In this document: positions 1 to 64,000 of the stretch, in pieces
Layout: each line of letters begins with the position of its first letter
Position numbering within the stretch: the first letter of the stretch is position 1
Assembly: GCF_025147485.1 (NCBI RefSeq)
Contig: NZ_CP102263.1
Coordinates: 2,245,501 to 2,309,500, forward strand
DNA from: Bacteroides uniformis
Lineage (GTDB): Bacteria; Bacteroidota; Bacteroidia; Bacteroidales; Bacteroidaceae
DNA length: 64,000 nt
Reading direction: 5' to 3'
Program-made: the position numbers and the translations under genes
Notes under the pieces: model-generated
Told to the model about the DNA's origin: nothing
Database searches by the model: none
Seen by the model: only the letters and a program-made list of their open reading frames with translations

Positions 1-1
1 T

Positions 2-1375
2 AATTTGAGTATATTGAAATCTACTACAGTACTTCGCCAATACGATGGGCGTATGTGGAATTGGGAGGGAAGTCATGATAATTGGGGCTCTTGTCATGGT
101 TCATGCACGCATGTTTGGAATTATGCGCAAGCTGTATCTCATCTTTTCCCAAAATTAGAACGTACATTACGTGAAACAGAATTTTTTGTGAGCCAGGATA
201 AAAGGGGACATCAAGTGTTCCGTACGAATCTGCCTATCAGTCCTACTGTCCATGATTTTCATTCGGCGGCAGATGGGCAATTAGGAGGTATAATGAAGGT
301 ATATCGTGAATGGAGAATTATGGGTGATATAAATTGGCTGAAGATGATGTATCCAGCTGTGAAGAAAAGTATGGATTATTGTATCCGTACTTGGGATCCG
401 AGAGAGGTTGGAGCTGTTGAAGAACCTCACCATAATACGTATGATATAGAGTTTTGGGGCGCGAATGGGATGATTACCAGTTTTTATGTAGGAGCATTAC
501 AAGCTATTTGCTTGATGGGTAAAACGGTAGGCGATGATATTTCCCGTTATGAAGAATTGATGAATAAAAGTAAAGCATATTTGGAGAGCAAACTTTTTGA
601 TGGAGAGTATTTTATTCAGAACATTCAATGGACTGGATTGGACGCTCCAGACCCAGTTGATGCCCAATCGTTTGTGACCCATTATACGCCAGAAGCTTTA
701 AAAATCCTACAAGAAGAAGGTCCGAAATATCAGTATGGTAAAGGTTGTTTGTCTGACGGAATATTGGGCTCTTGGATGACATTGGTATGTGGAATGCCGG
801 AGGTGGTCGATCGTCTGAAAGTAAAAAGTCATTTGATTTCTGTCCATAAGTATAACTTTAAAAAGAGCTTAAGTAACCATGTCAACCCTCAACGTTCCAC
901 CTTTGCATTGGGAGAGGATGGGGGATTATTACTTTGTACCTGGCCGAAAGGTGGTAAGCTAAAATTGCCTTTTGTATACAGTAACGAAGTGTGGACTGGA
1001 ATTGAATATCAAGTGGCTGCTCATCTTATGTTTGAAGGAGAAGTGGAAAAAGGGCTTGAAATAGTGAGAACTTGCCGTGATCGTTATAATGGTCGTGTTC
1101 GTAATCCGTTTAATGAATATGAGTGTGGAGCATGGTATGCTCGTGCAATGGCCAGTTATGCTATGCTAGAAGGCCTTACGGGAATACGCTATGATGCAGT
1201 AGACAAAATTTTGTATATAGATTCGCGGATTGGAGATGATTTCACTTCATTCTTGTCTACGGAAACGGGTTTTGGTAATGTTGGACTTAAGGAAGGAAAG
1301 CCGTTTATAGATGTGAAATATGGGGTAATAGATGTACAGAAATGTATCGTTTCCGGTAAGGAAATTCAATTATAG
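2..1375 (+). CDS. GH116-family glycosidase, C-terminal part (5' end outside window)
   Basis: The reading frame is open from the first bases, so the gene starts upstream and only about 457 C-terminal residues are present. They read as the (alpha/alpha)6 catalytic domain of the GH116 / DUF608 family, whose members include beta-glucosidases and GBA2-type glucosylceramidases. Family landmarks are CTHVWNY near residue 35, ADGQLG near 89 and HNTYDIEFWG near 143; the Asp of HNTYD aligns with the family acid/base. The end of the domain is intact. The substrate cannot be told from this fragment, and signal peptide and N-terminal domain are not visible. A strong terminator follows at 1461, so this is the last gene of its transcript. 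Confidence 0.8.
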   Translation, partial: NLSILKSTTVLRQYDGRMWNWEGSHDNWGSCHGSCTHVWNYAQAVSHLFPKLERTLRETEFFVSQDKRGHQVFRTNLPISPTVHDFHSAADGQLGGIMKVYREWRIMGDINWLKMMYPAVKKSMDYCIRTWDPREVGAVEEPHHNTYDIEFWGANGMITSFYVGALQAICLMGKTVGDDISRYEELMNKSKAYLESKLFDGEYFIQNIQWTGLDAPDPVDAQSFVTHYTPEALKILQEEGPKYQYGKGCLSDGILGSWMTLVCGMPEVVDRLKVKSHLISVHKYNFKKSLSNHVNPQRSTFALGEDGGLLLCTWPKGGKLKLPFVYSNEVWTGIEYQVAAHLMFEGEVEKGLEIVRTCRDRYNGRVRNPFNEYECGAWYARAMASYAMLEGLTGIRYDAVDKILYIDSRIGDDFTSFLSTETGFGNVGLKEGKPFIDVKYGVIDVQKCIVSGKEIQL

Positions 1376-1460
1376 TTTGGATAAGGTTCTTGATTATATA
1401 CAAATTGTGAAATTTGTAGTATTGTAAGATTTACATGTATAGATTAGATGGTTTTATGAG

Positions 1461-1500
1461 AGTTCTGTGGGGCTGTGATTGTTCCACAGAACTATTTTTA
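1461..1500 (+). terminator. Rho-independent terminator after the GH116 gene
   Basis: A perfect 10-bp stem (1461-1470 with 1483-1492) with a 12-nt loop is followed by ATTTTTATG. It sits 86 bp after the GH116 stop codon and before the next gene. Confidence 0.8.
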
Positions 1501-1566
1501 TGTTATTTGCAGATTTTTGCAACCAAACTTCATCTTTCTGCGTCTAATAAATAAAAAGAGGAGATT

Positions 1567-1932
1567 ATGAATATGAAAATGAATTTTTCTATGGACGAGA
1601 TTCGTCTTAAAGTAGAGGAGTATATAAAGAAAGGTAGTCGGGCAGCTGGTCGTCCCGTACTGACAGCTTATTATGTCCTGACTGCTGATTCTACTCCAGA
1701 GAGTGAAAGGACAAATATCATGATTGCTTTGGTGGCCATTGTGTTTCCTGCCGGTATAGAAGACCTCTTGGGACAAGTCTTTATGGTAGGGAAGGGATTT
1801 GCTGCAATCTATGCTTATAAGAAAATGAAGAAATACATCACTCCACAGATAAAGGATAAGGTAGAGGCAAAATTGGATGAGTGGTTCCATGAGAATGTGA
1901 TGGAAGTAGTGGAACCGCTTTATCTGGAATAA
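1567..1932 (+). CDS. Small DUF1232-like (YkvA-type) protein
   Basis: A 121-residue protein. An amphipathic N-terminal helix is followed by a segment (about residues 35-100) that follows the DUF1232/YkvA pattern: a YYVL stretch, a hydrophobic helix ending in FPAGIEDLL where the family usually has P-x-D-x-I-P-D, then a second helix and a charged tail with ITPQIKDKVEAKLDEWF, which resembles the end of Bacteroides DUF1232 proteins. The family motif is degenerate, so the assignment is a similarity judgement. Function is unknown; family members are thought to be membrane-associated. The start follows an AGAGGAG purine stretch. The gene stands alone between a terminator and a long palindrome. Confidence 0.6.
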   Translation: MNMKMNFSMDEIRLKVEEYIKKGSRAAGRPVLTAYYVLTADSTPESERTNIMIALVAIVFPAGIEDLLGQVFMVGKGFAAIYAYKKMKKYITPQIKDKVEAKLDEWFHENVMEVVEPLYLE

Positions 1933-2028
1933 CAGTTCGCCACAAAGATCATACTGATTTGCGCAGATTGAATTTATATCGGGAATTTGTATCTGTGCGA
2001 ATCAGCATAATCTCCGTGACGGACTGTT
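1931..2028. repeat. Long imperfect inverted repeat between convergent genes
   Basis: Arms 1931-1967 and 1992-2028 (37 nt each) are complementary at all but about eight positions and enclose a 24-nt loop. The outer ends touch the stop codons of both flanking convergent genes, so it probably acts as a bidirectional terminator or mRNA 3'-end stabiliser. Its CACNNAGAT-CTGATT wording loosely resembles the palindromes at 5238 and 38078. Confidence 0.75.
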
Positions 2029-3182
2029 TATTGTTTTTTGCTCAAGAAGCGTCTGGCCAGATATTTCCGTACCGGTTCATCATAGAATTTTAAGCATAGA
2101 TAAGCCAATAATATGTTCCATGCGTAAACACACAAGGCAACCTGCCAAGTCTGCTCCAACGTGAAGAGCTGGTTCTTGATGAGCCATGCATAGAACAAGT
2201 ACATAAATGGATAATGTATCACATAGACTGGATAGGATATATCTCCCAGGAACTTGCATATCTGGGTCGATTTTTTATCCGTTGTGGTACCGGAAGCTCC
2301 TAACCAGACGAGAACCGGAAAAGCGATGATTACACAGAACGCTTCATAAATGCCATTTGTACAGACCGGTGTTGCACCTTCCAAGTAGGGCACTGAAAAC
2401 AAGGTAACCAATGCAATGGCACATATCCAGAAAGCACCTTTCACCTTGATAGGCTTGAAGTTGCGCGACAAAAGCATGCCCATGGAGAAAGGAAAAAGCA
2501 TCCTCAGCAATCCGCCGCCAAAGTTTATTCCGTCCAGTGTCCAGCCTACCCCCATATTTCCGTATCCGGAGATGTCGAAAATGGCGAATGATGCCAATGC
2601 CACTCCCAGCAATATTGTCAGTACGGCAAGGGCTTTGTTTGATAAGCGGTGGATAAACAAGGCATAAAGGATGTTGCCTAAATATTCAAAAAACAAGGAC
2701 CAGCATGGACCATTCAAAGGAAACATTTCGCCATTACCACGGACTTCATAACCTGCACCTGGCATTGCGGGAATAAAAAATATAGTGCAAAGAAGGGACA
2801 GCATAATCATGGAGAGGGCAATATGTGTTCCGTCCCATTGTACGCATCCTTGAAGACAGAAAGTAATGGCACCCAGGACAGCTCCCATAATGACCATCGG
2901 ATGGAGACGTATCAGGCGCCGTTTAAAGAAGTTTTTCATTGTGAGGTTCCTGCCCCAACGGTCGTCATAAGCATACCCGATAACGAATCCCGATAGTATA
3001 AAGAAGAAATCTACAGCTAAATAGCCGTGGTTGAAGGTTTCGATAATGCTACCACCGGCAAAAGCATAGCCTTCGAATATATGATACCATATAACCATCA
3101 AGGCTGCTACGCCACGGAGCCCGTCGAGAAGGTCATAATGTGCTTTGGTGTCTGAAAAGGCAGAAGATGAAATGTGCGACAT
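2028..3182 (-). CDS. Acyltransferase family 3 membrane protein
   Basis: A 384-residue integral membrane protein of the acyltransferase-3 (OafA/YrhL) family, which O-acylates sugars of the envelope or secreted products. It opens with LLDGLRGVAALMVIWYH, the family signature with its conserved Arg and His, then HGYLAVDFFFILSGF, and has about ten hydrophobic helices. I chose the ATG at 3182 (MSHISSS) because the frame upstream runs into the preceding regulator gene and encodes a non-conserved tail. It lies downstream of the Crp-like gene on the same strand and is probably cotranscribed with it. The acceptor is unknown. Confidence 0.85.
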   Translation of the reverse strand: MSHISSSAFSDTKAHYDLLDGLRGVAALMVIWYHIFEGYAFAGGSIIETFNHGYLAVDFFFILSGFVIGYAYDDRWGRNLTMKNFFKRRLIRLHPMVIMGAVLGAITFCLQGCVQWDGTHIALSMIMLSLLCTIFFIPAMPGAGYEVRGNGEMFPLNGPCWSLFFEYLGNILYALFIHRLSNKALAVLTILLGVALASFAIFDISGYGNMGVGWTLDGINFGGGLLRMLFPFSMGMLLSRNFKPIKVKGAFWICAIALVTLFSVPYLEGATPVCTNGIYEAFCVIIAFPVLVWLGASGTTTDKKSTQICKFLGDISYPVYVIHYPFMYLFYAWLIKNQLFTLEQTWQVALCVYAWNILLAYLCLKFYDEPVRKYLARRFLSKKQ

Positions 3183-3282
3183 CTGTTTTTTTTCTGTTGT
3201 TTGGTTAATGTTTTCGGATCTCAAAGATACGCCATGCGAAGCGAAGTTCTTTTGCTTAAAAGCAAAAAAGAACGGCAATCTT

Positions 3283-3846
3283 CTATTTTTTTGCGCGTAC
3301 CCGGCTGAGAGTATAGATGGAAATACCCAGGAAGGCTGCCACATATTTTAGCTTCACCCGATTTATCAGTCTGGGGTAACGGCGGTTAAATTGTTCATAC
3401 CGCTCTTTGGGAGGCAGTTGGAGCCTTTCCACAAACATATGACTGAGCTCTTTGTTTACGTTCTGATGCAGTATTCTGCCCCAGTTGGCTATATCAATAT
3501 ATGTTTCGTAGAGAGCATTTAACTTGTCTATGTGGATGACGTAGATTTTGCAGTCCGAAAGAGTTTCAATGCTTTCTACTGACGGCTGCTGATAGTACAG
3601 TGAATCCATTCCGAAGGTTACATCACCTTCCTGGCTGAACCAAGTGGTGGTATCTTGTCCGTCGTGATGAAATACGGAACGGGTGACCCCTTCCTCAATG
3701 AAATAAACCAAACGGTCTGTCACTCCTGCTTGTACTATATAAGTTCCTTTAGGGTAGTGTCTTACCTGCATATTCATCAGCAATGCCTGAAGAGCTTCTT
3801 CGGAAACCGGATAAATCTGCCTGATTTTATGAATGATGTTGTTCAT
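3283..3846 (-). CDS. Crp/Fnr-family transcriptional regulator
   Basis: A 187-residue protein with an N-terminal cyclic-nucleotide-binding-type beta barrel (about residues 15-125, with YPKGTYIVQAG and FIEEGVTRSVF) and a short C-terminal helix-turn-helix (about 160-187, LKYVAAFLGISIYTLSRVR). This length and the degenerate effector pocket are typical of the many Crp-like proteins in Bacteroidota whose ligand is unknown. It is the first gene of a two-gene unit with the acyltransferase, 100 bp apart, so it may regulate that gene; this is inference from position only. Confidence 0.85.
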   Translation of the reverse strand: MNNIIHKIRQIYPVSEEALQALLMNMQVRHYPKGTYIVQAGVTDRLVYFIEEGVTRSVFHHDGQDTTTWFSQEGDVTFGMDSLYYQQPSVESIETLSDCKIYVIHIDKLNALYETYIDIANWGRILHQNVNKELSHMFVERLQLPPKERYEQFNRRYPRLINRVKLKYVAAFLGISIYTLSRVRAKK

Positions 3847-4019
3847 TGGAGGGGAGCTTTTTATTCGTTTACAAACTTACATAATTTTATTAACTAAAAC
3901 TGAACTTTGATATACAAATGTGTGCGTTGCCTTATAAGCGTTTATGGTATAATGGAATTTTTTTTGTAAAAGAGATGTTTGTTCTTTGAATATTGTATCT
4001 TTGTAGAAAACAGTAGCGT

Positions 4020-4316
4020 ATGAATAAAATATTGGTAACATTATTGGCTCTAATCGGAGGTAGCTGCATTTCATTCGCACAGATGGAGACTGGAAGAGTT
4101 TCCGATACAGCTGAGGATACATTGAGAATAGAAAATGAAATTGTCGCTGTTGATACCGGATTTTACCAGTCAGTAGTCCGCTATGATACGGTGCGCTATA
4201 ATTTGAAAATGCAGAGTGTTTACAAAAAGGCTTTTCAACTAAAGAATGATGTTTTTGTGGAAAAGATGAAAGAGCCGTGGTTAGATGATATTCTCAGAAA
4301 TATCTTATTTAAATAA
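4020..4316 (+). CDS. Small secreted protein of unknown function
   Basis: A 98-residue protein with a clear Sec signal peptide (MNKILVTLLALIGGSCISFAQ, cleavage after residue 20-21), followed by a charged mature chain of about 77 residues with no cysteine and no domain I recognise. A TATCTTTG box at 3996-4003 fits the Bacteroides -7 element, although a well-spaced -33 TTTG is lacking. The gene is alone, divergent from the Crp-like regulator. Signal peptide and codon pattern argue that it is real. No function can be proposed. Confidence 0.6.
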   Translation: MNKILVTLLALIGGSCISFAQMETGRVSDTAEDTLRIENEIVAVDTGFYQSVVRYDTVRYNLKMQSVYKKAFQLKNDVFVEKMKEPWLDDILRNILFK

Positions 4317-4405
4317 CCATGAATTTGTGCTTTGCGTCATTCGGTTGACTTCCTGGTTTAACTCACTCGGTTAAACCACACTAAATTCAGCATTCTCTAA
4401 AAACA

Positions 4406-4443
4406 AAAATCAGATAGAAATCTTGCGATAACTATCTGATTTT
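4406..4443 (-). terminator. Terminator of the tRNA transcription unit
   Basis: A 12-bp perfect stem (4406-4417 with 4432-4443) lies just downstream of tRNA-Gly. Read on the reverse strand it ends in TTTTTGTTTTT. Confidence 0.8.
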
Positions 4444-4450
4444 CAGAAGA

Positions 4451-4522
4451 GCGGAAGACGGGGCTCAAACCCGCGACCCTCAGCTTGGAAGGCTAATGCT
4501 CTATCAACTGAGCTACTTCCGC
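4451..4522 (-). tRNA. tRNA-Gly (anticodon TCC)
   Basis: The reverse strand folds as a 72-nt cloverleaf: the acceptor GCGGAAG pairs with CTTCCGC, the D arm contains AGCTCAGTTGATAGAGC, the anticodon loop is CTTCCAA (TCC), and the T arm contains GGTTTGAGCCC. No CCA is encoded. It is the second tRNA of a Tyr-Gly unit. Confidence 0.95.
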
Positions 4523-4531
4523 AATTTTTTG

Positions 4532-4614
4532 TGGGCAAAGATGGATTCGAACCACCGAAGGCGTAAGCCAGCAGATTTACAGTCTGCCCCATTTGGCCAC
4601 TCTGGTATTTGCCC
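4532..4614 (-). tRNA. tRNA-Tyr (anticodon GTA)
   Basis: The reverse strand folds as a long (83-nt) class II tRNA. The acceptor GGGCAAA pairs with TTTGCCC, discriminator A. The anticodon loop ACTGTAAATC gives GTA, and there is a long variable arm before GGTTCGAATCC. It lies 9 nt upstream of tRNA-Gly and is cotranscribed with it. Confidence 0.95.
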
Positions 4615-4676
4615 TTTTGCACTTAAGATTCTATCTCAATTCTCTCATTGAGTAGGTTTGTTTCTCAATTGCGGTG

Positions 4677-4707
4677 CAAAGATACGACTATTTTTGTAAA
4701 CTCCAAG
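4677..4707 (-). promoter_or_regulatory. Candidate promoter of the tRNA-Tyr/Gly unit
   Basis: On the reverse strand a TATCTTTG -7 box (4677-4684) lies 19 bp from CTTG (4704-4707), close to the Bacteroides TTTG/TAnnTTTG promoter. The upstream element lies inside the 3' end of ribH. The predicted start is about 55 nt before tRNA-Tyr. Confidence 0.6.
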
Positions 4708-5182
4708 CAAAATCTATCATTTTTATTGCAGTAATTGCACATTCGTCTCCTTTATTACCCAGCTTGCCACCGGCGCGGTCTTCTGCTTGCTCCATAGTAT
4801 TGGTAGTAATTAATCCGTAAATTACTGGTACATCGCCACTTGCGTTTAATTGGGTAATTCCTTGGGTAGCACCCATGCAAACATAGTCAAAATGTGGAGT
4901 ATCTCCTCTGACTACACAACCAATTGCAATAACTGCATCGACTTCGCTGTATTCGATAAGTTGGTTGGCGCCGAAAGTCAGTTCAAAACTGCCGGGTACT
5001 GTTTTTACCAGAATATTTTCATCTTTGGCTCCATGTTTTTTTAAGGTGTCTATGGCACCTTTTAGGAGAGCGCCGGTAATATTATAATTCCACTCAGATA
5101 CAACGATGCCGAATTTCATTTTTTCCGCGCTGGGTACAGAACTGAAATCGTAGTCTGAAAGATTGTGATAAGCTGTTGCCAT
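4688..5182 (-). CDS. ribH: 6,7-dimethyl-8-ribityllumazine synthase
   Basis: A 164-residue lumazine synthase. It condenses 5-amino-6-ribitylaminouracil with dihydroxybutanone phosphate in riboflavin biosynthesis. Family landmarks are VSEWN (ribityl pyrimidine contact), the [11 protein letters not shown] segment, [16 protein letters not shown] with the catalytic His region, and [27 protein letters not shown]. The ATG at 5182 ([13 protein letters not shown]) is preferred; upstream in-frame codons encode repeat-like intergenic DNA. It follows the TPR membrane-protein gene on the same strand across a hairpin repeat, as in other Bacteroides. Confidence 0.95.
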
Positions 5183-5237
5183 AAATAAGGAATTAAGAAT
5201 TAATAATTGAAAATTAAAGGGAGAGGAGAGATAAAAG

Positions 5238-5301
5238 AGGCACGGACTACACGGATTCACGGCTATTGTGTCTTTCCGTGTTTTCCGTGTAATCCGTGCC
5301 T
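5238..5301 (-). repeat. Palindromic intergenic repeat (terminator-like hairpin)
   Basis: Arms 5238-5262 and 5276-5301 pair with a few mismatches (GGCACGGA-TACACGGA core). It lies between the TPR gene and ribH, and TTTT follows on the reverse strand. The arm wording is close to the palindrome at 38078, which suggests a dispersed repeat family. Confidence 0.75.
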
Positions 5302-5325
5302 GAGATATTTTTATAATAAGGTATA

Positions 5326-6009
5326 TTACTTCTTCAATAGTTTGGCTTGTTCGATATACTTGTCGATATCCATTGCCTGGTATGAACGGAAGTATTTATC
5401 CTTGATAGTGGTATACGCCTGGATTGCATCGTCATACTTACCTTGCTTTACCAGGATTTCTCCGGCTTGCAGCAGGTAGATGGGGCTGAGGGAGTTGTTG
5501 TCGGCTTCGTTGGCGGCTTTCAGCAGCATGGAAGCGGCTTTGTCCAGTTGGCCGAGCTGCGCATAGCAGTTACCCATAGCACCTTTCATGGCAGGAGCTA
5601 CCATTTGGTCGTCTCCGTCAAAGCTGTCCAATGCTTTCACTGCTTCGTCATATTTACCGAGGTGTGCATAGCAGAGACCCATATAGGCTTTTGCAAGATT
5701 GGCTGCTTTTGTGCCGCTGTATTCGTCTGCCACTTTTACAAATCCGGCAAAACCGATGCTATCACCGTTCAGTGCTTGTGCATAAGCGTCTGCTTCGAAG
5801 TATTCTTGTCCTTTGAATAAGGCAGCTTGTGCTTTTTCTTCACGGGGGTCTGCATAAAGGTTCTTGTACATCACTACACCGGCAATGATGATGATTACTG
5901 CTACTACAGTGCCGATGATTGCTTTTTTGTTCTTAATGAAAAAGGCCTCCGATTGTGTCAGTGCATCCTCCACGTTTAAGGCTTCATTCGTCTTTTTTTG
6001 TTCTGCCAT
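5326..6009 (-). CDS. TPR-repeat membrane protein (YfgM-like)
   Basis: A 227-residue protein with one transmembrane helix near residues 33-51 ([19 protein letters not shown]) after a cytoplasmic N-terminus, then about four tetratricopeptide-like helical repeats: [38 protein letters not shown] and [19 protein letters not shown]. The layout matches YfgM-type proteins, which bind other envelope proteins near the translocon; that role is inferred by family only. A TACTTTTG -7 box on the reverse strand at 6058-6065 lies about 50 bp before the start. It is divergent from recF and upstream of ribH. Confidence 0.8.
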
Positions 6010-6191
6010 TTTTATATAATCTTTTTGTTATTATTCTTATTTATCTATTTCGACCCGCAAAAGTAAGTTTTTTATAGCTATCAACGAAATTTAGCGGCAT
6101 CTTTTTTTGTTTTGTATCAGAAAACACCGAAATTATTTCTACTTTTCAATAAGCCGGGCTTCACCTCTGTATTAAAAATAAGCAGGCTTAT

Positions 6192-6223
6192 TTTGTACTG
6201 CTTTCGGTTTTGCATTATCTTTG
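6192..6223 (+). promoter_or_regulatory. recF promoter
   Basis: TTTG (6192-6195), a 20-bp spacer and TATCTTTG (6216-6223) form a perfect Bacteroides-type promoter. The start site it predicts, near 6229, is 18 nt before the chosen recF ATG and rules out the longer N-terminal reading. Confidence 0.8.
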
Positions 6224-6246
6224 TAACCGAACTCATCGTTACTATA

Positions 6247-7359
6247 ATGATACTGAAACGTATATCTATACTCAATTATAAGAACTTGGAGCAGGTGGAG
6301 CTTTCATTCTCGCCCAAGTTAAACTGCTTTTTCGGACAGAACGGCATGGGGAAAACGAACCTGCTGGATGCGGTGTATTTTTTGTCTTTCTGTAAAAGTG
6401 CCGGTAATCCCATTGATTCCCAGAATATCTGCCATGATGCCGACTTCTTTGTTATTCAAGGGTTTTATGAGGCTGCCGATGGGACTCCTGAGGAAATCTA
6501 CTGTGGTATGAAGAGGCGCCAGAAGAAACAGTTCAAGCGAAACAAGAAGGAGTATACGCGTTTGTCGGACCATATCGGCTTCCTGCCTTTGGTCATGGTC
6601 TCGCCTGCCGATTCGGAGTTGATAGCAGGAGGCAGTGATGAACGCCGACGTTTTATGGATGTGGTTATCTCGCAGTACGACAAAGAGTATCTGGATGCTT
6701 TGATACGGTACAATAAAGCTTTGGTGCAGCGGAATACCTTACTGAAGAGTGAACAGCCGGTGGAGGAAGAGCTCTTTCTGGTTTGGGAGGAGATGATGGC
6801 ACAAGCCGGTGAAGTGGTGTTCCGTAAACGTGAGGCCTTTATCCGTGAGTTTATTCCTATTTTCCAGTCTTTCTATTCATTCATTTCGCAAGATAGGGAG
6901 AAGGTGGGATTAAGCTATGACTCCCATGCCCGCGATGCCTCTTTGCTGGAAGTGCTGAAGGAAAGCCGTGCTCGCGACCAGATTATGGGCTATTCGTTGC
7001 GCGGTGTGCACAAGGACGAGCTGAATATGCTTTTGGGAGATTTCCCCATCAAGCGTGAAGGGTCGCAGGGACAGAACAAGACTTATCTGGTAGCGTTGAA
7101 GTTGGCACAGTTTGATTTCCTGAAACGTACCGGGACCACTGTTCCCTTGTTGTTGTTGGACGATATCTTTGACAAGCTGGATGCCTCGCGTGTGGAGCAA
7201 ATCATCAAGTTGGTGGCAGGCGACAGTTTTGGACAGATTTTTATAACCGATACCAACCGCGAACACCTGGACCGTATTCTGCATAAAGTGGGCAGTGATT
7301 ATAAGATGTTCCGTGTGGAGCAGGGAACGGTTGCCGAAATGAAGGAGGAAGAGGCATGA
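6247..7359 (+). CDS. recF: DNA replication/repair protein RecF
   Basis: A 370-residue SMC-like ABC ATPase that helps load RecA at gaps during recombinational repair (RecFOR pathway). The Walker A is GQNGMGKTNLL (residues 30-40), the signature region is SQGQNKT near 280, and the Walker B is LLLLDDIFDKLD near 315. I chose the ATG at 6247 (MILKRISILNYKNL) because family members start there and a promoter lies just upstream; the 45 in-frame residues before it are intergenic. The stop codon overlaps the next start (ATGA). Confidence 0.96.
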   Translation: MILKRISILNYKNLEQVELSFSPKLNCFFGQNGMGKTNLLDAVYFLSFCKSAGNPIDSQNICHDADFFVIQGFYEAADGTPEEIYCGMKRRQKKQFKRNKKEYTRLSDHIGFLPLVMVSPADSELIAGGSDERRRFMDVVISQYDKEYLDALIRYNKALVQRNTLLKSEQPVEEELFLVWEEMMAQAGEVVFRKREAFIREFIPIFQSFYSFISQDREKVGLSYDSHARDASLLEVLKESRARDQIMGYSLRGVHKDELNMLLGDFPIKREGSQGQNKTYLVALKLAQFDFLKRTGTTVPLLLLDDIFDKLDASRVEQIIKLVAGDSFGQIFITDTNREHLDRILHKVGSDYKMFRVEQGTVAEMKEEEA

Positions 7360-7646
7360 AGCGCAATAATGCCGAACAGATAGGTGAACTTATCCGTCAT
7401 TACCTCAGGCAGGAAAGTCTGGAGTCTCCGCTGAATGAACGGCGGCTTATCAGTGCGTGGCCCGAAGTGCTGGGGCCTACCATTGCCTCCTACACCCGTG
7501 AACTTTATATAAAGAACCAGGTGCTTTATGTGCACCTCACTTCTGCTGCTTTGCGCCAGGAACTGATGATGGGGCGCGAGTTGCTGGTGCGCAACTTGAA
7601 TCGTCATGTGGGGGCCCAGGTCATAACGAATATCATATTCAGATGA
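7356..7646 (+). CDS. DUF721 (DciA-like) protein
   Basis: A 96-residue DUF721 protein. The family includes DciA, a loader of the replicative helicase DnaB in bacteria that lack DnaC. Family-like features are LIRHYLRQESL, a central ISAWPEVLGPTIASYTRELYIKNQVLYVHL segment, and a LRQELMM helix. The start overlaps the recF stop codon by 4 bp, so the two are translationally coupled; DUF721 genes next to recF are known in several phyla. Its 3' end overlaps the convergent PHP phosphatase by 8 bp. Helicase loading is inferred from the family, not shown here. Confidence 0.8.
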   Translation: MKRNNAEQIGELIRHYLRQESLESPLNERRLISAWPEVLGPTIASYTRELYIKNQVLYVHLTSAALRQELMMGRELLVRNLNRHVGAQVITNIIFR

Positions 7647-8424
7647 GCATCCTCAGCTCATCTATTCTTTCAATCTTCAGTTCCTTTAATTCCCGGACTG
7701 CCCGGTCATAATACATCGGAGTTTCCAAATCCTTGTTGTCATGCGCATCCAGTCCGATGATAGCTGTACAGCCTTCATTGGCAGCGATTCGCCAGAACTC
7801 CGGGCACGGGTAGGTGGATAAGCCGTGCGCTTCATTGTAGGCTACATAGCCTATATTGTATTCCAACGGGACATTCAGGCGTGCAGCAGTACGGCAGATG
7901 TGCCGGCTTATGGTAGTGCAATGGTGGTCGAACTTCGGATAGGAGCGCATGAACAAGTCCGGATGGGCTAGGCAGGAGAATAATCCGCTTTCCATACCTT
8001 CGATAGCGCTCTCTTCGTAAAGTTCGAGCATGTCGCGGCTGTCCGTATGATGGCCGAAGTAGGGGAACTTTTCATCGGTGTGGTAGTGATGGTTTCCGAA
8101 GATGATATAGTCCAGTTGGTACTTCTTGATTTGTTCTTTCAGCCAATGGATATATTGGGGGAAGTATTCACATTCAAGTCCTATTCTGATGTCTATCTGG
8201 TCGTGGTATTTCTCACGGAGCGTCTTGAGACTCTCCACGTAGCCGGGGAGCTCTTCGGGGAGCATCCGCATGTCGGCTACGTAGTCAGTACGGTATTTCC
8301 AGGGAGTGTGATCCGAAAATCCGAGTATCCGGTAACCGCCTTTGATGGCGCTGAGCACATAGTCTTCGTCATTTCCGGTGGCATGCATGCAGCGTGTGGT
8401 GTGTGTATGATAATTAGTTTTCAT
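7639..8424 (-). CDS. PHP-domain histidinol-phosphatase
   Basis: A 261-residue PHP-fold metal phosphohydrolase of the HisK type, which removes phosphate from histidinol phosphate in histidine synthesis. Metal-ligand motifs are HTHTTRCMHA at the N-terminus, GFSDHTPW near 36, ECEYFP, GNHHYHT, CLAHPDLF and GLDAHDNKD near the C-terminus. It is the last gene of a reverse-strand operon; its start overlaps the stop of the cyclo-ligase gene by 4 bp. No other his genes are nearby, so the substrate could differ. Confidence 0.85.
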   Translation of the reverse strand: MKTNYHTHTTRCMHATGNDEDYVLSAIKGGYRILGFSDHTPWKYRTDYVADMRMLPEELPGYVESLKTLREKYHDQIDIRIGLECEYFPQYIHWLKEQIKKYQLDYIIFGNHHYHTDEKFPYFGHHTDSRDMLELYEESAIEGMESGLFSCLAHPDLFMRSYPKFDHHCTTISRHICRTAARLNVPLEYNIGYVAYNEAHGLSTYPCPEFWRIAANEGCTAIIGLDAHDNKDLETPMYYDRAVRELKELKIERIDELRMLI

Positions 8425-8954
8425 TGCGTTATGATTTCATCCATGCGTATATCAAACGGTTCCGCAGGAACTTCTTCTACGAGTTGAAACGGGAAACAGA
8501 TGCCGGCTTTGTAGGCTGATGGAATGCGGGGCAGAAGTCGGTCGTAGTAACCTTTACCGCGCCCCAGACGGTTGCCGTTACGGTCGAATGCCACGCCGGG
8601 AACCGCTATGAAGTCTATGTCTGCATAGTCGGTAAATAGCTCGCCGGTTGGTTCTTCGATGCCGTATGCGCCAGGTTTCAAGTCTTCGGGTCTGGTGTAC
8701 AGCCGCAGTTCCAGGTCGTCACCTACAACTACCGGAAGCAGTATCCGCTTTTCGCGGCTCCACTTCCGGATAAATTCGTGTGTGTCCACTTCGTCTTTGA
8801 GAGAGTGGTAAAGCAGTACGGTTGTTGCCGCCCTGAAAGCAGGATGTGCCTCGAGGGCGGCAAGTATTTCAGCAGACTGACGCGTAGTGGAAGAGCTGTG
8901 TCGGGTCTTCAACAAAGCTACCTGCCTGCGCAGTTCTTTTTTCCTTTCCATCAT
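8421..8954 (-). CDS. 5-formyltetrahydrofolate cyclo-ligase
   Basis: A 177-residue protein that converts 5-formyl-THF to 5,10-methenyl-THF using ATP. It has the usual KKELRR N-terminal helix, LLYHSLKDEVDTHEF, RILLPVV, and the C-terminal signature PGVAFDRNGNRLGRGKGYYDRLL with its phosphate-binding loop. The start at 8954 (or Met2 at 8951) is needed to keep the N-terminal family helix, although it places 86 bp inside the 3' end of the upstream protease gene. It overlaps the PHP phosphatase by 4 bp. Both are in one operon. Confidence 0.9.
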   Translation of the reverse strand: MMERKKELRRQVALLKTRHSSSTTRQSAEILAALEAHPAFRAATTVLLYHSLKDEVDTHEFIRKWSREKRILLPVVVGDDLELRLYTRPEDLKPGAYGIEEPTGELFTDYADIDFIAVPGVAFDRNGNRLGRGKGYYDRLLPRIPSAYKAGICFPFQLVEEVPAEPFDIRMDEIITQ

Positions 8955-10608
8955 CTTTTGTATCCTCTATGATTGGTGTCGCTTCCGGGGCTTTGGGGAA
9001 TGCCTCGCCACGTTCCAGAATATCCAATGCCTTCTTGACGGTAGTATCGCTCTGGTTGATGTAGCGGATGTATTGCTCCCTTCCCAGTATGTTATAGATA
9101 ATGTTGCCGTAAAGACTTCTTTCCAGTAGCTTGTAAGACTTGTGTATAAGCAGGTTGCGTCGCTTTACTCCCTTGGAGTCTGCAAAACGTACAAACTGCT
9201 CCACGATACCTTGGTGGCGAAGGTACTTCAACAAATCTTCTTCATTGTCGTATTCACTCAATTTCGCACGGTTGCGGTCGGTATACTGGAAGCTGAATTG
9301 CAGAATCAGTCCCTTGTTGCTTACTTCTATCAGGTAAGAAGATACTCCGGTTGTGTCTTGCGGAACGAATACGTCCGGCATAATGCCACCGCCGCCGTAT
9401 ACGGGTCTGCCCAAACCGGTAGAGTAACGCAGGTTTTCGTCCAGTTTGATGCTGTCTTTGGAGAAGAACTCGCCGTGTTCGTAACGGGTAATCCAGTCCA
9501 TTTCGTATTTGCTGTCCTTGCCGTTCTCGTAGGGGCGCTGGATGCAACGGCCCGATGGGGTGTAATAACGGGCAATGGTCAGGCGGATGGCAGAACCGTC
9601 ACTAAAATCGATAGGCTGCTGTACCAGTCCCTTACCGAAGGAACGGCGTCCTACGATTGTTCCGCGATCATTGTCCTGAATGGCTCCTGCAAAGATTTCA
9701 CTGGCAGAAGCTGAACCTTCGTTCACCAATACTACCAGCGGCAGCTTCTGGCAACTGCCGGTACCGTTGGCATATTCCTCCATGCGGGGATATTTGCGGC
9801 CGTGGGTATATACAATCAACTTCCCTTCCGGCAGGAATTCGTTCACCATGCGTGTGGCGGCTTCCATGTATCCTCCGGTATTGTCGCGCAGGTCGATAAT
9901 CAGGCCTTTGCACTTCTCGTGGCTCAGTTGGGCAATCGCATTCAGCAGCTCCACGTGTGTGGTACGTCCGAATTTGCTGATTTGTATATAGCCATAGTCA
10001 TCATCAAGCATATAGGCTGCATCAATGGTGTTTTGTGGGATGTCACCGCGTGTGATGGTGAAGTCGAGCAACTCCTTTTCCGTGGCACGCTTGACGCCTA
10101 ACTTCACTTGGCTTCCTTTCGGACCTTTCAGGTTGCGCATGGCCTTTTCGTTTGTCAGGCCTTTGCCTGCAAACAGACTGTCGTTGACCATTACAATGCG
10201 GTCGCCTGCCATCAGGCCCACTTTCTCGGACGGTCCGCCGGGAATCACGCTGTTTACGTGTATCGTGTCTTCTTGAATGGTGAACTGGATACCTATACCG
10301 CTGAAGCTGCCTTCAAGTTCGGAGTTTACCTCTTCCAGCTTCTGTGCGGGGATGTAGGTGGAGTGGGGGTCGAGTTCCGCCAATATCTGCGGCATGGCCT
10401 TCTCTACCAAATCGGTCATGTTGACGGTATCCACATACTGGTCATCAATAACACGCAGCAAGGCATTCAGCTTGTTGGACGAGCTATTGATGATTCCCAG
10501 TTTATTACCGGCAAAATGCCTGGCATAAAACGTTCCGATAAGGATTCCCGCGACTACGCTGATTGCGATGATGAGCGGCATAAAGCGGGAAGTATTTTTT
10601 GTACTCAT
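8869..10608 (-). CDS. S41 carboxy-terminal processing protease
   Basis: A 579-residue periplasmic or membrane-anchored protease of the CtpA/Prc family. There is an N-terminal membrane anchor (about 10-28), an N-terminal helical region, a PDZ domain (about 95-175, GSFSGIGIQF, GDRIVMVND) and an S41 core with LIIDLRDNTGG, the nucleophile loop GSASASEI and the general-base segment RSFGKGLVQ. The C-terminus carries an extra tail of some 30 residues that overlaps the cyclo-ligase gene by 86 bp, unusually long for two real genes; a late frameshift cannot be excluded. It follows the deaminase gene in the same operon. Confidence 0.9.
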   Translation of the reverse strand: MSTKNTSRFMPLIIAISVVAGILIGTFYARHFAGNKLGIINSSSNKLNALLRVIDDQYVDTVNMTDLVEKAMPQILAELDPHSTYIPAQKLEEVNSELEGSFSGIGIQFTIQEDTIHVNSVIPGGPSEKVGLMAGDRIVMVNDSLFAGKGLTNEKAMRNLKGPKGSQVKLGVKRATEKELLDFTITRGDIPQNTIDAAYMLDDDYGYIQISKFGRTTHVELLNAIAQLSHEKCKGLIIDLRDNTGGYMEAATRMVNEFLPEGKLIVYTHGRKYPRMEEYANGTGSCQKLPLVVLVNEGSASASEIFAGAIQDNDRGTIVGRRSFGKGLVQQPIDFSDGSAIRLTIARYYTPSGRCIQRPYENGKDSKYEMDWITRYEHGEFFSKDSIKLDENLRYSTGLGRPVYGGGGIMPDVFVPQDTTGVSSYLIEVSNKGLILQFSFQYTDRNRAKLSEYDNEEDLLKYLRHQGIVEQFVRFADSKGVKRRNLLIHKSYKLLERSLYGNIIYNILGREQYIRYINQSDTTVKKALDILERGEAFPKAPEATPIIEDTKDDGKEKRTAQAGSFVEDPTQLFHYASVC

Positions 10609-10665
10609 GATGTTTATTTACTATTAGACTATTTACAATTTACTATTTGGCTGCGCATGCAACTT

Positions 10666-11127
10666 TCAACTTTCCATTTTCAACTTTTCATTATCCATTG
10701 AAATAAACACTACCTCGATGCCTGCCCGTTTCAAAAGTTCGATACCATCTTCCAGGCGGTATTTCTCGGAGTAGACTACCCGTTTGATGCCTGCCTGGAT
10801 AATCAGTTTGGAGCATTCTATGCAGGGGGAGGCAGTGACGTACATGGTGGCACCGTTACTGCTGTTGTTTGAACGGGCTATTTTGGTAATGGCGTTTGCT
10901 TCGGCATGGAGCACGTATGGTTTGGTGACGTTATTCTCATCTTCGCATACATTCTCAAAACCGGAAGGGGTACCGTTGTAGCCGTCAGAGATAATCATCT
11001 TGTCTTTTACAATCAGTGCACCGACCTGGCGGCGTTGGCAATACGAATTTTCGGCCCAAATGCTTGCCATACGTATATAACGCCTATCCAATGCTTCTTG
11101 TTTGTCTTTTGTAGAATCGTCCATCAT
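10666..11127 (-). CDS. Deoxycytidylate deaminase family protein
   Basis: A 153-residue zinc-dependent deaminase of the dCMP deaminase / ComEB type, which makes dUMP from dCMP for thymidylate synthesis. The zinc site is visible as HAEANAI (near residue 75) and the PCIECSKLI motif near 105. N-terminal RRYIRMASIWAENSYCQRRQVGA is also typical. It lies 9 bp downstream of the DUF4847 gene and 57 bp upstream of the S41 protease. The short gap to the protease carries only AT-rich CAACTTTC-type filler. dCMP specificity is inferred from the family. Confidence 0.9.
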   Translation of the reverse strand: MMDDSTKDKQEALDRRYIRMASIWAENSYCQRRQVGALIVKDKMIISDGYNGTPSGFENVCEDENNVTKPYVLHAEANAITKIARSNNSSNGATMYVTASPCIECSKLIIQAGIKRVVYSEKYRLEDGIELLKRAGIEVVFISMDNEKLKMES

Positions 11128-11136
11128 ATTTATGCT

Positions 11137-11652
11137 TTATCGTTGCGGGGTGAATCCCATGACTCTGGTTGTCGGTCCGTCTTTAAAATAGAGGGTCAGT
11201 GAATTGGCATCCCCTTCATACTTGTACACGTTTTGCAATCCGGAGATGAATGCCTTGCCTAACGGGTCGCTTTCCGAACCGTTGATTTTCACATTGAGGC
11301 TTAGTGACTGTGATTTGCCATCGGCTTTCCAAGTTCCGTCAGCGTTTGAATGGATGCCGTGTCCTGTGACTGTTGTACCCATCAATTCTCCATTCACATC
11401 AGAACCTTCAAAATTCAAAGTGAAATTGCCTTCTATTTTAAGGAAGTCTCTGCTTTTTCTTTCAGCCTCTTCGTCTTTCCATAAACCGGAATAGAACTGT
11501 CTGTTGCTGTCTTTATTCGCGAGCCGACTTAGTTTCCATGGCTTCCCGGTGAATATTCCGATAACATCGTCCTCGTTGTCGCAACCGCTTAGCAGGGGGA
11601 GCAGCGAAAACATGAGCAACATGCAAAAGATGTTCCTTATAAGTCTCTTCAT
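11137..11652 (-). CDS. DUF4847-like lipoprotein
   Basis: A 171-residue lipoprotein. The signal peptide ends in a lipobox (LLSGC), and the mature N-terminus CDNEDD is rich in acidic residues directly after the lipidated Cys, the Bacteroides surface-export pattern. The remainder (FTGKPWKLSRL, NFTLNFEGSDVNGELMG, GTWKADGKSQSLSLNVKING) fits a beta-rich META/lipocalin-like domain as in the Bacteroides DUF4847 family. Its ATG overlaps the stop of the M3 peptidase gene by 4 bp. Function is unknown. Confidence 0.7.
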   Translation of the reverse strand: MKRLIRNIFCMLLMFSLLPLLSGCDNEDDVIGIFTGKPWKLSRLANKDSNRQFYSGLWKDEEAERKSRDFLKIEGNFTLNFEGSDVNGELMGTTVTGHGIHSNADGTWKADGKSQSLSLNVKINGSESDPLGKAFISGLQNVYKYEGDANSLTLYFKDGPTTRVMGFTPQR

Positions 11653-13745
11653 TTCTTTATTCCATTTCTGATTAATAATGCGTCGATTGTAGGCTCTTGT
11701 CCGCGGAAGCGTTTATAGAGCGTCATCGGATGTTCCGTTCCGCCTTTGGAAAGGATATTCTCTCGGAAGGAGGCGGCAGTCTCCGGGTTAAAGATGCCCG
11801 TCTGTTTGAATAGCGAGAAAGCATCTGCATCCAGCACCTCTGCCCATTTATAACTGTAATATCCGGCAGAATATCCTCCGGCAAAGATATGGGAGAACTG
11901 TGTACTCATACAGGCTTCTTCTACAGAAGGAAGAACTTGTGCTTTTTCCCAAGCCTTCTTTTCATAGGCTTTCACGTCACCTTCAAACGGGGTGTTGCGT
12001 GTGTACCAAGCCATATCGAGTAGGCCGAAGCTAACCTGGCGGAGGCAGGCGTATGCCGCGTTGAAGTTGGACGAATCCACAATGCGCTGCACCAGTTCGC
12101 CCGGTATCAGCTCTCCGGTCTGGTAATGGCGGGCAAACGTATGCAGGAATTCCTTTTCGATGGCGAAGTTCTCCATGAATTGGGAGGGGAGTTCCACAAA
12201 GTCCCAATACACGTTGGTCCCGCTCAGGCTCCCGTAGGTGGTATTGGCAAACATACCATGCAGGCTGTGGCCGAATTCGTGCAGGAAGGTTTCTACCTCG
12301 CCGAAGGTCAACAAAGCAGGTTTGTCCTGTGTCGGTTTGGTGAAGTTCATCACAATGGATATGTGGGGACGGCTGTTCTCACCGGTCTTTTCGTCAATCC
12401 ACTGTTCCTTGTAGCTGGTCATCCAGGCTCCCGAGCGCTTGCCTGCTCTGGGGTGGAAGTCGGTATAGAACACGGCAAGGAATTTCCCGTCTTTGTCGAA
12501 GACTTCGTAGGCATCCACATCCTTATGATAAACGGGAATATCCGGATTCTTCTTGAAGGTGATGCCATACAGCCTGGTTGCCAGGCCGAATACGCCTTGC
12601 TTCACGTTGTTCAGCTCAAAGTAAGGGCGGAGCAGCTCATCGTCGATATTGAACTTCCGGTCTTTCAGTTTATGGGAATAGTACGCCCAGTCCCACGGCA
12701 TCAGGACGAAGTCTTCTCCTTCCGCTTGGCGTGCCAGGGCTTGCACTTCTGCATATTCTTGTTTGGCGGTAGGCGTGTAAGCCTCCAGCAGTTGGTCCAG
12801 CAGCTTATACACGGACTCACTGTTTTGTGCCATGCGCTCCTGGAGGTTGTATTCGGCGAAGTTGTCATAGCCTAGGAGTTGGGCAATCTCCATACGGACA
12901 TTGGCCAGTTTCTTTACAATTTCCAGGTTATTGCTGGCGTTGTCATGCGTACACTTCGTATTGTAGGCCATATATAGCTCACGGCGCAGGTCACGGCTGT
13001 CTGCGTAGGTCAGAAAAGGGCCATAGCTGGGAGCCTGCAGGGTGAATACCCAGCCTTCGACGCCTTTTTCCCCGGCTGTCTCTGCAGCGGCTTCTACCGC
13101 GCTCTCGGGCAGCCCGGCCAGTTGTGACTTGTCGGTGATGACAAGCTTGTAGTCGTTCGTTTCTTTCAGGTTGTTTTCGCTGAACTGCAGCGTCAGCAGG
13201 CTGAGCTCTTTGCATAAAGCCCGGTATTTCTCCTTATCTTCTCCCAGGAGGTTGGCACCGTTGCGTACAAAGCCGTTATAAATGTCTTCCAGCAGTTTGT
13301 GCTGTTCCGGGCTCAATGTTTCTTTGTCTTGCTGTTTGTAAACAGCTTTGATACGTGCAAACAGCTCTTCGTTCAGGCTGATGTTGTTTTCATGCTCGCT
13401 CATCATCGGCATGATTTCTTTGGCCAGTTCCTGTAGGTCATCGTCCGTTTCGGCACTGAGCAGATTGCCGAATACAGTGCTGACACGGTGGAGCATCTCA
13501 CCGGACTTCTCGTAGGCCAACACTGTGTTGGCAAATGTCGGGACTTCCGGATTGCGGATGATGGCCTCTATTTCCGCATTTTGGCGGCGGATGCCTTCGC
13601 GGATGGCGGGTACGTAATCTCCGGTCTTAATCTTGTCGAACGGGACAGTGCTGTGCAGCGTGGAGTATGTTTCAAAAAAAGGATTTTGAGACGATATAGT
13701 GTTCATAAAGCAAAGCAATATTAGAGTTAGTATAATCTTCATCAT
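11649..13745 (-). CDS. M3-family oligopeptidase (peptidyl-dipeptidase Dcp type)
   Basis: A zinc metallopeptidase of about 698 residues, of the thimet/Dcp family that trims small peptides. The zinc motif HEFGHSLHGMF is present, with LPSQFMENFAIEKEFL and AGGYSAGYYSYKWAEVLDADAF further on. A signal peptide (MKIILTLILLCFMNTISSQ) suggests a periplasmic location. The ATG at 13745 or the next one at 13742 is preferred; upstream codons lie in the gapA terminator region. It is the first gene of a six-gene reverse-strand operon that continues through DUF4847, deaminase, S41 protease, cyclo-ligase and PHP phosphatase. Confidence 0.93.
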   Translation of the reverse strand: MMKIILTLILLCFMNTISSQNPFFETYSTLHSTVPFDKIKTGDYVPAIREGIRRQNAEIEAIIRNPEVPTFANTVLAYEKSGEMLHRVSTVFGNLLSAETDDDLQELAKEIMPMMSEHENNISLNEELFARIKAVYKQQDKETLSPEQHKLLEDIYNGFVRNGANLLGEDKEKYRALCKELSLLTLQFSENNLKETNDYKLVITDKSQLAGLPESAVEAAAETAGEKGVEGWVFTLQAPSYGPFLTYADSRDLRRELYMAYNTKCTHDNASNNLEIVKKLANVRMEIAQLLGYDNFAEYNLQERMAQNSESVYKLLDQLLEAYTPTAKQEYAEVQALARQAEGEDFVLMPWDWAYYSHKLKDRKFNIDDELLRPYFELNNVKQGVFGLATRLYGITFKKNPDIPVYHKDVDAYEVFDKDGKFLAVFYTDFHPRAGKRSGAWMTSYKEQWIDEKTGENSRPHISIVMNFTKPTQDKPALLTFGEVETFLHEFGHSLHGMFANTTYGSLSGTNVYWDFVELPSQFMENFAIEKEFLHTFARHYQTGELIPGELVQRIVDSSNFNAAYACLRQVSFGLLDMAWYTRNTPFEGDVKAYEKKAWEKAQVLPSVEEACMSTQFSHIFAGGYSAGYYSYKWAEVLDADAFSLFKQTGIFNPETAASFRENILSKGGTEHPMTLYKRFRGQEPTIDALLIRNGIKK

Positions 13746-13787
13746 GTTTAAAGGGTCTGATAAAAAACGAACTAGCTGCAAAATTGC

Positions 13788-13827
13788 AAAAAAAATAGGC
13801 GACTTCTGCAGAAGTCACCTATTTTTT
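13788..13827 (-). terminator. gapA terminator
   Basis: The perfect palindrome GACTTCTGCAGAAGTC (13801-13816) is extended by A/G-rich outer pairs to about 13791-13826, with eight T on the reverse strand after the stem. It separates gapA from the M3 peptidase operon. Confidence 0.85.
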
Positions 13828-13846
13828 ATTATTTTCTAACTGTATA

Positions 13847-15432
<1,586 letters not shown>

Positions 15433-15481
15433 TATCGAAGCGGAACTTCATAGGGATGTCAAAACCCTCTTGACGCTTTTT

Positions 15482-15556
15482 TTAGGCGCGGAATTCTAAG
15501 ACCTACACAAGTTTTTGCACAGGAAACTTGCGTAGGTCTTAGAATTCCGCGCCTAA
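15482..15556 (+). repeat. Near-perfect 33-bp inverted repeat
   Basis: Arms 15482-15514 and 15524-15556 match with a single A-C mismatch around a 9-nt loop. A T-run precedes the first arm. It lies 49 bp after the mscL stop and contains two EcoRI-type GAATTC sites, one per arm. It may terminate mscL but lacks a clean downstream T-run. Confidence 0.85.
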
Positions 15557-15661
15557 TATTATAACATGATGAAAGCGTTCATGGCTTTTGATACATTCCC
15601 TAATGCATTTAACTCTCCCCGGTACCGCCGGAAACTGTCCCTTTTTATACTAAGCAGTAAT

Positions 15662-15747
15662 CTTACCACAGCCGTGGTAAGAAAATAACATTGCTGTGGT
15701 AAGCAAGTTGCATAGCTGTGGTAAGAAAACAGCACGGTTGTAGTAAG
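15662..15747. repeat. 22-bp-period intergenic array (GTGGTAAG units)
   Basis: GTGGTAAG occurs at 15674, 15696 and 15718 and as GTAGTAAG at 15740, exactly 22 bp apart. Each follows GCYGT or a variant, with about 11 variable bases between. An inverted copy, CTTACCAC, lies at 15662-15669 and makes a palindrome with the first unit. Confidence 0.85.
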
Positions 15748-15894
15748 AATAGCTTTTAGTATCCTTGTGGATAGTTCTAGCCTGAAATTAAAGCTGTTTT
15801 TAGTAAAAAAACGTTTTTCTGTCACATTATCCCTGATAATTCCTTTACTTTTTCTACTTTTGCAAATCATTTATTAAAGTCTATACGGATTTAT

Positions 15895-17448
15895 ATGCAA
15901 GAGAAGATTATTATTCTTGATTTCGGTTCGCAAACCACGCAGCTCATCGGCCGCCGGCTGCGCGAATTGAATGTCTATTGCGAGATTGTACCTTACAACA
16001 AATTTCCATACGGAGATGAGAGTGTAAAAGGAGTTATCCTTTCGGGTAGCCCCTTTTCTGTTTATGATAAGAGTGCATTCAAGGTAGATTTGAGCGGGAT
16101 TCGTGGGAAATACCCCATTCTGGGTATCTGCTACGGTGCGCAGTTTATCTCCTACAGCAACGGTGGACGGGTGGAGCCGGCAGGAACCCGCGAGTACGGA
16201 CGTGCCCATCTCGGTTCTTTCGATTCGGAGAATGTCCTTTTCAAAGGGGTAAGGAAGAATACCCAAGTATGGATGAGCCATGGAGACACGATTACAGCCA
16301 TTCCCGACAACTTCAAGATTATAGCTTCTACGGACAAGGTAGCGATTGCTGCTTACCAGGTGTCCGGCGAGGAGATGTGGGGAGTGCAGTTCCATCCGGA
16401 AGTATTTCATAGCGAGGACGGTACGCAGATGCTGCGCAACTTCGTGGTGGACGTATGCGGTTGCAGCCAGAGCTGGAGCGCCGCATCGTTTGTAGATACT
16501 ACTGTGGCCGAACTGAAGGAGCAGCTTGGCAACGACCGAGTTATCCTGGGACTGAGTGGCGGTGTGGATTCTTCGGTAGCCGCCGTGTTGCTGCATCGTG
16601 CCATTGGCAAGAACTTGACCTGTATCTTTGTGGACCACGGACTGCTTCGCAAGAATGAGTTCAAGAATGTGATGCACGACTACGAATGCCTGGGACTGAA
16701 CGTGATTGGCGTGGATGCCAGCGAGAAGTTCTTCAAGGATTTGGAGGGAGTGACCGAGCCTGAGCAAAAGCGTAAAATCATCGGCCGCGATTTTATCGAG
16801 GTCTTCGATGCCGAAGCGCACAAGATAACCGATGCCCGTTGGTTGGCACAAGGCACCATTTATCCCGACCGCATCGAGAGCCTAAACATTACGGGCAAGA
16901 CCATCAAGAGCCATCACAACGTGGGCGGTCTGCCCGAGGAGATGAACCTCCGTCTGTGCGAACCGTTGCAGTGGCTGTTCAAGGACGAAGTACGCCGCGT
17001 GGGACGCGAATTGGGAATGCCCGAACATTTGATTACCCGTCATCCTTTCCCCGGTCCGGGACTGGCTGTCCGCATCCTGGGGGATATAACACCGGAGAAG
17101 GTGCATACTTTGCAGGAAGCCGACGATATTTTCATTCAGGGCTTGCGTGACTGGAAAGTGCAGGATGCCGACGGCAACGAGACATCGCTCTACCATCAGG
17201 TCTGGCAGGCGGGCGTCATTCTTCTGCCCGTACAGAGTGTGGGCGTGATGGGCGACGAACGCACCTATGAACGTGCAGTGGCCTTGCGTGCCGTCACTTC
17301 CACCGATGCCATGACAGCCGACTGGGCGCATCTGCCCTACGAATTCCTGGGTAAGGTGTCCAACGACATTATAAATAAGGTGAAAGGTGTGAACCGCGTG
17401 ACCTATGACATCTCTTCAAAACCACCCAGCACAATAGAATGGGAATAA
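15895..17448 (+). CDS. guaA: GMP synthase (glutamine-hydrolysing), complete
   Basis: A 517-residue enzyme that aminates XMP to GMP. The N-terminal class I glutaminase domain has its full triad: Cys79 in GICYGAQF, and His167 and Glu169 in VQFHPEV. The ATP pyrophosphatase P-loop SGGVDSS is at residues 221-227, followed by the dimerisation domain with [14 protein letters not shown] and the C-terminus ending PSTIEWE. The ATG at 15895 gives the expected start. A TACTTTTG -7 box lies at 15855-15862, but no matching -33 TTTG. A second, reduced guaA follows 39 bp downstream. Confidence 0.95.
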
Positions 17449-17487
17449 GACCTACTGAAATTATTAACTTAAAAACAATATAGAAGA

Positions 17488-18795
17488 ATGAAGCAGGATA
17501 TGATTGTGATTCTGGATTTGGGAAGCCATGAGAACACAGTGCTTGCCCGGGCGATTCGTGCGTTGGGAGTATATAGCGAAATCTACCCGCACGACATTAC
17601 TGCCGCCGAACTGAAGGCCTTGCCGAATGTGAAAGGCATCATCATCAACGGCGGCCCCAACAATGTGGTTGACGGGGTGTCCATCGACGTGTTGCCCGAG
17701 ATTTACGAAGCGGGATTCCCCGTAATGGCTGCCGGACACGACAAGGCGCTGTGCGAAGTGAAGCTGCCGCAGTTTACGGATGATGTGGAAGCCATCAAGG
17801 AGGCTGTGAAATCTTTCGTATTCGATACTTGCAAGGCTGAGGCGAACTGGAACATGACGAATTTCGTCAACGACCAGGTGGAGTTGATACGTCGTCAGGT
17901 GGGCGACCGTAAGGTGCTGCTGGCACTGTCCGGTGGTGTGGATAGCTCCGTGGTGGCCGCTTTGCTGCTGAAAGCCATCGGAGACAAGCTGGTTTGCGTA
18001 CACGTGAACCACGGACTGATGCGTAAGGGCGAATCGGAAGCCGTGGTGGAAATCTTTGGCAAGGAGCTGAAAGCTAACTTGATATACGTGGATGCTACAG
18101 ACCGTTTCCTCTCCAAGCTGGAAAACGTGGCTGACCCGGAAGAAAAGCGCAAGATTATCGGCGGAGAGTTTATCCGTGTCTTTGAGGAAGAAGCCCGCAA
18201 GCTGGACGGTATCGACTTCCTGGGACAAGGTACCATCTATCCCGATATTGTAGAGAGTGGCACAAAAACAGCCAAGATGGTGAAGTCTCATCACAACGTA
18301 GGCGGTCTGCCCGAGGATTTGCAGTTTGAATTGGTGGAGCCGTTGCGCCAGCTGTTCAAGGACGAAGTACGTGCATGCGGTGTAGAGCTTGGATTGCCGT
18401 ACGAGATGGTTTACCGTCAGCCGTTCCCCGGTCCCGGATTGGGAGTACGTTGTCTGGGAGCCATTACCCGTGACCGCTTGGAGGCTGTACGCGAGTCGGA
18501 TGCCATTCTGCGTGAGGAATTCCAACTGGCAGGCCTGGATAAGAAGGTATGGCAGTATTTCACTGTGGTGCCCGATTTCAAATCTGTGGGTGTACGCGAC
18601 AATGCACGTTCGTTCGACTGGCCCGTCATTATCCGTGCCGTCAACACAGTGGATGCCATGACCGCTACCATTGAGCCGGTGGACTGGCCCATCCTAATGA
18701 AGATTACCGACCGTATTCTCAAGGAAGTGAAAACCGTCAATCGCGTTTGTTATGATATGTCTCCGAAACCCAATGCGACTATCGAGTGGGAGTGA
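17488..18795 (+). CDS. GuaA paralogue with decayed glutaminase domain
   Basis: A 435-residue homologue of GMP synthase in tandem with the full enzyme. The ATP pyrophosphatase half is intact: SGGVDSS (148-154), [24 protein letters not shown] and a C-terminus ending NATIEWE. The N-terminal domain keeps the first strands (VILDLGSHENTVLARAIRALG, IIINGGPNNV) but is about 75 residues shorter than in the neighbour, and FPVMAAGHDKALCEV replaces the GICYG nucleophile elbow; the Cys/His/Glu triad is absent. It could be an ammonia-dependent GMP synthase, a subunit fed by the neighbour's glutaminase, or a related amidating enzyme. A terminator follows. Confidence 0.88.
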   Translation: MKQDMIVILDLGSHENTVLARAIRALGVYSEIYPHDITAAELKALPNVKGIIINGGPNNVVDGVSIDVLPEIYEAGFPVMAAGHDKALCEVKLPQFTDDVEAIKEAVKSFVFDTCKAEANWNMTNFVNDQVELIRRQVGDRKVLLALSGGVDSSVVAALLLKAIGDKLVCVHVNHGLMRKGESEAVVEIFGKELKANLIYVDATDRFLSKLENVADPEEKRKIIGGEFIRVFEEEARKLDGIDFLGQGTIYPDIVESGTKTAKMVKSHHNVGGLPEDLQFELVEPLRQLFKDEVRACGVELGLPYEMVYRQPFPGPGLGVRCLGAITRDRLEAVRESDAILREEFQLAGLDKKVWQYFTVVPDFKSVGVRDNARSFDWPVIIRAVNTVDAMTATIEPVDWPILMKITDRILKEVKTVNRVCYDMSPKPNATIEWE

Positions 18796-18815
18796 GATTG
18801 ACCAATGATAATGAT

Positions 18816-18850
18816 AGCCTCACCTTAAAAACGGTGGGGCTGTTTTTTTT
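18816..18850 (+). terminator. Terminator of the guaA pair
   Basis: A 9-bp stem (AGCCTCACC at 18816 with GGTGGGGCT at 18833-18841, one T-G pair) is followed by GTTTTTTTT, 21 bp after the second guaA stop. Confidence 0.85.
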
Positions 18851-18876
18851 ATAACAAAACAACAAAGAATAGAACA

Positions 18877-19563
18877 ATGAAACTTTTATGTATGATTGCT
18901 GTCTTTTTGTGCATCCCCTGGGTAGCCTCTGACGCACAGAAGCAGGACTGGGGAAATTTGAAACGCTATGCAGAGGCAAACAAGGAACTGGTACGGAAGG
19001 GAAAACAGAAGGACCGGGTGGTTTTTATGGGCAACTCCATCACGGAAGGATGGGTGGCAAACGATGCCGCTTTCTTTGAAGACAACGGTTATGTGGGCCG
19101 TGGTATAGGCGGGCAGACTTCTTCCCATTTCCTGCTCCGTTTTCGCGAAGATGTCATCAAGCTTGCTCCGGCGCTGGTCGTGATAAATGCAGGTACCAAT
19201 GACATTGCGGAAAATGCAGGCGCTTATAATGAAGAATACACTTTTGGAAATATAGTGTCTATGGTAGAGCTGGCACGGGCCAATAAGATAAAGGTGATTT
19301 TGACGTCTGTGTTGCCTGCCGCTGCCTTTGGCTGGAATCCTTCGGTGAAGGATGCTCCGCAAAAGATAATGCAGCTGAATGCCAGAATCCGGAAGTATGC
19401 CCAGGAAAACAAGATTCCTTATGTCGACTATTACAGTGAGATGGTGGAAGGCGACAATAAGGCTCTGAACTCCTCGTATACCCGGGATGGGGTACACCCC
19501 ACTCTAGAAGGGTATAAAGTGATGGAAGCCTTGATAAAGAAAGCGATAGACAAGGTGTTGTAG
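18877..19563 (+). CDS. Secreted SGNH/GDSL-type esterase or lipase-like hydrolase
   Basis: A 228-residue protein with a signal peptide (MKLLCMIAVFLCIPWVASDA) and the four SGNH blocks: FMGNSITEGW (block I Ser), GIGGQTS (Gly), INAGTNDIAEN (Asn) and RDGVHPTLEGY (Asp and His). Such enzymes deacylate lipids, sugars or peptidoglycan-linked acetyl groups in the periplasm; the substrate here is unknown. The start follows the guaA terminator by 26 bp. It runs convergently into the Crp-like gene with 20 bp between stops. Confidence 0.88.
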   Translation: MKLLCMIAVFLCIPWVASDAQKQDWGNLKRYAEANKELVRKGKQKDRVVFMGNSITEGWVANDAAFFEDNGYVGRGIGGQTSSHFLLRFREDVIKLAPALVVINAGTNDIAENAGAYNEEYTFGNIVSMVELARANKIKVILTSVLPAAAFGWNPSVKDAPQKIMQLNARIRKYAQENKIPYVDYYSEMVEGDNKALNSSYTRDGVHPTLEGYKVMEALIKKAIDKVL

Positions 19564-19583
19564 GAAATCTCGGTTCAGGTGGC

Positions 19584-20246
19584 CTATAAGAGCTTTTCTG
19601 CGTCGGGAATCATCATCTCGCCTCTGTGCAGTTCGAGCAGGCCTTTCTCCTGCATGCTGTTCAACGCTCTTGATACTCCCATACGGGTATCATTGACCAC
19701 CTGAGCCAATTCTTCCATTTTTATTTTCAGTATTTTCCTGCCTGACGGACGTTCGATATGTGTCAGGATAAAGTTGCCGATACGTTTCTCAAGGTTGTCG
19801 GTGCTTTCTGCCCAAAGACGGCTGTTTAGGCTTTGGGCGCGGTTGCTGATGATATTCATGTAATTCAGGCGGAATATGTCATATTTGAACAATTCGCTCA
19901 TGACGAAAGCCTTGCTGATGCTCACTGTGTGGGTCTCGGTTTGGGCGGTATAGGCCGAGACGTAGGAGGTGCTCATCCCGAACAGAGATTGTGGCTCGAT
20001 GACATAAGGTGCCTGAAAATATTCCGTGGAGCTGTATGATGTATTCGCAGATGAAGTACATGAGGAGATTTCACCTTTCAATACGAATATCAGTTGACTG
20101 CATGTGTCACCGGCTTTCACGATAACTTCGCCGGCTTTATGCTTTGTAAAGCTCAGCTTGACTTTCCCCAGGATATTGGTAAAGTCTTCTTGTGCGAGTC
20201 CTTGAAAGAGTGGCAGTTGCAGTAATGTATCAAACATTGTATTCAT
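19584..20246 (-). CDS. Crp/Fnr-family transcriptional regulator
   Basis: A 220-residue regulator. The effector barrel spans about residues 10-120 ([29 protein letters not shown]), then a dimer helix and a winged helix-turn-helix near 165-210 ([28 protein letters not shown]). Unlike the shorter Crp-like protein at 3283 it has a full-length winged helix. No FNR-type cysteine cluster is visible and the ligand is unknown. A TACTTTTG -7 box lies at 20272-20279 on the reverse strand, but no good -33 element. Confidence 0.88.
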
Positions 20247-20347
20247 AATGCTTTTTCTTCTTGTTTTGAAACAAAAGTAGATATTATCAAGGTGTACTGT
20301 AAACTCTTTGCCCCTCTTTTTGTTTTTTTTATTGTTTCTTAAACGTG

Positions 20348-21037
20348 CTATTCAATCCTTGTAGACGAATCCTCATCCTTCTCCTCTTCCTTCTTATCGT
20401 CCTCATCCTCATTGTTTTCCTCATCTTCGTCTTCCTCTTCGTCTTCCTCTCCGGCAAACGGATCGGGCCGTTGGGGACCGTATTCCATAAAGCCTATGGC
20501 GCATAGCGTGCCTGCTATGGCTCCGCTAAGGTGTCCTTCCCAGGAAGTGGTGGCTTTGGCAAATTGTGGGAACATATTCCATACCAGGCCGCCATATAGG
20601 AACGTTATCAACAGTGAAATGGCGATAAGCGGTACATGTTTGCGCAGAATGCCGCTGAAGAACAGAAAAAAAGCCAGTCCGTATATGATGCCGCTGGCTC
20701 CGATATGCCATCCCGGTTTCCCTATAAGAAAGGTAAGCGCACCGCATCCTATCCAAATGGCAAAGAAGATGTAGGGGGCTATATGCCGGTAGAAATAGAA
20801 CAGACACCACATCAGGAAAAAGAGTGGAATCGTATTGGCGAACAGATGCTTGAAACTGCTGTGTACCAGTGGATGTGCGAAAATTCCGAACACGCCCCGC
20901 TGTTCCATCGGATATACTCCCAGTCGTGTGAAGTTCCAATCCATGCCTGTCTCCAAAAACTTTAAAATGTATAAAATGAATAGCAGGAATAGGGGTATAA
21001 CCGCCGCCAATGCCATTCTGCGTATATCATGCTTCAT
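20348..21037 (-). CDS. Rhomboid-family intramembrane serine protease with acidic tail
   Basis: A 229-residue rhomboid with six membrane helices. The catalytic dyad is Ser115 in [10 protein letters not shown] and His169 in [27 protein letters not shown] carries the conserved His/Asn helix. The last 33 residues (from 197) are almost entirely Glu, Asp, Lys and Asn, a highly acidic low-complexity tail unlike most rhomboids. It is probably cytoplasmic and may bind partners or cations. The gene appears monocistronic. The substrate is unknown. Confidence 0.9.
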
Positions 21038-21114
21038 ATTTCGTACAGTGATTGCTATTTTTGTACAATACTACGGAATATTTGACGAAAACCGAAAAAA
21101 AACTGACTTTTTAT

Positions 21115-21144
21115 TTTGCCTATAAGCTTTAATTCGTATTTTTG
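21115..21144 (+). promoter_or_regulatory. Promoter of the glycogen-metabolism operon
   Basis: TTTG (21115-21118), an 18-bp spacer and TATTTTTG (21137-21144) match the Bacteroides promoter. It predicts a leader of about 58 nt ahead of the debranching-enzyme gene. Confidence 0.7.
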
Positions 21145-21207
21145 GGCATCGCTACATGGCTTGTAGCGCATATACCGAAATAATTAACCTTTAAATAATG
21201 CACAACT

Positions 21208-23148
21208 ATGAGTTATTTACGATTTGACAAGACCCTGATGATTAATCTGCAAGAATCTTTGCCAAGGGAGATATTGCGGACGAATAGGTCGGGAGCCTAT
21301 CATTGTACAACAATTGTAGATTGTAACACACGCAAATATCACGGTCTGTTGGTGATACCGGTCCCCAACCTCGATGATGAAAACCATGTGCTGCTGTCTT
21401 CTTTGGATGAAACTGTAATTCAGCACGGTGCGGAGTTCAACCTGGGGTTGCATAAGTATCAAGGAAACCACTTCAGTCCTAACGGGCACAAGTATATCCG
21501 AGAGTTTGACTGTGAAAATATCCCCACAACTACCTATCGTGTAGGAGGCGTCATCCTTCGTAAGGAAAAGATTTTCGTACACCATGAAAATCGGATTCTG
21601 ATTCGTTATACCTTGGTCGATGCCCATTCGGCAACCACACTTCGTTTCCGCCCTTTCCTGGCATTCCGCAGTGTGCGCGAGTACACGCACGAAAATGCGC
21701 AGGCAAGCCGCGACTACCAGTTGGTAGAGAATGGCATTAAAACCTGCATGTATCCCGGTTATCCGGAGTTGTTCATGCAGCTCAACAAAAAGAATGAGTT
21801 CCACTTCCAGCCTGACTGGTATCGTGGTATCGAGTATCCCAAAGAACAGGAACGCGGATATGACTTCAACGAAGACCTTTATGTGCCGGGATATTTTGAA
21901 GTGGATATAAAGAAAGGGGAAAGCGTTGTCTTCTCCGCCGGTATCTCCGAGATTTCTCCCCGCAAGCTGAAGCAGACTTTTGAGTCCGAGGTGGCCGACC
22001 GCACTCCGCGTGACAGTTTTTACCACTGTCTGAAAAACTCGGCGCACCAGTTTCACAACAAGCAGGGGGAGGAGCATTATGTGCTTGCAGGCTATCCTTG
22101 GTTCAAGTGTCGCGCCCGTGACTTGTTCATCTCCCTGCCGGGTCTTACTTTGGCCTTAGGCGAGCAAGATGAATTTGAAGACGTGATGAAAACAGCCGAA
22201 AAGGCTATCCGTGAGTTTATCAATGGAGAACCTTCCTCCTATAAGATATACGAGATGGAGCATCCGGATGTGCTGCTGTGGGCTGTCTGGGCTTTACAGC
22301 AGTATGCCAAGGAGACTTCGCGTGAAAATTGCCGGCAGATGTACGGTAATCTTCTCGAGGAGATTGTTGACTATATCCATGAACGCAGGCATGACAATCT
22401 CTTCCTGCACGAAAACGGACTGTTGTATACCAATGGCACCGAGAAAGCGGTTACCTGGATGAACTCTACCGCCAATGGCCGCCCGGTTATTCCACGTACG
22501 GGCTACATTGTAGAAGTGAATGCACTGTGGTACAATGCCCTGCGTTTTGTAGCCGATATGGTTCGGGAGGGGGGCAATGAAATTCTTGCCGATACACTGG
22601 ACGCTCAGGCAGAAATCACCGGAAAGTCTTTCGTAGACGTCTTCCGCAATGAGTATGGCTATCTGTTCGACTATGTGGATGGTTATATGATGGACTGGAG
22701 CGTACGTCCCAACATGATATTTACCGTTGCCTTTGACTATTCTCCGTTGGATAGGGCCCAGAAGAAACAGGTGCTTGATATTGTGACGAAAGAACTGTTG
22801 ACTCCGAAGGGCTTGCGTACACTGAGCCCCAAGAGTGGCGGATACAATCCGAATTATGTAGGTCCTCAGATTCAAAGAGATTATGCCTATCATCAGGGTA
22901 CGGCATGGCCGTGGCTGATGGGTTTCTACATGGAAGCATATCTGCGTATCTATAAAGTGAGTGGCGTGTCGTTTGTAGAGAGATACCTCATCGGTATGGA
23001 AGATGAAATGACTTCCCACTGTATTGGCGCATTGCCCGAACTCTTCGATGGTAATCCTCCGTTTGTTGGAAGAGGGGCGGTGTCATTTGCCATGAATACG
23101 GCGGAAATCCTGCGTATCTTGAAGTTATTGTCTAAGTATAATTTATAA
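21208..23148 (+). CDS. Glycogen debranching enzyme (amylo-alpha-1,6-glucosidase type)
   Basis: A 646-residue protein. The N-terminal half (about 1-260) is the GDE N-terminal beta domain (TNRSGAYHCTTIVDCNTRKYHGLLV, then KEKIFVHHENRILIRY). The C-terminal half is an (alpha/alpha)6 barrel with YPWFKCRARDLFISLPGLTL, WMNSTANGRPVIPRTGYIVEVNALWYNAL and YHQGTAWPWLMG, as in archaeal and Bacteroides amylo-1,6-glucosidases. It removes alpha-1,6 branches from glycogen in the cytoplasm. It is the first gene of a three-gene unit, 14 bp before the GT4 gene. Confidence 0.93.
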   Translation: MSYLRFDKTLMINLQESLPREILRTNRSGAYHCTTIVDCNTRKYHGLLVIPVPNLDDENHVLLSSLDETVIQHGAEFNLGLHKYQGNHFSPNGHKYIREFDCENIPTTTYRVGGVILRKEKIFVHHENRILIRYTLVDAHSATTLRFRPFLAFRSVREYTHENAQASRDYQLVENGIKTCMYPGYPELFMQLNKKNEFHFQPDWYRGIEYPKEQERGYDFNEDLYVPGYFEVDIKKGESVVFSAGISEISPRKLKQTFESEVADRTPRDSFYHCLKNSAHQFHNKQGEEHYVLAGYPWFKCRARDLFISLPGLTLALGEQDEFEDVMKTAEKAIREFINGEPSSYKIYEMEHPDVLLWAVWALQQYAKETSRENCRQMYGNLLEEIVDYIHERRHDNLFLHENGLLYTNGTEKAVTWMNSTANGRPVIPRTGYIVEVNALWYNALRFVADMVREGGNEILADTLDAQAEITGKSFVDVFRNEYGYLFDYVDGYMMDWSVRPNMIFTVAFDYSPLDRAQKKQVLDIVTKELLTPKGLRTLSPKSGGYNPNYVGPQIQRDYAYHQGTAWPWLMGFYMEAYLRIYKVSGVSFVERYLIGMEDEMTSHCIGALPELFDGNPPFVGRGAVSFAMNTAEILRILKLLSKYNL

Positions 23149-23162
23149 TAGGAGGAACGAAG

Positions 23163-24431
23163 ATGAAAGTTTTAATGTTTGGATGGGAATTTCCTCCCAA
23201 AATATATGGTGGTCTTGCGGTTGCTTCTTATGGAATAACTAAGGGATTAAGTTTGCAGGGTGATGTGGAAACTACTTTCTGCATGCCCAAGCCGACGGGC
23301 GAAGAAGAGGACTTCTTGAAGATAGTGGGCATGAACCAGGTGCCTATCGTGTGGCGTGATGTCGATTACAATTATTTGAAGTCGAGGCTGACGCGCAACA
23401 TGACGCCGGAAGATTATTATTCTTTTCGTGACCATATCTATTCGGATTTCTCTTATATGCACGTCAATGACATAGGCTGCATGGACTTTGCCGGCGGTTA
23501 TCCCGGCAACCTGCACGAAGAGATAAACAACTTCTCGGTGATTGCCGGAGTAGTGGCTCGCCAGCAGGAATTTGATATTATTCATGCCCACGACTGGCTG
23601 ACGTATCCCGCCGGAGTGCATGCCAAGATGGTGAGCGGAAAGCCGCTCTGCATCCATGTCCATGCTACTGACTTTGACCGTTCACGTGGAAAAGTCAATC
23701 CTACCGTCTATTCTATGGAGAAGAACGGTATGGATTATGCCGACTGCATCATGTGCGTGTCCGAACTGACCCGCCGCACGGTTATTGAGCAGTACCATCA
23801 GAACCCCAAGAAGGTGTTTGCCATGCACAATGCCGTCTATCCTCTCTCGCAGGAATACCAGGACATTCCACGTCCCGACCATTCCAAAGAGAAGATTGTG
23901 ACATTCCTGGGCCGTATCACCATGCAGAAGGGACCGGAATACTTTGTGGAAGCAGCTTCGCTGGTATTGCAGCGTGCCCGCAACATCCGCTTTGTTATGG
24001 CCGGTTCGGGAGATATGATGGATGCCATGATTAATCTGGCAGCCGAGCGGGGCATCGCCGACCGGTTCCACTTCCCGGGCTTCATGAAGGGAAAGCAGGT
24101 ATATGAGGTTTACAAGAACAGTGATGTATTCGTTATGCCTTCCGTTTCCGAGCCTTTCGGTATCGCTCCGCTGGAAGCCATGCAGTGTGGGACTCCTTCC
24201 ATCATTTCCAAGCAGTCGGGATGCGGTGAAATTCTTGATAAGGTCATTAAGACCGATTATTGGGACATTCATGCAATGGCCGATGCCATTTATTCCCTCT
24301 GCACTAATCCCGCTCTCTTCCAATATCTGCAGGAGGAAGGCAGGAAAGAAGTGGATGGAATCACGTGGGAAAAAGTAGGCTTGAGAATCCGCGCCCTCTA
24401 CGAGGATGTGTTAAGAAACTATGGTAAATAA
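23163..24431 (+). CDS. GT4-family glycosyltransferase (glycogen cluster)
   Basis: A 422-residue GT-B glycosyltransferase. The N-terminal domain begins MKVLMFGWEFPPKIYGGLAVASYG, with IIHAHDWLTYPAGV; the C-terminal Rossmann domain has FLGRITMQKGPEYFVEAA, and the nucleotide-sugar motif EPFGIAPLEAMQCG with paired Glu. Its place between the debranching enzyme and the GH57-like gene suggests it elongates glycogen or makes an alpha-glucan from ADP- or UDP-glucose. The cluster's GT5 protein is incomplete, so this may be the actual synthase; that is inference. It is 17 bp upstream of the GH57-like gene. Confidence 0.88.
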   Translation: MKVLMFGWEFPPKIYGGLAVASYGITKGLSLQGDVETTFCMPKPTGEEEDFLKIVGMNQVPIVWRDVDYNYLKSRLTRNMTPEDYYSFRDHIYSDFSYMHVNDIGCMDFAGGYPGNLHEEINNFSVIAGVVARQQEFDIIHAHDWLTYPAGVHAKMVSGKPLCIHVHATDFDRSRGKVNPTVYSMEKNGMDYADCIMCVSELTRRTVIEQYHQNPKKVFAMHNAVYPLSQEYQDIPRPDHSKEKIVTFLGRITMQKGPEYFVEAASLVLQRARNIRFVMAGSGDMMDAMINLAAERGIADRFHFPGFMKGKQVYEVYKNSDVFVMPSVSEPFGIAPLEAMQCGTPSIISKQSGCGEILDKVIKTDYWDIHAMADAIYSLCTNPALFQYLQEEGRKEVDGITWEKVGLRIRALYEDVLRNYGK

Positions 24432-24448
24432 CAAAAACAATAATAGAA

Positions 24449-25864
24449 ATGAGAACTATCTGTCTTTATTTTGAAATACATCAAATCATTCATCTGAAAC
24501 GTTACCGTTTCTTTGATATAGGTACCGATCATTATTACTACGATGATTATGCCAATGAAACCAGTATCAATGATGTAGCCGAACGCTCTTATATCCCGGC
24601 ATTGAACACCTTGATTGAAATGGTGAAGAATTCCGGAGGTGCGTTTAAAGTGGCTTTCTCCATCTCGGGGGTTGCGCTGGAGCAGTTGGAAATATATGCA
24701 CCGGCTGTCATCGACTTGTTGCACCAGCTGAATGATACCGGTTGCTGTGAGTTCCTTGCCGAGCCTTATTCCCATGGCCTTTCTTCTCTGGCCAACGAGG
24801 ATTGCTTCAAGGAAGAGGTGATGCGTCAGAGCGCTAAGATGAAGCAAATGTTCGGTAAGGCGCCGAAGGTGTTCCGTAATTCCAGCCTGATTTATAATGA
24901 TGAGATTGGTGCGATGGTGGCAGCTTTGGGATTCAAGGGTATGCTGACGGAAGGAGCCAAGCATGTTCTGGGTTGGAAGAGTCCGCACTATGTATACCAT
25001 TGCTCTATGAATCCTAACTTGAAGTTACTGTTGCGTGATTTTAAGCTGTCTGACGACATCAGCCTGCGCTTCTCCAACTCCGAGTGGAACGAGTATCCTT
25101 TGTTTGCCGACAAGTACATCAACTGGATTGACGCTCTGCCGCAGGAAGAGCAGGTCATCAATGTCTTTATGGAACTCTCTGCTCTGGGTATGGCACAGCC
25201 GTTGTCTTCCAATATTCTGGAATTCCTGAAGGCTCTTCCATACTGTGCCAAGGAAAAGGGGATTACTTTCTCCACACCGACGGAAATCGTTACCAAACTG
25301 AAATCTGTTTCCCAGTTGGATGTTCCATACCCGATGTCTTGGGTGGACGAAGAAAGAGATACCAGCTGTTGGCTGGGTAATGTGATGCAGCGTGAAGCAT
25401 TCAACAAGCTGTATAGTGTTGCCGAACGTGTCCATCTCTGTGATGACCGCCGTATCAAGCAAGACTGGGATTATCTGCAGGCAAGTAACAACTTCCGTTT
25501 CATGACTACCAAGCAAAGCGGTGTCGGTTTGAACCGTGGCATTTATGAATCTCCTTTTGATGCTTTTACCAATTATATGAATATTCTTGGTGACTTTATC
25601 AAACGTGTCGATTCTCTCTATCCGGTGGATATAGATAATGAAGAGCTGAATGCATTGCTGACCACTATCCAGAACCAAGGTGCCGAGATAGAGGAACTGC
25701 ATAAGGAATTGGAGAAAGCACAGGCCAAGTTAGAGAAGATAAAGGCTGCAGAAAAGAAAGAGAGCAAGGCTACAGCTAAATCTGCCGCAGAAAAACCGGC
25801 AAAGACCAAGGCTCCTGCCAAAAAGCCTGCCGCAAAGAAAACAACTAAAAAGGCTGCTGAATAA
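24449..25864 (+). CDS. GH57 alpha-amylase-like protein with altered catalytic residues
   Basis: A 471-residue protein with a GH57 (beta/alpha)7 barrel at about 1-290 (MRTICLYFEIHQIIHLKRY, EFLAEPYSHGLSSL, FRNSSLIYNDEIG, FSTPTEIV). Where GH57 alpha-amylases have the nucleophile in FRNTELIY, this has Ser146; where they have the catalytic Asp in the FMDYETFG-like segment, this has Glu242 (FMELSALG). A helical domain follows, then a coiled coil (about 395-435) and a lysine/alanine-rich basic tail (about 435-471) of low complexity. It is probably not a classical amylase and may be a glycogen-binding or scaffold partner. Inactive GH57-like homologues are known in Bacteroidota. Confidence 0.85.
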   Translation: MRTICLYFEIHQIIHLKRYRFFDIGTDHYYYDDYANETSINDVAERSYIPALNTLIEMVKNSGGAFKVAFSISGVALEQLEIYAPAVIDLLHQLNDTGCCEFLAEPYSHGLSSLANEDCFKEEVMRQSAKMKQMFGKAPKVFRNSSLIYNDEIGAMVAALGFKGMLTEGAKHVLGWKSPHYVYHCSMNPNLKLLLRDFKLSDDISLRFSNSEWNEYPLFADKYINWIDALPQEEQVINVFMELSALGMAQPLSSNILEFLKALPYCAKEKGITFSTPTEIVTKLKSVSQLDVPYPMSWVDEERDTSCWLGNVMQREAFNKLYSVAERVHLCDDRRIKQDWDYLQASNNFRFMTTKQSGVGLNRGIYESPFDAFTNYMNILGDFIKRVDSLYPVDIDNEELNALLTTIQNQGAEIEELHKELEKAQAKLEKIKAAEKKESKATAKSAAEKPAKTKAPAKKPAAKKTTKKAAE

Positions 25865-25888
25865 TATCGGCAGCTTGTCCCATCAATC

Positions 25889-25928
25889 AAAAAAGCCTTC
25901 CGCTCTACAATGAGCGGAAGGCTTTTTT
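25889..25928. terminator. Bidirectional terminator between GH57-like and DUF4270 genes
   Basis: A perfect 17-bp stem (25889-25905 with 25912-25928) has a 6-nt loop and A/T runs at both ends, so it works for both convergent genes. Confidence 0.92.
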
Positions 25929-25944
25929 ATGGAATATCTGTCAG

Positions 25945-27528
25945 TTACTTGTTGAAACTGGTGTATGTAACTTCTATTTTCAGCGGAGATTCCACTTCGC
26001 CTTTTGCATTCTCTTTCGGGCCGCCTTTTAGTTTGGCATATCCCGGCTTGAGGTCGTTTTGGATACCGGTTATGGTTTTGTTGCCGCTGCTGCTTGTACT
26101 GCTGTCATAGGTAATGGAAACCGGAATCAGCAATACCTTATCCCAGTCTTCATTTTCTTTGTTCCAAGTTTTTTCCCACTCTGTCTCATTCCAAGAACTG
26201 CCGGCCTTTTCTTTGGCGGCTTTCTTGGCAGCTTGTTTTTCGTTGATGCAAGTGGTAACCAACCGGGCTATGTTGCTGAATACATATTGATTGGTAGCAA
26301 ATGCATTGTGGGTGGTTGTAAATGAGGTAATATTATCCCTGACTTTGTTCTCTTCAAAGAAGCTCTTCAACTCCTGCTTACGTATCAACAGCACGTCATT
26401 AGGAGCACTCATGCTATATTCGTAGTCACTGTTTATATTGTAATTCGTGAAAGTCAGTTTCACGGCATTCAGGGTGTCATTGGTCAGTTTGTTGTATATT
26501 GAATCGTATGGCATGATAGCTTCGGTGAAGATACCGGCAGGAGATTTAATGTAAGTGTGCTGAGGTTCGGCAGCCTTTTCCTTTATCAAATCTGAATTCA
26601 GGAACTGGTTTGCCTGGATAACCTCTTTGGTAGAAGCAAATATAGTATTTGTTATATATCTCAAGGAGTCAGTTCCGTCTTTCTTTTTTAGTGCTACACC
26701 GGTTGTGTCGTTTGTGTAGTGTGTACAAAGCTCCATTTCCAAAGCTACGTAGTCCACGTAAAGGATAGTTCCATCTCCCAAATCGCTCTTTACGTATACT
26801 CCTTTAAAGACCTTGTCTATGAAGGTGTCTGAATTCTTGAAGTATTCAGGATGTTCCCGATATACCTTTAATATTCTGTCTTCACCAAAAGTCTTCCTAT
26901 CCAGCGGGAATGTTACATTGGGATAGAAAGTGTAATAACCGTTATTGTCCTTTTCAAATCTCACAGAGTCTGGAACAGACGTGTCGAAAGCTGAATAGGC
27001 CTTACGCCCGAGTAGGGATTTAGGGTCGTATTTATTGTAGTATTCTTCTGGATTGATGTTGGTATAGCGATTTTTATCCAGCTTTTTGTCCAATTCATAA
27101 ATACTCATCCGGCATGCGTTCAAGGAGTCACCGAACCAACTGGAATAATAGACAGCCAGTTGTACTGAGACTACCGAGTCACCTGCCATTATACCAGTAG
27201 CTTTTGTCGGATTTCCTTCGCTGTCCCATTCGGTTTCTTTATACACTTCCGGAAGGGAGAAGTTCTCTGTACAGTTCAGCTCCGTAAGGAAACTTGTTTC
27301 GTAATAACCGAATTCCGGGTCGGAAAACTTGCCTATATAGCCGGTACTCGTTTTGGCAAATACGGAATCAACGGCAAATGAACGTGTTGTTACATTAAAA
27401 GTAGTAGTATGCGCTGACATGCCGTCAGAATCGGGCAACATACCCAGACCTAATGTACCGGTGTTGTCATCGCATCCAAAGAAAGTCAGGACTGCCAAAA
27501 GCAATGTTCCCAGGTATCTTACTTTCAT
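25945..27528 (-). CDS. DUF4270 lipoprotein
   Basis: A 527-residue lipoprotein of the Bacteroidota-restricted DUF4270 family. The signal peptide ends at a lipobox (LTFFGC) and the next residues are DDNTG, with acids at +2/+3 as in surface-exposed Bacteroides lipoproteins. Features include FNVTTRSFAVDSVFAKTSTGYIGKFSDPEFGYYETSFLTEL, the family N-terminal block, and a beta-rich remainder. Function is unknown. It is encoded 23 bp downstream of the GT5 half-protein on the same strand, so likely in an operon with it; a link to polysaccharide metabolism is conjecture. Confidence 0.85.
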   Translation of the reverse strand: MKVRYLGTLLLAVLTFFGCDDNTGTLGLGMLPDSDGMSAHTTTFNVTTRSFAVDSVFAKTSTGYIGKFSDPEFGYYETSFLTELNCTENFSLPEVYKETEWDSEGNPTKATGIMAGDSVVSVQLAVYYSSWFGDSLNACRMSIYELDKKLDKNRYTNINPEEYYNKYDPKSLLGRKAYSAFDTSVPDSVRFEKDNNGYYTFYPNVTFPLDRKTFGEDRILKVYREHPEYFKNSDTFIDKVFKGVYVKSDLGDGTILYVDYVALEMELCTHYTNDTTGVALKKKDGTDSLRYITNTIFASTKEVIQANQFLNSDLIKEKAAEPQHTYIKSPAGIFTEAIMPYDSIYNKLTNDTLNAVKLTFTNYNINSDYEYSMSAPNDVLLIRKQELKSFFEENKVRDNITSFTTTHNAFATNQYVFSNIARLVTTCINEKQAAKKAAKEKAGSSWNETEWEKTWNKENEDWDKVLLIPVSITYDSSTSSSGNKTITGIQNDLKPGYAKLKGGPKENAKGEVESPLKIEVTYTSFNK

Positions 27529-27551
27529 AGTTTTAACTGTCTAAATCGATT

Positions 27552-28376
27552 TTATTTTTGTTCTGTTTCCCATACCTTGTCGTAGAAGTCATTGCAGGCT
27601 TCAGCAAAGTTCTCGGGAGATTGATATTCCAATACCGGTTTTCCGGATTCGCGGGCATAGTTCAGTACTTCCTCATTGACGTGTTCGCTTTGCTGGATAA
27701 TGCCGTCGGAGAAGTCAGCAGCCAGTTTGCAAAGTGCTGTGTAGTCAATGGGTTCCTTCAATCCTGCAATATCTTTCTTGGCGATGCCTTTCAACAATAG
27801 CTTGTTAGAGAAGTCTGCGTGGAAAGGTTGTTTGAAGTCATCTTCATAAAGGGAAAATATGACTTTGGCATCTCTGAAGGAAGGTTCGTCTTTATAGGCT
27901 TTCTTGATGTACAGAGGCGCTAAAGCGGTCATCCAGCCGTGGCAGTGGATGATGTCGGGACACCAACGCAGTTTCTTCACCGTTTCCAGTACGCCACGGG
28001 CATAGAAGATGGCACGGGCATCATTGTCTTCATACTCTTCACCATTTTCGTCTGTTACCTGCAAGCGGTTCTGGAAGTAGTCATCGTTGTCGATGAAGTA
28101 TACTTGCATACGTGCAGACTGGATAGAGGCAACCTTGATGATGAGCGGGTGATCGGTATCGTCAATGATGAGGTTCATGCCGGAGAGTCGTATCACCTCA
28201 TGCAGCTGGTTTCTGCGTTCGTTGATATTTCCCCATTTGGGCATAAACGTTCTGATTTCTCTGCCTTTTTCTTGAATAGCCTGAGGTAGGTTTCTGCCTA
28301 CGAGGGACATTTCGGATTCTGAAACGTAAGGGGTAATTTCTTGGGTTATAAATAAAACCTTGTTCGCCTTTGTCAT
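27552..28376 (-). CDS. GT5-like half-protein annotated as glycogen synthase
   Basis: A 274-residue protein that matches only the N-terminal Rossmann domain of GT5 glycogen/starch synthases (VLFITQEITPYVSE, PDIIHCHGWMTALAPLYIK, VIFSLYEDDF). The full enzyme is about 480 residues; the C-terminal ADP-glucose domain is missing. The N-terminal KxGGLxD loop of the family is also absent: ESEMSLVGRNLPQ stands in its place. It is therefore unlikely to be an active synthase alone; binding or regulation are alternatives. Similar short proteins occur in other Bacteroides, so this is not a recent truncation. A good promoter lies 26 bp upstream. Confidence 0.82.
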   Translation of the reverse strand: MTKANKVLFITQEITPYVSESEMSLVGRNLPQAIQEKGREIRTFMPKWGNINERRNQLHEVIRLSGMNLIIDDTDHPLIIKVASIQSARMQVYFIDNDDYFQNRLQVTDENGEEYEDNDARAIFYARGVLETVKKLRWCPDIIHCHGWMTALAPLYIKKAYKDEPSFRDAKVIFSLYEDDFKQPFHADFSNKLLLKGIAKKDIAGLKEPIDYTALCKLAADFSDGIIQQSEHVNEEVLNYARESGKPVLEYQSPENFAEACNDFYDKVWETEQK

Positions 28377-28401
28377 AATAACAATGTTCTCAATTATTCT
28401 G

Positions 28402-28435
28402 CAAAGATATAAAAAAAATCGGGCAATAAAGCAAA
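28402..28435 (-). promoter_or_regulatory. Promoter of the GT5-like/DUF4270 unit
   Basis: On the reverse strand TTTG (28432-28435), a 22-bp spacer and TATCTTTG (28402-28409). The predicted leader is about 20 nt. Confidence 0.65.
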
Positions 28436-28622
28436 CGGAGCCCGTCTATAATTCCTTATGAATTGTTAACTGCTTGTTATTCAGCGAAACAGCTGCTTCT
28501 GGAATTGCCGGAAAGTGTACTGAGTTTTGCATTAATTTGCGATATTTCTTCTTTATATGCTAAATAATGGTTTATTTTGCACCGCTTTTGCGAACAACCA
28601 AGTTATTATATAACCAATTAAA

Positions 28623-29480
28623 ATGGAAATAGTACATACTATCAAGGACTTGCAGGCCGGACTTTCGGCTTTGAGAGCCCAAGGAAAGAAGGTAGGTCTG
28701 GTACCTACGATGGGTGCCTTGCATGCCGGTCATGCCTCATTGGTGAAACGTTGTGTGGCAGAAAATGACGCTGCCGTAGTAAGCGTTTTTGTAAATCCGA
28801 CCCAGTTTAATGACAAGAATGATTTAGTGAAATATCCCCGTACACCGGAGGCTGATTGCCGTTTGCTGGAGGAGTGTGGAGCGGCATTTGTCTTTGCTCC
28901 TTCGGTGGAGGAGATGTATCCGGAACCGGATACCCGCCGTTTCAGCTATGCGCCGCTGGACACAGTGATGGAAGGGGCATTCCGTCCGGGACATTTTAAT
29001 GGTGTTTGCCAGATTGTGAGCAAACTGTTTGATGCTGTGCAGCCGGATCGTGCCTACTTCGGCGAGAAAGATTTCCAGCAGCTGGCAATTATTCGCGAGA
29101 TGGTCCGCCAGATGAAGTATCCTTTGGAAATTGTAGGCTGTCCCATTGTCCGTGAGGAAGACGGGTTGGCTCTGAGCAGCCGCAATGCCCGTTTATCTGC
29201 CGAAGAACGCAAAAATGCACTGAGAATTTCGCAGACTTTATTTGAAAGTCGTACCTTTGGAGCCTCACATACGGTAGCTGAGACACAGAAGTTTGTGGAA
29301 GACACCATCGCAGCCGCCCCCGGATTGCGTTTGGAATACTTTGAGCTGGTGGATGGCAATACCTTACAGAAGATTACCGATTGGGAGGAAACTTCTTATG
29401 CTGTGGGTTGCATCACAGTATTCTGTGGGGAAGTCCGTCTGATTGACAATATCAAGTACAAAGAGCCTGCTGCCTTGTAA
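28623..29480 (+). CDS. panC: Pantothenate synthetase
   Basis: A 285-residue ATP-dependent ligase that joins pantoate and beta-alanine, the last step to pantothenate. The nucleotidyltransferase motif is [14 protein letters not shown] (HxGH) near residue 29, and the second ATP motif is [12 protein letters not shown] near 185; [12 protein letters not shown] and FGEKDFQQL are also conserved. The ATG at 28623 gives the expected start. It forms a pair with panD 32 bp downstream; together they make beta-alanine and condense it. No consensus promoter was found in the 246-bp divergent gap upstream. Confidence 0.96.
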
Positions 29481-29512
29481 TTTATAATTAGTAATTCGTA
29501 ATTTATAAAGAT

Positions 29513-29866
29513 ATGATGATTGAAGTGTTGAAGTCGAAAATCCATTGTGCCCGCGTCACGGAAGCGAACCTGAACTATATGGGAAGCATTACGATTGATG
29601 AAGATTTGATGGATGCCGCCAACATGATTGCCGGCGAGAAGGTGTATATAGCCGACAATAATAACGGTGAACGTTTTGAAACCTACATTATTAAGGGCGA
29701 GCGTGGCTCTGGCAAAATTTGCCTGAACGGTGCGGCAGCCCGTAAGGTGCAACCTGATGACATCGTTATTATCATGTCCTACGCGCTGATGGACTTTGAA
29801 GAAGCCAAGTCGTTCAAGCCGACGGTGATTTTCCCCGACCCGGCAACGAACAAGGTGGTGAAGTAG
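29513..29866 (+). CDS. panD: Aspartate 1-decarboxylase (pyruvoyl type)
   Basis: A 117-residue proenzyme that makes beta-alanine from L-aspartate. It self-cleaves at Gly-Ser in YMGSIT (about residue 24-25) to form a pyruvoyl group. [19 protein letters not shown], the [14 protein letters not shown] block and [19 protein letters not shown] match the family throughout. Its location next to panC fits coenzyme A synthesis. A strong terminator follows within 25 bp. Confidence 0.96.
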
Positions 29867-29889
29867 TCTCTTTATTGAAATATGGAAAT

Positions 29890-29932
29890 AAAGCCCCGCT
29901 TGCAATTTATCTGTAAACGGGGCTTTGTTTTT
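29890..29932 (+). terminator. panCD terminator
   Basis: A perfect 9-bp stem AAAGCCCCG / CGGGGCTTT (29890-29898 with 29918-29926) is followed by GTTTTT. It touches the stop codon of the convergent S41 gene. Confidence 0.9.
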
Positions 29933-31577
29933 ACTTCTGATTCTTCTCCGCAGGGTTCGTATGAGAATGAGGAGCCGATTTAATCTTGTCGAGTAAATAC
30001 AGAATCTCAGTTTGGACATCAAAATTATATCTTTGGTAATCTTGATAGGTGGGTATCAAGTCTGGATAAAGTGTGTGGGCACACCGGTCTTTGCCCGGAA
30101 AGCATATTTGTATGGAGTTGGAGATAGAGCCTTGCATACCGGTATAGGGTAGCCGGAATAAGGTTTGTTCCATGTAGGTATTGGGGGCTTGTCCGCTGGG
30201 TATTCCTACAAGGGTAGCACCCATTTTCCACAGATAGAAAGTGTAGTGGAAAGCTGCACTGAAGGTACGTTCGTTGGTAATGACGTAAATGTGTTCCGGA
30301 GTATAGAGCGCCTTTCCTTGTTGCTTTCTCAGTTCTTCCGGCACACTGGACATGCAGTTCTCGATGAAGTCGGTCCGTCGCTGTTCTATGTTTGTGGTGT
30401 CTGCTTCGTCCGTACTAAAAGTGTAGTCACCGTAGGCATAGTCTGTTCCGTATGCTTGGTTGAAATCCTGTAAGTTTGTCTGTAGTTTTTGCATGTAGAG
30501 GGGAGAGATGATACGATAGAATTCTATATCCATATCCGTTTGCAGGAAGTGGTCGCCGAACAGTTGGTAAAGTGTGGGTAGGACAATTGGAGTCCAGCCG
30601 CCGCTATTGTTGCGCAAATCTATGATGAGGGTGGAGGAGGCTTCCTTCTTCATCTCTTTCAGCATATGGGCGAAAACTTCGGAAAGGGACGGGAGTTGCC
30701 GAATGGCTTGCAGGGTATCGGCGGGCATATCTTGTTTCAGGATATCCCGATAATAGAATCCTATTTGCCGGTATAAATCTTTCAGCCCTTGTTTTTGCAT
30801 ATACTCAAAATTATCCCGTGCCATGATACTGTTGATATTGATGAGCATTATTTGCTTGTCGTTGTCTATGAACTGATAGGCCAGTTGTTTGTCTGTATAA
30901 GCTTTCCAACTGTTATTGTGTTGCATGGGTGTGTTTTGCACTTCCTGCCTTGACAATAAGGGAAGGGTTAATCCTCTTGATTTGCCGTCGGGAGTAAGAA
31001 GTGAGAGGTGAAGGTTGTCTTTCATTTCAGGGAAAAGCTGTCTCAAGAAATGTTCCGTAGGCATGGACCTGCATAGATTGGCATAACGGTCATATAGGTT
31101 TTCACTGGCTTGGATAGCGGCAGTGCGGGCCAGTACCTCTTCTAAAGAATCTCCGTTGATGGTTGTGATACGGCTACCTAACAAGTCTTTGTACGTTTCA
31201 GGGATTCCTTGAAGTATAATGCCGTCGGGGATGGTGCGTACTTCCAGTGCCAGGTAACGCTGATTTGCTTGTTGATTGGCTGTGGGAGGTAAAAGGTAGG
31301 TATGTCCGTCTTGCAGATTGGATAGGAAAATGCTTACCTTGTCAAAAAAGGTCTGTTTCGTACCGGGAGTCCGGCGTAACTCGTTCTCCAGATGGAAAGC
31401 TTGTTCGTAGAAGAATACTTTTCCTCCGAAGCCGCTGTAAGGGTCGGGATGGGTTGCTGCCAGTTCTTTTACCAGATACCGAAAGTCTGAGGCAAGGGAA
31501 TCCCCGTTTAGGGGCTCTTGGGCGCTTGCCAATAGGTAAGCCAAACAGAGAAGGAGGGATAGATAAATACGTTTCAT
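29931..31577 (-). CDS. Secreted S41-family peptidase
   Basis: A 548-residue protein with a signal peptide (MKRIYLSLLLCLAYLLASA). The S41 core has TLIIDLRNNSGGWTPI near residue 320 and the nucleophile segment NERTFSAAFHYTF near 430, then GIPSGQAP. The PDZ domain typical of CtpA is not obvious, so it belongs to the shorter, tricorn-like S41 group common in Bacteroides. It is periplasmic, with an unknown target. It appears monocistronic; the 107-bp gap upstream holds the terminator of the oxidoreductase gene. Confidence 0.85.
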   Translation of the reverse strand: MKRIYLSLLLCLAYLLASAQEPLNGDSLASDFRYLVKELAATHPDPYSGFGGKVFFYEQAFHLENELRRTPGTKQTFFDKVSIFLSNLQDGHTYLLPPTANQQANQRYLALEVRTIPDGIILQGIPETYKDLLGSRITTINGDSLEEVLARTAAIQASENLYDRYANLCRSMPTEHFLRQLFPEMKDNLHLSLLTPDGKSRGLTLPLLSRQEVQNTPMQHNNSWKAYTDKQLAYQFIDNDKQIMLININSIMARDNFEYMQKQGLKDLYRQIGFYYRDILKQDMPADTLQAIRQLPSLSEVFAHMLKEMKKEASSTLIIDLRNNSGGWTPIVLPTLYQLFGDHFLQTDMDIEFYRIISPLYMQKLQTNLQDFNQAYGTDYAYGDYTFSTDEADTTNIEQRRTDFIENCMSSVPEELRKQQGKALYTPEHIYVITNERTFSAAFHYTFYLWKMGATLVGIPSGQAPNTYMEQTLFRLPYTGMQGSISNSIQICFPGKDRCAHTLYPDLIPTYQDYQRYNFDVQTEILYLLDKIKSAPHSHTNPAEKNQK

Positions 31578-31643
31578 ATTCTTGAAATATTTAAATTGTA
31601 TGCTAGAAGGGGCAAGTAGAGGGAGAGGTTGTAGTAGAATAAA

Positions 31644-31672
31644 AAAGGTGGAGTTCGTATGTCTCCACCTTT
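31644..31672 (-). terminator. Terminator of the fused oxidoreductase gene
   Basis: A 10-bp perfect stem (31644-31653 with 31663-31672) is followed on the reverse strand by TTTTTTATT, 13 bp after the stop codon. Confidence 0.88.
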
Positions 31673-31684
31673 CATGACAGATTC

Positions 31685-33991
31685 TTATTTTTTTAGCTGC
31701 TCGTTCATCGCTGCTGCTGCCTTTCGTCCGTCTCCCATGGCAAGGATTACGGTGGCACCTCCGCGGACAATGTCGCCTCCGGCAAAGATGGTCGGGATGG
31801 ACGACTGCATGTTATCATTGACGGCAATCGTTCCCTTCCGGCCTAATTCCAATCCCTTGATGGAGCTTGGGACAATCGGGTTGGGAGATACACCTACGCT
31901 GACGATGGCAAGGTCGATGTCGATGGTTTCTGTGGCTCCGGGGATGGGTACGGGACTGCGGCGTCCGCTGGCATCCGGTTCACCCAATTCCATTTTCTGA
32001 AGCACCACTTGTTTTACTTTTCCTTGTTCGTCGGCAATGTATTCGATTGGGTTGTGGAGGGTCAGGAATTCTACACCTTCTTCCTTGGCATGTTTCACCT
32101 CCTCGATACGTGCCGGCATTTCTTCTTCCGAACGACGGTAGATAATCATGGCACGCTCTGCACCGAGACGGCGTGCGGTACGTACGGAGTCCATAGCTGT
32201 ATTTCCACCACCTATCACGGCTACGCATTTGCCGAAAGGAACCGGAGTATCGGAGTCTTCACTGGCGGCATCCATCAGATTGACACGGGTCAGGTATTCA
32301 TTGGACGAGAGGATATTGATGGAGTTCTCGCCGGGGATATTCATAAAGTTGGGCAGTCCTGCTCCGGAAGCTACGAATATGCCCTTGAATCCTTCCTCTT
32401 CCAGTTGTTCCACGCTGAGCGTCTTACCGATAATGCAGTCCTTGACGAATTCCACTCCCATTTTGGCAAGGTTGTCAATCTCCACATCCACCACTTTGTT
32501 GGGCAGGCGGAACTCCGGAATGCCGTATTTCAATACACCGCCAATCTCATGCAGTGCTTCGAAAACGGTAACGTCATAGCCATACTTTGCCATATCTCCG
32601 GCAAACGACAGACCGGCGGGACCCGAACCGATGACGGCAACTTTGATGCCGTTCTTTTCCTTGATTTCCGGTACGGAGATTTGCCCGCTCTCCCGTTCGT
32701 AATCGGCGGCAAAGCGTTCCAGATAACCGATAGCTACCGGCTTCTCGTTCATCTTCAGGTGTATACATTTGGATTCACACTGCTTTTCCTGCGGACAGAC
32801 GCGACCGCAGACGGCAGGCAGTGCACTGGTTTCTTTCAGTGTCTTGGCCGCTTCGAGGAATTCTCCGCGCTCAATGTTCTTGATGAAGCGGGGGATGTCG
32901 ATACCTACGGGACAGCCTTCCGTGCAGCCCGGATTAGCACAGTCCAGGCAACGCTTGGCTTCGGTCAGTGCCTGCTCTTCCGTCAAGCCTTGATTGACTT
33001 CCTCCTTGCGGCTGTGCGAACGATATTCCGCATCGAGTTCGTTCATCTCTACACGTGGAATGGCGGTACGCTCTTTGGCTTTCATGGACTTGCGTAGTTC
33101 TTGGCGCCAGGCGGCATTGCGGCTTTTCTCGTCCGCTTCCTGCACGTTCTCATGGGTGGCTTGGCAGGTCTGAGGTTCTTCCAGTTTGTGCATCTCTTCG
33201 CGTTCGATGCTCTTGAAGGCACCCATGCGTTTCAGCATTTCGTCGAAGTCCACTTGGTGCCCATCAAACTCAGGACCATCCACGCATACGAATTTGGTCT
33301 TTCCTCCGATGGTGATTCGGCAAGCTCCACACATGCCGGTACCATCTACCATAATCGTATTCAGGGATACATCCGTGGGGATTTCGTATTTCTTTGTCAG
33401 CAAACAAACAAATTTCATCATGATGGCGGGGCCGATACAGAAACATTTGTCTACCTTCTCGCGCTTGATGACTTCCTCCACGCCTTCCGTCACCAGTCCT
33501 TTGCGTCCGTAAGAGCCGTCATCGGTCATGATGATGACTTCGTCGGAGCTTTCGCGCATCTCCTTTTCAAGGATAATGAGTTCCTTGGTGCGTCCAGCCA
33601 GCACGGTGATGACGCGGTTACCGGCAGCTTTTAGCGCTTGCACGATAGGGAGCATGGGAGCTACGCCTACACCACCTCCCGCACAGACCACAGTACCGAA
33701 GTTGTCAATGTGCGTGGCTTGTCCCAACGGGCCGACAACATCCGTAATGTAATCGCCTTCGTTCAGTTCGCAAAGACGGGTAGAGGAGAGCCCGACTTCC
33801 TGAACCACCAGTGTGATGGTTCCCTTTACCGGGTCGGCTTCCGCAATGGTAAGCGGCATACGTTCGCCTTTTTCGCCCACACGTACAATGACAAAGTGCC
33901 CTGCCTTACGTGATTTGGCAATCAATGGTGCTTCAATGACTAACTTAAAGACCTTTTCAGAAAAGTGTTCTTTGCTAATGATTTTATTCAT
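31685..33991 (-). CDS. Fused NfnAB/SudAB-like NADPH oxidoreductase
   Basis: A 768-residue flavoprotein made of two usually separate subunits. Residues about 1-280 are a ferredoxin-NADP reductase/DHOD-B-type module: an FAD/NAD fold (VVCAGGGVGVAPMLPIV) with a 2Fe-2S cluster region around GTGMCGACRITIGG. Residues about 300-768 are a glutamate-synthase small-chain module with an Fe-S motif (CLDCANPGCTEGCPVG), more cysteines (CGRVCPQEKQCESKC), and two dinucleotide folds (VIGSGPAGLSFAG, VIGGGNTAMD). It may transfer electrons between NADH, ferredoxin and NADPH as Nfn does; glutamate synthase activity would need a large subunit, which is not here. Confidence 0.85.
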   Translation of the reverse strand: MNKIISKEHFSEKVFKLVIEAPLIAKSRKAGHFVIVRVGEKGERMPLTIAEADPVKGTITLVVQEVGLSSTRLCELNEGDYITDVVGPLGQATHIDNFGTVVCAGGGVGVAPMLPIVQALKAAGNRVITVLAGRTKELIILEKEMRESSDEVIIMTDDGSYGRKGLVTEGVEEVIKREKVDKCFCIGPAIMMKFVCLLTKKYEIPTDVSLNTIMVDGTGMCGACRITIGGKTKFVCVDGPEFDGHQVDFDEMLKRMGAFKSIEREEMHKLEEPQTCQATHENVQEADEKSRNAAWRQELRKSMKAKERTAIPRVEMNELDAEYRSHSRKEEVNQGLTEEQALTEAKRCLDCANPGCTEGCPVGIDIPRFIKNIERGEFLEAAKTLKETSALPAVCGRVCPQEKQCESKCIHLKMNEKPVAIGYLERFAADYERESGQISVPEIKEKNGIKVAVIGSGPAGLSFAGDMAKYGYDVTVFEALHEIGGVLKYGIPEFRLPNKVVDVEIDNLAKMGVEFVKDCIIGKTLSVEQLEEEGFKGIFVASGAGLPNFMNIPGENSINILSSNEYLTRVNLMDAASEDSDTPVPFGKCVAVIGGGNTAMDSVRTARRLGAERAMIIYRRSEEEMPARIEEVKHAKEEGVEFLTLHNPIEYIADEQGKVKQVVLQKMELGEPDASGRRSPVPIPGATETIDIDLAIVSVGVSPNPIVPSSIKGLELGRKGTIAVNDNMQSSIPTIFAGGDIVRGGATVILAMGDGRKAAAAMNEQLKK

Positions 33992-34047
33992 TATCTAATA
34001 ATTTTGTTGGTGTAATTACGCAATTACTGTCAGATTGATAGATTTTG

Positions 34048-34077
34048 CAAAGATAGGGGTTATTTGGTAATATCAAA
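34048..34077 (-). promoter_or_regulatory. Promoter of the fused oxidoreductase gene
   Basis: On the reverse strand TTTG (34074-34077), 18 bp, TATCTTTG (34048-34055). The leader is about 50 nt. Confidence 0.75.
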
Positions 34078-34134
34078 AGAAGAATAGGGTAAAACTGCAT
34101 GTTGTCACTGGATAACATTCCTTTGTCACTATAA

Positions 34135-34166
34135 TTTGTTCACTTTCTACAGCCTGCCTACTTTTG
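34135..34166 (+). promoter_or_regulatory. Promoter of the outer-membrane barrel operon
   Basis: TTTG (34135-34138), 20 bp, TACTTTTG (34159-34166), a perfect match. The ATG at 34176 is only 9 bp beyond the -7 box, so the mRNA would be nearly leaderless unless the second Met (34188) is used. Confidence 0.75.
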
Positions 34167-34175
34167 AAATAAAAA

Positions 34176-36323
34176 ATGAGGAAGAGTATGTATCGAAATG
34201 TTTTTTTAGGGGCAATTTTATTGAGTATGCCTTTGGTGGTTTGGTCGCAGCAGGATACGATTGCCGACCAGCGTTTGGAAGAAATTATGGTAACTGCTAA
34301 ACTCCCGTTGGTAGAAATATCTGCCGGTAAAACAAGTTACCGGATGGATGCGTCAGTCACTCAAAGTACGGGAAGTCTTTATGATGTTCTTGCTTCCCTG
34401 CCGGGAGTCGTGATAGATTCCAATGGTAATATCTTGCTGAACGGACAAAGCGGTGCGACGATTCTGATGGATGGCAAGCCTACTTATCTTTCGGGAGATG
34501 AATTGATGAGTCTGTTGAAATCTACTCCTGCAACTAATGCTGATAAGATAGACTTGATAACCCAGCCTTCCGCACGCCACGATGCGGCGGGAAGCTCCGG
34601 GTTGATTGATATCCGTACAAGAAAAATCAGACTGCGCGGTGTGAATCTGGCCTTGAACGGCAATGGCAGTCTTGGACGGACGGGTAGCGGTTATGGAGGT
34701 GCCTCCATGAATATCCGGGAGAATAAGTTCAATCTTTATTTGAACTATTCGTATTATCAGGGGAAGGATGTCATAGACTTGTTTATCGACCGTACGTTCG
34801 AACGGGATGGAGGAAGGATGATGCAGGACTCTTACCGGAAGCGTAGGAATTATTCGCACTATTTTCGTACCGGATGTGATTATTATCTCAATGAGCGGAC
34901 AGTTTGGGGAGTCTCATTGGGTGGAAACTTTTCCCGGCAAAGGGAAAATGCAGGCATGTTTACGGAAATCCGAGAAACCGGAGTTGCGGGAAATACTTAC
35001 AGCCATGCGGAGCAAAACCGGAATAATGTTTCTGCCGGAACCAGTATGGTGCACAAGCTGAAAAGAGAAGGGGGAGAACTCAGCGCTTCTTTTGATTATT
35101 TCCATTACTACCGTGTTGGAAACCAGTTGATGGATAGTTTTAAGCCCGATACATTGAAAGGGGATATGAAGGGAAATACCGACTTATATGTCGGACAGAT
35201 AGATGCGGTTTATCCATTGAGTGAGGTTTGGAAGTTACAGGCCGGAGTCAAAACCTCATTTGTTACGATAGACAATACGGCAGGTTATATGCGTCCGTCG
35301 GTTTCCGGCTGGCTGCCGGATGGGGCACTTGGTTCCCGATTCGTATATGATGAGAATATCAATGCCTCTTATCTACAAGTCGGCTATGAGAAAGACCGCT
35401 TGAAAATCTCAGCGGGTCTAAGGTTGGAACATACCCATGTACACGGGGATTTTGGAGGAAATACACAACAGAAAGACTCTTCGTTTACAACGAATTACTT
35501 CCAATTGTTTCCTACTATTGCTTTGCAATACGGTTTGACTTCGGAACATCTGTTTCAGCTTTCGTATGGCAGGCGTATTACCCGCCCCAATTATGGTGAT
35601 TTGAATCCTTTTACCTATATATTTGATGACTATACCCATGAAGGGGGAAATACGAAGCTGCATCCTTCTTTCTCTGATAATATAGAGTTGGGGTATGTGT
35701 ATCGTGACTGGTTTCAGACAGTGCTCTTTTTCTCGCATACAGATGATGCTATCATGAAGAGCTATCGCGAACAGGAGGGGCGGCGTATCTATGTAATGCC
35801 CCAGAATCTGTCTTCCTATGTACAGACGGGTATGCGTGTACATGCCGCCAACCTCTCACCTGTTTCTTTTTGGAAGGTGAATCTGACCGCTATCGGTATT
35901 TATAATAATTATGGTTGGACGGAGCAAGGGCAGAAAATGAAAAACCGTATGTTTACCCCGATATTCGGCTGCATGAACCAGTTTGCTTTCACTTCCGTAT
36001 GGTCGGCCGAACTTTCGGCAAATTATAATGGACGAATGGCCTACGGACAAGCCACAGTACATCCGGCGCTGGAAGTGAATGTCGGCATCCAAAAGAAGAT
36101 GTTCCGTAACAGATGCACCGTTACCTTGTTTGCCAAGGATGTATTCAACACCAATTATCAAAAAGTAGATATTCAATCTCCCGGTGTGCAGGCGTTTGTT
36201 GACGAACGGCACAACAAACGTGTGCTGGGTATTGCTTTCGCCTGGCGTTTTCAAAAAGGCAGCGAGACAAAAGAAAGCAGAAGGAAAAAAGAAATAGATG
36301 AAACAAAAAGAGTAAATTTGTAA
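34176..36323 (+). CDS. Outer-membrane beta-barrel protein (TonB-receptor-like)
   Basis: A 715-residue outer-membrane protein. The signal peptide ends VVWSQ and is followed by a plug-like domain (LEEIMVTAKLPLVEISAGKTSYRM, SLYDVLASLPGVVIDSNGNILLNG, ILMDGKPTYLSGDEL) and a long series of amphipathic strands ending in the C-terminal region around residue 695. It lacks the carboxypeptidase-like N-terminal domain of SusC proteins and fits the outer-membrane beta-barrel family often paired with two-component systems. The cargo is unknown. A histidine kinase and response regulator follow after 5 and 1 bp, so the three genes are one operon. Confidence 0.85.
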   Translation: MRKSMYRNVFLGAILLSMPLVVWSQQDTIADQRLEEIMVTAKLPLVEISAGKTSYRMDASVTQSTGSLYDVLASLPGVVIDSNGNILLNGQSGATILMDGKPTYLSGDELMSLLKSTPATNADKIDLITQPSARHDAAGSSGLIDIRTRKIRLRGVNLALNGNGSLGRTGSGYGGASMNIRENKFNLYLNYSYYQGKDVIDLFIDRTFERDGGRMMQDSYRKRRNYSHYFRTGCDYYLNERTVWGVSLGGNFSRQRENAGMFTEIRETGVAGNTYSHAEQNRNNVSAGTSMVHKLKREGGELSASFDYFHYYRVGNQLMDSFKPDTLKGDMKGNTDLYVGQIDAVYPLSEVWKLQAGVKTSFVTIDNTAGYMRPSVSGWLPDGALGSRFVYDENINASYLQVGYEKDRLKISAGLRLEHTHVHGDFGGNTQQKDSSFTTNYFQLFPTIALQYGLTSEHLFQLSYGRRITRPNYGDLNPFTYIFDDYTHEGGNTKLHPSFSDNIELGYVYRDWFQTVLFFSHTDDAIMKSYREQEGRRIYVMPQNLSSYVQTGMRVHAANLSPVSFWKVNLTAIGIYNNYGWTEQGQKMKNRMFTPIFGCMNQFAFTSVWSAELSANYNGRMAYGQATVHPALEVNVGIQKKMFRNRCTVTLFAKDVFNTNYQKVDIQSPGVQAFVDERHNKRVLGIAFAWRFQKGSETKESRRKKEIDETKRVNL

Positions 36324-36328
36324 CTGTT

Positions 36329-37342
36329 ATGGGCAGACTGTGGAACAAGTGGCTGGTGCCGGCATTATTTGCCGTGATTCTTTTTCTGTGTATTCGTGTG
36401 GCGAATGATATTCCGAAACATGAATACTATTGGGAAAGTAATGAGTGGAATTTCATGCTGAAGGATATGCTTGTGGTACTCTTCATGTCTTATCCTATCT
36501 TTTTTCTATTGAAGTATTGGCTTCGTTTGTGCCGGAAGCGGAAGTTGGTATGGTGGCAGGAATACGGGGTAGTTGTCCTGACGGTTCCCGTCTGGTGTCT
36601 TCTGACGATGTGGGTCATCCGCTTTTTGATGGGGGTAAGTCTTGATTTATACGATGTGCCTGTTCCGGCCATAGTCAGTATGTTGCTTGGCGGCTTCTTT
36701 TATATATTCTTGCGTAATCAGATGATACAGAAGGAAAATGAAGCTCAACGCCTGCAGTTGGAGAAGATAAAAAATGACCAGCTCCAGACAGAACTGAAAT
36801 TCCTTAAAGCGCAATATCATCCACACTTTCTTTTTAATGTACTCAATACGGTTTATTTTCAGATAGATGAGAATAATGAGGCTCCGCGGCATACTCTTGA
36901 GCAATTGTCCGATTTGCTTCGTTACCAATTATACAATGATGGGGAGAAAGTGCAAGTCCGTGTGGAAGTGGAATATCTGAAACAATACATCAGCCTATGT
37001 AAACTTCGTGCTACGAAGCGGCTGCAGTTGCAGGTGCATTTCGATGAAATGGAGGCGCAGGTTGAGATTTATCCATTGTTGTTTGTACCGTTGGTGGAGA
37101 ATGCTTTCAAATATGTGGGAGGGAACTATTTTATAGCTATGGATATGTGTCTGAAAGAAGGCAAGTTGTGTTTTAGTATTGAAAATTCTATACCGGAACC
37201 ATTAGTGCACCAGAAAGGAAAACATGGAATCGGCATAGAAAATCTGAGGCGCAGGCTGGAGCTGCTATATCCGGAGCGTCATACGCTGGACATAAATAGA
37301 GGAGATACTTTGTTTAGAGTAAAACTTGTGATAGAATTATAG
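36329..37342 (+). CDS. LytS-type sensor histidine kinase
   Basis: A 337-residue membrane kinase of the His_kinase (LytS/YehU) class. About four transmembrane helices lie in the first 128 residues, then a coiled-coil linker (130-160) and the phosphoacceptor motif YHPHFLFNVLN (His166), followed by an ATPase domain with PLVENAFKYV and KHGIGIENLRRRLELLYP. It has no extracytoplasmic sensing domain larger than loops, so it may sense membrane state or act with the neighbouring barrel protein. It is followed by its response regulator with a 1-bp gap. Confidence 0.92.
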   Translation: MGRLWNKWLVPALFAVILFLCIRVANDIPKHEYYWESNEWNFMLKDMLVVLFMSYPIFFLLKYWLRLCRKRKLVWWQEYGVVVLTVPVWCLLTMWVIRFLMGVSLDLYDVPVPAIVSMLLGGFFYIFLRNQMIQKENEAQRLQLEKIKNDQLQTELKFLKAQYHPHFLFNVLNTVYFQIDENNEAPRHTLEQLSDLLRYQLYNDGEKVQVRVEVEYLKQYISLCKLRATKRLQLQVHFDEMEAQVEIYPLLFVPLVENAFKYVGGNYFIAMDMCLKEGKLCFSIENSIPEPLVHQKGKHGIGIENLRRRLELLYPERHTLDINRGDTLFRVKLVIEL

Positions 37343-37343
37343 G

Positions 37344-38045
37344 ATGAAACAGGTAAAATGTGTAATAACCGATGACGAGCCTACTGCATGTGAAGGATTG
37401 CAACGCTATGTGGAAAAGGTGGATTTCCTTTCTTTAATGGGTGTATGTGAAGATACTATGCAGTTGAACACTCTTTTGCAGACTGAGCAGCCGGACTTGT
37501 TGTTTCTGGATATTGAAATGCCTTATCTTTCGGGGCTTGAACTCTTGGCATCTCTTGCCCATCCGCCTCATGTGATTATCACTTCCGCTTATGAGCAGTA
37601 TGCATTGAAAGGTTATGAACTTGATGTTACGGACTATCTGTTGAAACCGATTTCGTTTGACCGGTTCCTGAAAGCGGTGAATAAAGTACATGGTCTTTTG
37701 CAGCAGGAGAAATGGCCGGATGAAGCTAATAATTTTATATTTGTCCGTTCAGACCGTCAGATGCATAAGGTGTTGTTTAAGGATATTCTGGTGGTGGAGG
37801 GGCTGGAAAATTACGTCTGTATTTATACGGAAAGCACAAAGCTGCTTGTACGTTCTACCATGAAGCGTATGATAGAGGCTCTTCCTGGTGGAGTATTTCA
37901 GCAAGTCCATAAATCATATCTGATAAATTTGGAAAAGATTGAGATGATAGATGGCAATCGGATTATAGTTGGGAGGCATACTGTTCCGGTGGCACGTAAT
38001 TTCCGCGAGGAGGTGTTTGCACGTATTTTGAAGAATACTTTGTAG
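37344..38045 (+). CDS. LytTR-family response regulator
   Basis: A 233-residue regulator with a receiver domain (VITDDEP; phosphoacceptor Asp56 in LLFLDIEMP; Lys of LLKPISF near 112) and a C-terminal LytTR DNA-binding domain (about 130-230: IFVRSDRQMHKVLFKDILVVEGLENYVCIY, and QVHKSYLINLEKI). It completes the barrel-kinase-regulator operon and likely controls it. LytTR proteins bind paired direct repeats; none is obvious in the 185-bp gap upstream of the barrel gene. Confidence 0.93.
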   Translation: MKQVKCVITDDEPTACEGLQRYVEKVDFLSLMGVCEDTMQLNTLLQTEQPDLLFLDIEMPYLSGLELLASLAHPPHVIITSAYEQYALKGYELDVTDYLLKPISFDRFLKAVNKVHGLLQQEKWPDEANNFIFVRSDRQMHKVLFKDILVVEGLENYVCIYTESTKLLVRSTMKRMIEALPGGVFQQVHKSYLINLEKIEMIDGNRIIVGRHTVPVARNFREEVFARILKNTL

Positions 38046-38077
38046 TTGCGCAGGAGAAGCTTGTCATGATAAAACTC

Positions 38078-38147
38078 CGGGCACGAATTACATGGATTTC
38101 ACGTTTTTTGCTAACCGCAACTGTGAAATTCATGTAATTCGTGCCCG
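38078..38147. repeat. 25-bp inverted repeat between convergent genes
   Basis: Arms 38078-38102 and 38123-38147 differ at one position (a G-T pair). They begin CGGGCACGAATTACATG and lie between the response regulator and serS, which converge. Likely a bidirectional 3'-end hairpin; its arm resembles the repeat at 5238. Confidence 0.8.
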
Positions 38148-38192
38148 AAAGAAAGTGTCAAAGGCGTATTGCTGCACGTGACTATTATGGCC

Positions 38193-39467
38193 TTAGTCTA
38201 TTATTTCAAATCCCGTATACGGAACCAATGCCTTTGGTATGCGGATTCCTTCTGGAGTCTGGTTGTTTTCCAGCAAGGCGGCAACAATGCGTGGCAGAGC
38301 GAGTGCGGAACCGTTCAGCGTATGGCAAAGCTCTGTTTTCTTTTCTGCCGTACGGTAGCGGCATTTCAGACGGTTGGCTTGATAAGTGTCAAAATTAGAG
38401 ACGGAACTTACTTCCAGCCAGCGTTTCTGTGCTTCGGAATACACCTCAAAGTCAAAACAGAGGGCAGCCGTGAAGCTCATATCGCCACCGCAAAGGCGCA
38501 GGATGCGGTAGGGGAGTTCCAGCTTTTGAAGCAAACCTTCCACGTGGTCCAACATCTCCTGGTGGGATTGTTTGCTGTGTTCCGGTTTGTCGATGCGTAC
38601 CAGTTCCACTTTGGAGAATTCGTGCAGGCGGTTCAAGCCACGTACGTCTTTCCCGTATGAACCGGCTTCACGGCGGAAACATTGTGTGTATGCACAGTTC
38701 TTGATGGGCAACTGCTTTTCGTCCAGAATCACATCACGGTAGATGTTGGTTACGGGGACTTCGGCGGTAGGAATCAAGTAGAGGTCGTCCACTTCGCAAT
38801 GATACATTTGCCCTTCCTTGTCAGGCAGCTGTCCCGTGCCGTAGCCGGAAGCGGCGTTCACCACTGTGGGCGGCATTATTTCCGTATAGCCGGATTTGCG
38901 TGCTTCGTCCAGGAAGAAGTTGATGAGTGCGCGTTGCAGTTGTGCGCCTTTGCCTTTGTATACGGGGAAGCCGGCACCGGTAATCTTGACACCCAGGTCA
39001 AAGTCTATCAAGTCATATTTCTTGGCCAGTTCCCAGTGGGGCAGGGCGTCTTTGGGCAGCTCGGTTTCCATACCACCTATTTTCTCTACTACATTGTCGT
39101 CGGCACCTACGCCTTCAGGCACGCTGTCGTAGGGAACGTTGGGGATGGTATAAAGCAAAGTCTGCAAATCGTTGGCAGCCTGGTCCATATTGGCTTGCAA
39201 GTCCTTGTTGACTTCTTTCAGCTCGGCCACGCGGCTTTTGGCGGCTTCTGCTTCTTCTTTCTTGCCCTCCTTCATCAGTTGTCCGATGGATTTGGAGAGT
39301 GAGTTGGCTTCTGCCAGGTTTTTATCTAGGATGGTTTGATTGGCTTTTCTTTTGTCATTGAAGTCCAGCACTTGTGCAATGGTTTCTTTTGCATTCTTGA
39401 AGTGCTTCTTTTCCAGTCCGCGGAGAACCGCGTCGGTGTTTTCTGTAATTTGTTTGATGGTAAGCAT
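38193..39467 (-). CDS. serS: Serine-tRNA ligase
   Basis: A 424-residue class II synthetase. The N-terminal long coiled-coil arm for tRNA-Ser lies at about 25-105, then the catalytic domain with motif 2 (CFRREAGSYGKDVRGLNRLHEFSKVEL) and motif 3 (LKCRYRTAEKKTELCHTLNGSALALPRIVAALLEN). The C-terminal VPYTGFEIID is usual. The start at 39467 matches family length. A TATCTTTG box on the reverse strand (39507-39514) may be its -7 element. Monocistronic, convergent with the LytTR gene. Confidence 0.97.
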   Translation of the reverse strand: MLTIKQITENTDAVLRGLEKKHFKNAKETIAQVLDFNDKRKANQTILDKNLAEANSLSKSIGQLMKEGKKEEAEAAKSRVAELKEVNKDLQANMDQAANDLQTLLYTIPNVPYDSVPEGVGADDNVVEKIGGMETELPKDALPHWELAKKYDLIDFDLGVKITGAGFPVYKGKGAQLQRALINFFLDEARKSGYTEIMPPTVVNAASGYGTGQLPDKEGQMYHCEVDDLYLIPTAEVPVTNIYRDVILDEKQLPIKNCAYTQCFRREAGSYGKDVRGLNRLHEFSKVELVRIDKPEHSKQSHQEMLDHVEGLLQKLELPYRILRLCGGDMSFTAALCFDFEVYSEAQKRWLEVSSVSNFDTYQANRLKCRYRTAEKKTELCHTLNGSALALPRIVAALLENNQTPEGIRIPKALVPYTGFEIID

Positions 39468-39552
39468 ATCTTATACTTGTTTTTATGTTATTCGGTTTTG
39501 TGAGTGCAAAGATATGGAAAAAACAAATAAAGTGTTGCTTTTGACATAAAAG

Positions 39553-39586
39553 AAAGGGATGCAACCTATTCGGATTGCATCCCTTT
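39553..39586 (-). terminator. rplU-rpmA terminator
   Basis: A stem AAAGGGATGCAA / TTGCATCCCTTT (39553-39564 with 39575-39586) has a 10-nt loop, and on the reverse strand continues into a T-rich stretch. Confidence 0.88.
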
Positions 39587-39608
39587 TCCTTATTTCTTGT
39601 TCGGAAAC

Positions 39609-39878
39609 TTATGCTTCTGCATTTTCTGCAGGGATAACAGAAACTGAACGTCTGTCTTCCTTGCCCACTTTGAATTGTACAGTTCCGTCTACTAAAGCGA
39701 AAAGAGTGTGGTCTTTTCCCATACCGATGTTATTACCCGGGTGGAATTCAGTACCTCTTTGACGAACGATGATGTTACCTGCTTTGCAAGCTTCGCCACC
39801 AAATATCTTAACGCCTAATCTCTTGCTCTGTGATTCGCGGCCGTTCTTAGAACTACCGACACCTTTTTTATGTGCCAT
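39609..39878 (-). CDS. rpmA: 50S ribosomal protein L27
   Basis: An 89-residue large-subunit protein whose N-terminus reaches the peptidyl-transferase centre. It begins [16 protein letters not shown] without the cleaved extension found in Firmicutes. [32 protein letters not shown] is the conserved core. It lies 22 bp after rplU in the usual L21-L27 operon, and a terminator follows. Confidence 0.98.
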
Positions 39879-39900
39879 TTCTTCTTACTGTTTTAATTGA

Positions 39901-40218
39901 TTAAGCTACTACTTCTGTAATTGTTAACTCTGTGAATTGTTGACGGTGACCGTTCAACTTACGATAACCTTTTCTTCTTTTCTTGTGGAAAACAAGAACT
40001 TTATCGCCTTTTACCATGTTTGATACGACCTGGCAAACAACCTTTGCACCCTCTACTGTGGGAGCACCTACGGTGATGTTGCCGTCTTTGTCTACCAAAA
40101 GAACCTTGTCAAACTCTACTGTTGCACCGTTTTCTGCATTCTGGATGTGGTGTACAAACAGCTTTTTGCCAGCTTCTGCTTTGAATTGCTGACCGTTGAT
40201 TTCTACAATTGCGTACAT
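39901..40218 (-). CDS. rplU: 50S ribosomal protein L21
   Basis: A 105-residue protein that binds 23S rRNA. It begins [22 protein letters not shown] and ends with the [18 protein letters not shown] signature. First gene of the rplU-rpmA operon. A perfect promoter lies about 90 bp upstream, leaving a leader of about 85 nt, long enough for structured autoregulation, although I could not define a fold. Confidence 0.98.
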
Positions 40219-40309
40219 TTCTTATATATAATGTATAAGTTAGCTCCGTCGGGTGGTCTCTAATCACTTAGAAAGCACTTGGTCGAACCCGGTGCGGAAT
40301 AATCGGGCA

Positions 40310-40341
40310 CAAAAGTACTCTTTTTATTCTAAATAGACAAA
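40310..40341 (-). promoter_or_regulatory. rplU-rpmA promoter
   Basis: On the reverse strand TTTG (40338-40341), 20 bp, TACTTTTG (40310-40317), a textbook Bacteroides promoter. Confidence 0.85.
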
Positions 40342-40395
40342 TGTTCTTTTGCTTTTTTGTTCTTTTAATGCAGATTGTACTTTTAGATTATTGGA

Positions 40396-40424
40396 GAAAA
40401 ACTGTTTCATCAAGGAGAAACAGT
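40396..40424 (-). terminator. Terminator of the HAD-DUF3667 gene
   Basis: Stem ACTGTTTC / GAAACAGT (40401-40408 with 40417-40424) with TTTTTC after it on the reverse strand, 20 bp past the stop codon. Confidence 0.7.
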
Positions 40425-40444
40425 CCGTGTAGGGATGGTTTCTG

Positions 40445-42457
40445 TTACAAAATGAATTTCAGAACATAGATACCGGCCAGCATCAGCGCCATTACAAGAC
40501 ACGCGAATATGACGAGTAGCACAAGACTGTAAGTCAGCATGAGGATAGTGCGCCAAAAGCTTCTCCACCAGGTGCAGCGGTACAATTGTTTGTAATCCCA
40601 ACAGAATAGGACGAAAATAAGCCATAAAGGCAGCTCATACAAATCGTCTACCTTTGCGTACCCGTTGAAAGGCAGCACGATGATGCTCAGCAGGAGTATC
40701 TGGCAAGCTATGTAGGCTTGTATGAACACATGCTCCGTGGTATTGTAGTTTAACTTATATTTCCGGCGTCGGAAGGCAAGTTGGGTGGCAAGTGCAAACA
40801 AAGGCAGTGTGGCAATGATGCGGAATGCCTTGTTTCCGTGTCCCCAGCTCTTCATCAGATTCCATACTTTCATTAGGAAAGGAGAGTTCTGGAAGACTTT
40901 TTCCAGTCTGTCTCCCACTTCCGAGGTGTCGTTTACAAATTCATCGATGAGGTCGCCATCATCGCTGTTCTGTTCGGATACCTGTGTGGCAGAAGTGGAG
41001 TCGTTCTTCTCTTCCAGTTTGTTCAAGCTTTTCTCCAGGCTTTTTATAGTGATGGCGAGGGCTCGCTTTTCCTCTTTGCTATAGGTTTTCTCCATCTTTT
41101 TGGTAAGCTTCTCTTTAGCGGCAATGATTTCTTCTTTGTCTGTCTGCTCTGTCTTTTCCGTCTTTTCTTTTTTGCTCAGAGCTTCCGGGTCTACCAGTTG
41201 TACAGCCATGATATAAAGGGCTGCAAGAATGAAGAGTGTCTGGAACGGGCGAAAATACTCTACACGCTTACCGCCGATGAAGTCTCTAATCATGTATCCC
41301 GGACGGTAGAGGAGTTCCAGAAGGGTACGTCCAAAGCCATTATCTATATTGAAGAAGCCTCCGGCAATGTTTTTAAGCGCGTTGCTCAACCGATAGCGTG
41401 GAGTGTTACGGCTTTGTCCGCAACGGTTACAGTAGTTGCCGGTATAGGTGGTGCCACAATTCAGGCAGGTGCAGGTTTCGTTGCCAGCGGGAGGAGTTTT
41501 TCTCCCTTGTATCAGCTTGATGTGAAATGCGCGTAAGCGTACTGCGCAGGGGTGCCACCATGAGTCGATGAAAGTTTTTGCTTTGTTGGGTAGTATCCTT
41601 CTTTTTTGGAGGATACCCCACAATGTCAGTATGAAAACAACCGGGAAGAAGTTGCTGTCGTCGGTCATGTCCAGCTCTTCAATAGCCAGCCAGAAGAGTG
41701 TCACTAGAAGGAGGATTTGCCAGACGCTTATCCTTTTCTGTTTCCGGGGAGAAGTGGCATGCGCGTTTTCCGGCCGGATGGGATTTTCAATCTTGAATAT
41801 GGAAGGATACTCCTCCTGAACTGCCAGCAGTTCTTCCAAGGTGTTCATTATTTTCCGGTGTGGGTACTTCTCCAATTCTTTGGCAGTGGTTACTCCGTGG
41901 GTGACTCCAGCAAAGTCTACTCCGGCCGCTTGGGCTGTTTCCGCATCTACCGTGCTGTCGCCTATATAGAGGGTCTCGGCTTTGCTGACATGTAGCCGCT
42001 TAATGGCAAGGAGTAGCCCTTCGGGAGATGGCTTGGCGGCTTTCACGTCTTCACCACCCACGATGATGTCCATAAAATCTTCAGGAAAATGCTGGTCGAG
42101 GAGTTCCTTGATGCGGAATCGGTATTTGGTCGAGATGATTCCGATGCGGGCGCCGGAGTCCTTCAGTGCAGTCAGTACGGACTTGGTTTCCAGGAAAAGC
42201 ACCGTGTTGACAGTCATATGCGTATCGGCCTCTTTTCGGTATTCTGCCTTGAATCCTGCCAGTTGTCCGGCATCTGTCACGCCGGTGAGGATGGAAAAAG
42301 AGTCTTCCAGAGTCTTGCCGATAGTACGTTTGATGTCGTCATCCGTCACCTCTGTATATCCGTGACGGGTCAGTACGTTGCGGAAACAAGTGACGATTCC
42401 GCGGGAAGAATCAGCAAGCGTATAATCAAAGTCGAAAAGATAGGTCGTGTAATTCAT
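40445..42457 (-). CDS. HAD phosphatase fused to DUF3667 membrane protein
   Basis: A 670-residue fusion. Residues about 1-215 are a HAD hydrolase of the phosphoglycolate-phosphatase type: nucleophile motif FDFDYTLADS (Asp9, Asp11), a helical cap, then IISTKYR, AAKPSPEG and YIGDSTVDAETA. After a linker and two membrane helices comes a zinc-ribbon-like CLNCGTTYTGNYCNRCGQ motif (near 335) and the DUF3667 domain with further membrane helices and a long charged coiled-coil loop (about 430-510) of Glu/Lys. The start at 42457 is ATG; an upstream TTG is unlikely because the promoter overlaps it. Both halves stand alone elsewhere; function is unknown. Confidence 0.82.
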   Translation of the reverse strand: MNYTTYLFDFDYTLADSSRGIVTCFRNVLTRHGYTEVTDDDIKRTIGKTLEDSFSILTGVTDAGQLAGFKAEYRKEADTHMTVNTVLFLETKSVLTALKDSGARIGIISTKYRFRIKELLDQHFPEDFMDIIVGGEDVKAAKPSPEGLLLAIKRLHVSKAETLYIGDSTVDAETAQAAGVDFAGVTHGVTTAKELEKYPHRKIMNTLEELLAVQEEYPSIFKIENPIRPENAHATSPRKQKRISVWQILLLVTLFWLAIEELDMTDDSNFFPVVFILTLWGILQKRRILPNKAKTFIDSWWHPCAVRLRAFHIKLIQGRKTPPAGNETCTCLNCGTTYTGNYCNRCGQSRNTPRYRLSNALKNIAGGFFNIDNGFGRTLLELLYRPGYMIRDFIGGKRVEYFRPFQTLFILAALYIMAVQLVDPEALSKKEKTEKTEQTDKEEIIAAKEKLTKKMEKTYSKEEKRALAITIKSLEKSLNKLEEKNDSTSATQVSEQNSDDGDLIDEFVNDTSEVGDRLEKVFQNSPFLMKVWNLMKSWGHGNKAFRIIATLPLFALATQLAFRRRKYKLNYNTTEHVFIQAYIACQILLLSIIVLPFNGYAKVDDLYELPLWLIFVLFCWDYKQLYRCTWWRSFWRTILMLTYSLVLLVIFACLVMALMLAGIYVLKFIL

Positions 42458-42472
42458 TGTGACTTTTTGTGA

Positions 42473-42502
42473 CAAAGATAGTGTAAAGTATATTTTTACA
42501 AA
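42473..42502 (-). promoter_or_regulatory. Promoter of the HAD-DUF3667 gene
   Basis: On the reverse strand TTTG (42499-42502), 18 bp, TATCTTTG (42473-42480). The start codon at 42457 is only 15 bp further, so the leader is about 10 nt. Confidence 0.75.
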
Positions 42503-42630
42503 ATAAAAAAGAGGATTAATCGGAATTTTGTATTACTTTTGTTTGCATGAATTCTGTAGAAAAGTGACAAGATGTGTAAGTGTTTTATCCGGTTAGGTTG
42601 TTATACTATACACGTTAACCCTATAATGTT

Positions 42631-44862
42631 ATGAATTTGATAAAATCTTGTTGTTTGTTTGTGGTCTTTTCATCCTTTCTGGCATGCACCTCGCAGGTGT
42701 CGGATGTGAAGAGTGTGTCTTATACAGAGTTTGTGAATCCCTTTATCGGTACAGATTTTACTGGAAACACCTATCCGGGTGCCCAGGCGCCGTTTGGCAT
42801 GGTGCAGCTCAGTCCTGACAACGGACTGCCGGGCTGGGACCGTATTTCCGGATATTTTTATCCGGACAGTACCATTGCAGGCTTCAGCCATACCCATCTC
42901 TCCGGAACCGGCGCTGGTGACTTGTATGACATCTCTTTTATGCCGGTGACATTGCCTTATAAGGAGGCGGAAGCTCCGCTCGGCATTCACTCTTTGTTCT
43001 CTCATTCGGAAGAGTCGGCAAGCGCTGGATATTATCAGGTGCGTCTGAAAGATTATAATATAAATGTAGAGTTGACGGCCACCGAGCGTTGTGGCATTCA
43101 GCGGTATACTTTCCCAAAAGCCGATGCTGCCGTTTTCCTGAATTTGCGGAAAGCCATGAATTGGGATTTTACCAATGATTCTCACATAGAAGCCGTCGAT
43201 TCGGTAACGGTGCAAGGTTACCGTTACTCTGACGGTTGGGCACGCGACCAGCGCCTCTACTTCCGTACACGTTTCTCCAAACCGTTTGCTGCGATGCAGC
43301 TCGATACAGCTGCCATAGAGAAAGAAGGCAAGCGGATAGGAACATCTGTCATTGCACGATTCGACTTTCAGACTAAGGAAGGAGAACAGATTCTTGTCAG
43401 TACTGCCATCTCCGGTGTAAGTATGGAAGGGGCGGCACGTAATCTAGCAGCAGAAGTACCTGATGATGATTTCGACAAATACCTGGCTGCTGTGCAGGAT
43501 GATTGGAACGAACAATTGTCCCGGATAGAAATAAAATGCGATGACCGCGATGAGAAAGTCAAGTTCTATACAGCTTTATATCATTCGATGATTGCTCCTA
43601 CCATTTACAGTGATGTGGACGGCGCCTATTACGGTCCCGACAAGCAAGTGCACCGGGTAGAGGGCTGGACAAATTACAGTACTTTCTCCTTGTGGGACAC
43701 TTACCGTGCGGCTCATCCTCTCTATACTTTTATTGAGCCGGAACGGGTGAATGATATGGTGAAGTCCTTCCTCGCCTTCTTCGAACAGAACGGCCGCCTT
43801 CCCGTATGGAATTTTCAGGGGGGCGAGACAGATATGATGATAGGTTACCACTCTGTGCCGGTTATTGTAGATGCCTATCTGAAAGGTATTGGGGACTTCG
43901 ATGCGAAAAAGGCCTTGGAGGCTTGTGTAGCTACTGCCAATATCGATTCCTATCGTGGCATTGGGTTATATAAGAAATATGGCTATGTTCCTTATAATGT
44001 GACAGATCAGTATAATTCGGAAAACTGGTCACTTTCTAAAACACTGGAATATGCATATGATGACTATTGTATAGCCCGTATGGCAGAGAAGCTGGGCGAT
44101 AAGGAGGTTGCGGACGAGTTTTATAAGCGTTCCCGTAATTACCGGAATGTCTACAATCCGGTAAGTTCTTTCATGCAGCCCCGTGATGACAAGGGAGAGT
44201 TTATCCGGAACTTCTCGCCGGACGACTATACTCCGCACATCTGCGAGAGCAACGGCTGGCAATACTTCTGGTCTGTGCAGCAGGATATTGACGGTTTGAT
44301 AGTTTTGACCGGAGGTAAGGAACGGTTTGCCCAGAAGCTGGACAGTATGTTTACTTACAATCCTTCTGCAGATGATGAGTTGCCTATTTTCAGCACCGGG
44401 ATGATTGGCCAGTATGCGCATGGAAATGAGCCTAGCCATCACGTCATCTATCTGTTCAATGCTGTGGATCAACCTTGGAAAACCCAGAAATATGCAGCCC
44501 GGGTGATGCGTGAACTCTACCTGAACACTCCTGCCGGTTTGTGCGGCAACGAGGATTGCGGACAGATGTCCGCCTGGTATGTGTTCAGTGCGATGGGCTT
44601 TTATCCGGTAGACCCGGTTGGTGGAAAATATGAAATCGGTACCCCCCTATATCCGGAAATGAAGATGCACCTGCCCGGTGGAAAGACCTTTACGGTACTG
44701 GCGCCGGCGGTGAGCAAGGAAAATTGCTACATTCAATCTGTCAAACTCAACGGTAAGAACTATGACAAAAGTTATATTACGCATGAACAGATAATGGATG
44801 GAAGTGTTTTCGAATTTGAAATGGGGGATAAGCCAGGTCAGGCATGGTACAGTCCCCGATAA
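42631..44862 (+). CDS. GH92 alpha-mannosidase (lipoprotein)
   Basis: A 743-residue exo-alpha-mannosidase of family GH92, a calcium-dependent inverting family. A lipobox (FLAC) precedes TSQVSDVK, without the acidic export signal, so a periplasmic membrane anchor is likely. N-terminal landmark FVNPFIGTDFTGNTYPGA, then GFSHTHLSGTG, YHSMIAP, the acidic segment ESNGWQYFWSVQQDIDG, YAHGNEPSHH near 585 and GNEDCGQMSAW near 630. The GNEPSHH motif is shared with the GH92 at 58488 but not with that at 46534. It opens the PUL and is 11 bp before the sigma factor gene. A TACTTTTG box lies at 42534. Confidence 0.93.
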   Translation: MNLIKSCCLFVVFSSFLACTSQVSDVKSVSYTEFVNPFIGTDFTGNTYPGAQAPFGMVQLSPDNGLPGWDRISGYFYPDSTIAGFSHTHLSGTGAGDLYDISFMPVTLPYKEAEAPLGIHSLFSHSEESASAGYYQVRLKDYNINVELTATERCGIQRYTFPKADAAVFLNLRKAMNWDFTNDSHIEAVDSVTVQGYRYSDGWARDQRLYFRTRFSKPFAAMQLDTAAIEKEGKRIGTSVIARFDFQTKEGEQILVSTAISGVSMEGAARNLAAEVPDDDFDKYLAAVQDDWNEQLSRIEIKCDDRDEKVKFYTALYHSMIAPTIYSDVDGAYYGPDKQVHRVEGWTNYSTFSLWDTYRAAHPLYTFIEPERVNDMVKSFLAFFEQNGRLPVWNFQGGETDMMIGYHSVPVIVDAYLKGIGDFDAKKALEACVATANIDSYRGIGLYKKYGYVPYNVTDQYNSENWSLSKTLEYAYDDYCIARMAEKLGDKEVADEFYKRSRNYRNVYNPVSSFMQPRDDKGEFIRNFSPDDYTPHICESNGWQYFWSVQQDIDGLIVLTGGKERFAQKLDSMFTYNPSADDELPIFSTGMIGQYAHGNEPSHHVIYLFNAVDQPWKTQKYAARVMRELYLNTPAGLCGNEDCGQMSAWYVFSAMGFYPVDPVGGKYEIGTPLYPEMKMHLPGGKTFTVLAPAVSKENCYIQSVKLNGKNYDKSYITHEQIMDGSVFEFEMGDKPGQAWYSPR

Positions 44863-44873
44863 CCGGCTAACAT

Positions 44874-45467
44874 ATGAATGAACATTTCGACTTGACATAT
44901 AAATCCCTTTTCCGCAGGTATTATACCAACCTGCTGTTCTATGCCACACGCATTGTGGGGGAAGAAGATGCGGAAGATGTGGTACAGGATGTTTTCGTGG
45001 AGCTGTGGAAGCGGAAAGATACCATGAAGGTGGGAGAGCAGATTCAGGCTTTTCTGTATAGGGCGGTGTATACCCGTGCCTTGAACGTTCTGAAGCATCG
45101 GGACATTGTGAGTGGCTATGAGGCTGTCATGCTCGAAATCCATAAAAAGAGGGTTGAGTTCTATCAACCTGACAGCAATGATGTGGTGAAACGGATAGAG
45201 GATGCCGAACTCAGGAGGAAGCTGTCCGATGCCATCAATGAATTGCCGGACAAGTGCCGGATGGTATTCAAACTCAGCTATCTGCATGATATGAAGAATA
45301 AGGAGATAGCTGATACAATGGGAGTGTCATTGCGTACGGTGGAGGCCCACATGTACAAAGCTTTGAAGTTGCTGCGTGATAAACTGGGGTATCTGAACCT
45401 GATGTTGGCTCTGTTTTTCATCGGGAAAGTAAGTGTTTTTGCGAGCAGCGTTGTTTTATTATCATAA
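44874..45467 (+). CDS. ECF sigma factor (Bacteroides SigW type)
   Basis: A 197-residue extracytoplasmic-function sigma factor. Region 2 has LLFYATRIVGEEDAEDVVQDVFVELWKRK, and region 4 is INELPDKCRMVFKLSYLHDMKNKEIADTMGVSLRTVEAHMYKALKLLRDKL. With its anti-sigma factor it likely responds to glycan bound at the STN-containing SusC and switches on the PUL. The gene is 11 bp after the first GH92 and overlaps the anti-sigma gene by 1 bp, so both are cotranscribed. Confidence 0.95.
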   Translation: MNEHFDLTYKSLFRRYYTNLLFYATRIVGEEDAEDVVQDVFVELWKRKDTMKVGEQIQAFLYRAVYTRALNVLKHRDIVSGYEAVMLEIHKKRVEFYQPDSNDVVKRIEDAELRRKLSDAINELPDKCRMVFKLSYLHDMKNKEIADTMGVSLRTVEAHMYKALKLLRDKLGYLNLMLALFFIGKVSVFASSVVLLS

Positions 45468-46468
45468 TGAAGGAAAGAATGAATAAGTTGAATGAGGAGA
45501 TATTGGCCAAGTTCCTTATGGGTGAATGTACGGAAGATGAACTTCGTGAGGTGAACGCCTGGCTGGAAGAGTCGGGTGAGAATGCACGCGAATTGTTCAG
45601 GCTGGAGGAGATTTACCACTTGGGGAGACTGGGGGATACTTCGAATACACAAGACATAGAAAAGGCCGAAAAGCGATTGTTTAAAAGGCTGGAACAAGAG
45701 AAGACGAAACAATACAAGGTACGGAGGATGGTTGGGTGGATACGGTATGCGGCCGTATTTGTGGGCTTCTTCCTTTTGGGTACTTTCGGCTATCTTTTTT
45801 ATCAGACTTATAGCCAGCCGGAAACATTACTGGCTGTCACCACTCATGATAAGATTAAGGAACTGAAACTGCCGGATGGAACCAAAGTCTGGCTGAATAA
45901 AAACACTACCCTGAAATATCCACATGAGTTTGCAGGGAAGGGAAGAAAGGTTTATCTGGAAGGAGAAGGATATTTTGAGGTGATGAGGAATCCGGAAAAA
46001 CCGTTTGTCGTACAGAGTGAGGTCATGCAGGTCAGAGTATTGGGAACTGTTTTCAACCTCAAGTCTGACAAGGCTAAGATGTCTGCAGTAGCTACCCTTT
46101 TGAAAGGCGAAGTAGAGGTGAAAGGTAATCATGGCGAGGGTATGATTATCCTTGCCCCCGGACAGAAAGCCGAGCTGAACGGAATGACTAGGCGTCTGGT
46201 GGTGAAGCAGGTGGATACGGGAATCGAAAACTGGCACAATAATGAGTTTGTCTTTGAGAAGGCTGACCTATACACCATTGCGCGTACATTGGAGAATTCG
46301 TATGGGGTGAGGGTAATTCTGGCACCGAACATAGATGTAAGCAAGACTTACTCGGGTACACTGAAGAAAAAAGAGAGTGTAGGGGCTGTGCTGAATCTGA
46401 TAAAGAATGCCATTCCATTGGAGTATAAAATTGTGGGGAACAGTGTTTTCCTCTCCTCAATGAAGTAG
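45467..46468 (+). CDS. FecR-family anti-sigma factor
   Basis: A 333-residue single-pass membrane protein. A cytoplasmic N-terminal domain (about 1-80) is predicted to hold the sigma factor, a membrane helix lies near 90-108, and the periplasmic part contains the FecR domain (LPDGTKVWLNKNTTLKYPHEF, GRKVYLEGEGYFEV) and a C-terminal STN-like fold (EFVFEKADLYTIARTLENSYGV) that is expected to touch the STN domain of SusC. The start codon overlaps the sigma factor stop (TAATG). Confidence 0.95.
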   Translation: MKERMNKLNEEILAKFLMGECTEDELREVNAWLEESGENARELFRLEEIYHLGRLGDTSNTQDIEKAEKRLFKRLEQEKTKQYKVRRMVGWIRYAAVFVGFFLLGTFGYLFYQTYSQPETLLAVTTHDKIKELKLPDGTKVWLNKNTTLKYPHEFAGKGRKVYLEGEGYFEVMRNPEKPFVVQSEVMQVRVLGTVFNLKSDKAKMSAVATLLKGEVEVKGNHGEGMIILAPGQKAELNGMTRRLVVKQVDTGIENWHNNEFVFEKADLYTIARTLENSYGVRVILAPNIDVSKTYSGTLKKKESVGAVLNLIKNAIPLEYKIVGNSVFLSSMK

Positions 46469-46533
46469 GAAGGCCGCACAAATTCGAGATATGACGAGAA
46501 GAATTTATTTAATACTAACAACTTTCTAATATT

Positions 46534-48810
46534 ATGCGAAAATTAATCCTATTGTTTTTTTTTGTGAGCAGTGCTTTATGGCTGCATGCCAAAGACTTTA
46601 CCCGGTATGTCAGTCCTCTTGTCGGCACGCAGTCTACTTTCGAGCTTTCCACCGGTAATACCTATCCTGCGATCGCACGTCCCTGGGGTATGAACTTCTG
46701 GACTCCTCAGACAGGTAAGATGGGTGACGGCTGGCAATACGTCTATACCGCGAACAAGATCCGTGGTTTCAAGCAGACACACCAGCCCAGTCCCTGGATT
46801 AACGACTACGGGCAGTTCTCCATTATGCCGGTGGTTGGCAAACCCGAGTTTGATGAAGAGAAGCGTGCAAGCTGGTTCTCCCACAAGGGTGAAGTAGCAC
46901 TTCCTCATTATTATAAGGTATATCTTGCCGAACACGATGTGGTTACCGAGTTCACCCCTACCGACCGTGCCGTATTGTTCCGTTTCACTTTCCCTGAAAA
47001 TGATCATTCATACATTGTTGTCGATGCCTTTGACAAGGGCTCTTATGTGAAGATACTTCCGGAACAGAATCGTATTATCGGTTATACTACCCGTAACAGC
47101 GGCGGTGTTCCCGAGAACTTCAAGAACTATTTCGTGATAGAGTTCGACAAGCCTTTTACTTATAAGGCGTCTGTAGCCGATGGCGTCTTGACCGAGAATA
47201 AGGTTGAGCAGGAAGCCGGACATGCCGGTGCTGTTATCGGTTTCAAAACCCGTAAGGGTGAAGTGGTACATGCCCGTGTAGCCTCTTCTTTCATCGGTTT
47301 TGAGCAGGCTGACCGTAACTTGAAGGAGCTTGGCAATGACAATTTGGAAACACTGGTTCAGAAAGGTCAGGATGCCTGGAACAAGGTGCTGGGCCGTATT
47401 GATGTGGAAGGCGGAACCCTTGACCAGTACCGTACTTTCTACTCATGTTTGTATCGTTCCTTGTTGTTCCCGCGTGCATTCTATGAACTGGATGAGGCGG
47501 GAAATCCGATTCATTACAGTCCCTACAATGGGCAAGTGTTGCCCGGCTATATGTATACGGATACCGGTTTCTGGGACACTTTCCGCTGTCTTTTCCCATT
47601 CCTCAACCTGATGTATCCGTCGGTGAACAGGCAGATTCAGGAAGGTCTTGTCAACACCTATAAGGAAAGCGGTTTCTTCCCCGAATGGGCAAGTCCGGGT
47701 CACCGTGGCTGTATGATTGGCAACAACTCTGCTTCCGTACTGGCAGATGCCTATCTGAAAGGTGTGAAGGTGGAGGATGTGCAGACGTTGTACGAAGGTC
47801 TCATCAACGGTACAAAGAATGTCCATCCCGAGGTCTCTTCTACGGGTCGCCTCGGCTATGAGTATTACAACAAGCTTGGTTATGTTCCCTACGATGTGAA
47901 AATCAACGAGAACACTGCCCGTACTTTGGAGTATGCTTATAATGACTGGTGCATCTACCGCATGGCAAAAGAACTGAACCGTCCGAAGAAGGAGCAGAAA
48001 CTCTTTGCGGAACGTGCCATGAACTATAGGAATGTATTTGATAAGGAAAGCAAGCTGATGCGTGGTCGTAATCAAGACGGCCAGTTCCAGTCTCCTTTCT
48101 CTCCTTTGAAGTGGGGTGACGCCTTTACTGAAGGTAACAGCTGGCACTATTCCTGGTCTGTATTCCACGACCCTCAAGGTCTGATAGACCTGATGGGTGG
48201 AAAAGAGTCTTTCGTAGAGATGCTTGACTCTGTATTTATTGTCCCGCCCTTGTTCGATGACAGCTACTACGGCCAGGTAATCCATGAAATCCGTGAGATG
48301 ACAGTGATGAATATGGGTAACTATGCCCATGGCAACCAGCCCATCCAGCACATGATTTACCTTTATAACTACGCCGGGGAACCTTGGAAGGCCCAATATT
48401 GGCTTCGTCAGGTAATGAACCGCATGTATACTGCCGGTCCCGACGGTTATTGCGGTGACGAGGACAACGGTCAGACTTCCGCGTGGTATGTCTTCTCTGC
48501 ACTTGGTTTCTATCCGGTTTGCCCTGGTACGGACGAGTATGTATTGGGCGCCCCTCTGTTCCGTAAGGCTACCCTCCATTTCGAGAACGGTAAGTCCCTG
48601 ACAATTGACGCTCCGGATAACTCACCGGAGAACATGTATATCGAGTCTCTCAAGGTGAACGGCGTGGATTATTCCAGGAATTATCTGACGCATGGCGATT
48701 TGCTGAATGGCGGTACCTTGAGGTTTGATATGGGCAGCCAGCCTAATATGAAGAGAGGTACGCAGCCGGAAGATTATCCTTATTCTTTCTCGAATGAACT
48801 GAAGAAGTAA
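46534..48810 (+). CDS. GH92 alpha-mannosidase (periplasmic, divergent motif)
   Basis: A 758-residue GH92 enzyme with a cleavable signal peptide (MRKLILLFFFVSSALWLHA), so soluble in the periplasm. Landmarks: YVSPLVGTQSTFELSTGNTYPAIA, EGNSWHYSWSVFHDPQGL, YAHGNQPIQH and GDEDNGQTSAWY. The two last motifs differ from the GNEPSHH/GNEDCGQMSAW of the other two complete GH92s here, which suggests a different linkage preference, for instance alpha-1,3 rather than alpha-1,2; that is inference. Position: 66 bp after the anti-sigma gene, upstream of SusC across a 302-bp gap. Confidence 0.92.
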   Translation: MRKLILLFFFVSSALWLHAKDFTRYVSPLVGTQSTFELSTGNTYPAIARPWGMNFWTPQTGKMGDGWQYVYTANKIRGFKQTHQPSPWINDYGQFSIMPVVGKPEFDEEKRASWFSHKGEVALPHYYKVYLAEHDVVTEFTPTDRAVLFRFTFPENDHSYIVVDAFDKGSYVKILPEQNRIIGYTTRNSGGVPENFKNYFVIEFDKPFTYKASVADGVLTENKVEQEAGHAGAVIGFKTRKGEVVHARVASSFIGFEQADRNLKELGNDNLETLVQKGQDAWNKVLGRIDVEGGTLDQYRTFYSCLYRSLLFPRAFYELDEAGNPIHYSPYNGQVLPGYMYTDTGFWDTFRCLFPFLNLMYPSVNRQIQEGLVNTYKESGFFPEWASPGHRGCMIGNNSASVLADAYLKGVKVEDVQTLYEGLINGTKNVHPEVSSTGRLGYEYYNKLGYVPYDVKINENTARTLEYAYNDWCIYRMAKELNRPKKEQKLFAERAMNYRNVFDKESKLMRGRNQDGQFQSPFSPLKWGDAFTEGNSWHYSWSVFHDPQGLIDLMGGKESFVEMLDSVFIVPPLFDDSYYGQVIHEIREMTVMNMGNYAHGNQPIQHMIYLYNYAGEPWKAQYWLRQVMNRMYTAGPDGYCGDEDNGQTSAWYVFSALGFYPVCPGTDEYVLGAPLFRKATLHFENGKSLTIDAPDNSPENMYIESLKVNGVDYSRNYLTHGDLLNGGTLRFDMGSQPNMKRGTQPEDYPYSFSNELKK

Positions 48811-48832
48811 AGAATAGTAATAATATAGTAAG

Positions 48833-48989
48833 AAAAGGGTTGCCTCGAAAATAAGTTGATATATCATTTTGTTATTTACTATCTGTATTATAGGTGTTTT
48901 TCTTGAATCAGGTGGAAATAATTATTTACTTCGTTAGTAATATTGAGCAAAATGATATATCAACTTGTTTTCGGGGTAACTCTTTTTTT
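48833..48989 (+). repeat. Long inverted repeat upstream of susC
   Basis: Arms 48839-48871 and 48948-48980 (33 bp, 3 mismatches) around a 76-nt AT-rich loop, extended by AAAAGG / TCTTTT to about 39 bp, ending in a T7 run. It could be a terminator of the GH92 transcript, an attenuator, or a MITE-like element. The rest of the 302-bp gap (48811-49112) holds a small hairpin and no gene. Confidence 0.8.
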
Positions 48990-49059
48990 AGGATTAATGA
49001 TAAAAAAGATACTTTTTCAGTAAGTGTATTTTCATTGTCTGTTGTTTTATATAGGAATG

Positions 49060-49078
49060 CGAGAGAATGAATCTCTCG
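49060..49078 (+). promoter_or_regulatory. Small hairpin in the susC leader
   Basis: CGAGAGA / TCTCTCG (49060-49066 with 49072-49078), a perfect 7-bp stem with a 5-nt loop, 34 bp before the SusC ATG. No T-run; possibly an mRNA stability or translation-control element. Confidence 0.5.
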
Positions 49079-49112
49079 AAGTAATTTATTGTATAACCTA
49101 TAAATTGTGTTT

Positions 49113-52100
49113 ATGAAAGACAATTATGCTTTTCGGAGTTCGACGTTCATGCGGGCTTTATTAGTTTTGTTGTTCATGGCAGTTTCTATCCAGTGGGGCT
49201 TTGCCCAGTTAAACCTGAATGTGTCTCGCGGTACATTGGGGACAGTCATTGAACAAATCAAGTCTCAATCCAAGTATCAATTTTTTTATGACGACAAGCT
49301 GGCTGCGCTGTCAGTAGAAAACGTTAAAGTGAACAATGTATCCATTGAAGATGCTTTGAATGTTATTCTCAAGGGGAAGAACATTTCGTATAAAGTGGAG
49401 GACAACATCGTTTATCTTTCAGAAAAGACCGCTACTTCACAAGAAGGTAAGCAACAGGGGAAAGAGCGGACTATTACCGGAGTCGTATCAGATGATATGG
49501 GGCCTCTGATTGGTGTGAACGTATTGGTAAAAGGTACCAGCAATGGTTGTATTACAGACCTGGACGGTAACTTTACGTTGACCACTACAGAAGCGAATCC
49601 GGTACTTGTATTCTCTTATATCGGTTATAAGTCGCAGGAAATTTCGGCGACCGGTTCAGCTTCCATTAATGTACTGATGCAGAATGACACGCAGATGATT
49701 GAAGAAGTGGTGGTCACTGCCCTCGGTATCAAGCGATCGGAAAAGGCATTGTCCTACAATGTACAGCAGGTGAATACGGATGCCATTACTTCCAATAAAG
49801 ACGCCAACTTTGTAAATTCATTGAGTGGCAAGGTAGCGGGTGTGAATATCAATGCTTCTTCATCCGGTGTGGGTGGCGTATCAAAGGTAGTGATGCGTGG
49901 TACGAAATCCATCATGCAGTCTTCCAATGCACTTTATGTTATTGACGGTGTGCCTATTTTCTCCGGACGTGGTACTGCCGGAGGTAAGGAGTTCGACTCT
50001 CAGGGTTCTTCAGAACCGATTGCCGACATCAACCCGGAAGACATCGAGTCTATGTCAGTCTTGACCGGTGCTGCCGCTGCCGCCTTGTATGGTTCGGAAG
50101 CTGCCAACGGTGCCATTGTCATTACTACAAAGAAAGGTAAAGAAGGTAAGGTGAGCCTTACTGTCAGCAGCAATACCGAATTCACCAATCCGTTTGTGAT
50201 GCCGAGCTTCCAAAACCGTTACGGTACGGGAACCGGTGGTGTGATGAGTACTTCAGGAGCCATGAGCTGGGGAGCACCTTTGTCTGCTGCCAATAATTAC
50301 AATTACAGCCCGAAAGATGATTATTTCCAGACGGGTATTATAGGTACGGAAAGTATTTCTTTGTCAACCGGTACAGAGAAAAATCAGACGTATGCATCGG
50401 CTGCTGCAGTAAACTCCAAGGGGATTGTTCCCAACAACAAATACAACCGTTACAACTTCACGGTACGTAACACCACTACTTTCCTGGACGACAAGATGAC
50501 TCTGGACTTCGGTGCAAGCTATATTCTGCAGAATGACCAGAACATGACGAACCAGGGTACTTACAACAACCCGTTGGTGGGTGCTTATTTGTTCCCGCGC
50601 AGCAACGACTGGTCTGATATCAGCATGTATGAGCGCTATGACGCTGCCCGTAAGATTTATACGCAATACTGGCCGGTAGGTGACGAAGGTATGGTAATGC
50701 AGAATCCTTATTGGATTAACTACCGCAATCTGCGCCAGAACAAGAAGGACCGCTATATGCTGAATGCCGGTTTGAGCTATAAGATTCTGGACTGGCTGAC
50801 TGTTTCAGGACGTGTACGTTTGGATAACTCCAACAATGATTATACAGAAAAGTTCTATGCTTCTACCAATACACAGCTCACCGAGAGCTCTTCACGAGGT
50901 CTTTATGGTATTACCAAGATGCAGGACAAACAGTTGTATGCAGACTTCCTGGTGAGTATCAACAAATATTTCGGTGAAGATTGGTCACTCCAGGCCAACG
51001 TTGGTGGTTCATTCTCCGATATACGTTCGGATGCAATGAAAACACGTGGTCCGATTGCTGATGGTGGCGATGCCTTCAGCGGCGAACCGGTAGGTTTGAC
51101 CAACTACTTTGCCATCCAGAACCTGAGTGCCAGCAAGACACAGCGTTTGCAGGAAGGATGGCGTGAACAGACCCAGTCTCTCTTCGCTTCGGCTGAGCTT
51201 GGTTACAAGAACACTTACTTCTTGACGCTGACCGGACGTAACGACTGGCCTTCACAGCTGGCAGGTCCCAACTCCAACAGCAAATCATTCTTCTATCCTT
51301 CAGTCGGTGGTTCTGTTGTACTGTCTGAGCTAATGCCTAACTTGAACAAAGATTATCTTTCTTTTATAAAGGTTCGTGGTTCATGGGCATCTGTTGGTAG
51401 TGCTTTCTCCAGATATTTGGCTAATCCTCACTATGAATGGAATTCAAGTTCCGGCCAGTGGAGTATCACGACCCAATATCCGTTGTACAATTTGAAACCT
51501 GAACGTACCAATTCTTGGGAAATCGGTTTGAACATGCGTTTCCTCAAGAACTTTGAATTGGACGTGACATATTACAATGCCAAGACTATGAACCAGACAT
51601 TCAACCCGCAGTTGCCTGTCAGCGGTTGGTCGGCTATGTATATCCAGACTGGTGCCGTACGTAACTCCGGTATTGAGTTGTCGCTGAATTACAAGAATAC
51701 CTGGAAAGATTTTACATGGGATACCGGTATAACCTTCTCCAGTAACAAGAATAAAATCCTGACTTTGGCAGACAATGCCATCAATCCCGTTACCGGTGAG
51801 CTGTTCTCTTTGAGCACGTTGAATATGGGTGGCTTAGGTGATGCCCGCTTCTTGCTGAAAGAAGGTGGGAGCATGGGTGACCTTTACTCACTGCGAGATA
51901 TGAAACGTGATGCCAATGGACAGATTTTTGTGGACCAAAATGGAACGGTTGCTACGGAAGCCATAACGGACCCGGATAAATACATCAAGTTGGGAAGCGT
52001 ACTTCCTAAAGGTAATTTGGCTTGGCGTAATAACTTCATTTGGAAGAATTTCACAGCAGGTTTCTTGATTTCAGCCCGTTTGGGTGGTGTGGTTTACTCA

Positions 52101-52499
52101 CGTACACAAGCTATGTTGGACTATTACGGTGTGTCCGAGGCTTCTGCCGATGCACGTGATTTAGGTTACGTGTTGGTGAATGGTAGAGATAAGGTAAACC
52201 CCGAAACATGGTACGGTGTAGTAGGTAGCGGCACGTCTGTTCCCCAATACTACACTTATTCTGCTACCAATGTTCGTCTGCAGGAAGTATCTTTGGGTTA
52301 CACCATCCCCAGAAAGTTGTTGAATGATGTGTGCGATATCAAGGTTTCGTTGGTAGGCCGCAACTTGTGGATGATTTACAGCAAGGCTCCTTTCGATCCC
52401 GAAAGTGTAGCTTCTACCGATAACTTTTATCAGGGAATAGACTATTTCATGATGCCGGCTTTGCGTAACATCGGCTTTAGCTTGAGCTTTAAATTTTAA
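49113..52499 (+). CDS. SusC-like TonB-dependent transporter with STN signalling domain
   Basis: A 1128-residue outer-membrane transporter. Signal peptide (about 1-32), then an STN domain (about 33-92: LNLNVSRGTLGTVIEQIKSQ), a carboxypeptidase-like domain (about 105-190: GVVSDDMGPLIGVNVLVKG), TonB box and plug (IEEVVVTALG, SSNALYVIDGVPIF) and a 22-strand barrel to the C-terminal phenylalanine. The STN domain links it to the anti-sigma factor encoded upstream. I prefer the ATG at 49113 over the GTG two codons before. Forms a complex with the SusD encoded 11 bp downstream to import N-glycan oligosaccharides. Confidence 0.96.
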   Translation: MKDNYAFRSSTFMRALLVLLFMAVSIQWGFAQLNLNVSRGTLGTVIEQIKSQSKYQFFYDDKLAALSVENVKVNNVSIEDALNVILKGKNISYKVEDNIVYLSEKTATSQEGKQQGKERTITGVVSDDMGPLIGVNVLVKGTSNGCITDLDGNFTLTTTEANPVLVFSYIGYKSQEISATGSASINVLMQNDTQMIEEVVVTALGIKRSEKALSYNVQQVNTDAITSNKDANFVNSLSGKVAGVNINASSSGVGGVSKVVMRGTKSIMQSSNALYVIDGVPIFSGRGTAGGKEFDSQGSSEPIADINPEDIESMSVLTGAAAAALYGSEAANGAIVITTKKGKEGKVSLTVSSNTEFTNPFVMPSFQNRYGTGTGGVMSTSGAMSWGAPLSAANNYNYSPKDDYFQTGIIGTESISLSTGTEKNQTYASAAAVNSKGIVPNNKYNRYNFTVRNTTTFLDDKMTLDFGASYILQNDQNMTNQGTYNNPLVGAYLFPRSNDWSDISMYERYDAARKIYTQYWPVGDEGMVMQNPYWINYRNLRQNKKDRYMLNAGLSYKILDWLTVSGRVRLDNSNNDYTEKFYASTNTQLTESSSRGLYGITKMQDKQLYADFLVSINKYFGEDWSLQANVGGSFSDIRSDAMKTRGPIADGGDAFSGEPVGLTNYFAIQNLSASKTQRLQEGWREQTQSLFASAELGYKNTYFLTLTGRNDWPSQLAGPNSNSKSFFYPSVGGSVVLSELMPNLNKDYLSFIKVRGSWASVGSAFSRYLANPHYEWNSSSGQWSITTQYPLYNLKPERTNSWEIGLNMRFLKNFELDVTYYNAKTMNQTFNPQLPVSGWSAMYIQTGAVRNSGIELSLNYKNTWKDFTWDTGITFSSNKNKILTLADNAINPVTGELFSLSTLNMGGLGDARFLLKEGGSMGDLYSLRDMKRDANGQIFVDQNGTVATEAITDPDKYIKLGSVLPKGNLAWRNNFIWKNFTAGFLISARLGGVVYSRTQAMLDYYGVSEASADARDLGYVLVNGRDKVNPETWYGVVGSGTSVPQYYTYSATNVRLQEVSLGYTIPRKLLNDVCDIKVSLVGRNLWMIYSKAPFDPESVASTDNFYQGIDYFMMPALRNIGFSLSFKF

Positions 52500-52510
52500 T
52501 ACCAAACGAT

Positions 52511-54100
52511 ATGAAAAAGAAAAATATTATAAATAAATTGATTGTTGCTCCGTTGGTTATGGGCTTTATGTCCTGTACCGGCAATTATATGGATATCAAC
52601 TCCAATCCTTATCAACCGGGTGATTTGACTCCGGATGATTATGCACTGGGTTCTGCCATGAGTAACTTGGCAAGTACGGTTATCTCATCAGATGTCAATA
52701 CGGCACAGTTTACTGATTGTTTGTTGGGTGGACCGTTGGGAGGTTATTTTGCCGATTCAAATGCCGGCTGGTCCAATACAATATCCAATTTTAATGCTAC
52801 AAATGACTGGACGCGTGTGTTCTTGATAAGTGACCGTATCATTTCAACACTTTACGGTAACTTGAGCACAGTGAAACAAGTATCGGAGAATACCAATAAT
52901 CCGGTTCCTTATGCCATTGCTCAAATCATAAAGGTTGCTGCCATGAGTCGCGTGACTGATGCGTATGGTCCTATTCCTTATTCTAAAATCGGTCAGGATG
53001 GCAAGATTACCATTCCTTATGATACGCAGGAAGAAGTATATAACGCATTCTTCAAGGAACTGGACGAATCCATCGAGGTGCTGACTGAAAACAGAAATGC
53101 GGCGTTGGTTGCTTCTGCAGATTTCGTGTACAGTGGTAATGTACAGAAGTGGGTGAAGTTTGCCAATTCATTGAAACTGCGTTTGGCTATCCGTATTGCC
53201 AATGTAAGCCCTGCTAAGGCTAAAGAAATGGCTGAAAGTGCAGTGAATCACGAGTTGGGTCTGATTGAAACAAATGCAGACAATGCTACATGGAAGTATT
53301 TCGGTACAATTAGCAATCCGTTGTTTGTGGCAGTACGTTACAATGAAGAAGCTTCAGGTGGTGATACCCATCCTGCTGCCGACATCATCTGCTACATGAA
53401 CGGTTACAACGACAATCGTCGTGCCAGCTATTTTGAGGAATCAAAATGGCCTGGAGAGACTTATGTAGGATTACGTCGCGGTATCAACCTCAGTAAGATG
53501 AAAGAGTATTTCATCAATTATTCGCGTGTGAAGATTTCCTCTTCTGATCCCGTGCTTTGGATGAATGCGGCAGAAGTTGCCTTCTTGCGTGCTGAAGCCA
53601 CTGCAATCTATGGTTTCAACATGAAAGGAACCGCTGCTGATTTTTATGAACAAGGTGTCCGTCTCTCTTTCGAACAGTGGGGAGCTACCGGTGTAGACAG
53701 CTATCTGGCTGATGAAAGCAGTGTACCTGCTCTTTACAAAGATCCCGCCGGTCTTAATACTTATGAAAAGAACCTTTCAGCCATTACTGTCAAGTGGAAT
53801 GAAGGGGCATCCAAGGAAGAAAAACAGGAACGTATCATTACCCAGAAGTGGATTGCGAATTGGCCGTTAGGTAACGAAGCTTGGGCTGACTATCGCCGTA
53901 CAGGCTATCCCAAACTGTTGCCTGCAACCAGTGAAGGTAACTTGAGTGGTGGAATTGTTGATAGCGAGAAAGGTGCACGCCGTATGCCTTATCCTTCTGA
54001 AGAATATACAAGTAATACTGAAAACGTGCAAGAGGCAGTAAACAGCTATCTGGGTGGACCGGACAACATGGCTACTGACGTATGGTGGGCACGCAAATAA
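52511..54100 (+). CDS. SusD/RagB-like surface glycan-binding lipoprotein
   Basis: A 529-residue SusD homologue of the SusD_2 type. Lipobox FMSC, with mature start TGNYMDINSNP. TPR-like alpha-helical body: VPYAIAQIIKVAAMSRVTDAYGPIPYS, KWVKFANSLKLRLAIRI and EVAFLRAEATAIYGFNMKG, ending WWARK. It sits on top of the SusC barrel as a lid that binds the glycan. 11 bp after susC, 22 bp before the next gene. Confidence 0.94.
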   Translation: MKKKNIINKLIVAPLVMGFMSCTGNYMDINSNPYQPGDLTPDDYALGSAMSNLASTVISSDVNTAQFTDCLLGGPLGGYFADSNAGWSNTISNFNATNDWTRVFLISDRIISTLYGNLSTVKQVSENTNNPVPYAIAQIIKVAAMSRVTDAYGPIPYSKIGQDGKITIPYDTQEEVYNAFFKELDESIEVLTENRNAALVASADFVYSGNVQKWVKFANSLKLRLAIRIANVSPAKAKEMAESAVNHELGLIETNADNATWKYFGTISNPLFVAVRYNEEASGGDTHPAADIICYMNGYNDNRRASYFEESKWPGETYVGLRRGINLSKMKEYFINYSRVKISSSDPVLWMNAAEVAFLRAEATAIYGFNMKGTAADFYEQGVRLSFEQWGATGVDSYLADESSVPALYKDPAGLNTYEKNLSAITVKWNEGASKEEKQERIITQKWIANWPLGNEAWADYRRTGYPKLLPATSEGNLSGGIVDSEKGARRMPYPSEEYTSNTENVQEAVNSYLGGPDNMATDVWWARK

Positions 54101-54122
54101 TAACAATAAATGCTGAATAATT

Positions 54123-55136
54123 ATGAAATTATATAAGAAATCATTCAAAGGAATCGCGCTGGCAGCTTTTTCCGTATTGGCATTGTCTGCCTGCTCCGAC
54201 TGGACGGATTCAGAGAGTATTAAACTGAAAGAACCCGGAATCGACGAACAGTCTCCCGAACTGTATGCCAAGTATCTGAAGAACTTGCAGGAATACAAGA
54301 ATTCTGACCATAAGATTGTATACGGCTGGTTTGATAATAGTGAGAAAGTTCCTTTCAGCCGCGGGCAGCACATGTCGGATGTTCCCGACAGCCTGGACGT
54401 AATTATCGCAACTACTCCCGATTTGGCGGAATTCGAATTGGAAGATATTGCAAATGTACATGAGAAGGGAACGAAAGTATTCTATTCCATCAGCTATGAC
54501 AATATCTTGAAGGAACATACCGACAAGGTGAAAGAAGGAACAGAAACATCTGCATTCTCGGCTTATCTGTCGGCTGAGCTGAACAGACTGATAGCTCTTG
54601 AAGCACCTTTCGACGGTATTGTAGCCGAGTATCGTGGTAGCAATCCTATCTACATGTCCGAAGCCGACAAGGCTGAAGCAAAGGCAAATCAGGATACTTT
54701 CTTCGGTGTGATATCCAACTGGAAGAGTGCCAATTCAGGTAAGCAACTGGTGTTCCAGGGGTATCCTGCCAACCTGATAGGCCAGTCTGTGCTCTCTTCT
54801 TGTGACCATATCATCTTGATTACAAATGATGCCACGGATGTTGCCCAACTGGGGATAGAAGCGCTTCAGGCCTTGATGGCAGACGGTGTTCCGGCTGACC
54901 GCTTCATTGTATCGGCATCTACCGTCTCTCTGGATACAACAGATAAGACTACCGGATATTACAATGCTTTGAGAGCTCTGTCGGAAGCTGCTTATTGGGT
55001 GACAGAACCGTCTGCAGAGTTTACAAAAGCTGGTCTGGCTATTGAGAACATGCAGAATGATTATTACAATGCTACCAATACCTATCAATACGTGAGAGAA
55101 GCTATCAATATTATGAATCCTGCTCCTAAAAAATAA
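54123..55136 (+). CDS. GH18-fold surface binding lipoprotein (catalytic Glu missing)
   Basis: A 337-residue lipoprotein with lipobox LSAC and the acidic mature start SDWTDSE, typical of Bacteroides surface export. The fold is that of a GH18 barrel (KIVYGWFDNSEKV, SLDVIIATTPDL, VFYSISYD, FDGIVAEYRG, QLVFQGYP). The DGxDxDxE catalytic motif reads D164-G-I-V-A-E-Y-R171, so Asp and the catalytic Glu are gone. It is most likely a glycan-binding protein derived from an endoglycosidase, sitting between susD and a second SGBP. Similar inactive GH18 proteins occur in N-glycan PULs. Confidence 0.85.
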   Translation: MKLYKKSFKGIALAAFSVLALSACSDWTDSESIKLKEPGIDEQSPELYAKYLKNLQEYKNSDHKIVYGWFDNSEKVPFSRGQHMSDVPDSLDVIIATTPDLAEFELEDIANVHEKGTKVFYSISYDNILKEHTDKVKEGTETSAFSAYLSAELNRLIALEAPFDGIVAEYRGSNPIYMSEADKAEAKANQDTFFGVISNWKSANSGKQLVFQGYPANLIGQSVLSSCDHIILITNDATDVAQLGIEALQALMADGVPADRFIVSASTVSLDTTDKTTGYYNALRALSEAAYWVTEPSAEFTKAGLAIENMQNDYYNATNTYQYVREAINIMNPAPKK

Positions 55137-55145
55137 AAGAATATC

Positions 55146-56300
55146 ATGAAACTGAAAAGTATATATTTAGTATCGATGGCATTATTGGCAGGTGTATTTG
55201 CTGCTTGTAATGATAATGACGTTGAGAATTTCGATAATCAGGTGTATATCAACGGCTCGGCGATGACCAGTACTGTGTTGTTGAAAAACACTGTTTCCGA
55301 TACGGAAGGTTCATTCCGGATTTCAATGGCCCGTCCTGAATCGCAGGATATAACTATTGCCTTGAAGGCGGACCCTTCACTGGTAGCTACTTATAACGCT
55401 ACCTATTATGACACAGCCGAGGCTCTGCCGGAAAACTATTATACGGTAGAAACTCCGCAGGCTACCATTTTGGCCGGTGCTGTCATTTCAGACGACATCA
55501 CTGTCAGCTTCAAGAACTTGACGGAGCTGGACCGTGAGAAGGTATATGTATTGCCGGTTACGGTAGACCAGGCAAGCATCGGAGTCTTGAAGAGCTCCGG
55601 TACCATGTACTACGTGCTGAAGGGTGCCGCATTGATTAATACGGTTCCTGATATTACCAAGAATCTGGTTTACGTAACTTGGACCAATCCAGATGTAGCC
55701 AATAATATGAATAAGCTGACGGCAGAAGCGTTGATTCGTGTAAGCAAGTTTGACAAGATGCTGACTTCCATTATGGGTATCGAAGGTAAGTTCCTGCTCC
55801 GCATCGGTGATGCCGGAATTCCTCAAAACCAGTTGCAGGTGGCTACAAGTAGCGGCAATGTGACCGATGAGAGTCTGGTTATTCCGACAAACGAATGGAC
55901 ACATATCGCTGTGACCTACGATGCGGATGCAAAAACAGTTATAATCTACATCAATGGTAAGAATATGCTGGAGACTACTTTGGACTGCGGAGTCGTGAAC
56001 TGGGGCCAGACCATGACCGATGAAGGTAACGGATTCTGGATTGGCCATTCATACAATCGTGACCGTTGGTTGGAAGGTAATATCTCAGAGGTGCGTATCT
56101 GGAACAAGGTGTTGACATCAGCAGAAATCAATGCAAAGGACCACTTCTACCAGGTAGAGCCGGATGCTGACGGACTGGTTTCTTACTGGAAGTTCGATGA
56201 GGGTGCCGGTACTGCCATTCACGATTATAGCGGAAATGAGAACAATGCTACTGCAGTGGAGTCACTGACTTGGACTGCTGTGGAACTGCCCGCCAAATAA
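55146..56300 (+). CDS. DUF1735/LamG-domain surface lipoprotein
   Basis: A 384-residue lipoprotein (lipobox FAAC, then NDNDVENFDN, an acidic surface-export signal). The N-terminal DUF1735-type immunoglobulin-like domain lies at about 30-165 (SFRISMARPESQDITIALKADPSLVATYN), followed by a LamG/concanavalin-A-like lectin domain (about 175-380: EWTHIAVTYDADAKTVIIYINGK, GNISEVRIWNKVLTSAEI, GLVSYWKFDEGAG). It is predicted to bind glycan at the cell surface for the PUL. 9 bp after the GH18-like gene, 38 bp before the GH18 gene. Confidence 0.9.
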   Translation: MKLKSIYLVSMALLAGVFAACNDNDVENFDNQVYINGSAMTSTVLLKNTVSDTEGSFRISMARPESQDITIALKADPSLVATYNATYYDTAEALPENYYTVETPQATILAGAVISDDITVSFKNLTELDREKVYVLPVTVDQASIGVLKSSGTMYYVLKGAALINTVPDITKNLVYVTWTNPDVANNMNKLTAEALIRVSKFDKMLTSIMGIEGKFLLRIGDAGIPQNQLQVATSSGNVTDESLVIPTNEWTHIAVTYDADAKTVIIYINGKNMLETTLDCGVVNWGQTMTDEGNGFWIGHSYNRDRWLEGNISEVRIWNKVLTSAEINAKDHFYQVEPDADGLVSYWKFDEGAGTAIHDYSGNENNATAVESLTWTAVELPAK

Positions 56301-56338
56301 TTTAGTTATACCTTAATTCAAATAAAAAGATATTGATT

Positions 56339-58321
56339 ATGAAATATATGAATCATGTAAAATCAGGCTTGCTGGCAATGGCCTTTGCATGTGCAGGAAT
56401 ATGCTTTACCGGTTGTGAAGATGATGTTGTCATCAACACCGGCAACAGTGACAAGCTGGATACTGTGGATGGCGTGTATGGCTATGTAAAGTCTGCCGCC
56501 GGTGCACGTGAACTTACTCCGATTTCTGTTTTTGGCGACAAGGTTGCTACCGGACATCTCTATTTTGAACTGAGCAAAGCTGCAGAGCAGGATGTTACTG
56601 TGACCTTCAAAGTGGACGAAGACGTTTTGGAGGCTTACAATAAGAAGAATGGAACAAGCTATAAAATGTATCCCGCCGATAAGCTGAGTTTGGCGAACGG
56701 TGGAACTGCCACTATCAAGGCGGGCGAACAGAAGTCGGCTTCTGTGGAACTGAATATCAATGCCGGAGGCACAATCGGACAGACTTATGCTGTTGCCGTT
56801 TCTGCATCTGCCAATAACGGTGTGGAAGTTTCTACAAACAATCAGGAATATATTTACTTGGTAAAGCCTTTGGCTGCTATTCCTGAGAGTATCAGTAAGG
56901 GTGATATACTTACACATTGCTTTGTGGAAGTAAATGACGAGAACATCTTGAATATGGGTGAATATACTATGAAGAGCGACGGAAAGCCTTTCTTTGATGT
57001 TGTCAGCATTTTTGCAGCTAACATCAATGTGGATAGCAAGACTGGTCGCGTTCATGTTTTCTGCAATGACCAGGTTTCTTTCTTGCTGAGAAATGCGGAT
57101 AAGTTCATCCGTCCTTTGCAGGCTAAAGGCATTAAGGTGGTGATGACTATTCTTGGTAACCATGACGAGGCAGGTATGGGCAACCTTTCGGAAGCTGCTG
57201 CCAAAGACTTTGCTAAGGAACTGAAAGCCTACTTGGATATTTATGGTTTGGATGGCATTGACTTTGATGATGAGTACACCAGTTATAATAACTCCAATCC
57301 CAGTCCCGGCTTCGAAAAACGTTCACGTGCCAACTTCGCGCGCTTGGTTTACGAATGCCGCCAAGTGTTTGGCAAAAAGTTGATTGGTGTGTATGAATAT
57401 GGTTCTCTCGACTCTCCCGACGGCGAGGTAGAAGGTGTGAAAGTAGGTGATATTGTGGATTATATGACCTACGGTTATTACCAGAATCAGAATCCTAATG
57501 GAGCCTTTGGCCGTGAAGAGTCTCATTTTGAGAACCTGCCCAAATCCAAGTATGCTCCGTTACCCTGGAAGATTAATGATGAGCTGAACGGAGGCTGGAG
57601 CGGATTTGACAAAAGCAAATTCCAAAAAGTGAAGGATGAAGGTTATGGTATTCAGATGTTCTACAACCCCAAACCACTGATGTATCAGTATTACGTGTTG
57701 CTTTCGGAAATAAGTGAGGTGCTCTTTGATGATGGAGTGGAATGGAGTGGCAAGTACTGGAGCCGTACCGGTGAAGCTTATCAGGGCAAAATGTTGGGTT
57801 ATGAAGATTTGGTCGGCGAGTGGAAGGTAACTTCCAGCAATTCCCTCTTTACCTATGTGGATGAAGAAGGTAATCCTCGCTGGTGGGATTGGAAAGGCAG
57901 TCAGGAGTTTGAGAAGAATGTAATTATAGAGAAGGATGAAGAAGGTACCGGATATGTGGTTTACAACTGGGGTACTTTCCCCGAAATCACCGGTAAGTAT
58001 CCGATGCATTGCGATTACTATAACGGTGCACTGCTCATCTATCCGCAAACCATTCATGAGGGCGATGCTGAAGACCCTGCTACCTACAAGATGCATTTCG
58101 GTACTTACAGCAAGAATTTCCAGTGGAAAGCATATCCTAACTATGATGATTACTATATGGATGGTGCTATTGCTCCTAACGGTGATATGCATATCTATGG
58201 CTTAGGCAACAGATGGGCTATCAATCCCTATAAGTATGTAGGCGGTGAGATTGAGACCGACATCTTCCCCGATGTTCCTTACTTCGTGAGTGAGAACTAT
58301 ACGATGAAGAAGGTACGCTGA
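56339..58321 (+). CDS. GH18 endo-beta-N-acetylglucosaminidase (surface lipoprotein)
   Basis: A 660-residue enzyme. Lipobox TGC, followed by EDD, an acidic surface-export signal. A DUF1735-like domain (about 45-175) precedes the GH18 barrel (about 185-455) with the intact motif DGIDFDDE (catalytic Glu312, Asp310/Asp311), like EndoF1 and B. theta BT3987, which cleaves the chitobiose core of high-mannose N-glycans. It has an additional C-terminal domain of about 200 residues (LVGEWKVTSSNSLFTYVDEEG onward), lipocalin-like, that BT3987 as I recall it (about 450 residues) lacks. I prefer the ATG at 56339 to the TTG at 56333. High-mannose activity is inferred from the locus. Confidence 0.9.
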   Translation: MKYMNHVKSGLLAMAFACAGICFTGCEDDVVINTGNSDKLDTVDGVYGYVKSAAGARELTPISVFGDKVATGHLYFELSKAAEQDVTVTFKVDEDVLEAYNKKNGTSYKMYPADKLSLANGGTATIKAGEQKSASVELNINAGGTIGQTYAVAVSASANNGVEVSTNNQEYIYLVKPLAAIPESISKGDILTHCFVEVNDENILNMGEYTMKSDGKPFFDVVSIFAANINVDSKTGRVHVFCNDQVSFLLRNADKFIRPLQAKGIKVVMTILGNHDEAGMGNLSEAAAKDFAKELKAYLDIYGLDGIDFDDEYTSYNNSNPSPGFEKRSRANFARLVYECRQVFGKKLIGVYEYGSLDSPDGEVEGVKVGDIVDYMTYGYYQNQNPNGAFGREESHFENLPKSKYAPLPWKINDELNGGWSGFDKSKFQKVKDEGYGIQMFYNPKPLMYQYYVLLSEISEVLFDDGVEWSGKYWSRTGEAYQGKMLGYEDLVGEWKVTSSNSLFTYVDEEGNPRWWDWKGSQEFEKNVIIEKDEEGTGYVVYNWGTFPEITGKYPMHCDYYNGALLIYPQTIHEGDAEDPATYKMHFGTYSKNFQWKAYPNYDDYYMDGAIAPNGDMHIYGLGNRWAINPYKYVGGEIETDIFPDVPYFVSENYTMKKVR

Positions 58322-58358
58322 TGCCGTGTTTTCCGTAAACTGAGGTTTCGGAAAACGG

Positions 58359-58431
58359 ATGCTTGAACCTTTTCATACATGAAACAAAGGAGGGCTTTGC
58401 TCAAAGTAATAGGGCGGCCCTCCTCAAGCAT
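58359..58431 (+). promoter_or_regulatory. Nested hairpin between GH18 and GH92 genes
   Basis: Outer stem ATGCTTGA / TCAAGCAT (58359-58366 with 58424-58431) encloses AGGAGGGC / GCCCTCCT (58388-58395 with 58417-58424), which share one base at the junction. A second hairpin GTTTTCCG / CGGAAAAC lies upstream (58328-58356). It may mark a processing or attenuation point within the PUL transcript. Confidence 0.5.
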
Positions 58432-58487
58432 TCTCATATAACAAGATTCTATTATGAAGCTATACACCTACTTATACAATAAACAAT

Positions 58488-60758
58488 ATGAAGAAAAACA
58501 TGAAATCTAGTTCCATACTGTTGGGCGGACTTTTTCTGCTGGGGGCGGTTTGCAGCTGTACCCAGACGGCACCGGACTATGCGTCTTACGTCAATCCGTT
58601 CATCGGTACGGGTGGACATGGGCATACCTATCCCGGAGCGGTAGTTCCCAACGGGATGATTCAGCCCAGCCCCGACACGCGTATCTACGAGTGGGATGCC
58701 TGCTCCGGATATTACTATGCAGATACTACTATCAACGGATTTTCACATACCCACGTCAGCGGTACGGGTTGTGCCGATTACGGGGATGTGCTGCTGATGC
58801 CCACTGTAGGTCGGCAGGATTACCACTCCATGGGCTCGAAGAGCCAGCAGATGGCGTACGCCTCTGCCTTTTCCCACGAGAATGAAACAGCCGAACCGGG
58901 ATATTATTCCGTATTTTTGGACCGCTACGGGGTGAAAGCCGAACTGACCTCTACCAAACGTGCGGCGATTCATCGCTATACCTTCCCGAAAGCGGAAGAT
59001 GCAGGTTTTATCCTCGACCTGGATTACAGTATCCAGCGCCAGAAGAATGAACAGATGGAGCTGGAAGTAATCAGCGATACTGAAATCCGTGGACGCAAGA
59101 AGACTGTATATTGGGCTTTCGACCAGTATATCAACTTCTATGCCAAGTTCTCCAAACCATTCACCTATACGCTGGTCACGGACTCCATGGCATTGGACGA
59201 AGGCGGTCCGCTTCTGCCTACAGCTAAAGCTTTACTGCAATTCCAGACGGAGCCCAATGAGGAGGTATTGGTAAAGGTAGGTGTGTCTGCCGTGGATATG
59301 GACGGTGCCCGCAAGAATGTGGAAGCCGAAATCTCCGGATGGGATTTTGACGGTGTGCGCCGTGCTGCCCGCCAGCAGTGGAACACTTATCTTTCCAAGA
59401 TTGACATCGATACGAAGGACAACGACCAGCGTACCATGTTCTACACGGCACTTTACCACACGGGTATGCAGCCCAACTTGTTTACCGATGCTGACGGACG
59501 TTACTTTGGTATGGACTTGAAGCCCCATCAAGGCAGGGTGGACGAGCCTATCTACACCATTTTCTCTTTATGGGACACTTTCCGTGCCTATCATCCGCTG
59601 ATGACGATTATTGATCCTGAACTGAACGAGGCTTTCATCCGTTCGCTCATCCAGAAGTCCCGCGAGGGCGGCGTCCTGCCTATGTGGGAACTGGCCGGAA
59701 ACTATACGGGTACCATGATTGGTTATCATGCAGCCTCCCTCATAGCGGATTCTTATGTAAAGGGATACCGTAACTTCGACGTGCAGGAGGCTTACAAGGC
59801 TTGCCTCCGTACGGCAGAATACGATACGACGGGTATTATCACCCATCCTTTGGTTGTGCCGCATCTGATGCCGCAGGCCAAGTACTGGAAGAACAAGATT
59901 GGCTACGTGCCTTGCGATAAAGACAATGAATCTGTGGCTAAAGCTTTGGAATATGCTTACGATGACTGGTGTATCTCCGTACTGGCAGGTGCTTTGGACG
60001 ACGAAGCCAACCGCGATAAGTATGCGGCTTTTGCCGAGGGATATAAAGTTTATTTCGATCCGAGTACCCGCTTCATGCGCGGACTGGACAGTGAGGGCAA
60101 CTGGCGTACGCCTTTCAACCCCCGCGCTTCCAATCACCGTAACGATGACTATTGCGAAGGTACGGCATGGCAGTGGACTTGGTTCGTTCCCCACGATGTG
60201 GACGGACTGGTGGAACTGATGGGAGGACGCGACGCCTTCATCGGCAAGTTGGATTCTCTGTTCACGGCCGATTCCAAGCTGGAAGGTGAATCGACCTCGG
60301 TGGATATTTCCGGTCTGATAGGCCAGTATGCCCACGGCAATGAGCCAAGCCATCACATTGCCCATCTCTACAACTACGTAGGCCAGCCCTGGCGTACGCA
60401 GGAGATTGTGGATGAGGTGCTGCATACGCTTTACTTCAACAACCCCGACGGACTTTCGGGCAATGAAGACTGCGGACAGATGTCTGCATGGTACATTCTG
60501 AATGCGATGGGCTTCTATCAGGTATGCCCCGGCAAGCCGGTATATTCCATCGGACGCCCGCTGTTCAACGAGGCGACCGTTCATCTGAAAGACGGCAAGT
60601 CGTTCAAGGTGATAGCCCACAACAACAGCCGCGACAACAAGTATGTGCGGAGCATTGTGCTGAACGGCAATAAGTTGGAGACTCCATTCTTCACGCATCA
60701 GGATATAGTGGACGGCGGTACGCTGGAGCTGACTATGGGCAGTGAACCGTTGAAGTGA
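58488..60758 (+). CDS. GH92 alpha-mannosidase (lipoprotein)
   Basis: A 756-residue GH92 enzyme with lipobox CSC (TQTAPDY follows, no acidic run, so probably periplasmic). Landmarks: YVNPFIGTGGHGHTYPGA, GFSHTHVSGTGCADYGDV, CEGTAWQWTWFVPHDVDG, YAHGNEPSHHIAHLYN and GNEDCGQMSAWYILNAMGF. The pattern matches the alpha-1,2-mannosidase type as in BT3990; the assignment to linkage is inference. It follows the GH18 gene by 167 bp and precedes the MFS gene by 21 bp. Confidence 0.93.
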   Translation: MKKNMKSSSILLGGLFLLGAVCSCTQTAPDYASYVNPFIGTGGHGHTYPGAVVPNGMIQPSPDTRIYEWDACSGYYYADTTINGFSHTHVSGTGCADYGDVLLMPTVGRQDYHSMGSKSQQMAYASAFSHENETAEPGYYSVFLDRYGVKAELTSTKRAAIHRYTFPKAEDAGFILDLDYSIQRQKNEQMELEVISDTEIRGRKKTVYWAFDQYINFYAKFSKPFTYTLVTDSMALDEGGPLLPTAKALLQFQTEPNEEVLVKVGVSAVDMDGARKNVEAEISGWDFDGVRRAARQQWNTYLSKIDIDTKDNDQRTMFYTALYHTGMQPNLFTDADGRYFGMDLKPHQGRVDEPIYTIFSLWDTFRAYHPLMTIIDPELNEAFIRSLIQKSREGGVLPMWELAGNYTGTMIGYHAASLIADSYVKGYRNFDVQEAYKACLRTAEYDTTGIITHPLVVPHLMPQAKYWKNKIGYVPCDKDNESVAKALEYAYDDWCISVLAGALDDEANRDKYAAFAEGYKVYFDPSTRFMRGLDSEGNWRTPFNPRASNHRNDDYCEGTAWQWTWFVPHDVDGLVELMGGRDAFIGKLDSLFTADSKLEGESTSVDISGLIGQYAHGNEPSHHIAHLYNYVGQPWRTQEIVDEVLHTLYFNNPDGLSGNEDCGQMSAWYILNAMGFYQVCPGKPVYSIGRPLFNEATVHLKDGKSFKVIAHNNSRDNKYVRSIVLNGNKLETPFFTHQDIVDGGTLELTMGSEPLK

Positions 60759-60779
60759 CACAGATAATATACAGAAGGG

Positions 60780-62090
60780 ATGAGCCGAAAAAATCATAAT
60801 CCTATATCGTGGGTCCCCACCGTATATTTCGCCATGGGATTGCCGTTTGTGGTGCTGAACATGGTTTCTGTGTTGATGTTCAAGGGGCTGGGTATCGGTG
60901 ACGCGCAGATTGCTCTGTGGACGTCGCTCATCATGATGCCCTGGACGCTGAAGTTCCTTTGGAGTCCGTTCCTTGAAATGTTCAAGACGAAGAAGTTTTT
61001 CGTGGTACTGACGCAGATGGTTACCGGAGCAGGTTTTGCTCTGGTGGCTTTGGCGTTGCAGTTACCGTTCTTTTTTGCGATATGCATTGCGCTGCTGGCA
61101 GTGATTGCTTTCAGCGGAGCCACGCACGATGTGGCTACGGATGGTGTCTACATGTCGGAACTGAACAAGCAGGACCAGGCCAAGTATATCGGTTGGCAGG
61201 GAGCCTTCTACAATATAGCGAAGATTGTGGCGTCCGGCGGGTTGGTCTGGCTGGCAGGTGCCTTGCTGGTAGGTTTCGGTGGGGTGGAGGGTGCCACAGA
61301 GGCAGTCCGCCACGAGGCTACCCGGCATGCATGGATGACGGTGATGCTGATATTGGCGGCGGTGATGCTGCTGCTTGGCTTCTACCACATGCGCATGCTG
61401 CCATCGGGCGGTGCTGCCGCATCCGGCGCCAAGTCGGCAAGAGAGACGTGGGAGCAGTTGGTGGCGGTAATCAAGGATTTCTTCTTGAAGAAGCACATCT
61501 GGTACTATATAGCGTTCATTATCCTTTATCGCCTTGCCGAGGGTTTTGTCATGAAGATTGTCCCTCTTTTCTTGAAGGCGGAGCGTTCGGCAGGTGGCTT
61601 GGGACTGAATGAGCAGCAGATAGGTTTGTACTACGGCACTTATGGGGCGGCCGCCTTTGTGCTGGGGTCACTGTTGGCAGGCTATTACATTTCGCACCGG
61701 GGATTGCGGCGGACGCTGTTCTCTCTGTGCTGCATCTTCAATCTGCCTTTTGTGGCGTATACCCTGCTTGCCATGTACCAGCCGGAAAGCGGGTTGCTGA
61801 TAGGTAGTGCCATCGTGCTCGAGTACTTCGGTTATGGTTTTGGTTTTGTGGGACTGACTTTGTTCATGATGCAGCAGGTGGCGCCGGGAAAGCACCAGAT
61901 GGCACATTATGCCTTTGCTTCGGGCATCATGAATCTGGGTGTGATGTTGCCGGGCACAATCAGCGGTTTTGTCAGCGACTGGTTGGGGTACGAGGCGTTC
62001 TTTACCTTCACGCTGTTTGCCACCATTCCGGCGTTCCTCATTACGTACTTCATACCATTTACGTATGCCGATGAGAAGAAACAACAATAA
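60780..62090 (+). CDS. MFS transporter (probable mannosyl-GlcNAc importer)
   Basis: A 436-residue inner-membrane transporter with about 12 helices of the major facilitator superfamily. It has WVPTVYFAMGLPFVVLNMVSVLMF at the N-terminus, FSGATHDVATDGVYMSELNKQDQAKYIGWQGAFYN between helices 4 and 5, and a central loop at about 205-235. In B. theta a similar transporter adjoins the GH130 mannosyl-GlcNAc phosphorylase, so this one probably carries Man-beta-1,4-GlcNAc into the cytoplasm. Position: 21 bp after GH92, 23 bp before GH130. Confidence 0.87.
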   Translation: MSRKNHNPISWVPTVYFAMGLPFVVLNMVSVLMFKGLGIGDAQIALWTSLIMMPWTLKFLWSPFLEMFKTKKFFVVLTQMVTGAGFALVALALQLPFFFAICIALLAVIAFSGATHDVATDGVYMSELNKQDQAKYIGWQGAFYNIAKIVASGGLVWLAGALLVGFGGVEGATEAVRHEATRHAWMTVMLILAAVMLLLGFYHMRMLPSGGAAASGAKSARETWEQLVAVIKDFFLKKHIWYYIAFIILYRLAEGFVMKIVPLFLKAERSAGGLGLNEQQIGLYYGTYGAAAFVLGSLLAGYYISHRGLRRTLFSLCCIFNLPFVAYTLLAMYQPESGLLIGSAIVLEYFGYGFGFVGLTLFMMQQVAPGKHQMAHYAFASGIMNLGVMLPGTISGFVSDWLGYEAFFTFTLFATIPAFLITYFIPFTYADEKKQQ

Positions 62091-62113
62091 CCAATTAATA
62101 ATATAGAGCAATT

Positions 62114-63085
62114 ATGAGCAACAAAATCACAATGCCTTGGGAAGAACGGCCGGCAGGCTGTAAGGATGTAATGTGGCGTTATTCGGAGAATCCCGTAATA
62201 GACCGCTACCATATTCCGTCGTCGAACAGCATTTTCAACAGTGCGGTGGTTCCGTTTAAGGATGGTTATGCCGGTGTGTTCCGTTGTGACAACCGGGCGG
62301 TGCAGATGAATATCTTTGCCGGTTTCAGCAAGGACGGCATCCACTGGGAAATAGAGCATGAGCCAATCAAGTTCAAGGCCGGGAATACGGACATGATAGA
62401 GTCCGAATATAAATACGATCCGCGCGTGACATGGATTGAGGACCGCTACTGGATTACGTGGTGCAACGGCTACTACGGCCCCACCATCGGCATCGGCTAT
62501 ACTTTCGATTTCAAGGAGTTCTTCCAGTGCGAGAATGCTTTCTTGCCTTTCAACCGCAACGGTGTGTTGTTGCCTCAGAAGTTCGATGGCAAATATGCGC
62601 TCTTGAGCCGTCCCAGCGATAGCGGACATACTCCTTTTGGCGACATCTACATTAGCTTCAGCCCTGACATGAAATTCTGGGGCGAACACCGCCATGTGAT
62701 GGCTCCTACGCCTTTCCCCGAAAGTGCCTGGCAGTGTACCAAGATAGGGGCAGGTTCGGTACCGTTCCTCACGGACGAGGGTTGGCTGATGTTCTATCAT
62801 GGCGTGATAACCACTTGTAACGGTTTCCGTTACTCCATGGGAGCAGCTATTCTGGATAAGGACAATCCTGCCAAGTTGCTCTACCGCACCCGTGAGTATC
62901 TGCTTGCGCCTGCTGCTCCTTATGAGTTGCAAGGTGATGTTCCCAACGTGGTGTTCCCTTGCGCAGCGTTGCAAGATGGAGAACGTGTAGCTGTATACTA
63001 CGGTGCAGCCGATACGGTAGTGGGGCTTGCCTTTGGGTATATCCGCGAGATTCTGGAGTTCACGAAGCGCACAAGTATTTTGTAA
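62114..63085 (+). CDS. GH130 4-O-beta-D-mannosyl-N-acetylglucosamine phosphorylase
   Basis: A 323-residue inverting phosphorylase with a five-bladed beta-propeller fold. The N-terminus [42 protein letters not shown], and the catalytic block [13 protein letters not shown] (Asp102) fit GH130. BT1033 of B. theta, a family member in a similar neighbourhood, phosphorolyses Man-beta-1,4-GlcNAc to mannose 1-phosphate and GlcNAc. There is no signal peptide, so it is cytoplasmic, in keeping with the transporter upstream. It completes the pathway for the core disaccharide. Confidence 0.92.
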
Positions 63086-63160
63086 GTACCAAGCAGTTGG
63101 CAGGCGCTCGGTATTGCTGAAAAGCGCCTGCCGTAACTGCTTTATACTTAGTGTAATATC

Positions 63161-63322
63161 ACTGCAAAGATACTGCATGCTTTTTGCAGTGCTACTGCAA
63201 AGCCGTTGCAGCGCCACTGCAAAGCTGATGCAGCGTCACTGCAAAACTGTTGCAGTGCTACTGCAAAGTAGTTTGCAGTGTCACTGCAGACCGTTTGCAA
63301 TAACTTTGCAGAGTGCATGCAA
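63161..63322. repeat. 22-bp-period intergenic array (ACTGCAAA / TTGCAG units)
   Basis: The motif ACTGCA starts at 63172, 63194, 63216, 63238, 63260 and 63283 (steps 22, 22, 22, 22, 23), with an extra copy 11 bp earlier at 63161. Each unit pairs it with an inverted TTGCAG, so the array is an alternation of small dyads. It fills much of the 295-bp gap (63086-63380) ahead of the last GH92; the gap holds no credible gene. Confidence 0.88.
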
Positions 63323-63380
63323 TGACACCGGCATGGGTAGCGTGCTCACTAACTAATAAAGAACAAATCCTTACTATATT

Positions 63381-64000
63381 ATGAAACGACTGATTACTTT
63401 CTGTATCATCTCCTTTGGAATGCTCACGGCATCTATGGCTGCGGAGAAACAGCCGACGGACTATGTGAATCCTTTTATTGGTACCACCAACTTCGGCACT
63501 ACGAATCCGGGAGCCGTCTGTCCCAACGGAATGATGTCCGTAGTGCCCTTCAACGTGATGGGCTCGGAGGACAACAAATACGATAAAGATGCCCGCTGGT
63601 GGTCCACTCCCTATGAGTATCACAATTGTTTCTTCACCGGATATTCGCATGTCAATTTGAGCGGTGTGGGCTGTCCGGAATTGGGCTCTTTGCTGCTGAT
63701 GCCCACTACGGGAGAGCTGTCCGTGGATTACAAGGAGTATGGAAGCCGCTATAAGGACGAGCAGGCATCTCCTGGATATTACAGCAACTTCCTGACTCGC
63801 TACAATGTGAAGACGGAAGTGACGGCAACTCCCCGCACGGGTGTGGCGCGTTTCACTTTTCCTGCAGGACAAAGCCATGTGCTGCTGAACCTGGGCGAAG
63901 GCCTGACTAATGAATCGGGAGCTTTTCTGCGCCGGACGGGTGAGTGCGAGTTTGAAGGTATGAAGCTGCTGGGTACTTTCTGCTACAACCCGCAGGCCGT
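63381..64000 (+). CDS. GH92 alpha-mannosidase, N-terminal part (cut by window end)
   Basis: The frame is open from the ATG at 63381 to the end of the window (206 codons). Signal peptide MKRLITFCIISFGMLTASMA, then TDYVNPFIGTTNFGTTNPGA, CPNGMMSVVPFN, FFTGYSHVNLSGVGCPELGSLLLMPTTG and PGYYSNFLTRYNVKTEVTATPRTGVARFTF, the GH92 N-terminal beta-sandwich. It is the fourth GH92 here and lies downstream of the 22-bp array. Its catalytic half is outside the window. Confidence 0.9.
   Translation, partial: MKRLITFCIISFGMLTASMAAEKQPTDYVNPFIGTTNFGTTNPGAVCPNGMMSVVPFNVMGSEDNKYDKDARWWSTPYEYHNCFFTGYSHVNLSGVGCPELGSLLLMPTTGELSVDYKEYGSRYKDEQASPGYYSNFLTRYNVKTEVTATPRTGVARFTFPAGQSHVLLNLGEGLTNESGAFLRRTGECEFEGMKLLGTFCYNPQA

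Follow-up and report, generated by a model that had tools for sequence, protein, structure and literature searches.

What kind of element is a row of short inverted sequences repeated every 22 bp between two genes of Bacteroides uniformis, and is it recognised as DNA or as RNA? The stretch analysed here (the window, 64,000 nucleotides in full) carries such an array near its right end, where its neighbours are genes for an MFS transporter, a GH130 phosphorylase and a GH92 enzyme. A sequence-only reading had drawn attention to the array and proposed that it might bind a protein, give rise to small hairpin RNA or regulate the mannosidase gene. We tentatively favour, with somewhat less than even confidence, the explanation that it is a dispersed non-coding intergenic element whose cores are bound by a putative protein forming a nucleoprotein patch.

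Anatomy of the array

The periodic ACTGCA array is real. Seven copies start at 63161, 63172, 63194, 63216, 63238, 63260 and 63283, with spacings of 11, 22, 22, 22, 22 and 23 bp, and the last six of them are the copies spaced 22, 22, 22, 22 and 23 bp on which the sequence-only reading was built. The inverted TTGCAG half that it had assigned to each unit is present at five sites (63184, 63206, 63250, 63273 and 63306), but two units deviate, with ATGCAG near 63228 and TTGCAA near 63295. Half-sites ACTGCAAA (F) and TTTGCAGT (R) take turns every 11 bp, and from 63163 to 63318 there are 15 TGCA cores in register, separated by 11-bp steps and a single 12-bp step from 63262 to 63274; an additional TGCA at 63314 lies out of register. 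When the 64-kb window was simulated 200 times with a first-order Markov model, TGCA chains at 10-12 bp spacing reached at most two cores in 183 runs, three in 16 and four in one. Among the 35 TRF rows of the window the array has the top score (period 22, score 117). The features of the locus, together with a second array elsewhere in the window, are the following.

62114..63085, plus strand: GH130 phosphorylase gene, upstream of the array (PF04041, E 3e-68)
63093..63140: sequence able to form a long hairpin, located after GH130 and before the array; by eye it resembles a terminator
63160..63189: left end of the element, CACTGCAAAGATACTGCATGCTTTTTGCAG, with two F cores and then an R core; this F-F-R end type recurs at other loci
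63184..63265, plus strand: left arm, 22-bp units TTGCAGYRNYACTGCAAANNNG in the plus direction
63266..63273: dyad centre, the 8-nt linker AAGTAGTT, equal to the 12-bp core-to-core step, where the units change direction
63274..63322: right arm, which is short, and its degenerate end, which lacks F-F-R; the cores at 63307 and 63318 keep the register
63381..64000, plus strand: GH92 gene, start only, running off the window (PF17678, E 5e-46)
15662..15749, plus strand: second array of the same 22-bp class and another sequence family, CTGTGGTAAG every 22 bp

The 22-bp unit consensus of 59 TGCA units, their cores fixed by the search expression, is TTGCAGYRNYACTGCAWANNNGT, and the linker from F to R is directional (AANNNGT versus ACNNNTT). 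We read the window array as two inverted arms of unequal length around a 12-bp centre, an anatomy absent from the sequence-only reading; its F-F-R end is found on the left side only, and the direction test matched none of the 7-nt linkers of its right arm. The statement that all dyads face the same side of the helix is valid only near 11 bp per turn, a value on which the helical-phase argument depends, and fails at 10.5 bp per turn, where each 11-bp step drifts by about 17 degrees. A repeat of about 11 bp per turn is plausible for supercoiled DNA in cells and is equally that of A-form RNA, 22 bp making up two turns of an A-form helix.

Dispersed copies and other families of the same period

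At least 19 TGCA-array loci are dispersed in the 4.63-Mb single-contig genome, of which the window is G000:C1:2245501-2309500. This number comes from motif searches and may omit more decayed copies; one motif pattern matched exactly 34 times and another 31 times, and the reversed control gave none. Loci contain up to 16 half-sites, down to five and four in the remnants L025 and L029, and the cores are 11 or 12 bp apart at nearly all steps of the 19 loci. A 1.4-Mb stretch (G000:C1:2831500-4248000) is free of TGCA arrays that match a motif exactly; other 22-bp families are present in it (L230-L235).

TGCA-array stretches were also compared from B. muris (G062; 17 stretches) and B. rodentium (G061; at least 13). 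Exactly one 8-nt linker, and with it one 12-bp step, occurs at 12 of the 19 own loci, 13 of the 17 in B. muris and 5 of the 13 listed for B. rodentium; L036 has two. In 12 own arrays the directed linkers number 17 plus and 0 minus to the left of this step and 1 plus and 12 minus to its right (Fisher 1.5e-7), and 14 linkers on the left and 6 on the right are undirected. The corresponding counts are 19 plus and 2 minus against 1 and 12 in B. muris (2e-6), and 4 and 0 against 5 and 6 among the B. rodentium loci listed (p=0.10), it being understood that the counts are not independent, many own and B. muris loci being orthologous.

Many copies also have a recognisable end. The F-F-R arrangement is found at 47 of the 98 ends of 49 loci (both ends at 11 loci, one at 25, none at 13), and ATCAA or ATCAG lies 8-22 bases further out at 25 of the 98; a control stretch of the same length, taken further outward, has it at 0 of 98. 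Recurrent ends and dispersal over at least 19 loci would be in keeping with MITE-like mobile elements, non-autonomous sequences with conserved ends that are moved by a transposase acting in trans and tolerated outside promoters, the repeats being transposase-binding sites; precedent exists in the BrickBuilt element of Porphyromonas gingivalis, as far as the text available from its description goes (PMC4596501). The GH130-GH92 junction fits as well: both genes were present at 25 of 29 other loci fetched, and their spacers, of 8-39 nt at 22 of the 25 and of 90, 138 and 298 nt at one each, show the array to be absent from those 22. These loci are, however, too distant for a clean empty-site junction, and a clean empty site with target duplication was not found; nor was there a transposase among 10 proteins scanned, in a scan that was not systematic, or a Y1 transposase in the genome. 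We regard a mobile origin of this kind as quite unlikely, and the conservation described below bears on it further.

The gene setting of the 19 loci, assigned heuristically with a simple ORF caller, is convergent in 6, co-directional in 12 and divergent in 1. Seven of the 12 co-directional loci lie closer to the downstream start and five closer to the upstream 3' end, and the window array is closer to the downstream start (98 versus 57 bp); the TGCA family does not prefer gene 3' ends. The array is not specific to the mannosidase gene, for which a regulatory role had been suggested, since the 19 or more loci adjoin varied genes and the B. muris ortholog of the window locus (L266), in which the array follows a GH130 remnant consisting of the last 91 codons only, has no GH92 match within its 3.8 kb.

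The period recurs in unrelated sequences. Intergenic autocorrelation over 464 kb of the own genome detected 24 sites at lag 22 and 17 at its harmonic, 44, with no other lag between 10 and 60 exceeding 6, and 400 kb from four other genomes of the genus gave 13 sites at lag 22, 7 at lag 44 and at most 4 elsewhere, about one per 30 kb, with gene calls that are heuristic and some stretches picked because known arrays lie inside them. By eye these arrays belong to many sequence families, at least 10 in the sampled 0.46 Mb. The array at 15662, described beforehand as having the same period and an unrelated sequence, is indeed a member of another family of the 22-bp class: it sits between mscL and guaA, has an inverted copy at its left end (TRF period 22, score 78) and belongs to a family with GTGGTAAG every 22 bp, of which the genome holds more copies. 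Between mscL and this array lies a long inverted repeat, near-perfect by eye (15484-15557), which separates the upstream gene from the array just as the hairpin before the GH92 array does. In one intergenic region (L224:2316-2603) 22-bp arrays follow one another, two or three of different kinds by eye; in the relative G079 a 23-bp unit repeated 19.4 times at 99% identity (L240:8209-8655) forms a young minisatellite, in contrast to the diverged arrays of 22 bp.

Symmetry and placement were surveyed across the class. Of 43 arrays, 18 have a dyad that exceeds shuffles (p<0.05) and 25 do not; in the pooled dyad profile the maximum is at 11.0 bp (0.31 versus about 0), in part a consequence of the period, and for 27 of 40 arrays an inverted 20-mer scores above 12 shuffles. 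Among intergenic regions, an array occupies 12 of the 53 that are convergent, 21 of the 147 co-directional ones and 5 of the 73 divergent ones (divergent versus the rest, p=0.048), a count that covers 38 of 44 arrays, in regions of at least 100 bp. Unlike the TGCA family, the class has 15 of its 21 co-directional arrays closer to the upstream 3' end; the window array is not among the co-directional ones listed.

Like arrays are present in other genomes. Chains of TGCA at 11 bp were present in 17 of 17 genomes, which had been selected for carrying them (reversed control 0), and the strict motif was matched among 61 genomes only in the own genome and in G028. A broader search that requires TGCA returned at least 80 loci, including plain 11-bp tandem repeats of other phyla, which leaves the taxonomic range not firm. 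In other families of the order there was no lag-22 match in 175 kb from four genomes (16 kb of it intergenic), a sample too small for exclusion. The relatives compared belong to the own genus: G179, a member of it, shares a stretch of 2,520 bp with the B. muris record without a difference.

The same junction can carry different arrays. The 298-nt GH130-GH92 spacer (G095) harbours a 22-bp array of another sequence (L198:2256-2359), and upstream of guaA a 22-bp array was found at no fewer than 11 of 29 other mscL-guaA loci, in about five sequence types by eye, none of them the own type; the count is a lower bound, the detector having missed the own array there, and MscL was confirmed at 3 of 3 loci tested. 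Nine of the 10 guaA-locus arrays with the upstream gene in view are closer to that gene and the own array is closer to guaA, with the caveat that ORFs called between array and guaA are possibly spurious. Such observations are compatible with a geometry-defined Bacteroides class, in which the sequence is replaced by lineage or family, the 22-bp rhythm and often the inverted arms are kept, and each family would be read by its own paralogue of a putative filament-forming protein with a role in keeping transcription units apart or in organising the nucleoid. We consider this broader reading possible, if on the doubtful side; the lack of a 3'-end preference in the TGCA family lowered our confidence both in it and in the favoured explanation.

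Core conservation and the choice between DNA and RNA

Eighteen ortholog pairs were aligned. The rate count rests on 13 comparisons at 10 loci, three of which were compared with both relatives, and omits L023/L265, L030/L278 and L036/L287 (poor or one-sided alignment) as well as L038/L285 and L039/L259; a core was scored when either sequence has TGCA, so that sites with TGCA lost in both escape. Substitutions affect 9 of 646 core positions (1.4%), 77 of 730 linker positions (10.5%) and 149 of 1533 positions in the 60-bp flanks (9.7%), and the base adjoining the core changed in 17 of 314 cases in the same 13 comparisons. Cores differ from linkers (Fisher 1.4e-13) and from flanks (1.7e-14), and linkers do not differ from flanks (p=0.55); the counts for B. 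muris alone are 6/487, 61/550 and 133/1173. The cores are conserved in place while the linkers drift, and whole units come and go: array lengths differ between species by 22 (aligned as 2+20), 22, 44 and 44 bp, in addition to 1, 1 and 3 bp, and in the flanks 17 indels were counted, sized 1 to 20, some of which lie where the aligned stretch ends. B. rodentium has exactly one 22-bp unit fewer at the window locus and has kept GH130 and GH92.

Because linkers drift at the rate of the flanks, the constancy of the cores is not explained by units homogenising one another; judging by the substitution counts, what accounts for it is purifying selection on TGCA spaced 11 bp apart. A neutral process, whether tandem duplication or slippage, acting on a palindromic seed would account for unit numbers that shift by 22 or 44 bp between species, but not for cores that evolve seven-fold more slowly, for conserved spacing and shared ends, or for the same lag of 22 in different sequence families. 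This process is highly improbable as an explanation, and for the TGCA family it is, on these counts, contradicted by the core constraint. Random duplication had been put forward as the interpretation should like arrays be absent elsewhere or copies vary freely; arrays of this kind exist in other genomes, and their spacing is conserved between species. The mobile-element reading is affected in a similar manner, as inert resident copies should not show core constraint at orthologous loci. Cores that are kept in place are most simply protein-binding sites one helical turn apart, and of the roles proposed at the outset, binding of a putative protein best fits the evolutionary data.

A different function would be exerted at the level of RNA. 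The arrays could act as rows of hairpins at mRNA 3' ends or between operon genes, stopping the polymerase or protecting the mRNA; the BIMEs of enterobacteria are RNA hairpins of this kind. Placement in the class as a whole is in keeping with such a role, with 15 of 21 co-directional arrays closer to the upstream 3' end and convergent regions the richest, as is the nature of three of the scanned loci, which are SusD-GH3, GH3-GH95 and GH130-GH92 pairs. So are the differing sequence and similar geometry seen at mscL-guaA and GH130-GH92. Predicted folds are strong: the RNA of either strand folds better than its shuffles (z -4.5 and -5.8), which is common for tandem palindromes. Two adjacent core pairs seem compensated (TGTA/TACA). 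Against this stand 14 singly changed cores between two intact cores, which are uncompensated by construction. No terminator-like site is listed at the array: a scan of 63000-63420 for intrinsic terminators with loops of 3-8 found none, and the hairpin at 63093..63140 is not listed by it either. By eye, moreover, arm lengths have no consistent direction relative to genes. Rfam gave nothing over the array above the gathering score, and almost all of its sub-threshold matches concern miRNA families.

Outside the cores, likewise, complementarity does not exceed expectation. For linker b, Watson-Crick mirror pairs number 106 observed versus 127.1 permuted at the outer and 110 versus 110.0 at the inner positions (of 220), and for linker a 100 versus 106.1 at the outer, 34 versus 78.2 at the middle and 29 versus 50.6 at the inner positions (of 193), in counts that pool three species, orthologs included; all five position pairs are at or below expectation. 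Pairing across the array centre amounts to 157 versus an expected 174.5 +- 7.1 (of 342) in the own genome, 142 versus 159.8 (of 297) in B. muris and 42 versus 44.8 (of 90) in B. rodentium. Covariation outside the cores was found neither for local hairpins nor for a long hairpin across the centre, and a pooled test on other families produced no positive signal, its negative z being biased by a choice of phase that maximised the expected value. The shortage of pairing follows from the directionality of the linkers and may reflect avoidance of long perfect palindromes. On balance the pairing data favour recognition of the DNA sequence, the suggested small hairpin RNA draws no support from covariation, and we hold an RNA function to be unlikely.

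Known systems and a putative nucleoprotein patch

In kind, the closest published analogue is the BrickBuilt MITE of P. gingivalis, which, in the accessible part of its description, has 19 intergenic copies of 23-nt tandem units without spacers and of variable number, a leader and a tail that are not repetitive and reach 285 and 318 nt, and defined IS5-like ends such as GAGACCTTTGCA (PMC4596501). On the same partial account, both elements belong to Bacteroidales and share intergenic copies, a near-identical period, variable unit number and defined ends; the TGCA array differs in its period of 22, its 11-bp register and its arms inverted about a 12-bp centre, and no leader or tail is seen. The IS5-like end GAGACC/GGTCTC occurs at 0 of 98 TGCA-array ends (45 bases outward, 30 inward). 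REP and BIME sequences are, in the text available, short extragenic palindromes, often clustered and many of them downstream of genes, with GTAG/CGTC super-families (PMC3733652); the TGCA array resembles them as a short extragenic palindrome and differs, so far as that text goes, in its fixed 22-bp tandem register, and neither GTAG nor CGTC appears in the consensus of the 59 TGCA units, the one family to which this applies. A REP/RAYT system was rejected for want of a Y1 transposase, PF01797 having 0 matches in the own genome and matches in 5 of 14 control genomes.

No description of such arrays in Bacteroides was found in the literature searched, which covered few subscription papers or bioRxiv preprints. 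The accessible text of two B. thetaiotaomicron transcriptome papers does not mention them (PMC7366714; PMC10994844), the second of them gives, in the part available, 1,997 inverted repeats as the yield of an inverton search (PMC10994844), and the 22-bp repeats of another study are, from its accessible part, ICE integration sites (PMC8102008). The array is not CRISPR-like, its linkers being just 7-8 nt long, with no unique spacers of about 30 nt, and its neighbours being the MFS transporter, GH130 and GH92 genes; among the repeat classes tested no named one fits, as the sequence-only reading had held. Five records labelled 'plasmid' match, all from Bacteroides sp. CACC 737, and two of them (L328, L329), with split TonB/SusD genes, look like misassembled chromosome; three 'Bacteriophage sp.' records match, of which the one examined is UNVERIFIED and unannotated. 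No mobility is inferred from these records.

The favoured explanation, that of a protein-bound patch, has a parallel in ParR centromeres, which are arrays of 11-bp sites bound by oligomerising proteins. Sites one turn apart and two blocks are common to both; the TGCA arrays differ in being spread over 19 or more chromosomal loci, and no partition or replication gene was seen among 10 flanking or nearby proteins scanned. Each 22-bp unit would offer two TGCA cores 11 bp apart as binding sites for a putative sequence-specific DNA-binding protein. This protein would line up along the DNA, one half-site per turn and on one face, and so form the nucleoprotein patch. The patch might, with less confidence, most likely act as an insulator between adjacent transcription units, at this locus between the GH130 operon and GH92, or else organise the chromosome, and the other 22-bp families would have proteins of their own that share this geometry. 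That arrays are fewest between divergent genes counted in favour of the patch. The divergent shortage reaches only p=0.048, however, which together with the five-versus-seven placement of the TGCA family argues against the insulation step, and 10 or more sequence families would demand as many proteins, which counts against a protein-based reading, as do the 25 of 43 arrays of the class whose dyad does not exceed shuffles, the strong RNA folds and the two seemingly compensated core pairs.

The core constraint, measured in the TGCA family only, indicates that at least one array family is functional. If the sampled density holds, 22-bp arrays would be a common non-coding feature of a dominant gut genus. 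Their inverted arms could be picked up by software designed for invertible DNA, and some arrays, lying between co-directional genes of the polysaccharide-utilisation type, may set expression ratios.
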